From an uncultured Clostridia bacterium (GTDB taxonomy: Bacteria; Bacillota; Clostridia; TANB77; CAG-508): a stretch of 50,116 bases of DNA. The stretch is taken from positions 1 to 50,116 of the forward strand of contig CANRLO010000004.1 of assembly GCA_947631495.1 (NCBI GenBank), given 5' to 3'. Positions 1-50,116 of the stretch are shown in pieces. The number at the start of each line of letters is the position of its first letter. The stretch's first letter is position 1. Under the pieces are notes generated by a model, which saw only the letters and a list, made by a program, of their open reading frames with translations, did not search any database and had not been told where the DNA came from. The position numbers and the translations under genes were made by a program.

Positions 1-16
1 AGGAGGAAAGATAAAT

Positions 17-844
17 ATGAATATTACACAAGCAATTATATTAGGAATTGTACAAGGATTAACAGAATTATTACCAATCTCTAGTTCTGCTCATTTAAAT
101 TTATTTCCATGGCTATTTAAATGGGGAGAATTAACACCATCTTTTGATGTAGCATTACATATTGGAACTTTATTCGCAATTTTAGTATTTTTCTTTAAAG
201 ATTGGATAGCATTAATAAAAGGTGGCTATAAACAAGTAGTAAAAAAAGAAAAAACAACAGAAGGAAAAATTTTTTGGTATATTGTTATTGCAACCATTCC
301 AGCTGGTATTTTAAGTTTAGTATTAGACAAAATATCAGAAAAAATAATAGAAGGATTATCCAGTGTATTTCATGTAGAAATTATATCAGTAGAAATGGTT
401 TTAATTGCAATTGCATTAATTGTTATGGGAATACTATTATATGTAGTAGATAAAAGAGCAAAATCAAAAGTATCTTATGAAGATATTACTTTAAAACAAT
501 CTATTTTAATTTCTATTTCACAAGCACTCGCAGCAGCATTTCCAGGAGTTTCAAGGTCAGGAATTACAATGACAGTAGGAAGACAAATGCAAATTGATAG
601 AGAATCTGTTGCTAAATATTCATTCCTTTTATCTACTCCAATTGTAGCAGCTGCAGCATTGTATGAAATGAAACATTTTGTTTTTGATTTACCATTTTTT
701 ATAGGAGTAATTACTAGTTTTCTAGTTGGACTATTTGTAATACAATTTTTACTAAATTATCTAAAAAAAGGAAGTTTTAAAGTATTTGCTATTTATCGTG
801 TAATACTAGGAATTATTATTATTGCACTTTGCTTTTTAAGATAA
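17..844 (+). CDS. uppP: Undecaprenyl-diphosphatase (UppP/BacA)
   Basis: This integral membrane enzyme dephosphorylates undecaprenyl diphosphate to recycle the lipid carrier of peptidoglycan and other wall polymers; overproduction is classically linked to bacitracin resistance. The 275-residue length is normal for the family. Two signature segments are visible: GLTELLPISSSAHL at about residues 14-27 and PGVSRSG at about 176-182, the conserved active-site regions. The rest is mostly hydrophobic helices. An AGGAGG at the very start of the window sets the ATG at 17. A strong hairpin terminator follows, so the gene is probably the last or only gene of its transcript; its upstream context is outside the window. 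Confidence 0.96.
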   Translation: MNITQAIILGIVQGLTELLPISSSAHLNLFPWLFKWGELTPSFDVALHIGTLFAILVFFFKDWIALIKGGYKQVVKKEKTTEGKIFWYIVIATIPAGILSLVLDKISEKIIEGLSSVFHVEIISVEMVLIAIALIVMGILLYVVDKRAKSKVSYEDITLKQSILISISQALAAAFPGVSRSGITMTVGRQMQIDRESVAKYSFLLSTPIVAAAALYEMKHFVFDLPFFIGVITSFLVGLFVIQFLLNYLKKGSFKVFAIYRVILGIIIIALCFLR

Positions 845-851
845 AATATAG

Positions 852-897
852 AGTATCTTTGTTTTGAAAAATGTTTTCAAATTAAAGATACTTTTTT
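852..897 (+). terminator. Rho-independent terminator after uppP
   Basis: Perfect 9-bp arms AGTATCTTT (852-860) and AAAGATACT (884-892) run straight into a T tract (892-897). It lies 7 bases after the uppP stop and separates it from the pilus operon. Confidence 0.85.
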
Positions 898-943
898 AAT
901 ATTACAAAAACATTACATTTAAATTACAAGTATATTAAAACTA

Positions 944-971
944 TTGACTTTAAACAAAAAAACGATAAAAT
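944..971 (+). promoter_or_regulatory. Candidate sigma-A promoter of the pilus operon (distal)
   Basis: TTGACT at 944-949 and TAAAAT at 966-971 are separated by 16 bases. It lies in the AT-rich 258-base gap between uppP and the first pilus gene. Confidence 0.5.
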
Positions 972-1044
972 AAAAACAGATTTATCATAAGATGACAAAA
1001 AACGGAAAAAAATGAAAAATAAAATATAAAAATAAAAGTATTTT

Positions 1045-1073
1045 TTGTCTGTTTTTGCAAAATATAATATTAT
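1045..1073 (+). promoter_or_regulatory. Candidate sigma-A promoter of the pilus operon (proximal)
   Basis: TTGTCT at 1045-1050 and TATTAT at 1068-1073 have a 17-base spacer and end 29 bases before the first start codon. It may act with or instead of the distal candidate at 944-971. Confidence 0.4.
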
Positions 1074-1102
1074 AATTTTGAAAAACAAAAGAAGGAGTTA
1101 TC

Positions 1103-2755
1103 ATGCCAAGTTGTCTAGGTTTATATATCGAAAATAATCTAATTAAATATGCTAAAGTAACCAAAGATAAAGACTTATTAAAAGTAGATTCTTTTGGTGT
1201 GAAATTCTATGATAAAATTGGAGAAGCAATTAATCAAATTATTTCTGAAACATTTAGTTACAAAATTCCAATTAGCATTAATTTGTCAGAAGAAACTTAC
1301 CAATACTTTTATTTTTTCAATTTGTTAAACAAAAGCGATTTAAAAAAAGCTATTGAAACAGAATTTGATTCATTCTGTTATGACAAAGGCTATAATCGTA
1401 ATGCTTTAGAAACACGTTATGCTTTAGTGCCAGATATGCAGAATGATGAAAAAATAAAAGCTATTTATATTTCTGTTAATAAAGTAGAAATTAATCGTAA
1501 ATTACAAGAGTTTGAAGGAAATTCAATTTCTTGTATGGCACCAATTGCTATGGCAATTCCTAATCTTGCTAATTTGAAAGAAAAAGAAAATGCCCTAATT
1601 GTTAACCTTGAGGAAAAAACAAGCGTTACTACTTTAATCGAAGATAAAATATATCAAGTAGATAAATTAGATGAAGGCATGGAAACAATTCTAGATAAAA
1701 TCAATGAAAAGGAAAATTCTTATGCAAAAGCTTACGAAATTTGTAAAAATACTACTATTTATACAATGGAAGGAAAAGAGCTTTTACAAGAAGAGGAAAA
1801 TTTATATCTAGAAGATATTATGCCCACTTTATATCAAATTGTGCAAAAAATACAAGAATTTGTACAAAATTCTTTACAACGTATCGACAAAATTTATATT
1901 ACAGGAACAGGTTGTATTATTAGTAATATTGATTTATATTTCCAAGAATATTTTCCAAATATGAAATGTGAAATATTAAAACCATATTTTGTACCTGAGA
2001 ATATAAAAATTAACATGAAAGATTATATTGAAGTAAACTCTGCAATAGCTCTTGCAATGCAAGGATTAGGCTATGGAGTTAAAACAATTAATTTTAAAAA
2101 GCCAACCTTAGCAAATCAAATGCCAAGTTGGTTAAAATTAGAATCAGGAAATAAGAATAAATCTAATAAGAACAATACAAAAAAACAAACTAAAAATATT
2201 TTCTCATCACTTAACTTATCTTTTGATTTAAGAGGAAAATGGGACAATATAGAAAAATGGATGTTAAGATTCACTTCTGGCATATTGTCGTTTTTAATTA
2301 TTTATACTGTAATAACTACAGTTTTAAAAACACAAACTGAACAGAAAATAGAAGAAGTAGAACTTTTAAAAGCAGATACTAGAGAGCAAATACAATTGGC
2401 AGAGAAAGATGTACAAGCTTTAAAAAATAAGGCAACTAATTATGATACAATGACAGAAAATTTAAAAAATTATAGTAATCAAGCACAAGAAAATTTAAGA
2501 ATTAAAAATGCTATACCATTACTATTAACTAGAATTATGAATATTATTCCAAAAGGAGTTACACTAACTTCTATAGAAAATACATCAACATCCCATATTG
2601 TTATTCAAGCACAAGCACAAGAATATGACTTATTAGGATTTTTTAAAGGAAAGTTAATTATTGATGGAATTTTAAGTCCTAGTACAGTAGTATCAACATC
2701 CGGAGTAAAACAAAATGGTCTTGTAAAAGTCGTAATAGAAGGAGATTTGCCATGA
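1103..2755 (+). CDS. Type IV pilus PilM-PilN fusion protein
   Basis: The first ~350 residues look like PilM, the cytoplasmic actin-like protein of the type IV pilus inner-membrane platform: it opens with LGLYIENNLIKYAKV and has later ITGTG and AIALAMQG segments typical of that fold. Residues ~390-410 form one membrane span (ILSFLIIYTVITTVL), followed by a coiled coil and then the PilN-type segment LLLTRIMNIIPKGVTLTSIE. PilM and PilN are usually separate neighbouring genes whose products bind through the PilN N-terminus, so this 550-residue protein appears to be a natural fusion. A low-complexity N/K linker near residues 350-370 marks the junction. The ribosome site is GAAGGAG. The stop overlaps the next start by four bases (ATGA), indicating translational coupling. 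Confidence 0.8.
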   Translation: MPSCLGLYIENNLIKYAKVTKDKDLLKVDSFGVKFYDKIGEAINQIISETFSYKIPISINLSEETYQYFYFFNLLNKSDLKKAIETEFDSFCYDKGYNRNALETRYALVPDMQNDEKIKAIYISVNKVEINRKLQEFEGNSISCMAPIAMAIPNLANLKEKENALIVNLEEKTSVTTLIEDKIYQVDKLDEGMETILDKINEKENSYAKAYEICKNTTIYTMEGKELLQEEENLYLEDIMPTLYQIVQKIQEFVQNSLQRIDKIYITGTGCIISNIDLYFQEYFPNMKCEILKPYFVPENIKINMKDYIEVNSAIALAMQGLGYGVKTINFKKPTLANQMPSWLKLESGNKNKSNKNNTKKQTKNIFSSLNLSFDLRGKWDNIEKWMLRFTSGILSFLIIYTVITTVLKTQTEQKIEEVELLKADTREQIQLAEKDVQALKNKATNYDTMTENLKNYSNQAQENLRIKNAIPLLLTRIMNIIPKGVTLTSIENTSTSHIVIQAQAQEYDLLGFFKGKLIIDGILSPSTVVSTSGVKQNGLVKVVIEGDLP

Positions 2756-3438
2756 GAAAGATATTATTAAGTATTATTATTGTATTATTTCTTGCTCTTG
2801 GTTATGTATCTTTAAAAAATGGAATTCATATAGGAGATATGCAAATTTTAAGCATTGAACAAATAGGACAAAAATCACAAGAGCTAAAGACAAAAATTGA
2901 CGATGCAAATCAATTAATTGAAGTAAATTATCCACAAAAAATAACAGAATTAACAAATGCAGAGAAACAGTTACAACAATCAGAGGAAGAATATTATAAA
3001 TACACTAACATAAGTTCAGATGAAGAAATTCTAAATGCAATGGAACAAAAAAGTTATACAATTGAATTCTTATGGGCTAATTTAGGAACTCATGCAAGAA
3101 AACAAGGTGTTACCTTAACTTTTGAAATTGTTTCTAGTAGCGCAGGAATCAATGGAATAAATGATATTAAATTTACAGTAAATGGTTCTTATATTGCTGT
3201 TACTAACTTTATTTATGCAATTGAAAATGATACAGATTTAAACTTTAGAATTCAAAATTTCAAATTATTACCTTATCAAGGAGAAATTTTACAAGGAACC
3301 TTTATGGTAAAAAATGTTAAAGTACAAGGAAATACTTCAACACAATCAGTTAATGCAACAAGTTCACAAAATACTCAGAATGATACAAAAAATCAAAATG
3401 ATACTCAAAATCAAGATAAAGGAGTAAACAATGATTAA
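2752..3438 (+). CDS. PilO-like type IV pilus assembly protein
   Basis: The 228-residue protein has one N-terminal membrane span (residues ~3-22), a coiled-coil stretch (~40-85), a compact alpha/beta region (~100-195) and a disordered N/Q/T-rich tail. This is the architecture and operon position of PilO, which dimerises with PilN beneath the pilus platform. Sequence similarity to PilO is weak by eye, so the call leans on architecture and on following the PilM-PilN gene with a 4-base ATGA overlap. Its own 3' end overlaps the next gene by 8 bases. A plain single-span accessory protein is the alternative. Confidence 0.65.
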   Translation: MRKILLSIIIVLFLALGYVSLKNGIHIGDMQILSIEQIGQKSQELKTKIDDANQLIEVNYPQKITELTNAEKQLQQSEEEYYKYTNISSDEEILNAMEQKSYTIEFLWANLGTHARKQGVTLTFEIVSSSAGINGINDIKFTVNGSYIAVTNFIYAIENDTDLNFRIQNFKLLPYQGEILQGTFMVKNVKVQGNTSTQSVNATSSQNTQNDTKNQNDTQNQDKGVNND

Positions 3439-3841
3439 AACAATATTAAAAGAATCTATTATTATTTTATTATTATGTGTTGTTATTATATTATTATTAA
3501 GTATCTTATTTTATGATGACAACCCAATTAATAAGGTAATTCCAAATAAAATTGCATATACTACACCAGAAAGTGTACAAAATGCATTGCAACAAGAGGT
3601 AATTGAAAATACAATAGAAATGCAAAATAGGGTATATGTAATAGAAGGAACAGATTTAAATATTTATCAAAAAGATAAAACTTATAATCCTAGCAAAGAA
3701 AATCCATTTGTAGCAACATCAGAAACAAGTGGTAATACAAATGTTGGAGGAACAACAACTCCACAACAAAGTGGACAAAATGGAGGGACTACAACACCAC
3801 AGACAAATGGAGGAACTACAGGAAAAACAGGATTAAAATAA
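3431..3841 (+). CDS. Small single-span pilus-operon protein, unknown function
   Basis: A 136-residue protein with one N-terminal hydrophobic helix (residues ~8-27), a short folded-looking middle, and a T/G/Q/N-rich tail with two imperfect copies of GGTTTPQ. It overlaps the upstream gene by 8 bases, has AAGGAG in the overlap and precedes the pilin. The position matches PilP in other type IV pilus operons, but no PilP lipobox or sequence signature is visible, so I assign no function. The tail resembles a flexible linker exposed outside the cell. Confidence 0.6.
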   Translation: MIKTILKESIIILLLCVVIILLLSILFYDDNPINKVIPNKIAYTTPESVQNALQQEVIENTIEMQNRVYVIEGTDLNIYQKDKTYNPSKENPFVATSETSGNTNVGGTTTPQQSGQNGGTTTPQTNGGTTGKTGLK

Positions 3842-3905
3842 TTTTTTTAGGTTATATTTATAAAAATAAATATATACAAAAATACAAAATAAGGAGGAGT
3901 TTTTT

Positions 3906-4130
3906 ATGTTAAAAGAACAAAAAGGTATTACATTAGTAGCATTAGTAATTACTATTATTGTACTAATTATTTTAGCTGGAATATCTATTTCTTTAGTATT
4001 AGGAAATAATGGATTATTCAATAAAGCTAGAGAAGGTAGAGAAAATTACCTAGCAGCTGCTAATCAAGAGCAAAGTGATATAGCTAACGTTCTTGGTTAT
4101 GTAAATAACGAAGGATGGGACAACGAATAA
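3906..4130 (+). CDS. Prepilin-type protein, probable major pilin
   Basis: A very short (74 residues) prepilin. The leader MLKEQKG would be cut after Gly7, leaving a mature protein starting ITLVALVITIIVLIILAG, the hydrophobic helix of Clostridia type IV pilin-like proteins. The glutamate normally at mature position 5 is alanine here. After the helix only ~40 residues remain, ending acidic (NNEGWDNE), so the globular head is minimal. A strong GGAGGAG ribosome site and a hairpin directly downstream fit a highly expressed structural subunit. The peptidase that would process it is encoded next. Confidence 0.82.
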   Translation: MLKEQKGITLVALVITIIVLIILAGISISLVLGNNGLFNKAREGRENYLAAANQEQSDIANVLGYVNNEGWDNE

Positions 4131-4153
4131 TTATTAGCTAGCAAACTAAATAT

Positions 4154-4191
4154 GAGGTTACCAATTATATTTAGGTAACCTCTAATTTTTT
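4154..4191 (+). terminator. Hairpin after the pilin gene, probable partial terminator
   Basis: Perfect 9-bp arms GAGGTTACC (4154-4162) and GGTAACCTC (4174-4182) are followed by TAATTTTTT. It lies inside the operon between the pilin and the peptidase, where a leaky terminator would give more pilin than assembly proteins. Confidence 0.75.
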
Positions 4192-4207
4192 AAAAAATGG
4201 AAAAACA

Positions 4208-5005
4208 ATGGAACAATTTATATTTTATTTATTAATTTTTTGCATTGGGACTTTATTTGGAAGTTTTTTTACACTAGCAGTTTATCGACTTCCTTTACAT
4301 CAAGATATTACTCACAAACGTTCTTATTGTCCAAATTGCAATCATAAGCTTGGATTTTGGGATATGATTCCTATATTGAGTTATTTAGCTCTAGGAGGAA
4401 AATGCAGATATTGTAAACAAAAAATCAGAATTCGCTATTTATTTTTAGAAATATTTACAGGAATAATATTTCTTTTATTTGCTATGTCGATTAATCTTTC
4501 ATTTCAAATCTTAGAAATTAGTAAATTAGTATATTTAGTAGTAGGTTTACTATATTTTTCAGGTCTTATTATTATTGCAGGTATAGATAAAGAAAAACAT
4601 AATATTTGTAAATCTGTTATTTTATATGAAACTGTTCTTATGGCAATATATATAATTTATCTATATATAGTAGAAAAAACTAATATATATAGATATGTTA
4701 TGTATTTCTTCGCATTATTCATTTTTATAGTTATGGATAATTATTACTTAAAAAAGAAAGTAAAAAGTTCATATGTTTTAGAAATATTAGAACTTAGCAG
4801 TATCATGACAATTTTTTCTTATGAAATAGGATATATCTTATCTGTATTTTTAACTTTAGTTACAATAGGAATAGAAGGTATTTTAAGAAAAATACAGAAA
4901 AATAAAAAAACATTTAATTTAAAAAACTTACCTATTGGTTTCTATTTAGTTGTTTTTAATATCATTGTTATAATAGGAATCAATTGGTTAGCTTGTAGGT
5001 GGTAA
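4208..5005 (+). CDS. pilD: Prepilin leader peptidase / N-methyltransferase (PilD family)
   Basis: This A24-family membrane aspartic protease cuts prepilin leaders at the inner membrane. The N-terminal domain is clear: GSFFTLAVYRLP (residues 18-29) and two CxxC pairs (Cys41/44, Cys66/69) of the methyltransferase part. The first catalytic aspartate is probably Asp127 in AGIDKEKH. The second should lie in a GxGD motif, but the only candidate is Asp177 in IVMDNYY, so this half is degenerate. Multiple membrane helices cover the rest; 265 residues is normal. No clear ribosome site precedes the ATG, so translation may be weak. It ends one base before the next gene. Confidence 0.85.
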   Translation: MEQFIFYLLIFCIGTLFGSFFTLAVYRLPLHQDITHKRSYCPNCNHKLGFWDMIPILSYLALGGKCRYCKQKIRIRYLFLEIFTGIIFLLFAMSINLSFQILEISKLVYLVVGLLYFSGLIIIAGIDKEKHNICKSVILYETVLMAIYIIYLYIVEKTNIYRYVMYFFALFIFIVMDNYYLKKKVKSSYVLEILELSSIMTIFSYEIGYILSVFLTLVTIGIEGILRKIQKNKKTFNLKNLPIGFYLVVFNIIVIIGINWLACRW

Positions 5006-5006
5006 A

Positions 5007-5420
5007 ATGAAAATAAAAAAATGTAGAGAAAATAAAGGAATATCCCTAACAGATACTATTATAGCTATCCTAATATTGAGTTTATTTGTAGGAGTAATAG
5101 GTTCATTATATTATCAAATTGCTTCTCATATATCTGAAATTAGAATGAATGCTATGGCAGTTCATTATTCTGTAAAAATAGCAGAAGATACAGATAAAAT
5201 GTTATATGAAGAAGTAAACCAAAAAATTAATGAAACTATTAATACAGTTTATGACATACCAGAGGGATATGATGCTAGTATAGAAGTAGAAAATTATCAA
5301 AAAGACGAAAATGATAATCAAGATATTATAAAAATAGTTACAATTACAATACATTATGATTGCTTGGGAGAATCTAAAGATTATACCATTAGAAAATTAA
5401 AAGTTAAAGAATTATTGTAA
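5007..5420 (+). CDS. Minor pilin-like protein with an acidic residue at mature position 5
   Basis: A 137-residue prepilin-like protein. After the basic leader MKIKKCRENKG comes ISLTDTIIAILILSLFVGVIG, a class III-type hydrophobic helix in which mature residue 5 is Asp, the acidic position missing in the other pilins here. The C-terminal ~100 residues are an ordinary soluble head. The start is 1 base past the peptidase stop, so it is translationally coupled. By position and size it resembles minor pseudopilins of the PilV/GspI type, which may prime the fibre; exact assignment is uncertain. Confidence 0.7.
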   Translation: MKIKKCRENKGISLTDTIIAILILSLFVGVIGSLYYQIASHISEIRMNAMAVHYSVKIAEDTDKMLYEEVNQKINETINTVYDIPEGYDASIEVENYQKDENDNQDIIKIVTITIHYDCLGESKDYTIRKLKVKELL

Positions 5421-5434
5421 AGGAGAGTTTTTTA

Positions 5435-5878
5435 GTGAAAGAGGAAAGAGGAATAACCTTAGTATCCTTAATTATATATATAATTTTACTAACTTTTGCG
5501 ATTTCAATATTAGCTATAGTAAGTGATATGTTTTTTTCAAATACAAACTATATCACAGAGAGTGGAAAATATATATCGGAATTTAACAAATTCAATATGT
5601 ATTTTATTGAAGATGTCAAAAAAAATAAAGATACCTACGAAGTTAAAGAGCATCAAATTATTTTTGAAGATGGAACTGTCTATACTTACCAAGAGGCTCC
5701 AGACAATAGCATATATCGTAATAAAGTAAAAATATGTACCAATATCACTTATTGTGAATTCACAAAACAAGAACAAAGCGAAAATGGTTTTATAAAAAAT
5801 TTAATTCAAGTTCACATGACAATCAAAAGTACAAAGCTTTTTGAAGTGCAAAATCAGTATGTACTAAGATATTGGTAA
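5435..5878 (+). CDS. Minor pilin-like protein
   Basis: A 147-residue prepilin-like protein beginning at a GTG with AAGGAGAG 8 bases upstream. The short leader MKEERG precedes ITLVSLIIYIILLTFAISIL, a pilin-type helix with serine at mature position 5. The soluble part contains one cysteine pair (Cys at ~105 and ~111, CTNITYC). Its order after the PilV-like gene and its size suggest a PilW/ComGF-type minor pilin, but only the N-terminus is diagnostic. Confidence 0.68.
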   Translation: MKEERGITLVSLIIYIILLTFAISILAIVSDMFFSNTNYITESGKYISEFNKFNMYFIEDVKKNKDTYEVKEHQIIFEDGTVYTYQEAPDNSIYRNKVKICTNITYCEFTKQEQSENGFIKNLIQVHMTIKSTKLFEVQNQYVLRYW

Positions 5879-5963
5879 TTTTATGTAATTTAAAAAATCA
5901 CTATAGAAATTAAAAAAAATATAGTATAATAAAATTAAGAACACAAAAGAAAGGAGAAAATAT

Positions 5964-7592
5964 ATGGCACTAAAACAAACACAACCACTTGGAATTGAAC
6001 TTGCAAAAAGAAAAATTATTACTGAAGAAGATATTCAAAAAGCTTTAGAATATCAAAGAGAATATCCAGAAAAAAAGATAGGAGATATTTTACATATTTT
6101 ACACTTATGTGATGATAATACATTATTAGAAGCAATTGGAGATATTTTAGGAGAAAAAACAATATTACTAAATGAGAATAGTATAAAAATCAGTGTTTTT
6201 GATTATATTTCTTACGATATTGCAAAAAAGAATAAAGCAATTCCATTTGAGATTGAAGCAGGAAGAGTTAAGGTATGTTTTGCAGATACTACTAAAGCAA
6301 GAGCAGTGGATACAATAAGACTTTTATTATTAAATAAAGGTTTAGTAATGGATAAGTATATTACTTTTGAAAGCAATCTTGAAGAAGTTTTGAATTCTTT
6401 GCAAGGAGTTGCTTCAGAAAATATAGATACAAATCGTGATATTACGGGATTAGTAGATAGCATTATTAAAACAGCTATGGAAAAGAGAGCAAGTGATATT
6501 CACTTTGAGCCAATGGAAAAGCAGCTTAGAGTTCGATATCGTATAGATGGAGAATTAATCACAGCAGTTGAAATTGAACAAGAAAAACAAGCACAAATTA
6601 TAGGAAGATTAAAAGCAATTTCCAATATGCATCAAGAAAAACAAGAAGCACAAGATGGTAGAATTCTACTTTATCCAGATTATAATATTCGTGTATCTTC
6701 ACAAAAAAATGTATATGGAGAAAAGTTTGTATTAAGATTATTAAAAAAGAATGCTGGAATTAAGCAGATTTTTGATTTAGGTTTTCCAAAAGATGAAAAA
6801 TTATTAAAAGATAGTTTTGATAAAAGAAATAGTATTACAATTATTGCAGCACCTACAGGAGAAGGAAAAACAACTACTTTATATAGTGTTATTGATATGT
6901 TAAATAATCCAAATATTAACATTACTACAATTGAAGATCCTGTTGAAATTCGTATAGAAGGATTAAACCAAATAGAAATTGATTCTAAAACATCTTTTTC
7001 TGATTCATTAAGAACAGTATTAAGACAAGATCCAGATATTATTTTAGTAGGAGAAATTCGTGATAGAGAAACAGCAGAAATTGCAATGCAATCTGGACAA
7101 ACAGGACACTATGTATTATCTACAATACATACAATTAACAGTATAGAGGTTATTACTAGATTAAGAAAGATGGGAATTTCTAACTATGATATAGCAAGTA
7201 CTCTTGCTACATCAATATCTCAACGATTAATAAGAAAAGTATGCCCATATTGTAGCCAAAAAAGAGAATTTACAAAAGAAGAAAAAGAAATTATGCAACA
7301 TATTGCAGGACAATATAATACTACCTTAGACTTTAATGATAAAATGACTTATACTACAATAGGCTGTGATAAATGTCATCATACTGGATATTATGACAGA
7401 ATTGCTGTTTATGAAGTATTAGTTATTGACGATGATATCAAGCAATTAATAGTAAATAATGCTTCTAGTATAGAAATTAGAAACAAAGCTTTAGAAGGAA
7501 GTTATAAGCCACTTGTAATAGATGGATTGAATAAAGTTTTAGATGGTGTAACAACATTACAAGAATTAAATAAAAAATTAGTTATTTTTTAA
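5964..7592 (+). CDS. pilB: Type IV pilus extension ATPase (PilB/GspE)
   Basis: This cytoplasmic hexameric ATPase powers pilus polymerisation. Domains in order: an N-terminal MshEN-type domain (residues ~1-150), a linker, and the secretion ATPase core. Motifs: Walker A APTGEGKTT (296-304, with Glu where Ser is common), an Asp-box region (TTIEDPVE, 321-328), Walker B ILVGEIRD (360-367), a His box around STIHT, and a zinc site made of Cys427/430 and Cys468/471. The 542-residue length is normal. An AAAGGAG ribosome site precedes the ATG. An 85-base gap before it includes a TATAAT at 5925-5930, but no good -35 box is seen. Confidence 0.95.
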   Translation: MALKQTQPLGIELAKRKIITEEDIQKALEYQREYPEKKIGDILHILHLCDDNTLLEAIGDILGEKTILLNENSIKISVFDYISYDIAKKNKAIPFEIEAGRVKVCFADTTKARAVDTIRLLLLNKGLVMDKYITFESNLEEVLNSLQGVASENIDTNRDITGLVDSIIKTAMEKRASDIHFEPMEKQLRVRYRIDGELITAVEIEQEKQAQIIGRLKAISNMHQEKQEAQDGRILLYPDYNIRVSSQKNVYGEKFVLRLLKKNAGIKQIFDLGFPKDEKLLKDSFDKRNSITIIAAPTGEGKTTTLYSVIDMLNNPNINITTIEDPVEIRIEGLNQIEIDSKTSFSDSLRTVLRQDPDIILVGEIRDRETAEIAMQSGQTGHYVLSTIHTINSIEVITRLRKMGISNYDIASTLATSISQRLIRKVCPYCSQKREFTKEEKEIMQHIAGQYNTTLDFNDKMTYTTIGCDKCHHTGYYDRIAVYEVLVIDDDIKQLIVNNASSIEIRNKALEGSYKPLVIDGLNKVLDGVTTLQELNKKLVIF

Positions 7593-7617
7593 GTAAAATG
7601 GAAGGGGAAAATTACAG

Positions 7618-8721
7618 ATGATAAATATAGATAAGGTTTTAAAAATTGCAAAAGAAAAAGATGCCTCTGACGTACATTTAATTTATAAATTAAAGCCAAT
7701 GTTAAGAATTGCCAGAGATTTAATACCAATTGAAGAATATGATGAACTAACAGAAGAAGATTTAAGTGAAATTTATGATTACTTTATAAGAGGTAATTTA
7801 GAAAAAGATGAAACCTTTAAAACTAAAAAGAGATTAGATACTTCTTTTGAATTTGAGGATATGCGTCTAAGGGTTAATATATCTTACTCTGATGAAATTC
7901 CTACCTTTACATTACGTTTAATAAAAAACACACTTCCTAAATATGAAGATTTAGGAGTACCAGACATCGTAAGAAGAATGACGTATCAACCACAAGGATT
8001 AATATTAGTAACAGGAAAAACAAACTCAGGAAAAACAACCACACTAAATGCACTTATTAACGATATAAACGAAAATCAAAATAAAAAAATACTAACATTA
8101 GAAAGCCCAGTCGAATATAAACATACTTCAAAAAAATCAGTTATTATACAAAAAGAAGTAGGAGCAGGAAGAGATTGTTTATGCTATAGTGATGGTGTAA
8201 AGAACTCTTTAAGAGAAGACTGTGACATTGTTGTAGTAGGAGAAATTCGTGATAGAGAAACAATGGATGCAGCAATTGAAACAGCAGAATCTGGACACTT
8301 AGTAATTGGAACTTTACATACAAAATCATGTGCAGAAACTATAGATAGAATGATAAACTTCTACGATATTAGTGACCAAGCAAGTGTAAAATATTTAATA
8401 GCTTCTTTACTAAAATTAGTAGTATCACAAAGATTACTAAAAGGAAAAAGTGGAAAATTAGTTTTAGTACCAGAAGTTATGGTAGTAGATAATATTGTTT
8501 CAGGAATTATTAGAAAAGAAAAAATTAGTGTATCTGAAATAGAGGATGCTATTCAAAGTAACTTAGAAAAAGGAAGCATTGGTTTAATTAATTCAATTGC
8601 AGAATTATTTGTAGACGATAAAATTACATTAGAACAGGCTAAAGCACAAATAGAAGAAAAAAATATTGAAACTTTAAATCGAACCATTATGCAATTAAAA
8701 ATAAAAAAACAAGTAAATTAA
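7618..8721 (+). CDS. pilT: Type IV pilus retraction ATPase (PilT)
   Basis: A PilT-family hexameric ATPase that depolymerises pili and drives twitching or DNA uptake. The start DVLKIAKEKDASDVHL-like region is typical of the PilT N-terminal domain. Walker A is GKTNSGKT (133-140). Walker B is IVVVGEIRDRE, followed by AIETAESGHLVIGTLHT, the PilT-type Walker B/His-box region. It lacks the tetracysteine zinc site of PilB and is 367 residues, as expected. Its presence beside PilB implies a retractile system. It sits 25 bases after pilB and 30 before pilC. Confidence 0.94.
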   Translation: MINIDKVLKIAKEKDASDVHLIYKLKPMLRIARDLIPIEEYDELTEEDLSEIYDYFIRGNLEKDETFKTKKRLDTSFEFEDMRLRVNISYSDEIPTFTLRLIKNTLPKYEDLGVPDIVRRMTYQPQGLILVTGKTNSGKTTTLNALINDINENQNKKILTLESPVEYKHTSKKSVIIQKEVGAGRDCLCYSDGVKNSLREDCDIVVVGEIRDRETMDAAIETAESGHLVIGTLHTKSCAETIDRMINFYDISDQASVKYLIASLLKLVVSQRLLKGKSGKLVLVPEVMVVDNIVSGIIRKEKISVSEIEDAIQSNLEKGSIGLINSIAELFVDDKITLEQAKAQIEEKNIETLNRTIMQLKIKKQVN

Positions 8722-8751
8722 AAAATAAAATAGATTGGAGGGAAAAAAGCA

Positions 8752-9336
8752 ATGCCAGAATATATATATAGAGCTGTAACAGATAAAGGGCTAGTCGTAA
8801 AAAACAAAGTAGAAGATTCTAGTAAACAATCTTTAATCAGAAGACTTAAAGGCAACGGTTTAACGCCTATTCAAGTAGTACAAGTTGGTTATATTGGAAA
8901 AGGTGTGAAAAGGAAAAAGAAAAATGTTAACAATATGGAAGAAATCATGAAAACAGCTAACTCTAGTACTATTTTAAATGGAACAGCAAGAAAAGATATT
9001 TCTTGGGTAGAAAAAGTCAACTTAAAATTAGCAGCAACAGAGCAAATTACCAATCGTGATTTAGTTATTTTTACACAAAACTTCTATCTACTAAAAAAAG
9101 CAAACTTTAATAATATACATGCTTTAAGTACCATTATACAAAGTACAGAAAACTTGTCTTTACGAGGAATTTTAGAGGATATTCTAGCAGGTGTACAAGG
9201 AGGAGACTATATGTACACAACAATGGAATATTATTCTAATGTCTTTCCTTACATATATATTAATATGATTAAAGTAGGAGAATTATCGCGGATCTCTTAC
9301 AAAATCTTTACAACAAGCGGTTCGATATTTAGATGA
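8752..9336 (+). CDS. pilC: Pilus platform protein PilC/GspF, N-terminal fragment (frameshifted)
   Basis: The opening PEYIYRAVTDKGLVV and SLIRRLKGNGLTPIQV are the PilC/GspF N-terminus, and the first GspF domain runs from RDLVIFTQNFYLLKKANF to FPYIYINMIKVGELS. After VGELS the frame is lost: GSL should follow, but an extra C at about 9289 turns TCG-GGA-TCT into TCGCGGATCT. The reading then ends in unrelated residues at 9336. Dropping one base joins it to the downstream frame with no gap, giving about 449 residues for 8752-10102, a normal PilC length. Either the gene is inactivated or this is a sequence error; if real, pili would lack their membrane platform. Confidence 0.85.
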   Translation: MPEYIYRAVTDKGLVVKNKVEDSSKQSLIRRLKGNGLTPIQVVQVGYIGKGVKRKKKNVNNMEEIMKTANSSTILNGTARKDISWVEKVNLKLAATEQITNRDLVIFTQNFYLLKKANFNNIHALSTIIQSTENLSLRGILEDILAGVQGGDYMYTTMEYYSNVFPYIYINMIKVGELSRISYKIFTTSGSIFR

Positions 9337-9409
9337 TACATCAGATATTACAAGCAAAGTAAAGAAAATAGTTATTCCAACGGTATTACAATTAATTGGA
9401 TTAATAATC

Positions 9410-10102
9410 ATGTTAGTAGTAGGAACTTTAGTAGCAGTACCAGCAATTCAAAATGTATACGAACAAGTAGGAAGTACAGATGAAATTAATCCGATTACTC
9501 TAGCATTTCAATCATTTATTTTAGGAGTAATAGATTATTGGTATATTCCAACAACTATTATATTAGCAATCGTAGCAGGTATTGTATTTTATATTAATAC
9601 ACCAAAAGGAAAATATAATTTTCACTATTTTAAATATACAATGCCAATCTTTGGAAAATTAATATATAGTTTGGATTTTTCAAGATTCATTAAAGCAATG
9701 TTATTAAACTTAGATAATGGAATGAGAATTCAAGACGCCATTGAAGTAAGTAAAAACGTTGTAAACAATTATGTATTCTTATCTATGACAGAAACAGCAA
9801 TTAACAATATTTTAATTGGACAATCATGGATAGAACCATTTGAAAAATCAGGACTATCTTCTCCTATGATAACAGAAATGTTAAAAATAGGTATGCAGAC
9901 AGACTTATCTGAGATGATGCAAAAATTAGTAGAATATATGGAAATAGATATTAATAATACATTGGAAAAGATTATGAAAGTAATGCCACAATTAATGTAT
10001 TCAATTGTAGGTGTATTCATTATCTTCTTCGTATTAGTTGTATTAGTACCATTACTAGAAGTATACATGGGTAACTTCTTATTCTCAGCAGCAGGAATTT
10101 AA
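9410..10102 (+). CDS. pilC: Pilus platform protein PilC/GspF, C-terminal fragment
   Basis: This is the remainder of the same gene. The homologous frame starts at about 9290 (SLTKSLQQAVRYLDDTSD), well before this internal ATG, which falls in the first membrane span, so 9410 is not a natural start. Visible are the first transmembrane region, the second GspF domain (FGKLIYSLDFSRFIKAM onward) and the final spans ending in VVLVPLLEVYMG. There is no ribosome site before 9410. Nothing else in the fragment looks decayed, so the break is either very recent or an artefact. Confidence 0.85.
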   Translation: MLVVGTLVAVPAIQNVYEQVGSTDEINPITLAFQSFILGVIDYWYIPTTIILAIVAGIVFYINTPKGKYNFHYFKYTMPIFGKLIYSLDFSRFIKAMLLNLDNGMRIQDAIEVSKNVVNNYVFLSMTETAINNILIGQSWIEPFEKSGLSSPMITEMLKIGMQTDLSEMMQKLVEYMEIDINNTLEKIMKVMPQLMYSIVGVFIIFFVLVVLVPLLEVYMGNFLFSAAGI

Positions 10103-10124
10103 TTAAATAGGAAAGGGAAAAGAT

Positions 10125-10166
10125 TTGGATGTATCCGGAATTTTCCTACTAGATAAATATGAGTAA
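10125..10166 (+). other. Possible 13-codon ORF abutting the operon terminator
   Basis: A TTG at 10125 with AGGAAAGGG (10110-10118) six bases upstream opens the peptide MDVSGIFLLDKYE. Its TAA (10164-10166) touches the first base of the terminator stem at 10167. It could be a tiny peptide, the remnant of a lost pilus gene, or chance. Confidence 0.25.
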
Positions 10167-10217
10167 CCTAAGATTTTCTTGAAAAATTCATTTACTAGAA
10201 AATCTTAGGCTTTTTTT
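10167..10217 (+). terminator. Terminator of the pilus operon
   Basis: Perfect 13-bp arms CCTAAGATTTTCT (10167-10179) and AGAAAATCTTAGG (10197-10209) are followed by a run of seven T. Confidence 0.92.
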
Positions 10218-10270
10218 AAATAAAGTAAAGAAAATTGTGTTCTAATTCTTTCATTTTGCACCACACAAAT

Positions 10271-10299
10271 TTGACAACAAAGAAAAAATATGATAAAAT
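10271..10299 (+). promoter_or_regulatory. Sigma-A promoter of RNase J
   Basis: TTGACA at 10271-10276, a 17-base spacer and TAAAAT at 10294-10299 make a near-consensus promoter. It implies a ~200-base untranslated leader before the start at 10507. I see no known riboswitch in that leader (10306-10506), only AT-rich sequence. Confidence 0.7.
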
Positions 10300-10506
10300 A
10301 CAAAACAATGGTTACCATATAAGGTAAAGAAGAGATTTAAATTTATAAAAGATTGAGAAACGTTGCTAAATCAATCAAACAAAAAATGAAATGAGATTCG
10401 AAATAAAACATAAATAGTTTTCTACAACTATTTTTTTTCGTGTTGTTATATTAAGTGTAAATTTAAATGTGTAAATAAAAAAGAGAAAAAAGGAGAGAAA
10501 AAACAG

Positions 10507-12405
10507 ATGACAGAAGAAAGAAAAGAAAATGAACAAAGAGCAAGAAGGCCATATAGGCGTAATACAAAAACACAAGAAAATAAGGCTCAAAAATCAGAAG
10601 GACAAGAAAAATTAGAACAAAAAATAGGAAAGAAAGAAACAAGTAAACAAGTAGCAATGGCAAAAAAAGGTACAAAAAGAGAGCAAACAGAAACGAGTAC
10701 AATGCCAAGAAAAAATTATGATAAAAAACAACCAAAGTTTGAATTCAAAAAATCAAACTTAAAAATTATTCCTTTAGGTGGACTAGAGGAAATTGGAAAT
10801 AATATGACTATTTTCGAATATGAAGATGAAATTATTGTAGTAGATTGTGGTCTAGAATTTCCAACAGATGATATGCTAGGAGTTGATTTAGTAATTCCAG
10901 ATGTAACTTACTTAGAAAGAAATAAGGAAAAAATTAAAGGATTTGTTATTACCCACGGACATGAAGACCATATTGGTGCAATTCCTTATATTTTAAAACA
11001 AATTAATGTACCAATTTATGGAACGAGATTAACATTAGGTTTAATAAAAAATAAATTAGAAGAACATAAACTATTAAGAAGTACAAAAATGTATGAAGTT
11101 CAAGCAGGTCAAACTATTCACTTTGGGAAAATGAAGGTAGAATTTATTCGTAGCTGTCATAGTATTCCAGATGCCGTTATGCTTGCTATTTATACACCAG
11201 TAGGAACAGTACTTCACACAGGAGACTTTAAAATTGATTATACACCAATTAACAGTGAAATTACAGACTTTAACCGTCTTGCTGAAATTGGTAGTAAAGG
11301 TGTACTTGCATTATTATCAGACAGTACCAATAGCGAAAGAAAAGGCTATACTATGTCAGAAAGAACAGTAGGGCAAGAACTTGACAAACTATTTGTTAAT
11401 TGTAAAAAAAGAATTGTAGTAGCTACCTTTGCTTCTAACGTACATCGTGTGCAACAAATTGTAAATGCTGCAGTTGCAAACGGCAGAAAAATTGCCGTAT
11501 GTGGTAGAAGCATGCTCAACATGCTCGAAACAGCAAGGTCATTAGGATATATAGATGTACCAGAAAATGTATTTATTGATATTGATATGATTCGAAATTA
11601 TACAGATGAACAACTAGTTATTATTACAACAGGTAGTCAAGGTGAAACCATGTCAGCTTTAACAAGAATGGCAGCAGGAGAGCATAAAAAAATTGTTATT
11701 ACGCCAAATGATTTAATTATTATATCTGCAAACCCAATTCCAGGAAATGAAAAATCTGTATCAAAAGTAATTGATGACTTACTTCAAATTGGAGCAGATG
11801 TTGTTTACAGTGCACTTGCAGATATTCACGTATCAGGACATGCTTGCCAAGAAGAACAAAAATTGATTTTTGCTTTAACAAAACCAAAATATTTTATTCC
11901 AGTCCATGGAGAATATAGACAATTAATGGCACATGCTGAAACAGCTAAAATGATGGGGGTAGAACCACAAAATATCTTCATGAGTACCAATGGACGTATA
12001 ATTGAAATGAATGAACAAGAAGCAAAACAAACAGGAACAGTACCATGCGGAAAAATTTTAGTAGATGGCTATGGCGTCGGAGATGTCGGAAATGTAGTGC
12101 TTCGTGATAGACAACACTTATCACAAGATGGACTTATTGTTATTGTTATGACAATGGACCAAGCAACAGGTGAAATCGTAGCAGGTCCAGATGTTATTTC
12201 AAGAGGATTTGTATATGTAAAAGAATCAGAAAACTTAATGGATGAAGTTAAAAAATTCATACGTGAAGAAGTACAAATATTAGAAAATAGAGGAATTCGT
12301 GATTGGTCTACGATTAAATCAACTTTAAAAGACCATATTCGTGACTATATTTTCCAAAAAACAAAAAGAAACCCAATGATACTACCAATCATTATGTCTT
12401 TATAG
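10507..12405 (+). CDS. rnj: Ribonuclease J
   Basis: Metallo-beta-lactamase/beta-CASP ribonuclease with 5'-3' exonuclease and endonuclease activity, central to mRNA decay and rRNA maturation in Gram-positives. The catalytic signature HGHEDH is at residues 150-155, with further ligands in FIRSCHSIPDA and LHTGDFK; the beta-CASP and C-terminal parts follow (FIPVHGEYRQLMAHA, GIRDWSTIKSTLKDHIRDYI). The first ~80 residues are a highly charged K/R/Q/E extension that the core enzyme lacks, probably a disordered RNA- or protein-binding tail. AAAGGAG precedes the ATG. A GGGACG stem-loop repeat begins at the base after the stop codon. Confidence 0.95.
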   Translation: MTEERKENEQRARRPYRRNTKTQENKAQKSEGQEKLEQKIGKKETSKQVAMAKKGTKREQTETSTMPRKNYDKKQPKFEFKKSNLKIIPLGGLEEIGNNMTIFEYEDEIIVVDCGLEFPTDDMLGVDLVIPDVTYLERNKEKIKGFVITHGHEDHIGAIPYILKQINVPIYGTRLTLGLIKNKLEEHKLLRSTKMYEVQAGQTIHFGKMKVEFIRSCHSIPDAVMLAIYTPVGTVLHTGDFKIDYTPINSEITDFNRLAEIGSKGVLALLSDSTNSERKGYTMSERTVGQELDKLFVNCKKRIVVATFASNVHRVQQIVNAAVANGRKIAVCGRSMLNMLETARSLGYIDVPENVFIDIDMIRNYTDEQLVIITTGSQGETMSALTRMAAGEHKKIVITPNDLIIISANPIPGNEKSVSKVIDDLLQIGADVVYSALADIHVSGHACQEEQKLIFALTKPKYFIPVHGEYRQLMAHAETAKMMGVEPQNIFMSTNGRIIEMNEQEAKQTGTVPCGKILVDGYGVGDVGNVVLRDRQHLSQDGLIVIVMTMDQATGEIVAGPDVISRGFVYVKESENLMDEVKKFIREEVQILENRGIRDWSTIKSTLKDHIRDYIFQKTKRNPMILPIIMSL

Positions 12406-12436
12406 ATTGCCATTTGGGACGCCCTTTTTTGGCAAT
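12406..12436. repeat. GGGACG stem-loop element, copy A
   Basis: Perfect 7-bp arms ATTGCCA (12406-12412) and TGGCAAT (12430-12436) enclose TTTGGGACG and a pyrimidine run. It begins on the base after the RNase J stop codon. Related elements are at 12437, 14559 and 45250. Confidence 0.7.
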
Positions 12437-12481
12437 AAATTGCCATTTGGGACGGTCCTTTTTAGAAAAAAATTGCAATTT
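12437..12481. repeat. GGGACG stem-loop element, copy B
   Basis: Arms AAATTGC (12437-12443) and GCAATTT (12475-12481) enclose the same ATTTGGGACG...CCTTTTT core as copy A. It lies in tandem with copy A; a third, decayed core may follow. Confidence 0.6.
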
Positions 12482-12515
12482 AGGATAGATTTCTTATGAA
12501 ATAATTATAATGAAG

Positions 12516-12540
12516 AAAAAGGCTCCCAATTTCGGGAGCC
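12516..12540 (-). terminator. Terminator of the small minus-strand gene
   Basis: Arms GGCTCCC (12521-12527) and GGGAGCC (12534-12540) are followed, on the minus strand, by five T. The plus-strand side has no good T tract, so it serves the minus-strand gene. Confidence 0.75.
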
Positions 12541-12558
12541 ATTTTGGTGTAGCTAGTG

Positions 12559-12696
12559 CTAACGCATCTGTGTTGCAGAAGAGTACATTGCCGATAAACT
12601 ATCGGATTCGGTACTAAAACCATTTTTGTTTAATTGTTCCCGAATCATATCATCAATGTCCATACCTTCTGCTACTTTTTTAGAATCCGTCGGCAT
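12559..12696 (-). CDS. Small 45-residue protein, unknown function
   Basis: A short minus-strand gene with all expression signals: AGGAGG (12706-12711) nine bases before the ATG, a promoter at 12729-12757 and a terminator at 12516-12540. The peptide is MPTDSKKVAEGMDIDDMIRE followed by QLNKNGFSTESDSLSAMYSS and ATQMR. It is soluble, acidic in its first half and has no cysteine, signal peptide or membrane span. It is opposite in direction to its neighbours and visibly richer in GC. I do not recognise a family. Confidence 0.65.
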   Translation of the reverse strand: MPTDSKKVAEGMDIDDMIREQLNKNGFSTESDSLSAMYSSATQMR

Positions 12697-12728
12697 ATTT
12701 TACAACCTCCTATTCATAAGATAACTAT

Positions 12729-12757
12729 AGTATAACACAAATTAACATAAAATTCAA
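12729..12757 (-). promoter_or_regulatory. Promoter of the small minus-strand gene
   Basis: Read on the minus strand: TTGAAT (12752-12757), 17-base spacer, TATACT (12729-12734). It is correctly placed upstream of the AGGAGG at 12706-12711. Confidence 0.65.
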
Positions 12758-12814
12758 TGAAATTGTAAAAAAATGTAAAAAAAATAAAATACAAGAAAAA
12801 TCTAAAATAACATA

Positions 12815-12843
12815 TTGTAAATCGTTAAAAACTTTGATATAAT
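12815..12843 (+). promoter_or_regulatory. Promoter of gltX
   Basis: TTGTAA (12815-12820), 17-base spacer, TATAAT (12838-12843). The leader of ~75 bases is too short for a T-box riboswitch. Confidence 0.7.
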
Positions 12844-12923
12844 AGGCAAAAACTAAGAAAAGAGAAAAATAACTATAAATTAAATTTCTAAAATAAATTT
12901 GTACTGTAGGAGGAAATTAAAAA

Positions 12924-14591
12924 ATGGATTATAAAGAATTAGCAAATTTAATATATCCTGATGCAAAGGAAATATCTTATTATGAAGAAAAATATAAGGC
13001 AAGAAATTTAAAAGAAGGAGCCATTGTAACTAGGTTTGCCCCAAGCCCAACAGGTTTTGTTCACTTAGGTTCTTTATATCAAGTTGTAATTGCTAGAAAA
13101 ATGGCAAAACAAACTGGTGGAGTATTCTTTTTAAGAGTAGAAGATACAGATCAAAAAAGAGAAGTAGAAAATGGAGTAACAGGAATTATTTCTTCTTTAA
13201 GAGATTTTGGATTAACGCCAGATGAAGGAATGACAAGTGAAACAGAAGAAATTGGAGAATATGGACCATATAAGCAATCTTTAAGAAAAGATATTTATCA
13301 AGCTTATGCAAAATACTTGTTAGAACAAGGAAAAGCTTATCCATGTTTTGCAACACCAGAAGAACTAGAAGAAATGAGAGAAAAGCAAGAAGCGGCCAAA
13401 ATTAGACCAGGATACTACGGAGTTTGGGCAAAATATAGAAATCTAACTGTAGAAGAAGCGGCAGAAAAAATTAAAAATGGAGAACCATACATTATTCGTC
13501 TAAAATCAGAAGGAAGAGAAGACAGAAAAATCAAGCACCATGATGTTATTAAAGGCAATGTAGATTTTCCTGAAAACGACCAAGACATAGTTATTATTAA
13601 AGCAGATGGACTTCCAACTTATCACTTTGCACATGCAGTAGATGACCACTTAATGGGAACAACCCACGTAATTCGTGGAGATGAATGGCTATCCTCTGTA
13701 CCACTTCATTTGCAATTATTTCAAATGCTAGGCTTTAAAGCACCAAAATATGCTCACATTGCTCCAATTATGAAAGAAGACGAAGGTGGAAAACGTAAAC
13801 TTAGCAAGCGTAAAGACCCAGAAGCAGCAGTAAGCTATTATACTGAAATTGGTGTACCAAAAGAAGCAGTAGTAGAATACTTACTTAACATTGCTAACTC
13901 TAATTTTGAAACATGGAGAAAGCAAAATCCAAATGCTAGTATTGACGAATTTGAATTACAATTAAATAAAATGAGCGTAAGTGGAGCTTTATTCGATATA
14001 GTAAAAATTCTAGACATTTCAAAAACAGTAATTTCAAAATATACAGCACAGCAAATATATGAAGAAGCATACAATTGGGCTAAAAATTATGACTCTGAAT
14101 TATTAGAAATGTTACAAGATAAAGAATATGCTTTAAAAGTATTTGGTATTGAAAGAGGAAATGTAAAACCTAGAAAAGATATTGCAAAATGGTCTGATGT
14201 AAAAGAAAATATTGAATACATGTATGATAATAAATTTGAAGAAAAAGAAAGACAATATGAATTCCAAAAAATAACAGATAAAGAGTTAATTAAAAATATT
14301 TTAACATTATATATGGAAAAATATTATAATGAAAACGATGACAAACAAACATGGTTTGACAAAATAAAAGACTTAAGTGAAGAACTTGGCTTTGCACGTG
14401 AAGTAAAAGAATTTAAGCAAGAACCAGAAAAATGGCCAGGACATGTAGGAGACATTAGCACAGTATTAAGAGTAGCTCTAACCTCAAGAAGTAATACACC
14501 AGATTTATATGAAATAATGCAAGTATTAGGAAAAGACAGAATAGAAAAACGTTTTAAACTGTATTTGGGGACGGAGGAAAAAAACAGGTAA
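12924..14591 (+). CDS. gltX: Glutamate--tRNA ligase
   Basis: Class I aminoacyl-tRNA synthetase charging tRNA-Glu (and in many Clostridia also tRNA-Gln, for later amidation). The HIGH-type motif is PSPTGFVHLG (residues 40-49) and the KMSKS-type loop is KLSKR (292-296); RVEDTDQKRE and RGDEWLSSVPLH are also diagnostic. At 555 residues it is longer than the usual ~490, with ~30 extra N-terminal residues before the Rossmann fold. The last ten residues (LYLGTEEKNR) are encoded inside a GGGACG repeat that overlaps the stop, so the native C-terminus was probably altered. AGGAGG precedes the ATG. Confidence 0.95.
   Translation: MDYKELANLIYPDAKEISYYEEKYKARNLKEGAIVTRFAPSPTGFVHLGSLYQVVIARKMAKQTGGVFFLRVEDTDQKREVENGVTGIISSLRDFGLTPDEGMTSETEEIGEYGPYKQSLRKDIYQAYAKYLLEQGKAYPCFATPEELEEMREKQEAAKIRPGYYGVWAKYRNLTVEEAAEKIKNGEPYIIRLKSEGREDRKIKHHDVIKGNVDFPENDQDIVIIKADGLPTYHFAHAVDDHLMGTTHVIRGDEWLSSVPLHLQLFQMLGFKAPKYAHIAPIMKEDEGGKRKLSKRKDPEAAVSYYTEIGVPKEAVVEYLLNIANSNFETWRKQNPNASIDEFELQLNKMSVSGALFDIVKILDISKTVISKYTAQQIYEEAYNWAKNYDSELLEMLQDKEYALKVFGIERGNVKPRKDIAKWSDVKENIEYMYDNKFEEKERQYEFQKITDKELIKNILTLYMEKYYNENDDKQTWFDKIKDLSEELGFAREVKEFKQEPEKWPGHVGDISTVLRVALTSRSNTPDLYEIMQVLGKDRIEKRFKLYLGTEEKNR
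14559..14587. repeat. GGGACG stem-loop element, copy C (inside the gltX 3' end)
   Basis: Arms CTGT (14559-14562) and ACAG (14584-14587) flank ATTTGGGGACGG and a purine run. The arms are shorter than in the other copies. It supplies the last codons of gltX. Confidence 0.5.
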
Positions 14592-14671
14592 TTTTTATAA
14601 ATATATAAATATTAGTTAAGTACACGAAAATGAATATTTATATGTAACCAAGAGAAAGGGATGAATGTGAA

Positions 14672-14857
14672 ATGGAATATCAGGTTGGAGATATTGTACG
14701 AACAAAAAAACAACATCCTTGTGGAAGCAAATTATGGGAAATTACAAGAATTGGTGTAGATTTTAAACTAAAATGTTTGGGCTGTGGACATGTTATTATG
14801 TTAGAAAGACCAAAGGCCTTAAAAATGATAACCAAAAAAATTGAAAATGAAACATAA
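14672..14857 (+). CDS. DUF951 family small protein
   Basis: A 61-residue protein matching the DUF951 pattern: VGDIVRTKKQHPCGSKLWEI, RIGVDFKLKCLGCGH and ERPK near the C-terminus. Cys17, Cys38 and Cys41 suggest a metal or nucleic-acid-binding role, but the biochemical function is unknown. The family is widespread in Firmicutes, often near genes for translation or chromosome partition. It is followed by a strong terminator shared with the convergent engB. Confidence 0.88.
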   Translation: MEYQVGDIVRTKKQHPCGSKLWEITRIGVDFKLKCLGCGHVIMLERPKALKMITKKIENET

Positions 14858-14862
14858 AAGTA

Positions 14863-14908
14863 AGAACTGAGCAAATAACTTGATTTATTTTGCTCAGTTC
14901 TGTTTTTT
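14863..14908 (+). terminator. Terminator after the DUF951 gene
   Basis: Perfect 13-bp arms AGAACTGAGCAAA (14863-14875) and TTTGCTCAGTTCT (14889-14901), then G and six T. The 3' arm overlaps the last codons of the convergent engB. Confidence 0.9.
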
Positions 14909-15487
14909 CATATATTTTTCAATTTCTTCCCAAACTTTTTCTGTATAAATTTTTCTTTCCGAAGAAAATGGTAAAAAGTTTAAATCCTTTAAAGGATTTA
15001 AAGAATTTTGTAAATCTTCTACTTGTTTATCTACCTTGGTAATAGCAATCTTATCTGCTTTATTACAAATTACAATACAAGGTCTTTCAGAATCAATAAT
15101 ATAACGATACATCAGTCTATCGTTTTCTGTTGGTTCATGCCTAATATCAAGCAAAAATAAAATAAGTGAAATATTATTACTTGTATTTAAATATTCTTCA
15201 ATAAAAGTTCCAACCTTCGCTTGCTCTTGTTTTGACATTTTACTATAACCATAACCAGGTAAATCTACAAAATAAAAGTTATTATCCATATTATAAAAAT
15301 TAATTTGTCTTGTTTTACCAGGTTCAGAACTAGTTCTAGCAAGATTTTTGCGATTTATCATTGTATTAATAAAAGAAGATTTTCCTACATTAGATTTCCC
15401 TACAAGTACAATTTCTGGTAAACCATTATTAGGATATTGGGCAGGCTTTACAGCCGATATTTCAAATTTTGGATTTTTAATTAACAT
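14894..15487 (-). CDS. engB: Ribosome-biogenesis GTPase EngB (YsxC/YihA)
   Basis: TRAFAC-class GTPase needed for late assembly of the 50S subunit. The G motifs are clear: G1 GKSNVGKSS (30-38), G2 in the SSEPGKTRQINFY stretch, G3 DLPG (75-78, extended as DLPGYGYSK) and G4 NKAD (142-145). At 197 residues it is a normal single-domain EngB. AAGGAGT precedes the ATG by seven bases. It is usually next to lon or clpX, but not here. Confidence 0.96.
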   Translation of the reverse strand: MLIKNPKFEISAVKPAQYPNNGLPEIVLVGKSNVGKSSFINTMINRKNLARTSSEPGKTRQINFYNMDNNFYFVDLPGYGYSKMSKQEQAKVGTFIEEYLNTSNNISLILFLLDIRHEPTENDRLMYRYIIDSERPCIVICNKADKIAITKVDKQVEDLQNSLNPLKDLNFLPFSSERKIYTEKVWEEIEKYMKKQN

Positions 15488-15509
15488 ATTTTTTACTCCT
15501 TACATAAAT

Positions 15510-15538
15510 AGCATATCATATATTCTACATTATTTCAA
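15510..15538 (-). promoter_or_regulatory. Promoter of engB
   Basis: On the minus strand: TTGAAA (15533-15538), 17-base spacer, TATGCT (15510-15515). Confidence 0.6.
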
Positions 15539-15553
15539 TCATTGAAAAACAAT

Positions 15554-15583
15554 AAAAGTTTCTCTTTTTATAGAGAAACTTTT
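15554..15583 (-). terminator. Terminator after purA
   Basis: Perfect 12-bp arms AAAAGTTTCTCT (15554-15565) and AGAGAAACTTTT (15572-15583) with a T-rich run following on the minus strand. It lies just past the purA stop. Confidence 0.8.
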
Positions 15584-15597
15584 ATCATTCATAGTAA

Positions 15598-16905
<1,308 letters not shown>

Positions 16906-16962
16906 TTAAGTTAAGAATTATAATTAATTCGTTTAAAGGTTACAAAAACTTTTTATGTCAAG

Positions 16963-16991
16963 ATTATAACACCTTTTTACGTAAAGTGCAA
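16963..16991 (-). promoter_or_regulatory. Promoter of purA
   Basis: On the minus strand: TTGCAC (16986-16991), 17-base spacer, TATAAT (16963-16968). Confidence 0.65.
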
Positions 16992-16995
16992 TAAA

Positions 16996-17026
16996 AACTG
17001 CTAAATTTCCTTGTAATTTAGCAGTT
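16996..17026 (-). terminator. Terminator after serS
   Basis: Perfect 12-bp arms AACTGCTAAATT (16996-17007) and AATTTAGCAGTT (17015-17026), followed on the minus strand by a short T-rich run. It lies between the serS stop and the purA promoter. Confidence 0.75.
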
Positions 17027-17107
17027 ACTTTATATATTTCTAAATTAAGATTTTTTTAGTAGAAAAATTCTATTTGTATAAGAACTTTCCTTATTAAATA
17101 AATATTA

Positions 17108-18394
17108 CTATTTTTTAACAACAATTTTTTCAAGACCACCCATATATGGACGTAAAACTTCTGGAACGATTACACTTCCATCCTCTTGGTAGTTGTTTTC
17201 CAAAATAGCAATAAGCATACGAGGAGGAGCAACTACAGTATTATTTAAAGTATGAGCATAGTAGTTTCCTTTTTCTCCTTTTATACGAATGCCAAGTCTG
17301 CGTGCTTGTGCATCTGTTAAGTTAGAGCAACTTCCTACTTCAAAATATTTCTTCTGTCTTGGACTCCATGCTTCTACATCACAGCTTTTTGCCTTTAAAT
17401 CTGCTAAATCTCCAGAACAGCATTCTAAAGTACGGACAGGAATATTCATACTACGGAATAATTCTACAGTATAACTCCACATTTTATCATACCATTCATA
17501 ACTTTCTTCTGGCTCACAAACAACAATCATTTCTTGCTTTTCAAATTGATGAATTCTATAAATACCACGTTCTTCTAAGCCATGAGCACCTTTTTCTTTT
17601 CTAAAACAAGGTGAATAGGAAGTCATAGTATAAGGTAAGTTTTCTTTATTTAATAATTGACCTTTAAATTTACCAATCATAGAATGTTCTGAAGTACCAA
17701 TTAAATATAAATCTTCACCTTCAATTTTATACATCATAGCATCCATTTCTTCAAAGCTCATAACGCCAGTAACCACATCAGAACGAATCATATAAGGTGG
17801 AATGCAATAAGTAAAGCCTTTGTTAATCATGAAATCTCTAGCATAAGTTAAAACAGCAGAATGAAGTCTTGCAATATCTCCCATTAAATAGTAGAAGCCA
17901 TTTCCAGCTACTCTACGAGCAGAGTCAAAATCAATTCCATTTAGTTTCTCTAAAATTTCTCCATGAAAAGGAATTTCATAATCTGGAACAATAGGCTCTC
18001 CATATTTTTGAATTTCTACATTTTCACTATCATCTTTTCCAACAGGAACAGAAGAATGAATGATATTAGGAATTTTCATCATTCTCTCTTTTATTTCATT
18101 GGAATATTGTTCTTCTAATTTTTCATTTTCAACTAATTCATCATTAATTTGTTTTACCTTTTGCTTTATTTCTTCTGCTTCTTCTTTTTTGCCTTCTTTC
18201 ATAAGATTTCCAATTTGGCTACTTAATGTATTTCTAGAAGCTCTAAGCTCGTCTCCTTTTAATTTAATTTCTCTGTTTTTGGTATCAAGTTCAATTACTT
18301 CGTCTACTAAGCCAAGCTTATAGTCTTGAAATTTTTTCTTAATATTTTCTTTTACAATTTCGGGATTTTCTCTTACAAATTTAATATCTAACAT
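17108..18394 (-). CDS. serS: Serine--tRNA ligase
   Basis: Class II synthetase charging tRNA-Ser and tRNA-Sec. The N-terminal long coiled-coil arm (residues ~30-105) binds the tRNA variable arm. Motif 2 is CFRKEKGAHGLEERGIYRIH and motif 3 lies in NTVVAPPRMLIAILEN. Motif 3 differs from the common bacterial form (GSGLAVGRT in E. coli), so this is a divergent SerRS subtype; the key arginine is kept. I chose the start MLDIKFVREN at 18394 because AGAGGTG lies just upstream and SerRS proteins begin this way; an in-frame ATG 18 codons earlier adds only untypical residues. No T-box leader is present. Confidence 0.94.
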   Translation of the reverse strand: MLDIKFVRENPEIVKENIKKKFQDYKLGLVDEVIELDTKNREIKLKGDELRASRNTLSSQIGNLMKEGKKEEAEEIKQKVKQINDELVENEKLEEQYSNEIKERMMKIPNIIHSSVPVGKDDSENVEIQKYGEPIVPDYEIPFHGEILEKLNGIDFDSARRVAGNGFYYLMGDIARLHSAVLTYARDFMINKGFTYCIPPYMIRSDVVTGVMSFEEMDAMMYKIEGEDLYLIGTSEHSMIGKFKGQLLNKENLPYTMTSYSPCFRKEKGAHGLEERGIYRIHQFEKQEMIVVCEPEESYEWYDKMWSYTVELFRSMNIPVRTLECCSGDLADLKAKSCDVEAWSPRQKKYFEVGSCSNLTDAQARRLGIRIKGEKGNYYAHTLNNTVVAPPRMLIAILENNYQEDGSVIVPEVLRPYMGGLEKIVVKK

Positions 18395-18419
18395 AAAAAC
18401 ACCTCTTTTTAATACTCGC

Positions 18420-18448
18420 ATTTTAGCATAAAAATAGGAGAAATTCAA
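18420..18448 (-). promoter_or_regulatory. Promoter of serS
   Basis: On the minus strand: TTGAAT (18443-18448), 17-base spacer, TAAAAT (18420-18425). It lies between serS and the divergent antiporter gene and implies that translation starts at 18394 rather than 18448. Confidence 0.65.
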
Positions 18449-18528
18449 TTGTTTTTATGGAAATTATTATAAAAATGTTTTCGTATAAAAATACTAACTT
18501 AGGAAAATATAGTAAAAAAGGAGAAAGT

Positions 18529-19368
18529 ATGTTACTAGAAACAATAAAATTTTTGATTTATTCGTTGCTAATTGTAATAATTGCAAAATATGTATTAGTA
18601 GGTTTACTTCGCAAACTTGCAGAAAGTTTAAATTTATCTGCGAAAACAGTAGGCAATATAGCAGGTCTTGCAACTTCTGTGCCAGAACTGCTAACTGTTT
18701 CTTTTTCTGCCTTTGCAGGATTGGCAAACGCTAGCGTTTATAATATTATTAGCTCTAATGTTATAAATTTTTTACAATATAGTGCTTCTATATTTTTAAA
18801 TCATAATCAAAAAATATTAAAAAACATGGCAATTCGTATAGATATTATTCTAGTTATAATTACAATACTAATACCTATTGCTTTAGCTATATTTAATATA
18901 GAATATGTACCTTCCATAATACCTGCTTTTATTTTGTTATTACTATTATTCTATTATATTAATCATAATGCGCATGTACTTTACTTAGAAAAGCAAGATG
19001 CTAAAATACAAGAAAAAATAGAAAAAGAAAAGAAATGGGTAAAAGGAAAAACAAAATTAGTTATAAAATATTCATTATTCCTTCTATTTACAAGTGTTGC
19101 TTTATACATCATAGGAAATGCCCTAAGTGTTTGCTTAGAAAATTTAGCAGCATTTTTTGGAATTTCAGAAATTATACTTGGAATTGCGTTAGGTTTTATT
19201 ACTAGCCTTCCAGAACTTATTACTTTTTTTGAGTCACAAAAACACTATAAAGAAGCACAAAATATAGAATTAGGAGTTATAGAGGCAACAAATAATCTAT
19301 TAACCTCTAATGTATTGAACTTATTTGTTATTCAATCAATTGGTATTATAATTTACCAAGTCTTTTAG
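18529..19368 (+). CDS. CaCA-superfamily cation antiporter-like membrane protein
   Basis: A 279-residue polytopic protein with two related repeats: GNIAGLATSVPELLTVSFSA near the N-terminus and LGIALGFITSLPELITFFES near the C-terminus. Both carry the TS-PEL core of the alpha repeats of Na+/Ca2+ exchangers, each followed by an SSNVINF- or TSNVLNL-type segment. A charged cytoplasmic loop (EKQDAKIQEKIEKEKKW) separates the halves. The ion is unknown. I chose the ATG at 18529 because AAGGAG lies 5 bases upstream; the longer reading from 18457 adds a polar, non-conserved leader. It is divergent from serS. Confidence 0.72.
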   Translation: MLLETIKFLIYSLLIVIIAKYVLVGLLRKLAESLNLSAKTVGNIAGLATSVPELLTVSFSAFAGLANASVYNIISSNVINFLQYSASIFLNHNQKILKNMAIRIDIILVIITILIPIALAIFNIEYVPSIIPAFILLLLLFYYINHNAHVLYLEKQDAKIQEKIEKEKKWVKGKTKLVIKYSLFLLFTSVALYIIGNALSVCLENLAAFFGISEIILGIALGFITSLPELITFFESQKHYKEAQNIELGVIEATNNLLTSNVLNLFVIQSIGIIIYQVF

Positions 19369-19441
19369 TAAAAATTGGAATAATAGAGAAGGAAAAAGGA
19401 TACACTATTAGCAAGAATTGTGTGAAAAGGAGATTTTGACT

Positions 19442-19720
19442 ATGCAGGAAGAAGAATATAAAAAAGAAACAAAAGTATTTGATAAATCAAATCAAGAAAA
19501 AGAGATAGAATTAATGGTTAGCATTATTAAAACGAAGAAAGAATTAGAAGTTGCCAATCTTAATTTTGAATATGCACAAGAAGATTTAATAGATTATTAT
19601 ACTTATCAAATAAAAGCAATGAGAGCAAAATTCGATTACTTAGTAAAAAAAGCTAAGCAAAAAGGATTAGCGCTAGATATGATAGACCAAATAGAGCTTC
19701 ATTATAATAAAGTAATTTAG
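19442..19720 (+). CDS. YaaL-like DUF2508 protein
   Basis: A 92-residue soluble, highly charged, helical protein. The pattern LMVSIIKTKKELEVANLNFEYA followed by DLIDYYTYQIKAMRAKFDYL matches the DUF2508/YaaL family, whose role is unknown. The ATG at 19442 is preferred because AAAAGGAG lies ten bases upstream; a TTG at 19418 is also in frame. As in Bacillus, it comes directly before bofA, although recR and dnaX are not here. Confidence 0.75.
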   Translation: MQEEEYKKETKVFDKSNQEKEIELMVSIIKTKKELEVANLNFEYAQEDLIDYYTYQIKAMRAKFDYLVKKAKQKGLALDMIDQIELHYNKVI

Positions 19721-19724
19721 GAAT

Positions 19725-19750
19725 ATTTGTCCCAAAATAATCATACAAAT
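19725..19750. repeat. Possible decayed, reversed GGGAC stem-loop
   Basis: Arms ATTTGT (19725-19730) and ACAAAT (19745-19750) enclose CCCAAAAT, the reverse of the ATTTGGGAC core seen at 12406, 12437 and 45250. It lies 4 bases after the yaaL stop. The match is weak. Confidence 0.25.
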
Positions 19751-19779
19751 GGAATATAGAAAGAAAAAAGGTGATTATT

Positions 19780-20043
19780 TTGGATGGCAATACCATTATT
19801 ATCTATGTAGCATGTATTATTTTCTTATTTATCATAGGAAGAATTTTTATTTTACCTTTAAAAAGCATAGCAAAACTAGTAGGAAATTCTATATTAGGTG
19901 GTGTGCTTATATTTATTGCTAATGCAATAGGAGGTTTATTTAATTTTCATATAGGACTTAATGTAGGAACAGCAATTATAACTGGAATATTAGGCGTACC
20001 AGGAGTAATTCTTCTTGTTTTGTTAAAAATATTTTTAGGATAA
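19780..20043 (+). CDS. bofA: BofA-family protein (pro-sigma-K processing inhibitor)
   Basis: A 87-residue protein with two or three membrane spans. The C-terminal region GLFNFHIGLNVGTAIITGILGVPGVILL is recognisably BofA. In Bacillus, BofA holds the SpoIVFB protease inactive in a complex with SpoIVFA until engulfment is complete; SpoIVFA- and SpoIVFB-like genes lie at 45380-47122. The TTG at 19780 has AAAAGGTG six bases upstream and is preferred; a GTG at 19771 would overlap that ribosome site. Confidence 0.85.
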   Translation: MDGNTIIIYVACIIFLFIIGRIFILPLKSIAKLVGNSILGGVLIFIANAIGGLFNFHIGLNVGTAIITGILGVPGVILLVLLKIFLG

Positions 20044-20131
20044 TAAAAATACAAAATAATTAAAAAATGTAGCACTTAAAATAAAAATAGCATAAGATAT
20101 AGTACAAACAATATTGTTTTTTATATAGATG

Positions 20132-20174
20132 AAATGCAGGTAACTTAAAAATGAAAGTTATCTGCATTTCTTTG
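20132..20174. repeat. 43-base palindromic direct repeat, copy 1
   Basis: Identical over 43 bases to 21449-21491. The unit is itself a hairpin, arms AAATGCAGGTAACTT and AAGTTATCTGCATTT with one G-T pair. It sits 88 bases after bofA and before the PRTase-SLOG gene pair. Confidence 0.92.
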
Positions 20175-20335
20175 TAAAAAAATGTTAAATTAACTTTATA
20201 TGAAAATATAAAAAATAGTTGAAAAAAGAAAAAAGGTAATATATAATGCAATTGGAAAAAATAGTAATAAATGTAAAAATAGAAGTAATAATAAAAGTAG
20301 CATTCCAAAAAAATAAAAAGGAGTGCATAATTTTA

Positions 20336-20911
20336 ATGAACAATTTAATACCAATACAAGGACAATGGGATGAAGGGTATATTTTATCAGAACATATGAT
20401 AAAGAGTCAGTTTATTGGATATAATGAAAGTGGAATAAAACAATATGATAGTCAAAGAACAGTATTAGGAGAGTTAATTTATCAATTTAAATATAAGCAA
20501 AATAAAAATAAATTGCCATTGATTATTCAAATTGTAAAAGAAAAGACAAAAGAACTTCATTTAGAAGAAAAAATAGATATTATTATTCCTGTTCCAGCAT
20601 CTAACCAAAAAAGAGAATATCAACCAGTATATATATTAGCGCAATCTATTGCTAGATATATGAAAAAAGAATATCTAGAAACAATATTAAAAAAAACAGA
20701 TAACAAACAAGCAAAAGATGGTCAACTAAATAAAAATAGTATCATTAAGAAACAAAATTTTTGTAGGCCAGTTAATATATTAGTAATAGATGATTTATAT
20801 AGTTCAGGAAATACATTAAATGAAGTAGTAAAATTACTTAAAACAGATTATAATGTAAAGAAAATATATTGTTTAGTTATGACTAAAACAAAGAGAGGTG
20901 GAATTAATTGA
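20336..20911 (+). CDS. ComF-like phosphoribosyltransferase domain protein
   Basis: A 191-residue type I PRTase. The PRPP-binding motif VIDDLYSSGNT is at residues 150-160, and IDIIIPVPASN is the typical beta strand before it. The N-terminal block GQWDEGYILSEH...SQRTVLGELIYQFKY is a conserved extension I associate with PRTases found beside SLOG genes. No ComF zinc finger is present. The chosen ATG has AAGGAG 12 bases upstream, a long spacing; an in-frame ATG at 20246 would add ~30 poorly conserved residues. It overlaps the SLOG gene by 4 bases, so the two products probably act together. The substrate is unknown. Confidence 0.75.
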   Translation: MNNLIPIQGQWDEGYILSEHMIKSQFIGYNESGIKQYDSQRTVLGELIYQFKYKQNKNKLPLIIQIVKEKTKELHLEEKIDIIIPVPASNQKREYQPVYILAQSIARYMKKEYLETILKKTDNKQAKDGQLNKNSIIKKQNFCRPVNILVIDDLYSSGNTLNEVVKLLKTDYNVKKIYCLVMTKTKRGGIN

Positions 20912-21447
20912 ATATTTTTATAGCAGGACCTAGAGAAGTTACACAGCTAGATGAAGATGTAATAAAAAAATTAAAGGATATTACACAAAAAAAATATCAT
21001 ATTTTAGTAGGTGATGCAAAAGGTGTAGATAGCAAAGTACAACAATTTTTAGCAGAAAATAATTATAAACAGGTATGTGTATATGCTTCTAATGGATTAG
21101 CTAGAAATAATTATGGAGATTGGAAAATTGAAAATATACAAGCGGATAAGAAAGTAAAAGGATTTGATTTTTATGTAGTAAAAGATTTAGCTATGGTAAA
21201 AAAAGCAGATTATGGATTTATGATATGGAATGGAAAAAGTAAAGGAACATTTAATAATATTATTAAATTATTAGAAGAAAATAAAGAAGTACTTTTATAT
21301 TATACTGTTAATAAAAAATTCTATCATTTAAAGCAAATAGAAGATTTCAATAAGTTTACAAGTACTTATATAAAATTAACACAATCATTAATTAATTTAT
21401 TACCTAAAATAAGAAAAAATGAATTTACACAAACATGCTTATTTTAA
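20908..21447 (+). CDS. SLOG-superfamily nucleotide-binding protein
   Basis: A 179-residue Rossmann-like protein starting at a TTG that overlaps the PRTase stop, with AGAGGTGG upstream. SLOG-like features: IAGPRE (5-10), ILVGDAKGVD (32-41) and GFMIWNGKSKGT (103-114), with ARNNYGDW (65-72) between. SLOG domains bind or process nucleotide-derived ligands and recur in conflict and signalling systems (established for the superfamily). Coupling to a PRTase suggests that one makes or modifies a nucleotide the other senses; that is inference. The C-terminal ~45 residues are helical and unassigned. Confidence 0.72.
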   Translation: MNIFIAGPREVTQLDEDVIKKLKDITQKKYHILVGDAKGVDSKVQQFLAENNYKQVCVYASNGLARNNYGDWKIENIQADKKVKGFDFYVVKDLAMVKKADYGFMIWNGKSKGTFNNIIKLLEENKEVLLYYTVNKKFYHLKQIEDFNKFTSTYIKLTQSLINLLPKIRKNEFTQTCLF

Positions 21448-21448
21448 A

Positions 21449-21491
21449 AAATGCAGGTAACTTAAAAATGAAAGTTATCTGCATTTCTTTG
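21449..21491. repeat. 43-base palindromic direct repeat, copy 2
   Basis: Identical to 20132-20174, and starts one base after the SLOG stop codon. It is followed by a T run and can act as a terminator. The metG promoter begins 10 bases later. Confidence 0.92.
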
Positions 21492-21501
21492 CAGTTTTTT
21501 A

Positions 21502-23175
<1,674 letters not shown>

Positions 23176-23198
23176 AATAAATAAAAGAGGTGCTAAAT

Positions 23199-23366
23199 AT
23201 GGACGAAAAACATAGACAATATTGTATTAAATTAGGAAATCCTTATATGAGAGAAGAACGCTATCAAGAGCAATTTAAAGAAAGCAATGTAGATTCTTCA
23301 TGGATTCCAGAAGATAAAGTAGAAAATTCAGGAAGTTGGTTTAAAAATAAGAAAAATAATTTCTAG
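23199..23366 (+). CDS. Small 55-residue hypothetical protein
   Basis: ATG at 23199 with AAAGAGGTG seven bases upstream, 23 bases after metG, so probably co-transcribed. The peptide starts MDEKHRQYCIKLGNPYMREE and is charged and soluble, with a tryptophan-rich second half (SSWIPED, SGSWFKNKK). No family is recognised. The spacing and clean ribosome site make it a credible gene. Confidence 0.6.
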   Translation: MDEKHRQYCIKLGNPYMREERYQEQFKESNVDSSWIPEDKVENSGSWFKNKKNNF

Positions 23367-23506
23367 AAAATTTTTTTATATTTATTTATGTGCATTGATG
23401 AAAAAGTTATAAGCACATATAATAAAGTATTTCTAGAAAAACAAAAAAGTAGCAAAAAATTCACAAATTAGACATATTTTGCAAGTATAATAAAAAAGTA
23501 GAAAAT

Positions 23507-23537
23507 AGAGCAATTGTTTTTAAATTGCTCTTATTTT
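23507..23537 (+). terminator. Weak terminator upstream of the two-component operon
   Basis: Arms AGAGCAAT (23507-23514) and ATTGCTCT (23524-23531) followed by TATTTTG. It probably ends the metG transcript. The rest of the gap 23367-23604 holds only AT-rich sequence and a 6-bp hairpin (23388-23418). Confidence 0.5.
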
Positions 23538-23604
23538 GAAATATAGCATTAAATATTAAGCTTTAAAAACCTAAACCACACAAATTAGAAAAGGATGGTA
23601 AAAA

Positions 23605-24288
23605 ATGAATGATATTACTATTTTAGTGGTAGATGATGAATCTAGAATGAGAAAGTTAGTAAAAGATTTTCTTATGCAAAAGCAATATAAAGTGTTAGAA
23701 GCGGCCAATGGAGAAGAAGCCTTAACTATATTTGAAGAAGAACAAAACAAAATAAACCTAATTTTATTAGATGTCATGATGCCAAAATTAGATGGCTGGT
23801 CAGTTCTTCGTCAAATACGTCAAAAGTCAAATGTACCAATTATTATGCTAACAGCAAGAGGGGAAGAACAAGATGAATTATTTGGCTTTGAATTAGGTGT
23901 AGACGAATATATTGCAAAGCCTTTTAGTCCGAAAATATTAGTAGCTAGAGTAGAAGCAATTTTAAACCGTACAAAACCAAAAGAGAGCAATAAAAAGGAA
24001 TACGGCGGTATTGTTATAGATGAAGATGGAAGAACAGTAAAAAATGATGGAAAAGAAATTGAATTAAGCTTAAGAGAATATGAATTGTTAAAATATCTTA
24101 TAGAAAACCATGGAATTGCGTTATCTAGAGACAAAATTTTAAATAATGTATGGAACTATGACTACTATGGAGATTCTAGAACTATAGATAGCCATATTAA
24201 AAAAATTCGCCATAAACTAGGTAAAAAAGGAAGATATATTGAAACAATTAGAGGAATTGGATATAAATTTGAAGTGAAGGAGCATTAA
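23605..24288 (+). CDS. OmpR/PhoB-family response regulator
   Basis: A 227-residue response regulator. The receiver domain has the acidic pocket VVDDE (8-12), phospho-acceptor Asp56 in LLLDVMMP, Thr83 and Lys105 (YIAKPF). The C-terminal winged helix is of OmpR type (SLREYELLKYLIENHGIALSR, DSRTIDSHIKKIRHKL, IRGIGYKFE). The stop overlaps the kinase start (TAATG), so the pair is translationally coupled. Target genes are unknown; the next operon encodes a surface adhesin, but that proximity proves nothing. Confidence 0.96.
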   Translation: MNDITILVVDDESRMRKLVKDFLMQKQYKVLEAANGEEALTIFEEEQNKINLILLDVMMPKLDGWSVLRQIRQKSNVPIIMLTARGEEQDELFGFELGVDEYIAKPFSPKILVARVEAILNRTKPKESNKKEYGGIVIDEDGRTVKNDGKEIELSLREYELLKYLIENHGIALSRDKILNNVWNYDYYGDSRTIDSHIKKIRHKLGKKGRYIETIRGIGYKFEVKEH

Positions 24289-25820
24289 TGAACTATATAA
24301 AAGAAAAACTAAAATCAGTACGTGTAAAACTATTTCTTAGTTTATGTATTGTTGTATCTATAATTGTTATATTTTTAATTATTATAAATAATGTCATTTT
24401 AGAAAGCTTTTACTTATATTCAAAAGTAAAAAATGTAAAATCAGCATATGAAAAAATTAACTACTTATACAATACAATTGAGCAAAATGTAGATACGAAC
24501 ATCAACATAGAAGAAGAACTAAACCATATTGCTATGAAAAATAACTTTGATATTCTAATAAAAAATAATCAAAGCATATTAATTTTTAGTTCAGACAGAA
24601 ATTTAGTTACAACAATTAACAAAATAAATGAAATGATGTTAAATAATGGGGAACAAAGCTTTATTATAGATAACAAAGCAACAACAAAGCAACGTATAAT
24701 ATATCAAGATGAAAAAGTAATGATTCGTAGAATTTTAGATGAAAAAAATAGTATGAATTATATCTTTTTATCTGCTAGTTTAGATAATGGAAGTAGTCTA
24801 TACATAAGAATTCAAGTTGCATCTATTCAAGAAAGTGTGCAAATAGCAAATCGATTGCTTATTTTAATAGGAGGAGTTTCCATTATTATTGCTGGTATTT
24901 TAGCATCTTTCATAGCAAGAAAATTTACGGAACCTATTGTAGAATTAAATGAAATAGCACAAAATATGTCCAAGTTAGATTTTAGTAAAAAATATCGAAC
25001 AAAAGATGCAGATGACGAAATAAACAACTTAGGAAAGAGCATTAATACCATGTCAGATAAGTTAGAAAGAACAATAAAACAATTACGAGAAACCAATGGA
25101 GAACTAGAAAAAGATATTGAGGAAAAATCAAAAATTGATGAAATGAGAAAACAATTTATTTCCGATGTATCTCATGAACTAAAAACGCCAATTGCTTTAA
25201 TTCAAGGCTATGCAGAGGGATTAGTAGAAAACGTAAATAATGATGAAGAATCTAGAAAGTTTTATGCAGAAGTTATTGTAGATGAAGCGGAAAAAATGGA
25301 TAAATTAGTAAAACAATTACTAGAACTTATGAAATTAGAGTATGGAAAAGGCGAATTCAACAACAGAAATATGGATATTGTAGAACTTATGAAAGAGGTT
25401 ATTCGTAAGTGTAATATGCTATTAACAGAAAAGCAAATTGAAGTAGAATTTGACGATAGCAAGCAAATTACTGTAAATGCAGATGAATTTTACATTGAGC
25501 AAGTTATTACGAATTATTTAACTAATGCTGTTAAACATGTAGAAGAAAGAGAAGGCAAAAAGCAAATAAAAGTACAAATACAAGAGAATGATAATAAAGT
25601 AAGAGTTAGCATTTTTAATACTGGAGAAAATATTAAAGAAGAAGATTTAGAAAGAATTTGGAAACGTTTTTATAAAGTAGATAGTGCTAGAAATAGAGAA
25701 GATGGAGGAACAGGAATAGGACTTGCTTTAGTAAAAGCCATTATGAACCAATATGGTAACGATTTTGGTGTGATTAATAAGGAAAATGGAGTAGAATTCT
25801 ATTTTGAATTGGATAAATAA
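24288..25820 (+). CDS. Membrane sensor histidine kinase
   Basis: The partner of the preceding regulator. Order: membrane span (~13-36), an extracytoplasmic sensor region (~40-185), a second span (~187-210), HAMP (FTEPIVELNEIAQNMSKLDF), HisKA with phospho-acceptor His296 in SDVSHELKTPIALI, and HATPase with ITNYLTNAVKH, IFNTGENI and DGGTGIGLALVK. The ~150-residue sensor domain has no feature I recognise, so the signal is unknown. 510 residues is typical. A strong terminator follows. Confidence 0.96.
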   Translation: MNYIKEKLKSVRVKLFLSLCIVVSIIVIFLIIINNVILESFYLYSKVKNVKSAYEKINYLYNTIEQNVDTNINIEEELNHIAMKNNFDILIKNNQSILIFSSDRNLVTTINKINEMMLNNGEQSFIIDNKATTKQRIIYQDEKVMIRRILDEKNSMNYIFLSASLDNGSSLYIRIQVASIQESVQIANRLLILIGGVSIIIAGILASFIARKFTEPIVELNEIAQNMSKLDFSKKYRTKDADDEINNLGKSINTMSDKLERTIKQLRETNGELEKDIEEKSKIDEMRKQFISDVSHELKTPIALIQGYAEGLVENVNNDEESRKFYAEVIVDEAEKMDKLVKQLLELMKLEYGKGEFNNRNMDIVELMKEVIRKCNMLLTEKQIEVEFDDSKQITVNADEFYIEQVITNYLTNAVKHVEEREGKKQIKVQIQENDNKVRVSIFNTGENIKEEDLERIWKRFYKVDSARNREDGGTGIGLALVKAIMNQYGNDFGVINKENGVEFYFELDK

Positions 25821-25865
25821 AAAATAGTTTGATATATAGAGTAGATAAAAATGAAATAACACTAG

Positions 25866-25909
25866 AAAAAATTAAAAGAGCTATGTTTCTATAGCTCTTT
25901 TAATTTTTT
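25866..25909 (+). terminator. Terminator of the two-component operon
   Basis: Long 18-bp arms (25866-25883/4 and 25891-25908) around the GTTTCT loop, ending in six T. The perfect core is AAAAGAGCTAT / ATAGCTCTTTT. Confidence 0.88.
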
Positions 25910-26005
25910 ACATTAATCTTCAAAAATGAATACCAAAATTAATTTTTTTGTTATTGATTTATTAATATTATGTTATTAAATACATACTAAATAAAAGTAA
26001 AAGTG

Positions 26006-26034
26006 TTGAAAGAAAATTTTAGTAATGATATAAA
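26006..26034 (+). promoter_or_regulatory. Promoter of the VWA adhesin gene
   Basis: TTGAAA (26006-26011), 17-base spacer, TATAAA (26029-26034). Confidence 0.55.
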
Positions 26035-26095
26035 AAATATAAGAATTCAAAAGCTTATATAAAACACTTTTAAGATAAAATTAAGGGGGATACAT

Positions 26096-27778
26096 ATGTT
26101 AAAAAAATTTTTTATTACTTTAATTACAATTATATTAATAGTTGTAATGTATGGTAGCGTAAATGCTATAGAATTAAAAACGGAATTAGATGTAATACAA
26201 AAGGCAAGTGAAACAAAATACTTAGAAAATAATCAAGGCTATATTTCAAAAACAATAGTAGATTCTAATCCTAGCACAGGCGAAGTAACAGTTGAACTGA
26301 AAATATCTAATACTAAGAAAGAAACAGAAACAAATGCAGATACAGAAGTGTTTATAGTAGTAGATAATTCACCATCTATGGATTATATAACAACATCTAA
26401 AGAAAGTAGAAAAAAAATAGTATTAGATAGTGCATCAAAATTGGTAGAATCAATATTTGATACTTCAAAAAGTGTAAAAATAGGACTTATAGATTTTCAT
26501 GGTTATGGCTTTTTTTCTGGTTCAGCTAGTATACGTAATGCAAATGTTAGACAAAAATTAACAGATAAAAAAGATGAAGTATTAACTGCAATAAATAAAC
26601 AATTAAATAGTGGTACAGAATCAGGTACTAATATACAAGCTGGATTAAAAACAGCAGAAAATAATTTTTCTACTAATGCAGGTAATAAAGTTATAATTTT
26701 ATTAACAGATGGAGTACCAAATTCAGATATTAATGGTGCACAGTCTGGTAATAATGTAACTACTGATGCAGCAAAAGCTATACAAGAAACAACAAAGCAG
26801 GAATTGTTAAATTTGAAATCAAAGGGAATATACACAATTGCAATGCTTACTGGAATGGATGAAACTGATACAGATACTGATGGAAATGACATATATTCTA
26901 ATGAAGGTGAAACTTTACCAGAATTGTTGGAGGCAGCGCAAAATGTATTCGGAACGCAAGAAAATCCAACTTCTGATAAATATTATTTTGCAAAAAGTGC
27001 AGATATAAACAGTATTATTACTAATGATATTCTTAAAGATGTAGTAAATAAAGTAAGCAATCCGATAAATGAAGTTAAAATAGTAGATTATTTTCCAGAA
27101 GATATAACAGAAAATTTTGAATTTTCTTATGTTGGAGAACCAAATATTGGAACAACATCTGATACTATTGATACAGAAAATAAAACTATTACTTGGAATA
27201 TAGATACATTAAAGGGAGATGAAGTTGCTACCTTAAAATATAAATTAAAAATAAAAGATATGCAAAATTCTGAATTATTAAACAAAACTATCTCAACTAA
27301 TGAAAAAGTAGTATTAACATATAAAGATGTAAATAATAAAGATTATACACTTGAATTAACAAGTAGTCCAAAAATTCAATTATCAGAAGTGAAAGAAGAA
27401 TTAACTGCTACAGTAAGTTATAATCCTAGTACTAATACTACAGAAAGTGTAGTAGCAACTATAAAAACAAATAAAAAAGTTAATGAAGTTGATGGTTGGA
27501 CATTGTCTGATGATGGTAAAACACTTACAAAAACATATTCTACTAATACAACAGAAACAATACATTTAGTTGATTTAGATGGAATGACAAAAGACGTACA
27601 AATAAAAATTACTAATATAATATCAAAACAAAATAGTGAGAAAGATTCTACTACTGCTAGTGGAACAATACCACAAACAGGAGTAAATATGATTATTATA
27701 ATAGCAAGCATTGTTACAATGTTATTATTTGTTATAATTTTTTATAAAAAATATGATAATTATAAAGATATAAAATAA
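26096..27778 (+). CDS. VWA-domain surface protein with sortase sorting signal
   Basis: A 560-residue exported protein. Signal peptide at ~1-24 (cleaved near VNA). A von Willebrand A domain begins about residue 84, with MIDAS DNSPS (90-94), a threonine in SGTNIQAG and LLTDGVPNSD, so the metal site looks intact. Then comes a beta-rich region resembling pilin backbone domains, and an Ig-like domain (~430-515) shared with the protein at 33340. The C-terminus has IPQTG, a hydrophobic span and a lysine-containing tail: a cell-wall sorting signal. Such proteins act as adhesins or pilus tips. A sortase gene lies 3.3 kb downstream. AAGGGGG precedes the ATG. Confidence 0.85.
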   Translation: MLKKFFITLITIILIVVMYGSVNAIELKTELDVIQKASETKYLENNQGYISKTIVDSNPSTGEVTVELKISNTKKETETNADTEVFIVVDNSPSMDYITTSKESRKKIVLDSASKLVESIFDTSKSVKIGLIDFHGYGFFSGSASIRNANVRQKLTDKKDEVLTAINKQLNSGTESGTNIQAGLKTAENNFSTNAGNKVIILLTDGVPNSDINGAQSGNNVTTDAAKAIQETTKQELLNLKSKGIYTIAMLTGMDETDTDTDGNDIYSNEGETLPELLEAAQNVFGTQENPTSDKYYFAKSADINSIITNDILKDVVNKVSNPINEVKIVDYFPEDITENFEFSYVGEPNIGTTSDTIDTENKTITWNIDTLKGDEVATLKYKLKIKDMQNSELLNKTISTNEKVVLTYKDVNNKDYTLELTSSPKIQLSEVKEELTATVSYNPSTNTTESVVATIKTNKKVNEVDGWTLSDDGKTLTKTYSTNTTETIHLVDLDGMTKDVQIKITNIISKQNSEKDSTTASGTIPQTGVNMIIIIASIVTMLLFVIIFYKKYDNYKDIK

Positions 27779-27840
27779 ATTAACACTACTAAAATTATAC
27801 TATTTAGGGCTTAAAATATAGAAATGGAGATGTATTCTAA

Positions 27841-28605
27841 ATGGAGAAATTATTAAAATCTAATATAAAAAAAATACTAATAGCTTTAATTATAATTGCG
27901 ATAATAATAATTGTAATTGTTGTTGTAAATAATTTTACTAATTCATATGATGATTCTAAAAATTATAATATTATAATTAAAGAAACTAAAGGAATAGAAA
28001 TAAAAACATATATTTCTAGTGAAAAAAGTCAATTAATCGTAAGTGCAATTAATAAAAGTGGTAAAAGGATTGGTTCTGGGCATATAAAAGTTAATTATTA
28101 TAATGAAAATGGTAATAAAATTATGGTATACTCTACTGATGATCAAAGATATAATATGTTTGAAAATGGGAGTCAAATAGTATTAGCATTTGAACTTCCA
28201 GCAGAAAATAGTATTAATTATTATATTCCTGCTAAAACAGAGGTTGAAATAACTATTGATGAAGAATATAAAGAGCAATATTCAACTATAATATCTAAAT
28301 ATACTGAAAATTTTACATACTCATATTCATCTAATGCTAATAATAGCATAACATTAAGCCTAAAAAATAATGGTAGTAATGAGGAATTTGCTCCACGATT
28401 TATATCAGTAGTATTCTATAAAAATAATAAGCCAGTATATTCAAAACAAGTTAACTTTTATTTGCAACTTGTACAACCTGGTAAAACAAAAACTGAAGAA
28501 ATAGAAGTACCTAATGATTGTAGTAAGTCTGAAGAAACAGGTAGTGATGTTCCAATAGATTATGATTCGATTAAAATATATAGAGTACTTGATGGCATCA
28601 ATTAA
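27841..28605 (+). CDS. Membrane-anchored extracytoplasmic protein, unknown
   Basis: A 254-residue protein with one very hydrophobic N-terminal helix (IALIIIAIIIIVIVVV, ~14-30) and a beta-rich extracytoplasmic part, apparently two similar halves of ~95 residues: each mixes ITLSLKNNGS/LIVSAINKSG strands with a YYNENG/FYKNNK turn. That is the look of two immunoglobulin-like modules. No known family is recognised. It lies between the VWA adhesin and the DUF2207-like gene, probably in the same accessory surface cluster. Confidence 0.7.
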   Translation: MEKLLKSNIKKILIALIIIAIIIIVIVVVNNFTNSYDDSKNYNIIIKETKGIEIKTYISSEKSQLIVSAINKSGKRIGSGHIKVNYYNENGNKIMVYSTDDQRYNMFENGSQIVLAFELPAENSINYYIPAKTEVEITIDEEYKEQYSTIISKYTENFTYSYSSNANNSITLSLKNNGSNEEFAPRFISVVFYKNNKPVYSKQVNFYLQLVQPGKTKTEEIEVPNDCSKSEETGSDVPIDYDSIKIYRVLDGIN

Positions 28606-28616
28606 TTCTTAATATA

Positions 28617-28679
28617 AAAGATACAAATCCTTATATTTATTATGGAGAATTACCTAATAATTTTGGTATTGGTGTTACT
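28617..28679. repeat. 63-base partial duplication of the downstream gene
   Basis: Matches 28974-29036 at 62 of 63 positions. It encodes the same DTNPYIYY-ELPNNFGIG segment but has no start codon and hits a stop right after, so it is a non-coding scar upstream of the intact gene. Confidence 0.9.
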
Positions 28680-28736
28680 GATTAAAATATTTTAGGTTTA
28701 GTTTGTATTTACACAAGCTAAGTAAGGAGTAATAAT

Positions 28737-29891
28737 GTGAGTAATGGAAACACTAAATATAAAAAAACATATAATTTAAAAGCTACAATATTTTCAATTA
28801 TATTTCTTGCAATCATTGTTGTAGTAACAGTTTATCTTCTTTTAAATGCTGATAATTTTTTACAAGTTATAGTATGTTTATTTTTGCTAGCATTTATATT
28901 TATAGGTTTAATAAGTATAATAATAGGCATTATAAAAGCTAAAATACAAATTGCAAAAGAAAATAAATATGTTAAAGATACAAATCCTTATATTTATTAT
29001 AGAGAATTACCTAATAATTTTGGTATTGGTGTTACTACTTTACTTATTGATTCAACTATAGAAAACTACAAAGATATAGTTGCGGTAATACTCGACTTAT
29101 GTGCAAGAAAATATATTAAGTTAATAAAACAAAATGATAAATATATTATTCAAATTTTAAAACCAGTTGATGATAATTTATTAAGTAATGAAAAATATAT
29201 ATTAACTTTAATAACAAATAAAAATATAAAAAATATAGATTATAAAGAATGGTATAAATATTGTATGCAAGATGGTATAAATTTAGGATTATACTATCAT
29301 AAAGAAATAAATATTGATAATGGATTCATAAATCCCCAAGAAATAGCAAAAAAGAAAATAAGACAACATGTATCAATAAGTGTTATAGTTGGTATTATAA
29401 TAGCTATTTTGTCTTTATTTGGTATGGATATGATTGAATTAATTAAATATGGATTATTTGAATTTATAACTACGATTATGTATAAATATATATCTACATT
29501 TATAATTACGTTTATACTTACATATGTTGTATTAATTGTTCCTTTTTATTTCATAATTTTATTTGCCGGAATAAAAAATATAATGAAAAAGGTAAAAAAT
29601 ACAAATTATAAAGATATAATAGAAAATAACTTACCAAAAACAGAAAAAGGAATCGAAGAATTACATAAATTATATTCTCTAAAAGCGTTTATAAATGATT
29701 TTGGAAATTTTGTTGACAAAAAAGCAGATGAAGTTGTTATATGGGATAGATATTTATCATATGCACAAGTATTTGGACTTACAAAAGAAATTATGAGTAG
29801 TGGATATAAAGAATTAGTAGAAAATGCATCATTCCAAATTGATAATATAGATAATATTAATTTAAATAATATTGAAGTAAATTCAAATTAA
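28737..29891 (+). CDS. DUF2207-like membrane protein
   Basis: A 384-residue protein starting at GTG (28737) with TAAGGAGT upstream; an overlapping ATG at 28735 is out of frame and immediately terminates. There are two spans near the N-terminus (~12-60) and two more at ~215-280. Between them, YYRELPNNFGIGVTTLLID and IVAVILDLCARKYIKL match the conserved cytoplasmic part of DUF2207 proteins, as does WDRYLSYAQVFGLTKEI near the end. It lacks the large extracytoplasmic DUF2207 N-domain, so it is a short form. The function of the family is unknown. A 63-base copy of its codons ~80-100 lies just upstream. Confidence 0.68.
   Translation: MSNGNTKYKKTYNLKATIFSIIFLAIIVVVTVYLLLNADNFLQVIVCLFLLAFIFIGLISIIIGIIKAKIQIAKENKYVKDTNPYIYYRELPNNFGIGVTTLLIDSTIENYKDIVAVILDLCARKYIKLIKQNDKYIIQILKPVDDNLLSNEKYILTLITNKNIKNIDYKEWYKYCMQDGINLGLYYHKEINIDNGFINPQEIAKKKIRQHVSISVIVGIIIAILSLFGMDMIELIKYGLFEFITTIMYKYISTFIITFILTYVVLIVPFYFIILFAGIKNIMKKVKNTNYKDIIENNLPKTEKGIEELHKLYSLKAFINDFGNFVDKKADEVVIWDRYLSYAQVFGLTKEIMSSGYKELVENASFQIDNIDNINLNNIEVNSN
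28974..29036. repeat. Source copy of the 63-base duplication
   Basis: In-frame copy within the DUF2207-like gene; the partner is 28617-28679, 357 bases upstream, with one A/G mismatch. Confidence 0.9.
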
Positions 29892-29934
29892 AAAAGAATC
29901 GCGAAATTCAATTTTGAAAATCGCGATTCTTTTT
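29891..29934 (+). terminator. Terminator after the DUF2207-like gene
   Basis: Perfect 14-bp arms AAAAAGAATCGCGA (29891-29904) and TCGCGATTCTTTTT (29921-29934). Confidence 0.93.
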
Positions 29935-29948
29935 GTAGACTATTATGT

Positions 29949-30151
29949 AATATCAAGCGTTTGCAAGCTTAAAGTCGAAAAATGAAAGAAAAAGACGATG
30001 AAAAGTTCTTTACATAATTGGAAATATATGGTAACATAAAACCGGATTTGAAATTGCAATTTTATTTCTAAATATTTATTTTCTATGTCAAGTTTATTAT
30101 TCTAGATTATAACTTCCATAGAATATAAAAAAATTTAAGTTCAAGTAAAGT
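29949..30151. repeat. ~203-base direct repeat flanking the toxin-antitoxin module, copy 1
   Basis: Aligns with 30882-31083 with about five substitutions and one single-base indel (~97% identity). It holds no ORF. Near its start is CAAGCGTTTG, which is a perfect palindrome (CAAGCGCTTG) in copy 2. It accounts for half of the 441-base gap 29892-30332; the other half is the antitoxin and its promoter. Confidence 0.95.
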
Positions 30152-30174
30152 ATAAAATCTTTATCGAAAAAAGA

Positions 30175-30204
30175 TTGACAAACAGCATAAAAATAACTTA
30201 TAAT
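30175..30204 (+). promoter_or_regulatory. Promoter of the type III antitoxin RNA
   Basis: TTGACA (30175-30180), 18-base spacer, TATAAT (30199-30204), with a predicted transcript start near 30211. Confidence 0.75.
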
Positions 30205-30210
30205 GAATAT

Positions 30211-30311
30211 AATAAAAATAGATAGCAATATCTATTTACAGTAAAAATCAGGTGAACCCTACCAATAAGTGGGAACTGTAAAATCAATGGTAAAGATTCG
30301 TCTTTACCATT
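30211..30311 (+). ncRNA. toxI: ToxI-like type III antitoxin RNA
   Basis: This stretch between a strong promoter and a terminator, just before a ToxN-family gene, has the layout of a type III antitoxin. A 36-base unit at 30250-30285 begins AGGTGAACCC, continues TACC...AAGTG and ends AAAATC; length and spacing parallel the 36-base ToxI repeat of Pectobacterium as I remember it (AGGTGA...TACC...AAGTG). Before it, ACAGTAAAAATC (30238-30249) looks like only the tail of a preceding repeat. Thus about 1.3 repeats exist, fewer than in known systems. The transcript would open with a 9-bp hairpin closed by a GCAA tetraloop (30216-30237). The repeat RNA is expected to bind and neutralise the toxin, which in turn processes it. 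Confidence 0.75.
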
Positions 30312-30318
30312 TTTTTTT
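30286..30318 (+). terminator. Terminator between antitoxin RNA and toxin gene
   Basis: Perfect 11-bp arms AATGGTAAAGA (30286-30296) and TCTTTACCATT (30301-30311) around a TTCG tetraloop, then a T run. In type III systems this leaky terminator keeps antitoxin in excess over toxin mRNA. Confidence 0.9.
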
Positions 30319-30332
30319 GCATAGGAGGGAAC

Positions 30333-30863
30333 ATGAAATTATATTCAGTATCTGATACTTATATAAGATATTTAAAAAATTTTGATGAAAAAGTATATGA
30401 TAATAAAGAAGAAAATAGAAAACAGACAAGAAAATATTTAGGTATAGTATTAAAAATAAATGATTTTAATTATTATATTCCAATGTCATCTCCTAAAAGA
30501 ACAGATTATCAAGAAGGAAAAATTAGAAAGTCTATTATTCCTATTGTTAGGATTACATCACAAGATGAAATAGATAATACTTTAAAATTAAAAGGAACTT
30601 TAAGAATTAGTAATATGATACCAGTACCCAAAAGTGAACTTATCTTATATGAACCAAAAAAAGAAAAAAATAAAAACTATAAAATACTTATAGAAAAAGA
30701 ATTAGACTTTATAAACAAAAATGAAAATATGATAAAAAAATATGCACAAATTATTTATAATCAAAAGATACATAATTTTAATGTGACATATATAAAAAAT
30801 GTTGTTGACTTTAAAAAGTTAGAACAAAAATGTCAAGAATATCATGCGAAACAATCAGAATAA
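30333..30863 (+). CDS. toxN: ToxN/AbiQ-family type III endoribonuclease toxin
   Basis: A 176-residue protein matching the ToxN/AbiQ/CptN fold family: the start MKLYSVSDTYIRYLKNFDEKV, then KYLGIVLKINDFNYYIPMSSPK and LRISNMIPVPKSELI, and a helical C-terminus are in the family order. ToxN enzymes cut RNA and are held inactive by their repeat RNA; many act in phage abortive infection. AGGAGGG precedes the ATG. The upstream RNA, promoter and terminator complete a type III module, and ~203-base direct repeats flank it on both sides. Confidence 0.88.
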   Translation: MKLYSVSDTYIRYLKNFDEKVYDNKEENRKQTRKYLGIVLKINDFNYYIPMSSPKRTDYQEGKIRKSIIPIVRITSQDEIDNTLKLKGTLRISNMIPVPKSELILYEPKKEKNKNYKILIEKELDFINKNENMIKKYAQIIYNQKIHNFNVTYIKNVVDFKKLEQKCQEYHAKQSE

Positions 30864-30881
30864 ATCTTATAAAAAGGTTGA

Positions 30882-31083
30882 AATATCAAGCGCTTGCAAG
30901 CTTAAAGTCGAAAAATGAAAAAAAAAGACGATGAAAAGTTCTTTACATAATTGGAAATATATGGTAACATAAAACCAGATTTGAAATTGCAATTTTATTT
31001 CTAAATATTTATTTTCTGTGTCAAGTTTATTATTCTAGATTACAACTTCCATAGAATATAAAAAAATTAAGTTCAAGTAAAGT
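30882..31083. repeat. ~202-base direct repeat flanking the toxin-antitoxin module, copy 2
   Basis: Partner of 29949-30151. It ends one base before the AGGAGGG ribosome site of the sortase gene, so it probably is the native upstream region of that gene, duplicated when the module arrived. Confidence 0.95.
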
Positions 31084-31103
31084 TAGGAGGGAAGCAAATA
31101 TGT

Positions 31104-31685
31104 ATGTCAAACTATAGCAAAAGAAAAGGGATAATTGTTTCACTTATCATCTCATTTATTATATTGGTATCTATCTCATTTATTCTAAAACAATTAGAAA
31201 AAAATTCAAAAAAGGAAATTAATTCTAGTTTTGTTCTTAAAACAAGTCAATCAATCCTAGAAAAAAATGAAAAAGAAAATATAAAAATAAACGAAACAAA
31301 CGATTTGTCATGGAAAATTTTGATTTCAAAAATCAATTTAGAGGCCCCTATTTTAGAAGGAACTAGTCAAGAAATTTTAAAACAGGCAGTAGGTCATTTT
31401 GAATCTACTAGTAAATGGAATGGAAATGTAGCCTTAGCTGCTCATAATAGAGGATATCAATGCAATTTTTTCCAAGAATTAAAAAGGCTCGAAATAGGTG
31501 ATACCATTGTGTATCAAACAGAGCAAGGAAGAAGAACTTATAATGTAACTTGGAAAGGATACATCAAAGAAACAGATTTTTCTTGTTTGAAAGAAACTAA
31601 AGAAAATAAGTTAACATTAATTACATGTGTAGAAAATGTGCCTGAATACAGACTTTGTGTTCAGGCACAACAAATCAAAATTTAG
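31104..31685 (+). CDS. Sortase (class D-like)
   Basis: A 193-residue membrane-anchored transpeptidase. N-terminal signal anchor ~9-27. Catalytic residues: His114 (LAAHNRG), Cys175 (LTLITC) and Arg183 (EYRLCVQ). It would join LPXTG-like substrates to the wall or to each other. Candidate substrates in the window are the IPQTG protein (26096) and, if functional, the LPRTG protein (39526). It heads an operon with the SipW peptidase and TasA-like proteins. The ATG is 12 bases from the ribosome site; an overlapping ATG at 31100 ends after five codons. Class assignment is approximate. Confidence 0.85.
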   Translation: MSNYSKRKGIIVSLIISFIILVSISFILKQLEKNSKKEINSSFVLKTSQSILEKNEKENIKINETNDLSWKILISKINLEAPILEGTSQEILKQAVGHFESTSKWNGNVALAAHNRGYQCNFFQELKRLEIGDTIVYQTEQGRRTYNVTWKGYIKETDFSCLKETKENKLTLITCVENVPEYRLCVQAQQIKI

Positions 31686-31702
31686 AAAGGAAATCAAAAA
31701 AT

Positions 31703-32287
31703 ATGAAAAAATCAAAGAAAAAAATTATTCTATTTATTTTATTTATTATAGCTCTTGTATTATTAGGCATTTTTCAAGGAGGAAGTTATTCAAAATACAT
31801 AACACAAGTAAATGGAAAAGGAGTAATAGAAGTTGCTAAGTGGGCATTTTTAGTAAATGGGCAAACTGCTAGTATTACGCCACTAAACTTGGCAAGCACA
31901 TATAAGCAAGAAACATTGGCACAAAATACAATTGCACCAGGAACAAGTGGCTCTTTTGATATTGAAATTAATGCAACCGGTTCTGAAGTAGGAATTAATT
32001 ATGATGTAAAGTTTACAAATGAAACAAGCAAGCCACAAAATTTACAATTTACATATGGAGAACATACAGTAAATAGTGTAAAAGAATTAGAACAATATTT
32101 AACAGGAACCATAGCAGCAAATGCACAAGAAAAAACAAAAACAATGACAATTACATGGAATTGGCCTTATGAAACACAAGGAAATATAGTAACAGAAGAT
32201 AAACAAGATACAGACGATGGAAAATTATTAGAACAATATTCTTTTGATATTGTAATAACTGGAACACAAGTAACTCCAACAGTATAA
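31703..32287 (+). CDS. TasA/camelysin-like exported protein 1
   Basis: A 194-residue protein with a long basic-hydrophobic signal (MKKSKKKIILFILFIIALVL), then GGSYSKYITQVNGKGVIEVAKWAF, a pattern of SipW-processed TasA/CalY proteins. The remainder is beta-rich (TIAPGTSGSFDIEINATG, GINYDVKFTNE), as in TasA-type fibre subunits. The next gene, one base after the stop, encodes the matching signal peptidase. I chose the ATG at 31703 because AGAAAGGA lies upstream; a longer frame from 31655 overlaps the sortase. Likely role: extracellular fibre or matrix protein; inference. Confidence 0.72.
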   Translation: MKKSKKKIILFILFIIALVLLGIFQGGSYSKYITQVNGKGVIEVAKWAFLVNGQTASITPLNLASTYKQETLAQNTIAPGTSGSFDIEINATGSEVGINYDVKFTNETSKPQNLQFTYGEHTVNSVKELEQYLTGTIAANAQEKTKTMTITWNWPYETQGNIVTEDKQDTDDGKLLEQYSFDIVITGTQVTPTV

Positions 32288-32288
32288 A

Positions 32289-32690
32289 ATGAAAAAATAT
32301 ATAATTGTATTTTTTGTAATAGGTATTTTCCTTTTCGTAATCTATAAAGAAAATGTCAAACTTTATGAAATACAATCAGGAAGTATGTTGCCTGTATTGC
32401 AAGTGGGTGAAATTATTTTATTAGTTAAAGAAAATAATTATGAAAAGGAAGATATCATTACATATCAAGTTGAAAATTCTTATTTTATAACGCATCGCAT
32501 TATTCAAACAACAGAGGAAGGTTATATCACTAAAGGGGATGCTAATAATACAGAAGATAAAGCAATAGTAAAACAAGAGCAAATTCAAGGAAAAGTTATT
32601 TTTCATTCAAAATTATTAGGAACTATATATCATTATCGTTACTATTTGTTGGTGATATGTGTATTTTTCATTATGATACAAAAAATATGA
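32289..32690 (+). CDS. sipW: SipW-type (ER-type) signal peptidase I
   Basis: A 133-residue membrane peptidase with spans at both ends. The serine motif is SGSMLPVLQVGE (nucleophile Ser32), the base is His69 in ITHRII instead of the usual bacterial lysine, and KGDANNTED (82-90) supplies the conserved Asp region. This Ser/His arrangement defines the SipW/archaeal/ER type, which processes TasA-like precursors. The ATG is one base past the preceding stop with no own ribosome site, so translation is coupled to its probable substrate. Confidence 0.88.
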   Translation: MKKYIIVFFVIGIFLFVIYKENVKLYEIQSGSMLPVLQVGEIILLVKENNYEKEDIITYQVENSYFITHRIIQTTEEGYITKGDANNTEDKAIVKQEQIQGKVIFHSKLLGTIYHYRYYLLVICVFFIMIQKI

Positions 32691-32748
32691 CACAAGTTAT
32701 TAAAGCACAAATAACAAATATATATTGTGGTAAAAGAAAGGAGAAAAA

Positions 32749-33303
32749 ATGCAATTCTCACAAAAACAAGACTTATTCATTCCAAAAAAAGATAAAAAAG
32801 AAATGCAACAAAAAGAAGAAAAAAAAGAAAGTAAAATTTTTTTTCTCTTATTATTGATCATTATTTTATTAGGAATTTTAATTGGAATAAGTTTTGCAAA
32901 ATATCAAAGTACAGTAGCTGGAAAAACTTTTGCAAGTATTGCAAAACCAATTTTAGAAATAAAAAAAGAGCAAAGTTTATTGCTTACAGCATTAGCCCCT
33001 AAAGCATCTTATGTATTTGAAGTTAGAAATTATCAGGAAGAAGAATTAAATCAAGTAGATATGGAATATTATATTGAAGTTATTTCTCATACAGACGAAG
33101 CTATTCAATTCTCCCTATATAGAGGAGATACTTTAATTCCTTTAAAAAACAATCAAACACAAACAATAAAATTAGGAAAAGACGAAAAAGAGACACATTC
33201 ATATCGTCTAGAAATTACTTACGATAAAACAAAAGGAAACTTAGGAAAAGATATAAATGAAAATGTAGAAGTAAAAATACATTCTATACAACATGCAAAA
33301 TGA
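32749..33303 (+). CDS. TasA/camelysin-like exported protein 2
   Basis: A 184-residue protein. A 28-residue charged N-terminus (K/E/Q) precedes the hydrophobic segment FFLLLLIIILLGILIGISFA, then AKYQSTVAGKTFASIAKP, matching the SKY...GKGVIEVAKW stretch of the first TasA-like protein. The remainder is beta-rich with a terminal EVKIHSIQHAK. It is preceded by AAAGGAG. It is probably another SipW substrate. The long cytoplasmic lead is unusual for a signal peptide; initiation at a later codon is possible, but none has a better ribosome site. Confidence 0.65.
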   Translation: MQFSQKQDLFIPKKDKKEMQQKEEKKESKIFFLLLLIIILLGILIGISFAKYQSTVAGKTFASIAKPILEIKKEQSLLLTALAPKASYVFEVRNYQEEELNQVDMEYYIEVISHTDEAIQFSLYRGDTLIPLKNNQTQTIKLGKDEKETHSYRLEITYDKTKGNLGKDINENVEVKIHSIQHAK

Positions 33304-33339
33304 TGAAAAAATTCAAAAATAGGTTAAAAGGAGAAAAAT

Positions 33340-34941
33340 ATGAAAAAGCAAATCCTCATCATTATAGGAATTTTAGTTTCAACCTTAATTTTGCTTAGTA
33401 TTTCCTTCAATTCCGTGAGTGCAAAATATGTATTAGAAGAAAATATTATGGTGGCAACAATTAAAATTGATAGAACTACACCAAATGTAGAGGTTAACTA
33501 TTCACCAAATGAGAAAACAACTGAAAAAGTAGAAGTTACTTTAAAAGCAGATGAACCTATTCAAGAACCGGGAAATGGATGGGTTTTACAAGAAGATGGT
33601 TGTACATTAAAAAAAGAATATGAAGAAAACACAAAAGAAGAAGTAGAAGTAAAAGACAAATCTGGAAACACGAAAACAGTAATAGTAGAAGTTACTAATA
33701 TTGATAAAATAGCTCCAACAGTACAAATTCAAAGTATTCATAACAGTAATACAGCTTACCCCAATTATGCAAATCAAGAAGCAGAAATTGTTGTAAATAT
33801 AATTGTGCAGGATGACCAAAAAATAAAAAGAACCTTGAAAGAAAATGATATTCAAACTTTTGTAAATAACATAAAAATTACTCCTTCTAAAAAAAGCATG
33901 GAAATTGTAAAAAATACAGAAACAGAGCAACAGCTTAAGTTTACACTCTCTGGAATAAAAGAAGAAGGTAATTTAAGTATTGGTATAGAAAGTGGTATTG
34001 TTCAAGATGAAGCGGGAAACAGTAATAAAGCAGTTCAAAAAGATACACAAATAGAAATTGATAATACAAAACCACAAGTAATATATTCACAAAAAGAAAT
34101 AGAAGATAGAAAAATAGAAGTTAGCATTACAGCAAATGAAAAAATTAGAGAATTAGAAGGTTGGAACATTGAAAATAATACTATATTAAAAAAAGTATTT
34201 TGTAACGAATTAACTTATAACAAAAAGATTCAAGACTTAGCAGGAAATAGTAATAGTGTAAATATAAATATTACAGGAGCAACAAATATTATTATTGGAT
34301 ATGCTTCTTATAATTCAAAAGTAGGATGGAGCATTGCTTATGGAAATGGTAAAGTAGTAGGATTAGAAGCAGTAAAGAAAAATCCAAAATATAAAACAGA
34401 AAGTGTAGCTTTTAGTGTTTTTGAAGATTTATATGCAGATTTAAAGGATGACTACTTGCAGGGTAGAGCCTATATATATACCCATTGGAAAGAAGGAAGT
34501 CAAGCAATTTGTCAATATTCTAAAAGAATTTATTCTTATGGATGGAATCCAAATGATACAGATTGGACCTATAGAAATCGTAACAATAGAGTTGCATTAG
34601 CAGATGAAAGAGATTATTTTCAATTAGGTGGGGTTGATATGAATAAAGAAGGAAGAACAGACATCAATGGGAATAATAGCATTTCAGAACAAGTTGCAAG
34701 TGAATTTCGTTACGGTGTTTCTGCACTTCAATTAAAATTAAAGTCAGAAAAAGAAAATGCAATTTGTTATCAAGTTTATGTTTCATCTGTAGGTTGGTTA
34801 GAGCCAGCCAAAAATGGAGAAATCACTTGCTATGATTTTACAAAACCAATTTCAGCATTTCGTATGTCATTAGTTCCAAATTCAGAAGTAGATGATTTAA
34901 TGAATACTTGGAATGAAGATGTAGGAAAATTTATTCAGTAA
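33340..34941 (+). CDS. Exported multidomain surface protein (Ig-like repeats, ChW-like C-terminus)
   Basis: A 533-residue protein with a signal segment ending NSVSAKYVLEENIMVATIKID, similar in layout to the two TasA-like neighbours. Then come Ig-like domains beginning TTPNVEVNYSP, APTVQIQS and KPQVIYSQ, of which the first and third match the domain in the VWA adhesin at 26096. The C-terminal ~220 residues contain two short stretches resembling clostridial hydrophobic W repeats (VGWSIAYGNGKVVGLEA; VGWLEPAKNGE). There is no sortase signal or membrane anchor. It is the last gene of the sortase-SipW operon and probably part of an extracellular fibre or adhesive complex. Confidence 0.65.
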   Translation: MKKQILIIIGILVSTLILLSISFNSVSAKYVLEENIMVATIKIDRTTPNVEVNYSPNEKTTEKVEVTLKADEPIQEPGNGWVLQEDGCTLKKEYEENTKEEVEVKDKSGNTKTVIVEVTNIDKIAPTVQIQSIHNSNTAYPNYANQEAEIVVNIIVQDDQKIKRTLKENDIQTFVNNIKITPSKKSMEIVKNTETEQQLKFTLSGIKEEGNLSIGIESGIVQDEAGNSNKAVQKDTQIEIDNTKPQVIYSQKEIEDRKIEVSITANEKIRELEGWNIENNTILKKVFCNELTYNKKIQDLAGNSNSVNINITGATNIIIGYASYNSKVGWSIAYGNGKVVGLEAVKKNPKYKTESVAFSVFEDLYADLKDDYLQGRAYIYTHWKEGSQAICQYSKRIYSYGWNPNDTDWTYRNRNNRVALADERDYFQLGGVDMNKEGRTDINGNNSISEQVASEFRYGVSALQLKLKSEKENAICYQVYVSSVGWLEPAKNGEITCYDFTKPISAFRMSLVPNSEVDDLMNTWNEDVGKFIQ

Positions 34942-34975
34942 AAGAAAAAAACAATTAGAAATAAAAACAAAACAA

Positions 34976-35005
34976 TTGACATAGGAAATAGAATAAAGAT
35001 ATAAT
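34976..35005 (+). promoter_or_regulatory. Promoter upstream of the CorC-like gene
   Basis: TTGACA (34976-34981), 18-base spacer, TATAAT (35000-35005). Confidence 0.75.
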
Positions 35006-35065
35006 AAAAGCAGTAAAAAATGGGTATAAATATAAGAAAAAGAGAGGATATGGAAACAAAACATA

Positions 35066-36349
35066 ATGATACAAATTTTTATTTTATTCATCTTAATCTT
35101 ATGTAATGCCTATTTTGCTGCTACTGAAATAGCATTTATTTCTCTAAATGATGCTAAAATAGAAAAACAAGCAAAAGAGGGAAATAAAAAAGCAAAGCAA
35201 ATTGAAAAAATGCTAAAAGAACCAAGTAAATTTTTAGCTACAATTCAAATTGGAATTACCTTGGCAGGGTTCTTATCTAGTGCATTTGCCTCAGATACTT
35301 TTGCAGATAAATTAGCACCTAATTTGCATATTCTATTTCCTATATTACCAATTGAAATTTGGAAAGGAATTGCCATTGTTTTTATTACTATAATTCTATC
35401 TTTCTTTACCTTAGTATTTGGAGAATTAGTACCCAAAAGGTTAGCAATGAAATATTATGAAAAAATTGCTTTTGCTACCATCGGAGTGATTCGAAGCATT
35501 TCTATCCTAACGGCACCATTTGTAAAAATACTAACTGTTGTAACAAATATTGTATCTAAAATATTTGGTATTGCAGAAAATGAAGAAGAAGTAGTAACTG
35601 AAGAAGAAATAAAAATGATGATAGATGAGGGCGAAGAAAAAGGTACAATTGAGGAAGAAGAAAAAGAAATGCTCCATAATATTTTTGAATTTAATGATAT
35701 TAATGTTGCAGAAGTCATGACACCTAGAACAGATGTATATGCAATTGAAATTCATTCAAAAATAGAAGATATTATAGAAGATTTAGACGAATATAAATAT
35801 AGCAGAATTCCTGTATACGAAGAAACAATTGATGATATAAAAGGAGTTTTATTTGTTAAAGATTTATTAAAACACTTTTATGAAAAGAAACCTGTTAAAA
35901 TAAAAAACATAATGAGAGAAGCATATTTTGTTTCAGAAAGCAAACCAATTAACGAATTATTTAAAGATTTACAAACAAATAAAAAGCAGATGGCAATTGT
36001 TATTGATGAATATGGTGGAACAGCAGGATTAGTTACAATGGAAGACTTACTAGAAGAAATTGTTGGCAATATTTTTGATGAATATGACGAAGTAGAAAAC
36101 GATTATACTAAAATTGATGATAATACTTTTCTATTTAGTGGTGGAGTAAGTATAAACGAAGTAAAGAAAATATTGCAAGTAGATATTCCAGAGGGAGAGT
36201 ATGATACATTATCTGGTTATTTATTAGAGCTATTAGGAAGAATTCCAAAAGAGGGAGAAACCCCCATGGTAGAAACAAAGCAAGTAAATTATAAAATAGA
36301 AAAATATGAAGAAAAAAGAATTTTATTAGTAAAGGCCTGCAAATTATAA
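35066..36349 (+). CDS. CNNM/CorC-family (HlyC-like) transporter
   Basis: A 427-residue protein: DUF21 membrane domain (~1-190, with CNAYFAATEIAFISLN), a CBS pair (VMTPRTDVYAI, SRIPVYEETIDDIKGVLFVKDLL, and QMAIVIDEYGGTAGLVTMEDLLEEIVG), and a CorC_HlyC domain at the end (FLFSGGVSINEVKK, DTLSGYLLELLGRIP). The family is implicated in Mg2+/Co2+ transport or resistance; older 'hemolysin' names are misleading. The ribosome site is unusual: AGAGAGGA (35041-35048) is ~18 bases from this ATG and 2 bases from an out-of-frame ATG at 35050 that runs 18 codons. Confidence 0.92.
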   Translation: MIQIFILFILILCNAYFAATEIAFISLNDAKIEKQAKEGNKKAKQIEKMLKEPSKFLATIQIGITLAGFLSSAFASDTFADKLAPNLHILFPILPIEIWKGIAIVFITIILSFFTLVFGELVPKRLAMKYYEKIAFATIGVIRSISILTAPFVKILTVVTNIVSKIFGIAENEEEVVTEEEIKMMIDEGEEKGTIEEEEKEMLHNIFEFNDINVAEVMTPRTDVYAIEIHSKIEDIIEDLDEYKYSRIPVYEETIDDIKGVLFVKDLLKHFYEKKPVKIKNIMREAYFVSESKPINELFKDLQTNKKQMAIVIDEYGGTAGLVTMEDLLEEIVGNIFDEYDEVENDYTKIDDNTFLFSGGVSINEVKKILQVDIPEGEYDTLSGYLLELLGRIPKEGETPMVETKQVNYKIEKYEEKRILLVKACKL

Positions 36350-36374
36350 AACGAAACAAAACACGGAGGGTAAG

Positions 36375-38150
36375 ATGAAAGAAGAAAAAAAACAAAATAA
36401 AAACAAAATAAAAATACTAATACCAAGCATTATTATATTCATTGTTATCATCTTTATTGGAATACTACTGGTTATGAAAAATTTAGATACACAATATGAA
36501 ATAGAAGAAGTAACACAATTTTTATATTTTAAAATTTATGAAAATGAAAAATATGGAGTAATAGATGCAAACGGCTCAGTATTAATAGAACCAAAATATG
36601 ATATATTAGTCATTCCAAACCCATCAAAAGCAGTGTTTATTGGTTATTTTAATTATGATTCTCAAACAGGAGAATACCAAACAGAAGTGTTAAATGAAAA
36701 AAATGAAAAAATTTTTACAAAGTACACACAAGTATTGCCACTTCCTTTTAAAGATATGTCAGCAGAAATTCCTTATGAAAAGAGTGTTCTTTCATATAAA
36801 GAAAATAATAAATATGGAATTATGAACTTTGAAGGAAAGAAAATAACAAAAGCCATTTATGATTCAATTGAAAGTTTACAATATAAAGAAGGATGTTTAC
36901 TTGTAAAACAAGAAGAAAAATATGGAGTTATTACAATAGATGGTAAAGAAATGCTTCCTATTGAATATGATTCCATTAGTGCAGACGGTTACTATGATGA
37001 AGAAACAAAATATAAAGAAGCAGGCTTTATAGTAGGACAAAAGAAAGAAGAAGGTTATCGATATGGTTATATCGATTATAAAGGAAAAGAAATTTTAGAA
37101 GTAGAATACAATGAAATCAATCGTATTATAGAAAATATAAAAGAAAATACTGTTTATTTATTAGCATTTAAAAATGGACAAGCTGGAATTTATCAAAACA
37201 AGAAACAAATCATTAAACATAGTTATGAAGAAATAGAATATAATAGTCAAAGTCAATTATTTATTGTACAGAAAAGCGGAAAACAAGGAGTAATAGATAA
37301 AGAGGGAAAAGAAATTTTGAAACCAGAATATGACTATATTATGATATCTGGAAAAACCATTAGTACCCAACAAGATGGAATACTTTCTTCTTATAACATC
37401 AATGGAGAAAAACAAGAGACACAAACAGATAAGACAATTGTAAGTGTAGAAAATACAAAATACTCTATTACTATTGATAAACAAGATAAGTTTGGACTAA
37501 TTGACGAAAATGACAATATTTTATTAGAAAATGAATATTCTTATGTTGAATATGCTTTTGATGAATATTTCATTGTTACCAAAGACGGAAAAGTAGGAAT
37601 TTATGATGCAAATAAGCAAAAAGAAATTATTTCTGGATATGATGTTATTTATAATTTAGAAAATAAACACATGATACAAACAATTATGTTAGACACATAT
37701 ACTATTGAAATATATAATCATAATATGGAAAAAATAGTTTCTATGGAACAAGCAAATATACAAATTGAGAAAGATTATATTATAATATTTTCAAAAACAG
37801 ACAGAAAGTATTTTAATGAAAATGGAATAGAAATTTCATATAAAGCAGTTTTTCCTGATTTATCTTTATATGCTTTTAAGGATGAAAATGGCAAATGGGG
37901 TTATAAAGATAAAGAAGGAAACATTGTAATACAAGCAACTTATGACATGGCATTAGAATTAAATAACTATGGATTTGCAGGTATCAAAAAAGATAACAAA
38001 TGGGGCGTTGTAAACAGCAGAGGAGAAATTATTTTAGAACCTATTTATGAAATTAAATCAGATACTCCAGAATTTATTGGCAGGTATTACAAATTAGATT
38101 TTGGCTATGGAATTAGTTACTATACAAAAGAAGAAAGCAAAAATACTTAA
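36375..38150 (+). CDS. WG-repeat membrane-anchored protein
   Basis: A 591-residue protein with a basic start, one span (~14-33) and about nine WG-type repeats, for example KYGVIDANGSVLIEPKYD, KQGVIDKEGKEILKPEYD and KWGYKDKEGNIVIQATYD, each ~35-60 residues apart. WG repeats form beta-rich surfaces for protein or ligand binding; the precise role is unknown. The repeats lie outside the membrane. ACGGAGGG precedes the ATG, 25 bases after the CorC-like gene, so the two may be co-transcribed. Confidence 0.85.
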   Translation: MKEEKKQNKNKIKILIPSIIIFIVIIFIGILLVMKNLDTQYEIEEVTQFLYFKIYENEKYGVIDANGSVLIEPKYDILVIPNPSKAVFIGYFNYDSQTGEYQTEVLNEKNEKIFTKYTQVLPLPFKDMSAEIPYEKSVLSYKENNKYGIMNFEGKKITKAIYDSIESLQYKEGCLLVKQEEKYGVITIDGKEMLPIEYDSISADGYYDEETKYKEAGFIVGQKKEEGYRYGYIDYKGKEILEVEYNEINRIIENIKENTVYLLAFKNGQAGIYQNKKQIIKHSYEEIEYNSQSQLFIVQKSGKQGVIDKEGKEILKPEYDYIMISGKTISTQQDGILSSYNINGEKQETQTDKTIVSVENTKYSITIDKQDKFGLIDENDNILLENEYSYVEYAFDEYFIVTKDGKVGIYDANKQKEIISGYDVIYNLENKHMIQTIMLDTYTIEIYNHNMEKIVSMEQANIQIEKDYIIIFSKTDRKYFNENGIEISYKAVFPDLSLYAFKDENGKWGYKDKEGNIVIQATYDMALELNNYGFAGIKKDNKWGVVNSRGEIILEPIYEIKSDTPEFIGRYYKLDFGYGISYYTKEESKNT

Positions 38151-38157
38151 AAAGTAC

Positions 38158-38186
38158 TTGCGATATCTTAAAAAATGTGATAAAAT
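38158..38186 (+). promoter_or_regulatory. Promoter of the rpsF-ssb-rpsR operon
   Basis: TTGCGA (38158-38163), 17-base spacer, TAAAAT (38181-38186). The ~80-base leader holds a short hairpin (ACAG/CTGT near 38230-38243); I could not confirm an S6:S18-binding motif. Confidence 0.65.
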
Positions 38187-38274
38187 ACTATCGTTGTAAA
38201 AATAAAATAAAATTTTTACATCCTTACTTACAGGAAATCTGTAGGTTAATAGTCCAAAAGGAGGTGAAACAATA

Positions 38275-38559
38275 ATGAACAAATACGAAAGTGTTATCAT
38301 TATTAATCCAAATTTAGATGAAGAAGGAATAAAAGCAATTATTCAAAAATTCACAAATTTGATTAATACAAATGGAAAACTAGAAAAAGTAGATGAAATG
38401 GGAAAAAGAAAATTAGCTTACGAAGTACAAAAAAATAAAGAAGGACATTATGTTGTATTTTATTTTGACGCAGAACCAAGCCTAATTTCAGAACTTGAAA
38501 GAAATTACAGAATTACAGATGAAGTAATCAAATTTATGACAGTAAAAGTAGAAAAATAA
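38275..38559 (+). CDS. rpsF: 30S ribosomal protein S6
   Basis: A 94-residue S6: NKYESVIIINPNLDEEGIKAII at the start, then KVDEMGKRKLAYEVQKNKEGHYV and DEVIKFMTVKVEK. It binds 16S rRNA together with S18, encoded two genes downstream. AAAGGAGGTG precedes the ATG. The rpsF-ssb-rpsR order is standard in Firmicutes. Confidence 0.97.
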   Translation: MNKYESVIIINPNLDEEGIKAIIQKFTNLINTNGKLEKVDEMGKRKLAYEVQKNKEGHYVVFYFDAEPSLISELERNYRITDEVIKFMTVKVEK

Positions 38560-38596
38560 TTAATAGGGGCCTTTAAAAGAAAGGTAAGGGAAAAAT

Positions 38597-39022
38597 ATGA
38601 ACAAAGTAATTTTAATGGGAAGATTAACAAGAGACCCAGAGGTTAGATATACACAATCTAACAATACACTAGTTGCTTCATTTAGCTTAGCAGTTAATAG
38701 AAGATTTGTAAGACAAGGTGAAGAAAGACAAGCAGATTTTATTAATATTGTAGCATGGAGCAAATTAGGAGAATTCTGTAGCAAATACTTCAAAAAAGGT
38801 CAACAAGTTGGTATCATTGGAAGAATTCAAACAAGAACTTGGGATGATGACCAAGGACAAAAACATTATATTACAGAAGTAGTAGCAGAAGAAGCATATT
38901 TTGCAGATAGTAAAAGAGAAGGAGAAACAAGTGCTAATTTTGATGCAACTTTCGGAACAATGCCAGAAACAGCTGGAAGTTCTGATTTTGAAGTTTCTTC
39001 TGGAGACGATTTACCATTCTAA
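38597..39022 (+). CDS. ssb: Single-stranded DNA-binding protein
   Basis: A 141-residue OB-fold protein: MNKVILMGRLTRDPEVRYTQ, INIVAWSKLGEFCSKYFKKG and QVGIIGRIQTRTWDD are the SSB signature. A flexible linker leads to the acidic tip GDDLPF that recruits partner proteins, so the tail is intact. It coats single-stranded DNA in replication and repair, and lies between the two ribosomal genes. Confidence 0.97.
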   Translation: MNKVILMGRLTRDPEVRYTQSNNTLVASFSLAVNRRFVRQGEERQADFINIVAWSKLGEFCSKYFKKGQQVGIIGRIQTRTWDDDQGQKHYITEVVAEEAYFADSKREGETSANFDATFGTMPETAGSSDFEVSSGDDLPF

Positions 39023-39057
39023 AACTAATTACACAATTAAGATAGGGGGGAAAGAAA

Positions 39058-39342
39058 ATGGCAGATAAAAAACAAAAAAGAAATAACAGAAATAATAACA
39101 ATATGGATGATGATTTCAATCCAAAGTTTAGAAAAATAAGAAAGAAAGTTTGTCCTTTATGCGCAGATAAAAATCTTGTTTTAGATTATAAAAATGCAGA
39201 ACAATTAAAAAAATTTATCAACGATAAAGGAAAAATTTTACCAAGAAGAGCAACAGGAGCATGTGCAAAACATCAAAGAGATATTACTTTAGCAGTAAAA
39301 AGAGCAAGACAAATTGCTATATTACCATTTACACAAGAGTAA
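39058..39342 (+). CDS. rpsR: 30S ribosomal protein S18
   Basis: A 94-residue S18. The core [17 protein letters not shown] (with a CxxC pair, suggesting the zinc-binding form), [22 protein letters not shown] and QIAILPFTQ are diagnostic. A K/N/R-rich N-terminal tail of ~30 residues is longer than in E. coli. AGGGGGG precedes the ATG. A terminator follows. Confidence 0.97.
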
Positions 39343-39373
39343 TAAAACTATCATACATAAGTATTAAATAGGG

Positions 39374-39419
39374 GCTAAATAAACGTATAAAATTACGTTT
39401 TATTTAGTCTTTTCTTTTT
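39374..39419 (+). terminator. Terminator of the rpsF-ssb-rpsR operon
   Basis: Arms GCTAAATAAACGT and ACGTTTTATTTAG (one bulged T) followed by a T-rich tract. Confidence 0.8.
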
Positions 39420-39525
39420 GTCTATTTATCTGTATTTCCCCTTTACAAATATGTAATAAAACGAAAGAAATAAAATCTTAAAATAATGAAAAACTTTTAA
39501 TGATATAAAAAGAAAGGGTGAAATA

Positions 39526-41394
39526 ATGAAGAAAAGAATAATAAAAAAAATAATTATCATCGTATTATTAATGTTTCAAGCATTACAAATAATTACAAAC
39601 TTAAATCCTGTAGAAGCGAAAATTAAAGAAGGAGATACTGTACTTTTACAAGCAGATCATGAATGTGATTCTTTATTAGAATACTGGATGGAAAAGGAAA
39701 AAAGATGGAGTTACAAAATTGTATGGTATGTGTATTATCATGATGAAGTAGAAAATAAAAATTATCCTGCATTTTGCATAGAACCATCCAAGGAGGGAGT
39801 GGGAACTGGTTATAATTCGTACAATACTACGATTCAAAAAGAAGAAGACCAAAGAATTTGGAGAATTCTAAATAAAGGATATATGGGTTCAAAATATACA
39901 GATTGGGAATTAGAATGTGACGATGATTTGTATTCTGCTACAAAAGTAGCACTTCATTGCCTAAAGGATTCAGAACAAGGAATTGAACCAAATAAAAAAT
40001 ATATATTGGGAAATAGAAGTGTAGATGGCAATACAGTAGAAGAAATACAAAGAAGAGGAGAGAAAGTATTAAAAGTAGCACAAATTTTATATGAATATGG
40101 AAAAAATGGAATAGAAACATATGAAGCACCAAGAATAGAAGTAGCAGAAGACCAAAAAGAAAAAATAGAAACAATCCAAAACGAAACCTATTATGTGCAA
40201 AGTTATATAGTAGAGGCGAATAAAGAATTACAATCATATGAAGTAAATATTCAAAATTTACCAAGCGGAACAAAAATATTGAATTTAAATAATAAAGAAC
40301 AAACCAGTTTTACTCAAAATATTTTTAAAATAGCAATTCCAACAAATCAAATAAAGCAAGATATTAATGGTACAGTAATTGTAAAAAATGCACAAATAAA
40401 AACTAATCCTATTTTTCATTGTAAAAGTAATGTGGAAGGAGCACAAAGCTATGTTACTTATTTAAATAGTTATGAAGAAGCAGATACTTCTATTCCATTA
40501 AAAATAAATGCAAATACATGTAGCCTAGAAATACAAAAAATTGATGCAGAAACTAAAAAACCATTAGCAAATGTTACTTTTGAAATAAAAGATGAAAAAC
40601 AAAACAAAATAGGAGAAATTACAACAAATCAAAATGGAATTGCAAGGTTGGAAGGAATTTATCCACAAACAATAACAGTAAAAGAAATAAAAGTACCAGA
40701 ACCTTATATACTTTCAAAAGAAGAACAACAAGTTACTCTAAAGTGGGGAAAAGTAGCAAGCATTGTATTTCAAAATGAAAGAAAAAAAGGAGATTTAAAA
40801 ATCATAAAAGTAGATGCAAATGAACATTCCACTACCTTAGAAAATGTAGAGTTTGAACTTTTCGACAGCAAAGGAAAACTAGTGCAAAAATTAGTTACAA
40901 ATAAAAAAGGAGAAGCCTATGCAAACAATTTAGAGCTTGGAACTTATATTTTAAAAGAAACGAAAACAAAAGATAATTATGTATTAGAACAAAAAGAAAT
41001 TTCTATAGAAATAAAATATGGAGAAGTAGTCACTTTGCAATTAGAAAATGAGAAAATAAAAGGAAAAATTAAAATTATAAAAATAAGCGAAGAAGATAAC
41101 TATAGAAATGGAAGAAAAAAAGGAAGTCCAATAGAAGGAGTAATTTTTCAAATATTAGACCAAAATAAAAAAGTGGTACAAACTTTAATTACCAACGAAG
41201 AAGGAATTGCTATTAGTAAAGAATTAGAAAAAGGAATATACACTATCAGAGAAGTAAAAACACATCAAGATTATAAAATTACAAATGAAGAATTTCAAAT
41301 AGAAATTGTAGAACATCAAAAAACAGAAGAAATTACAATTATGAATCTACCAAAAGAACCAGAAGAACCAAAACTTCCAAGAACAGGTTTTTAA
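39526..41394 (+). CDS. Thioester-type/Cna_B adhesin with truncated sorting signal
   Basis: A 622-residue exported protein. Signal ~1-32 (VEAK). A TED-like N-domain follows with Cys84 in YPAFCIEP. The partner motif, usually TQxA, reads ATKVALHC (138-145), so the glutamine that should form the thioester appears to be lysine. Then come three Cna_B/SpaA-like domains (starting LEIQKIDAETKKPL, LKIIKVDANEH, IKIIKISEED), each with the Lys and the late Glu (VKEIKVPEPY, LKETKTKDNY, IREVKTHQDY) that make isopeptide bonds. It ends PKLPRTGF-stop: the LPXTG motif is there but the membrane span and basic tail are missing. GAAAGGGTG precedes the ATG. Confidence 0.8.
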   Translation: MKKRIIKKIIIIVLLMFQALQIITNLNPVEAKIKEGDTVLLQADHECDSLLEYWMEKEKRWSYKIVWYVYYHDEVENKNYPAFCIEPSKEGVGTGYNSYNTTIQKEEDQRIWRILNKGYMGSKYTDWELECDDDLYSATKVALHCLKDSEQGIEPNKKYILGNRSVDGNTVEEIQRRGEKVLKVAQILYEYGKNGIETYEAPRIEVAEDQKEKIETIQNETYYVQSYIVEANKELQSYEVNIQNLPSGTKILNLNNKEQTSFTQNIFKIAIPTNQIKQDINGTVIVKNAQIKTNPIFHCKSNVEGAQSYVTYLNSYEEADTSIPLKINANTCSLEIQKIDAETKKPLANVTFEIKDEKQNKIGEITTNQNGIARLEGIYPQTITVKEIKVPEPYILSKEEQQVTLKWGKVASIVFQNERKKGDLKIIKVDANEHSTTLENVEFELFDSKGKLVQKLVTNKKGEAYANNLELGTYILKETKTKDNYVLEQKEISIEIKYGEVVTLQLENEKIKGKIKIIKISEEDNYRNGRKKGSPIEGVIFQILDQNKKVVQTLITNEEGIAISKELEKGIYTIREVKTHQDYKITNEEFQIEIVEHQKTEEITIMNLPKEPEEPKLPRTGF

Positions 41395-41474
41395 ATAACG
41401 TCTCTCACGTTTAAACATATAATATTGGTAAATAATATAGTAAAACCATATTATATTAAAGGAGATGCTAAAAG

Positions 41475-41630
41475 TTGAAATTAGGAATTGCTTTATCAGG
41501 TGGAGGTATTCGAGGTATTGCACATGCTGGAGTTCTAAAAGCATTAGAAGATAATAACATTAAAATTGATATTATAGGAGGTACCAGTTGTCGGAAGCAT
41601 GATAGCAAGTTTATATGCTATGGGATATAA
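41475..41630 (+). pseudogene. Patatin-like phospholipase, N-terminal fragment (frameshifted)
   Basis: TTG start with AAAGGAGATG upstream. It reads [20 protein letters not shown] and IIGGTS, the oxyanion glycines and the start of the G-x-S-x-G nucleophile motif. After GTSC one extra C (41592) shifts the frame, ending at 41630. Removing it gives [16 protein letters not shown] and one continuous reading to 42330 (~284 residues). Confidence 0.8.
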
Positions 41631-42330
41631 ACCTCATTATATTTATCTACTATTCAAAAAATATGCAAAAGAAATTACAGCATTTAGTCCACAACCAATT
41701 TTAACGGGAATAAAACATTTTTTCTTCCATAAAGAAAAGGTAACAGGGCTAAAAGATGGAGAGCCAATTGAAATACTTTGTAACAAATTAGCGTTAAAAA
41801 AAGGAATTAAAGAAATAAAACAAATTCCAATGCCTCTTGTTATACCAAGTGTAGATATAACGGAATCAAAAGAATATGTCTTTACTAATCATCTTCCAAA
41901 AGAAGCAAAAGATACTTCACAATATTTAACTAATATTAGTATAGGAAAAGCAGTAAGGGCAAGTAGTAGTTTCCCTGCAGTATTTAATCCATGTTCTATT
42001 GGAACACATGCTTTTATGGATGGTGGTGCATTAGACAATGTTCCTGTTACAGAAGTAAGAAAGCAGGGAGCGGATAAAGTAATTGCAGTAAAATTTGATG
42101 CAGACCCTATTGATGAAACAAGTGATGTTATGGATATAATCATGAAAACCATTGATATTATGGGAAATAAAATAGCAGAAGAAAATTTAGAAAAAAGCGA
42201 TATGGTGCTAAGTGTTTATACGGATAAAGTAGGGTTACTAGATGTACAAAAACTAGACCATTGTTATCAATATGGATACGAATGTGTCATTAAAAATTTA
42301 AACAAAATTAGAGAACTTTGTAAAGAATAA
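41599..42330 (+). CDS. Patatin-like phospholipase (RssA-like), C-terminal part
   Basis: The remaining 243 residues of the frameshifted patatin. The catalytic aspartate is in [11 protein letters not shown] (the DGG motif), followed by AVKFDAD, typical of the short bacterial RssA/YlbK group. The internal ATG at 41599 is the methionine of GSM, so this fragment lacks the nucleophile serine and cannot be active alone. Family members hydrolyse phospholipid acyl chains. Either a recent inactivation or a sequence error; the rest of the gene is undamaged. Confidence 0.85.
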
Positions 42331-42338
42331 AATTAAAC

Positions 42339-42367
42339 TTGTAAAAACGCAAAAATTATGCTATTAT
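42339..42367 (+). promoter_or_regulatory. Promoter of the metal-exporter-like gene
   Basis: TTGTAA (42339-42344), 17-base spacer, TATTAT (42362-42367). No Mn riboswitch is visible in the short leader. Confidence 0.65.
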
Positions 42368-42423
42368 AGTAGCTGTTAAAATAAATATAAGGAACTAAAA
42401 CTTATAAGAAATGAGGAACAAAG

Positions 42424-43278
42424 ATGATAGATATCTTGCTTGATACTATAATAGATAGCATAAAACTATTACCTTTTTTATTTATTACCTACCTTATTAT
42501 GGAATATCTTGAACATAAAACAGGAGAAAAAGCAAAAAAGGTCATTGAAAAATCAGGAAAATTCGGACCAATTTTTGGAGGAATTTTAGGAATTTTTCCA
42601 CAATGCGGATTTTCTGCAGCTGCAGCAAATTTATATGCAGGTAAAGTTATTACCTTAGGAACACTAATTGCTATCTTTTTATCAACCTCAGATGAAATGC
42701 TTCCTATTTTACTTTCAGAATCAGTTCCAGTTTATACAATTATCACTATTTTAGCAATTAAATTATTTATTGGAATAATAGCAGGTTTACTAATAGATAT
42801 TATAGGACAAGCATTCAAAAAGAAAAAAGAAGATAAAATAGAACAAGAAATTGGGCATATTTGTGAACACGAGCATTGTCATTGTGAAGAAGAAGGAATA
42901 TTAAAATCTTCTATAAAACATACCTTACATATTTTCTTATTTATTTTTATTATTTCGCTTCTTATTAATTTTATTATTCACTGGATAGGTGAAGAAAATT
43001 TAGCTAGCCTAATTTTAAATATGCCAGTGGTAGGACCACTAATAGCAGGACTTGTAGGACTTATTCCAAATTGTGCAGGTTCAGTTATTCTAACTCAATT
43101 ATATTTAGAAGAAGTTATTTCATTTGGCTCTATGATAGGAGGGCTATTAGTAGGTTCTGGAATAGGAATTTTAATTTTATTCCGTGTAAATGAAAATAAA
43201 AAAGAAAATATTAAAATATTGACAATATTATATACAATCAGTGTCTTATGTGGTATTTTAGTAGATTTCATACATTAG
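42424..43278 (+). CDS. Putative metal exporter (ArsP_2-like, 'putative manganese transporter')
   Basis: A 284-residue polytopic protein with two halves. The first contains GIFPQCGFSAAAANLYAG (57-74) and FLSTSDEMLP; the second contains LVGLIPNCAGSV and GSMIGGLLVGSGIG. Paired P-x-C-G/A-x-S motifs fit the PF11449-type 10-TM heavy-metal exporter family. The central cytoplasmic loop is rich in His and Cys (HICEHEHCHCEEE, 145-157), a likely metal-binding site. The exported metal is not known from sequence. The ATG follows ATGAGGAAC; the promoter is immediately upstream. Confidence 0.75.
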   Translation: MIDILLDTIIDSIKLLPFLFITYLIMEYLEHKTGEKAKKVIEKSGKFGPIFGGILGIFPQCGFSAAAANLYAGKVITLGTLIAIFLSTSDEMLPILLSESVPVYTIITILAIKLFIGIIAGLLIDIIGQAFKKKKEDKIEQEIGHICEHEHCHCEEEGILKSSIKHTLHIFLFIFIISLLINFIIHWIGEENLASLILNMPVVGPLIAGLVGLIPNCAGSVILTQLYLEEVISFGSMIGGLLVGSGIGILILFRVNENKKENIKILTILYTISVLCGILVDFIH

Positions 43279-43304
43279 AAAATTTTATAAAATATAGTAA
43301 ATAT

Positions 43305-43337
43305 AAAAAATCCAACTAATATTAAGTTGGATTTTTT
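43305..43337. terminator. Bidirectional terminator between the exporter gene and mscL
   Basis: Perfect 13-bp arms AAAAAATCCAACT (43305-43317) and AGTTGGATTTTTT (43325-43337) with A and T runs on both sides, fitting the convergent genes. Confidence 0.9.
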
Positions 43338-43349
43338 ATGCGTTTTTAA

Positions 43350-43823
43350 TTATTCTACAGTTTCTTTTTCTTCTAAAACAGAAGTACAATGAGGACATCT
43401 AGTAGCCTCTATATGAATTTCTGAAAAACAATAAGGACATACTTTTGTAGTAGGTTTTTCCTCTACTTCTTGCTCTGGTTCTCCATCTTTATGTACATGT
43501 TTTAACAATTTACTTTTTTCTAAATTTTCTTTTGTCTTATCGTTTAATTTTTGAATCCAACGAATAGCAATAAAAATGGAAAATGCAATAATGAAAAAGT
43601 CAACAACAGTAGTAATAAAAGAGCCATACTTAATAGAAGAATTTCCAATTGTAAATACTAAATCGGAAAAATCAACCTTTCCAGTAAAAACAGCAATTGC
43701 TGGCATAATTAGGTCATTTACTAAAGAAGTAACAATTTTTTGAAAAGCACCACCAATAATAACACCAATTGCCATATCCATAATATTGCCCTTTAAAGCA
43801 AATTCTTTAAATTCTTTAAACAT
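43350..43823 (-). CDS. mscL: Large-conductance mechanosensitive channel with C-terminal zinc ribbon
   Basis: An osmotic-emergency channel. [20 protein letters not shown] and [21 protein letters not shown] are the conserved N-terminus and first helix, and the second helix is [16 protein letters not shown] (73-89). The C-terminus adds a zinc ribbon not present in E. coli MscL: Cys129/132 and Cys143/146 (CPYC, CPHC). I chose the ATG at 43823 because GGAGT lies 7-8 bases upstream and MscL proteins start so; the longer reading upstream is not conserved. 157 residues. Confidence 0.94.
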
Positions 43824-43880
43824 TTTTTTTACTCCTTTTTTAACTACATTTTTTGCAATATAATTACTTGCTCCATTAAA

Positions 43881-43909
43881 AGCATAGTATAAATTAACAA
43901 AAAAGTCAA
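43881..43909 (-). promoter_or_regulatory. Promoter of mscL
   Basis: On the minus strand: TTGACT (43904-43909), 17-base spacer, TATGCT (43881-43886). Confidence 0.6.
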
Positions 43910-43972
43910 GAAATGTATAAAAAAAGCCCAAATGGCATAATATACTAAAATAAGGAAAGGAAATAAAGAAAA

Positions 43973-44224
43973 ATGAAAATATCATGGATTAAAGAAGAAA
44001 AAGATAATAAAAATTTTGCAATTGCAGAAAGATTAGGCATGAAAGTACAACGCCTAAAAAACCCAGAAGATATAGATAAAACAATGGAAGAATTAGTGAA
44101 TCAAAATTATAAAACGATTGTATTATCAAATGAAATAGCAGGATTTTCAGAAGATATTATAAAAAAATATCAAAATAATCAGAATGTAAATATTATTATT
44201 AGTCCAAGAAGATGGAATAATTAG
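43973..44224 (+). CDS. Small alpha/beta protein resembling V-type ATPase subunit F
   Basis: An 83-residue soluble protein. The order of a basic first strand, a helix with [22 protein letters not shown], then [12 protein letters not shown] and VNIIISPR at the end recalls the small Rossmann-like fold of V-type ATP synthase subunit F, but no other ATPase genes are near. It precedes the sporulation gene yyaC by 49 bases and is probably co-transcribed with it. The ribosome site is AAGGAAAGGAAA. Function unassigned. Confidence 0.55.
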
Positions 44225-44273
44225 GAAAGAAAAAACATAGGTTATCCTAATAGAAAATCTTTAGGGGGAAAAT

Positions 44274-44837
44274 ATGAATTTACTATATGAAGATAAAGAA
44301 AGTAGTGAAAAAGAACAATTGGTACAAGAACTCAGTTATTATCTTTATCAAGAAAAAACAAATGCAAGTAAAATGGAAATTGTATTTTTGTGTATTGGCA
44401 CAGACCACATATTAGGAGATTGCTTAGGACCTTTAGTAGGAACAGGGTTAAAAGAAAAATTAGAACCTCATAACATTTCTAATATTACAATTTATGGAAC
44501 ATTAAAAGAAAATTTATGCTATACAAACATAAAGGATACACTAAAAATAATTGAAAAAAAACATCAAAATCCTTGCCTCATTGTTGTAGATGCAGCTCTT
44601 TCACAAGAAGAAAATATAGGAAAAATTTTTGTGAAAAAAGAAAAAATAGAACTTGGAAAAGGACTTTATAAGTCAAAAATAGAAGTAGGAAATATTTCTA
44701 TTAAAGCAGTAGTAGGTAAAAATTATAAAAGAACAAAATATAATTTTGCAAGCCTTCAAAATGTTCCTTTAAATGAAGTAATGACATTATCTCAAATAAT
44801 AGTAGAAGGAATTTGTGAAGTAATAAAATATATATAA
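44274..44837 (+). CDS. yyaC: YyaC-like spore protein (DUF1256, GPR-related)
   Basis: A 187-residue protein with the DUF1256 signature: VFLCIGTDHILGDCLGPLVGTGL followed by IYGTLKENLCYTNI and LIVVDAALSQEENIG. The family is related to the germination protease GPR and is widely kept in spore-formers; its precise substrate is not established. AGGGGG precedes the ATG. Its presence supports sporulation ancestry. Confidence 0.88.
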   Translation: MNLLYEDKESSEKEQLVQELSYYLYQEKTNASKMEIVFLCIGTDHILGDCLGPLVGTGLKEKLEPHNISNITIYGTLKENLCYTNIKDTLKIIEKKHQNPCLIVVDAALSQEENIGKIFVKKEKIELGKGLYKSKIEVGNISIKAVVGKNYKRTKYNFASLQNVPLNEVMTLSQIIVEGICEVIKYI

Positions 44838-44902
44838 AAAGTATATTCTCACAAAAAATGGAAAAAATCTATATAAATGAATTAGAAAGGAATTAAGTTT
44901 AT

Positions 44903-45247
44903 ATGGATACAAATACAATGAAAAATATAGTGATTTTAAGAGATTTACCTTCAAATATGGTAGAGGAAGCTTTTATTGTATTTAAAGATAATGTAAAAAT
45001 ACATAAGAAGGAAAAAGCAGAAAAAAATAAAGTAACCGGAAAGGAAGAAAAACCAAAAACAAAAGAATATATCATAAAAGAAGCAGAAATGATAGTGCAA
45101 GATTATATTGCAAAAATAGATAAAAAAGAATACGAATTGAATAATTCAAATAAAAAACTAAAAGAAAAATACAAAAGATTAAAAGCCCTTACTATTTTCT
45201 TAGCTATGTTTAGTACATTAAGTTTATTTGCAATGATATTAAGATAA
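44903..45247 (+). CDS. Tail-anchored hypothetical protein
   Basis: A 114-residue protein: a short folded-looking N-terminus (IVILRDLPSNMVEEAFIVFKD), a K/E-rich linker, a coiled coil (~70-95) and a C-terminal hydrophobic span (ALTIFLAMFSTLSLFAMIL). It is likely membrane-attached by its tail with the bulk in the cytoplasm. AGAAAGGAAT precedes the ATG. No family is recognised. A GGGACG element starts three bases after the stop. Confidence 0.6.
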   Translation: MDTNTMKNIVILRDLPSNMVEEAFIVFKDNVKIHKKEKAEKNKVTGKEEKPKTKEYIIKEAEMIVQDYIAKIDKKEYELNNSNKKLKEKYKRLKALTIFLAMFSTLSLFAMILR

Positions 45248-45249
45248 TG

Positions 45250-45280
45250 GTGATACATTAGGGACGTTTCCTTTTGTATC
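45250..45280. repeat. GGGACG stem-loop element, copy D
   Basis: Arms TGATAC (45250-45255) and GTATCA (45275-45280) enclose ATTAGGGACG and a pyrimidine run. The core matches copies at 12406, 12437 and 14559, but the arms are different and still perfectly complementary. Confidence 0.7.
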
Positions 45281-45308
45281 AAAAAAATCCGCGATAGCGG
45301 ATTTTTTT
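45281..45308 (+). terminator. Terminator after the tail-anchored protein gene
   Basis: Arms AAAAAATCCGC and GCGGATTTTTT around GATA, ending in a T run. Confidence 0.88.
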
Positions 45309-45379
45309 TATTTTGCCATCTTGGTATAAAAGAAAAAAACAAGCATATACATGAATAAGCGAAAAAAACCAAGGAAGAG

Positions 45380-46417
45380 GTGGAAGGTTTGGAAAGAACC
45401 ATAAGTGCAGAAGAAAGAATAAGAAGGGCAGAAGAAATTTATCAAAGAAGAAAAATGCAAGGTGGTGTACGCGTCTCAAGTAGTAATGTTAACACTACAG
45501 GAAAAGTAGAATATCGAATGTTTAAAAAATTAATATTGCAAATTGCCATATGCTTATTAATTTATTTTATTTTCTATCTAATTAAAAATTCAAATTACAT
45601 ATTTTCGGAAAATGTCATTAATAAAACTAAAGAGTTTCTGTCATATGACATTAATTTTCAGAATGTATATGAGCAGGCAGAAAAATATTATCATGAGCAC
45701 ATAAAAGCATATTTATTACAAAAAGGTGAGAATACAGAACAAAACCAAGAACAAGAAAATGAAGCAAACAATAAAGAAGAAAATAATAACCAAGAAAATG
45801 AGCAAGGAAATGAGCAAGGAAATGAAAATGTACAAGAAAATACTGAACAACAAAACAACATAGAAGCAGTTAATGAAACAGTAGAAGGAGGCATTGGTGG
45901 AGGAGAAGAAGGAGAAAAACTTCTTGCAAATGAAACTATTGTAACCTCTGCAGATGAACAGGCAAATGAACAGGTAGCAGAAGAGAAGCAACTTTCGCAA
46001 ATGGAAATTGATGCAAATGATATAAAAAATAATTATAGTATGATATTACCACTAAAAGGAACTATTACTTCTCGCTTTGGTCCAAGAGAGCCAACGGATA
46101 TAGTATCAGCAAATCATGCAGGAATTGATATTGCAGTAAATGCAGGAACTGTTTTTACAGCTGCAATGGAAGGAACTGTTACTTTTGTTTCTTCTGAAGG
46201 TGGATATGGAAACCACGTTTATATTGAAAAAGATGATGTTATAACCTTATATGCTCATTGTCAAACCATCTACGTAAAAGAAGGAGATACTATTACTCAG
46301 GGACAGCAAATTGGAGAAGTAGGAGAAACAGGAAATGCAACAGGGCCACATTTACATTTTGAAGTAAGAAAATCAAATCGAGTAGTAAATCCAGAACTCA
46401 TTTTATCTTTTGCATAA
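45380..46417 (+). CDS. SpoIVFA-like M23 peptidase-domain membrane protein
   Basis: A 345-residue protein: cytoplasmic N-terminus, one span (~49-68), a long Q/N/E-rich linker (~115-200) and a C-terminal M23 (LytM) domain. The zinc ligands look complete: His246 and Asp250 in NHAGID, with His293 and His326 (GPHLHFEV). The next gene encodes an SpoIVFB-like protease, and this order is that of B. subtilis spoIVFA-spoIVFB, whose SpoIVFA also carries an M23-like domain. It may thus regulate sigma-K activation or act on peptidoglycan. The start is uncertain: GTG at 45380, or TTG at 45389 better spaced from GAGG. A sigma-E-like CATATACAT lies near 45343. Confidence 0.75.
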   Translation: MEGLERTISAEERIRRAEEIYQRRKMQGGVRVSSSNVNTTGKVEYRMFKKLILQIAICLLIYFIFYLIKNSNYIFSENVINKTKEFLSYDINFQNVYEQAEKYYHEHIKAYLLQKGENTEQNQEQENEANNKEENNNQENEQGNEQGNENVQENTEQQNNIEAVNETVEGGIGGGEEGEKLLANETIVTSADEQANEQVAEEKQLSQMEIDANDIKNNYSMILPLKGTITSRFGPREPTDIVSANHAGIDIAVNAGTVFTAAMEGTVTFVSSEGGYGNHVYIEKDDVITLYAHCQTIYVKEGDTITQGQQIGEVGETGNATGPHLHFEVRKSNRVVNPELILSFA

Positions 46418-46489
46418 AAGCACAAAACTCATATTATACTATATTATATTACTGCTATGTTTAAGATAAAGGAAAGGAAACTTTAAAAA

Positions 46490-47122
46490 GTGAAAATTCG
46501 ATTACATTTGAAAATATTTATTTTTATTGCAATTTTTATAATAACAAGACAAATTGAAATTTATGGAATATTGATGCTTTTTGCTTTTTTTCATGAATTA
46601 GGACATATGCTAGCAGGGCTTATATTAGGATTTAAACCAAATAGCTTAGAAATTATGCCATTTGGCTTAGCTATTGGCTTTGAAAGTAAAGTAGAAAATG
46701 TCAATAAAAAAATAAAAAATGGTACGATGCTTACACTAAAAAAGATTATTATTGCTGCAAGTGGACCACTAATTAATTTATTTTTTATAATTTTCTTTTC
46801 TATTTTTCCAAATCCTCTTTTCGTTTATGCTAATATCTTACTAGCAATTTTCAATTTGATTCCTATTTATCCAATGGATGGAGGAAGAATTTTAAAAGGA
46901 ATTTTACATATTTTATATGGAAGAAAAGAAGCATATGAATATATTCATACTATTTCTTATTTCACAATTTGCTTTTTTACAATTTTCTGTAGCATTGCTA
47001 TTTTATATTGGAGAAACATTGCCATTTTACTTATTTTAGCTTATCTTTGGTATTTAGTAATTATGGAAAACAAAAAATATCAAAAGAAAAAGAAACTATA
47101 TGAAAACATAAGCATTTGTTGA
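46490..47122 (+). CDS. SpoIVFB-like intramembrane metalloprotease (M50)
   Basis: A 210-residue site-2-protease family member with about six hydrophobic segments. The zinc motif HELGH is at 35-39, and the distal aspartate is Asp130 in NLIPIYPMDGGRIL. In Bacillus, SpoIVFB cuts pro-sigma-K in the mother-cell membrane under control of SpoIVFA and BofA; an SpoIVFA-like gene lies just upstream and bofA is at 19780. The GTG start has AAAGGAAA upstream. No CBS domain is seen, unlike many Bacillus SpoIVFB proteins. Confidence 0.85.
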   Translation: MKIRLHLKIFIFIAIFIITRQIEIYGILMLFAFFHELGHMLAGLILGFKPNSLEIMPFGLAIGFESKVENVNKKIKNGTMLTLKKIIIAASGPLINLFFIIFFSIFPNPLFVYANILLAIFNLIPIYPMDGGRILKGILHILYGRKEAYEYIHTISYFTICFFTIFCSIAILYWRNIAILLILAYLWYLVIMENKKYQKKKKLYENISIC

Positions 47123-47173
47123 CAGATTCGCTTTTACGTGAGATAATAGGATAAGTTTAAAAGGAGAAATAAC

Positions 47174-47860
47174 ATGGAAATAGAAAAAGCAAAAGCTGTC
47201 ATAGAAGCCATTTTATTTGCTTGTGGAAGGGAAGTAGAAGCAAAAGAATTAATGTCTGCATTAGAACTAAGCAATGAAGATTTAATGGCAATTATCGAAA
47301 GTATGAAACAGGACTATGAAAAACAAAATAGAGGAATAGAAATTATAAAAGTACAAAATGCCTTTCAATTAACTACAAAAAAAGAGTATTATGAATATAT
47401 ATATCCTATTTTTGATAAAAGAAGCAAGCCAAATTTATCTACGGCTGCCTTAGAAACTTTGTCTATTATTGCATACAATCCAAATATTACAAAAGCTGAA
47501 ATTGAATCCATTCGTGGGGTAAATTGTGACGGAACAATGTACAAGCTATTAGAATACAATTTAATCGAAAATGTGGGAAAAGCAGACTTGCCAGGAAGAC
47601 CTGGAATGTATAGTGTTACAAAAGAATTTTTAAAAATGTTTGGAATAACCAATTTAGATGAACTTCCAGAATTACCAAGATATAAATTAGATGAAAATAA
47701 ACAAATTGTTATTGACGATATTCTTGAGGCTCCAATGCCCGAAAGGGACGAAAAAGAAGACGAAGCAAAACAAAATGAGCAAGAAGAAAAACAAGACGAA
47801 GCAAAGCAAGATGAGCAAGCAGAAAAGGAAGATGAAGTAAACCAAGAAGAACAAGAATAA
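47174..47860 (+). CDS. scpB: Segregation and condensation protein B
   Basis: The kleisin-associated winged-helix subunit of the SMC-ScpAB condensin. IEAILFACGREVEAKEL, ALETLSIIAYNPNITKAEIE and SIRGVNCDGTMYKLLE are diagnostic, and GRPGMYSVTKEFLKMFG ends the core. An acidic, repetitive E/D/Q/K tail (~190-228) follows. After the TAA the same repetitive pattern continues in frame for 15 codons to a second TAA (47906-47908), so the present stop may be a recent nonsense change in the tail, probably harmless. scpA is not adjacent. Confidence 0.92.
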   Translation: MEIEKAKAVIEAILFACGREVEAKELMSALELSNEDLMAIIESMKQDYEKQNRGIEIIKVQNAFQLTTKKEYYEYIYPIFDKRSKPNLSTAALETLSIIAYNPNITKAEIESIRGVNCDGTMYKLLEYNLIENVGKADLPGRPGMYSVTKEFLKMFGITNLDELPELPRYKLDENKQIVIDDILEAPMPERDEKEDEAKQNEQEEKQDEAKQDEQAEKEDEVNQEEQE

Positions 47861-47933
47861 CAAGAAGACCGCAAAGAACAAGAAGAAAAAGAAGGGCAAA
47901 AGCAATAAAAACAGGAATAGGAGATAAAAGAAA

Positions 47934-49373
47934 ATGAGTAATGAAAAAGATTTCGTAAAAGAAATAACAAATATTGAAGAAGACTTTGCAAAATGGTACA
48001 CAGATATTGTACTAAAAGCAGATTTAGCAGACTATACAGATACTAAAGGATGTATTGCTATTAAACCTTATGGCTATGCTATTTGGGAAAACATTCAAAA
48101 ATATGCAGATGAAAAATTTAAACAAGTAGGAGTAAAAAATGTATATTTCCCAGTACTAATTCCAGAAAGTTTACTAGAAAAAGAAAAAGACCATGTAGAG
48201 GGTTTTGCACCAGAAGTAGCATGGGTAACCATTGGTGGGCAAGAAGAATTAGAAGAAAAATTATGCATTAGACCAACTTCAGAAACCATGTTTTCAACTT
48301 TGTATGCAAAATGGTTAAAATCATGGAGAGACTTACCATTTGTTTATAATCAGTGGTGTAATGTACTAAGATGGGAAAAAGAAACAAGACCATTCTTACG
48401 TTCAAGAGAATTTTTATGGCAAGAAGGACATACCATTCATGAAACAGAAAAGGAAGCAAAAGAAAGAACACTTCAAATGTTAGATGTATATGCAGATATT
48501 ATTGAAAACTTACTTGCAATTCCAGTAATAAAGGGAAGAAAAACTAAAAAAGAACAATTTGCAGGAGCAGAAGCAACCTACACAGTAGAAACTTTAATGC
48601 ATGATGGTAGAGCACTTCAAGCTGGAACCTCTCACTACTTTGGACAGAATTTTACCAAACCATTTAATATTACATTCCAAAATCGTGAAGGAAAAGAAGA
48701 GTACCCATATCAGACTTCATGGGGTATTAGTACGAGGTTAATCGGAGCAGTTATTATGGCGCATGGCGATAATAGAGGTTTAAAGCTTCCACCAAGAGTA
48801 GCACCAATTCAAGCTGTTATTGTACCAGTTGCTATGCACAAAGAGGGAGTAAAAGAAAAAGCACAAGAGCTATATGACAAATTAAAAGAAAATTATCGTA
48901 TGGAAATAGATACAAGAGAGCAAGTTTCTCCAGGCTTTAAATTTAACGATTGGGAACTACGAGGAGTGCCAGTTAGAATTGAACTTGGACCACGTGATAT
49001 AGAAGCCAATAAATGCGTAGTAGTAAGACGTGACACTTTAGACAAAATAGAAGTAAATTTAGAGGAACTACCTACCAAATTACAAGAAATTTTAGATAAT
49101 ATTCAAAATAATATGTACCAAGAATGTAAAGAAAGAGTTATTGCAAAAACAACAACAGCAACTAATTTAGAAGAATTTATAAAAAATATCAATGAAAACC
49201 AAGGATATGTAAAAACCATGTGGTGCGGAGATGAGGCATGTGAAGAAAAAATAAAAGAAGCAACAGGCACTCACTCAAGATGTATTCCATTTGAGCAAGA
49301 AACTATTTCAGACACTTGTGTATGTTGTGGTAAAAAAGCAGACAAAATGGTAATTTGGGGAAGACAATATTAA
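47934..49373 (+). CDS. proS: Proline--tRNA ligase (short, archaeal/eukaryote-like type)
   Basis: Class II synthetase of 479 residues, without the editing insertion of the long bacterial form. Recognisable: [31 protein letters not shown], motif 2 [28 protein letters not shown] and motif 3 region [17 protein letters not shown]. The C-terminal domain carries Cys pairs ([15 protein letters not shown]) that would bind zinc. No T-box leader. It follows scpB by 73 bases. Confidence 0.96.
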
Positions 49374-49390
49374 ATATTTCCTTTTATGTG

Positions 49391-49419
49391 TTGAAAAAAT
49401 TGCATTATTGTGCTATAAT
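49391..49419 (+). promoter_or_regulatory. Promoter of the hypothetical gene at 49495
   Basis: TTGAAA (49391-49396), 17-base spacer, TATAAT (49414-49419). Confidence 0.7.
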
Positions 49420-49494
49420 AAAGAATTAGATAGTGCAAAAGCGCTGAATTTAAAAGAAACTCAAAAAATAATTATTTTAAGGAGGGCTATTAAA

Positions 49495-49872
49495 ATGAGC
49501 ATTAAGCAAAAGATTAAGTTATTCTTTTTTCGGGAGAAGAAACTAATGACCAATTTTTTTGAAGGTTTTAATTTTCAAAAAGGCAACAGGAAAATTAAAC
49601 TCGACATTTTAACTTGGGTTTATAAGTTAAAGAGTAAAGGAATTTGTATCAACAAGTTTTCTGATTTATGGAAAGATTGTGAAGAAATTATTTTTCCAAT
49701 TACTGTATTTAGAGTAGAGTCCACTATCTTAAAAATAGAATTAAGAATGGAGGACAGCAAGGGCATCATCTGGTATGTAACAATTAACACGTTATATGAA
49801 GATATGTTGAACTACGATATAGAAATGAAAACAGAGGATATGGATCTTTGGTGGCAGTGTAAAGCTTCATAA
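49495..49872 (+). CDS. Hypothetical soluble protein
   Basis: A 125-residue protein with a basic N-terminus (SIKQKIKLFFFREKK) and a tryptophan- and acid-rich C-terminal half (IIWYVTINTLYEDM, DLWWQCKAS). No signal peptide, span or known motif is seen. The ATG at 49495 with AAGGAGGG upstream is preferred over an in-frame ATG at 49408, which lies within the -10 box. It has its own promoter and terminator, so it is a one-gene unit. Confidence 0.65.
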   Translation: MSIKQKIKLFFFREKKLMTNFFEGFNFQKGNRKIKLDILTWVYKLKSKGICINKFSDLWKDCEEIIFPITVFRVESTILKIELRMEDSKGIIWYVTINTLYEDMLNYDIEMKTEDMDLWWQCKAS

Positions 49873-49880
49873 AACAATAA

Positions 49881-49911
49881 ACAGGTACCTTAAATTTTGG
49901 GTACCTGTTTT
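49881..49911 (+). terminator. Terminator after the hypothetical gene
   Basis: Perfect 9-bp arms ACAGGTACC (49881-49889) and GGTACCTGT (49900-49908), then T. Confidence 0.85.
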
Positions 49912-49965
49912 AAAATGCAATTTAAAACAAAATATTACAAATACATTACAAAAATGTGTAAAATA

Positions 49966-49994
49966 TTGACAAATAAGTTCAAATTATTTATGAT
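49966..49994 (+). promoter_or_regulatory. Promoter of the pilin-like gene at the window edge
   Basis: TTGACA (49966-49971), 17-base spacer, TATGAT (49989-49994), with a ~60-base leader to the AGGAGG before 50062. Confidence 0.65.
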
Positions 49995-50061
49995 AAAAGT
50001 AGTAACCATTATACATAATTAAGTAATATATATAGGAATACACATAGGAGGAAATTTTATT

Positions 50062-50116
50062 ATGAAATTTGAACTAAATAATAAAAATAATAAAGGAATT
50101 ACACTAATTGTATTAG
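50062..50116 (+). CDS. Prepilin-like protein, N-terminal part only
   Basis: Begins at an ATG with AGGAGG upstream and runs off the window. The 18 visible residues, MKFELNNKNNKGITLIVL, are a basic prepilin leader with cleavage expected after Gly12, followed by the start of the hydrophobic helix (ITLIVL). As in the pilin at 3906, mature position 5 is not glutamate. The rest, and whether it starts a second pilus operon, cannot be seen. Confidence 0.7.
   Translation, partial: MKFELNNKNNKGITLIVL

What the first reader, a model, noticed from the sequence alone, without database searches (positions are those of the whole stretch)
30211..30863. ToxIN-like module whose antitoxin RNA has only about one full repeat
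Between a strong promoter and a TTCG-loop terminator is a single complete 36-base unit (30250-30285) preceded by only ~12 bases resembling a repeat tail (30238-30249). The unit has the AGGTGA...TACC...AAGTG layout of the Pectobacterium ToxI repeat as I recall it. Described type III antitoxins usually carry about two or more repeats, whose processed units assemble with toxin into a ring. One unit raises the question of how inhibition works: monomeric inhibition, trans use of single units, or a weakened antitoxin. A 9-bp hairpin with GCAA loop at the predicted 5' end is an extra element.
Basis: partly seen in the sequence, partly recalled or inferred. Interest (0 to 1): 0.75.

Follow-up and report, generated by a model that had tools for sequence, protein, structure and literature searches.

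The report
Toxin gene with one-unit RNA antidote
A gut clostridium carries a known kind of toxin-antidote gene pair (ToxIN) whose RNA antidote has a single unit instead of the usual repeated array, and the same one-unit design is conserved in relatives from several genera, so repetition seems not to be required by this kind of system.

Summary
30333-30863 is a full-length ToxN/AbiQ endoribonuclease gene. Its upstream RNA carries exactly one 36-nt ToxI-type pseudoknot unit (30250-30285) between two AAAATC motifs, after a strong promoter and 5' hairpin and before a strong terminator. It is not an assembly collapse: the 11 intact close relatives with readable upstream DNA (72-77% identity, at least five genera) form one supported clade with it, each with one unit and the same hairpin. 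In 390 family genomes the unit occurs in 23, once each. The sister clade and other ToxN groups mostly carry 3-4 units. The clade's toxin is under normal purifying selection (dN/dS 0.14, as in the 3-unit clade), so the antitoxin is very probably not a failing one. The likeliest mechanism is ordinary: ToxN trims one unit per transcript and units from separate transcripts assemble with toxin in trans (inferred). The '12-base repeat tail' is really only a cleavage-site motif; the bases before it can pair with the unit's own 3' tail (suggestive only). I also found units without toxN, two of them at one shared site in two genera, and one unit in a phage contig. New variant of a known kind; published surveys required a tandem array.

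The parts
30175..30204 (+). promoter, TTGACA-18-TATAAT; TATAATGAATATAATA conserved in nearly all clade members
30216..30237 (+). 5' hairpin, 9 bp with GCAA loop; stem conserved in 18 distinct rows while the loop varies
   Evidence: 98.6% of cells paired
30235..30242 (+). TTTACAGT, able to pair with 30275-30282 around the pseudoknot (possible clamp; suggestive only)
   Evidence: 96.3% paired but no covariation above shuffles; lost in L075
30244..30249 (+). AAAATC, 5' boundary and presumed ToxN processing site
   Evidence: AAATC invariant in alignment A2
30250..30285 (+). the single ToxI-type antitoxin unit, 36 nt; predicted H-type pseudoknot S1 GGU 30251-30253/ACC 30261-30263, S2 CCC 30257-30259/GGG 30271-30273
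   Evidence: E. coli ToxI comparison; S2 double substitution CUC/GAG in L160
30280..30285 (+). AAAATC, 3' boundary and presumed ToxN processing site
30286..30318 (+). intrinsic terminator between antitoxin and toxin, 11 bp with TTCG loop and T-run
   Evidence: -11.2 kcal/mol; clade median -13.5
30323..30329 (+). Shine-Dalgarno AGGAGGG
30333..30863 (+). toxN, type III toxin of the ToxN/AbiQ family, 176 aa; active-site positions R33, S52, S53, K55
29946..30148 (.). left copy of the direct repeat flanking the module (promoter region of the sortase operon)
30879..31080 (.). right copy of the flanking direct repeat, 97% identical

Best explanation
A functional ToxIN-family type III toxin-antitoxin module whose antitoxin gene has been reduced to one unit and fixed in that state in one clade. 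From the upstream promoter a short RNA is made and mostly ends at the terminator; rare read-through gives toxN mRNA. ToxN cuts at the two AAAATC motifs and releases one 36-nt pseudoknot, which blocks ToxN. Units from different transcripts join toxin molecules in trans, probably in the usual closed ring. The antitoxin excess comes from promoter, terminator and RNA stability instead of repeat number. When transcription falls, for example in phage infection, the RNA decays and ToxN cleaves RNA. Shown here: the gene and RNA anatomy, homology, one-unit state, its conservation and toxin constraint. Inferred: processing, inhibition, trans assembly and triggering.
For: Toxin identity by profile, sequence and fold, with catalytic positions matching ToxN of E. 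coli (K33 as R33, T52 as S52, S53, K55; residues from PMC8860590). Twelve intact toxins (window plus 11), all one unit, form one clade with 98/97 support; the one-unit state needs two changes on a 51-row tree. Automated counts: clade A 24 of 25 loci one unit (some loci are the same genome in two collections; the other is a chance pair at 57-nt spacing, and shuffled controls give such pairs in 7 of 45); sister clade 17 with three, 2 with two, 1 with one. 23 of 390 family genomes in 9 genera hold the unit, once each. Toxin dN/dS 0.144 in clade A against 0.138 in the sister clade, at dS about 0.9, while the unit is nearly invariant. Both flanking AAAATC motifs are kept in nearly all. Precedent: single CptI repeat fully antitoxic (PMC4627078); ToxN rings are built from separate processed units (PMC5772629).
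Against: No expression or activity data. Reported ToxI of Pectobacterium needed 2.5 repeats and antiQ 1.8 (0.8 inviable) in their own settings (PMC5086642), so one unit could need special dosage. Terminators are no stronger than in the 3-unit sister clade (medians -13.5 and -13.3), so how the dose is made up is not explained. Most relatives are metagenome bins.
Confidence: 0.75

Rival explanations
1. Monomeric or clamped inhibition: the single RNA blocks one ToxN without ring formation, perhaps with its 5' leader (TTTACAGY) paired to the unit's 3' tail (RCTGTAAA) so that the ends are held together or shielded.
For: 8-bp inverted repeat around the pseudoknot; pairing kept in 96% of cells, innermost pair seen as U-G, C-G and U-A; the MFE fold of most leaders forms it.
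Against: No covariation above shuffles; L075 has an intact toxin but lost the pairing; the paired 3' tail is the part ToxN binds in solved complexes (C27, U28; PMC3475682, PMC8860590); both cut-site motifs are conserved, which suggests processing.
Confidence: 0.15
2. Weakened or decaying antitoxin: the module is degenerating after losing repeats.
For: Some clade members do have broken toxN (L010, L050, L100, L167), and L138, a one-unit locus of another ToxN group, has a stop in toxN.
Against: Intact toxN is kept across the clade with dN/dS about 0.14 and a near-invariant unit; the state is shared by a whole clade.
Confidence: 0.05
3. Assembly collapse of a tandem array in a metagenome bin.
For: The window is from a bin of 148 contigs with 6% contamination.
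Against: Same count in 23 genomes and in separately deposited assemblies; 3-unit arrays with near-identical units are assembled intact by the same kind of data (e.g. L060, L065).
Confidence: 0.01

Closest known systems
ToxIN of Pectobacterium atrosepticum / E. coli (ToxI 5.5 x 36 nt; E. coli plasmid locus L177)
   Same: ToxN fold and active-site positions; 36-nt unit with AGGTGA...TACC...AAGTG...GCT..AAA layout; promoter, RNA, terminator, toxin order
   Different: One unit instead of about 3 to 5.5; 5' hairpin and TTTACAG leader; about 30% toxin identity
AbiQ/antiQ of Lactococcus pSRQ900 (L174)
   Same: Closest solved toxin (4glk, 1.7e-21)
   Different: Three units of a different sequence layout
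Sister ToxN clade of the same bacterial family (L051-L065)
   Same: 51-57% toxin identity, same gene order and promoter type
   Different: Mostly three 37-41-nt units, first unit directly after the start site with no hairpin leader; one member (L009/L093) has independently gone to one unit
CptIN of Eubacterium rectale
   Same: One processed repeat is enough for full antitoxicity in vivo (PMC4627078)
   Different: Natural locus has two repeats of 45 nt; another toxin subfamily; heterotetramer
Pseudo-ToxI of phage PhiTE (PMC3475682)
   Same: A stand-alone ToxI-like sequence in a phage, like L173 here
   Different: Wild type has 1.5 repeats that do not hold one full unit and must expand to work; L173 holds one full unit in phase

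Membership tests
Type III TA, ToxIN family | ToxN/AbiQ-family endoribonuclease toxin | tested here: met
   PF13958 138 bits, PDB hits, Foldseek 3.9e-8 to ToxN
Type III TA, ToxIN family | RNA antitoxin directly upstream, same strand, between promoter and terminator | tested here: met
   (sequence anatomy; transcription not tested)
Type III TA, ToxIN family | antitoxin unit of 34-36 nt able to form an H-type pseudoknot | tested here: met
   36 nt; S1 and S2 complementary; layout equal to E. coli ToxI; invariant within the clade, so covariation within it is uninformative; one double substitution in L160
Type III TA, ToxIN family | tandem array of repeats (criterion in published surveys, PMC5086642, PMC8860590) | tested here: not met
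   one unit; this is an operational survey criterion, while the active species is the single processed unit
Type III TA, ToxIN family | toxin cuts its antitoxin and is inhibited by it | not testable with these tools
   only the conserved AAAATC motifs and catalytic residues were seen
Type III TA, ToxIN family | closed ring complex (3 toxin : 3 RNA) | not testable with these tools
   needs biochemistry

The most novel reading that the evidence does not exclude
A one-unit branch of ToxIN with its own inhibition mode: the leader-tail helix makes a self-contained RNA that inhibits ToxN one to one, and the same compact unit is kept on its own in bacterial 3' ends and in a phage as an antidote against this toxin.
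Probability: 0.12. Interest if true: 0.8.

Novelty: new variant of a known kind. Interest (0 to 1): 0.6.

Why it matters
Tandem repetition is treated as a defining feature of type III antitoxins and was a search criterion in the surveys I could read, so one-unit systems would have been dropped. A conserved one-unit clade beside a three-unit sister clade is a natural experiment on what repeat number does: dosage, assembly, phage sensitivity. It also gives a minimal natural type III antitoxin to test. The toxin-free units and the phage unit give direct material for asking whether cells and phages keep antidotes against ToxN.

Tried and rejected
Rfam at gathering and relaxed thresholds: nothing. 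Remnant-of-a-second-repeat reading of 30238-30249: rejected beyond AAAATC, because relatives vary in length there. Stronger terminator as compensation for fewer units: not supported. Hairpin as a special trait of one-unit loci: rejected, it also precedes 3-unit arrays. Clamp covariation: no excess over shuffles. Toxin in viral contigs: none confirmed. Unit in phage and plasmid records: none. Unit outside the family: only the window among 391 class genomes. The automatic unit counter undercounts arrays of diverged units (several loci), so low counts outside clade A were read by eye. The 2012 survey paper with the full repeat table (PMC3401426) and the antiQ mutational paper (PMC4421047) were not held, so a published single-repeat locus cannot be ruled out.

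Full report
WHAT IS THERE. The window is contig 4 of a 1.63-Mb metagenome bin; close relatives are uncultured, mostly gut Clostridia. Between a near-consensus promoter (30175-30204) and a strong terminator (30286-30318) lies one 36-nt unit (30250-30285), then a Shine-Dalgarno and a 176-aa ORF. The ORF is ToxN: PF13958 138 bits, AbiQ and three ToxN structures as the only PDB hits, AbiQ in PADLOC, and the AlphaFold model (mean pLDDT 70) finds only these four ToxN/AbiQ entries with significance. Positions of the E. coli active site (Lys33, Thr52, Ser53, Lys55; PMC8860590) are R33, S52, S53, K55, invariant in the clade.

ONE UNIT, CONSERVED. Relatives at 70-77% identity were found in seven genera of the family and in separately deposited assemblies. 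Every one with readable upstream DNA has one unit, nearly identical in sequence, flanked by AAAATC motifs, preceded by the same hairpin and followed by a terminator. A pattern for the unit with up to 3 mismatches hits 23 of 390 family genomes in 9 genera, always once; the reversed pattern hits none. A maximum-likelihood tree of 51 ToxN proteins puts the 12 intact one-unit toxins (window plus 11, at least five genera) in one clade (98/97) beside a clade that mostly has three units; one-unit arose twice in that sample (clade A and L009). An automated count agrees. In the wider class one more apparently intact one-unit locus was seen by eye (L204), so the state is rare but recurrent.

IS IT WORKING? 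Clade A toxins have median dN/dS 0.144 at dS 0.92, the same as the three-unit clade (0.138), while the unit is almost invariant. A toxin kept this well needs an antitoxin that works. Within clade A the pseudoknot pairs do not vary and so give no covariation; support for the fold is the shared layout with E. coli ToxI and a double substitution in L160 that keeps S2 (CCC/GGG to CUC/GAG).

HAIRPIN AND CLAMP. The 5' hairpin is supported: stem constant, loop variable, 98.6% of cells paired. Similar hairpins stand before unrelated three-unit arrays in this lineage, so a general role such as 5'-end protection is likelier than a link to single units. TTTACAGY in the leader can pair with the unit's 3' tail RCTGTAAA. 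It is kept in most members, but covariation does not exceed shuffles and L075 has lost it. I treat it as a lead.

MECHANISM. Solved ToxIN and CptIN complexes are built from separate processed units, so repeat number in the gene should set dosage, not ring chemistry (inference from PMC5772629, PMC4627078, PMC8860590). A single CptI repeat is fully antitoxic (PMC4627078), and single ToxI-type repeats were used in rescue assays in PMC3475682. Against this, ToxI_Pa was reported to need 2.5 repeats and antiQ 1.8 (PMC5086642). The best reading is ordinary processing and trans assembly, with excess antitoxin made by transcription and termination. Terminator strength does not differ from the three-unit clade, so the dosage question stays open.

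UNITS WITHOUT TOXIN. Several of the 23 genomes hold the unit with no toxN or a broken one. In G013, a close relative, unit plus terminator are 100% identical over 78 bp to the window while flanks are about 90%, and they sit directly behind a histidine-kinase stop codon. L156 and L162, from two genera, share a chromosomal site (neighbouring DNA 81% identical), both without toxN, with units differing at one position. A phage contig (L173; terminase, portal and capsid genes) carries one full unit in an intergenic region. The plain reading is that toxins are lost before antitoxins; retention as antidotes is possible and testable.

NOVELTY. Surveys I could read required a tandem array (PMC5086642 section 7; PMC8860590), and a 2025 paper still gives 2.8-5.5 repeats for ToxI and antiQ (PMC12373285). 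I found no report of a natural one-unit locus, but the largest survey was not readable here. This is a new variant of a known kind.

Noticed in passing
L168/L103 (G013), L156 (G318), L160 (G075), L162 (G297), L172 (G024): ToxI units without toxN; in L156 and L168 the unit starts right behind the stop codon of an unrelated gene. L160 has a pairing-keeping double change in S2.
   Followed up: partly
L173:8816-8852 (-), IMGVR_UViG_3300040971_000027: One full-length homologous ToxI unit (AATCAGGTGAACCCTACCGATAAGTGGGGACTGTAAAATC) in an intergenic region of a tailed-phage contig without toxN in the stretch held; possible anti-ToxN decoy.
   Followed up: partly
L012, L016-L025, L027-L029, L031, L034: A ToxN subfamily (motif YCNYLHYYEPKIP, PF13958 about 168 bits) common in the genus has no recognisable repeat array upstream; solitary ToxN or another antitoxin.
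   Followed up: partly
L181-L184: ToxN fused to an extra C-terminal domain of about 190 aa with no Pfam match, found in several genomes, next to a LysR-type gene in three.
   Followed up: partly
window 29946-30148 and 30879-31080; L007/L105: The module sits between 97% identical direct repeats of the sortase-operon promoter region; G016 has the module at the same site with its own pair of repeats, and L104 and L107 look like sites without the module. Repeats seem to be homogenised within each genome and would allow clean excision.
   Followed up: partly
L001 (G000:C121), L003 (C68), L004 (C2): The same genome has three further ToxN loci with different antitoxins or cut-off upstream DNA; L004 has a deleted toxN but keeps three near-identical antitoxin units.
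   Followed up: partly
L204 (G657): Apparently intact one-unit ToxIN locus in another family of the class; same-genus genomes have two or three units.
   Followed up: no
window 28612-28691 and 28969-29048: 80-bp duplicated fragment, 90% identical, of the DUF2207-like membrane protein gene, just upstream of that gene.
   Followed up: no
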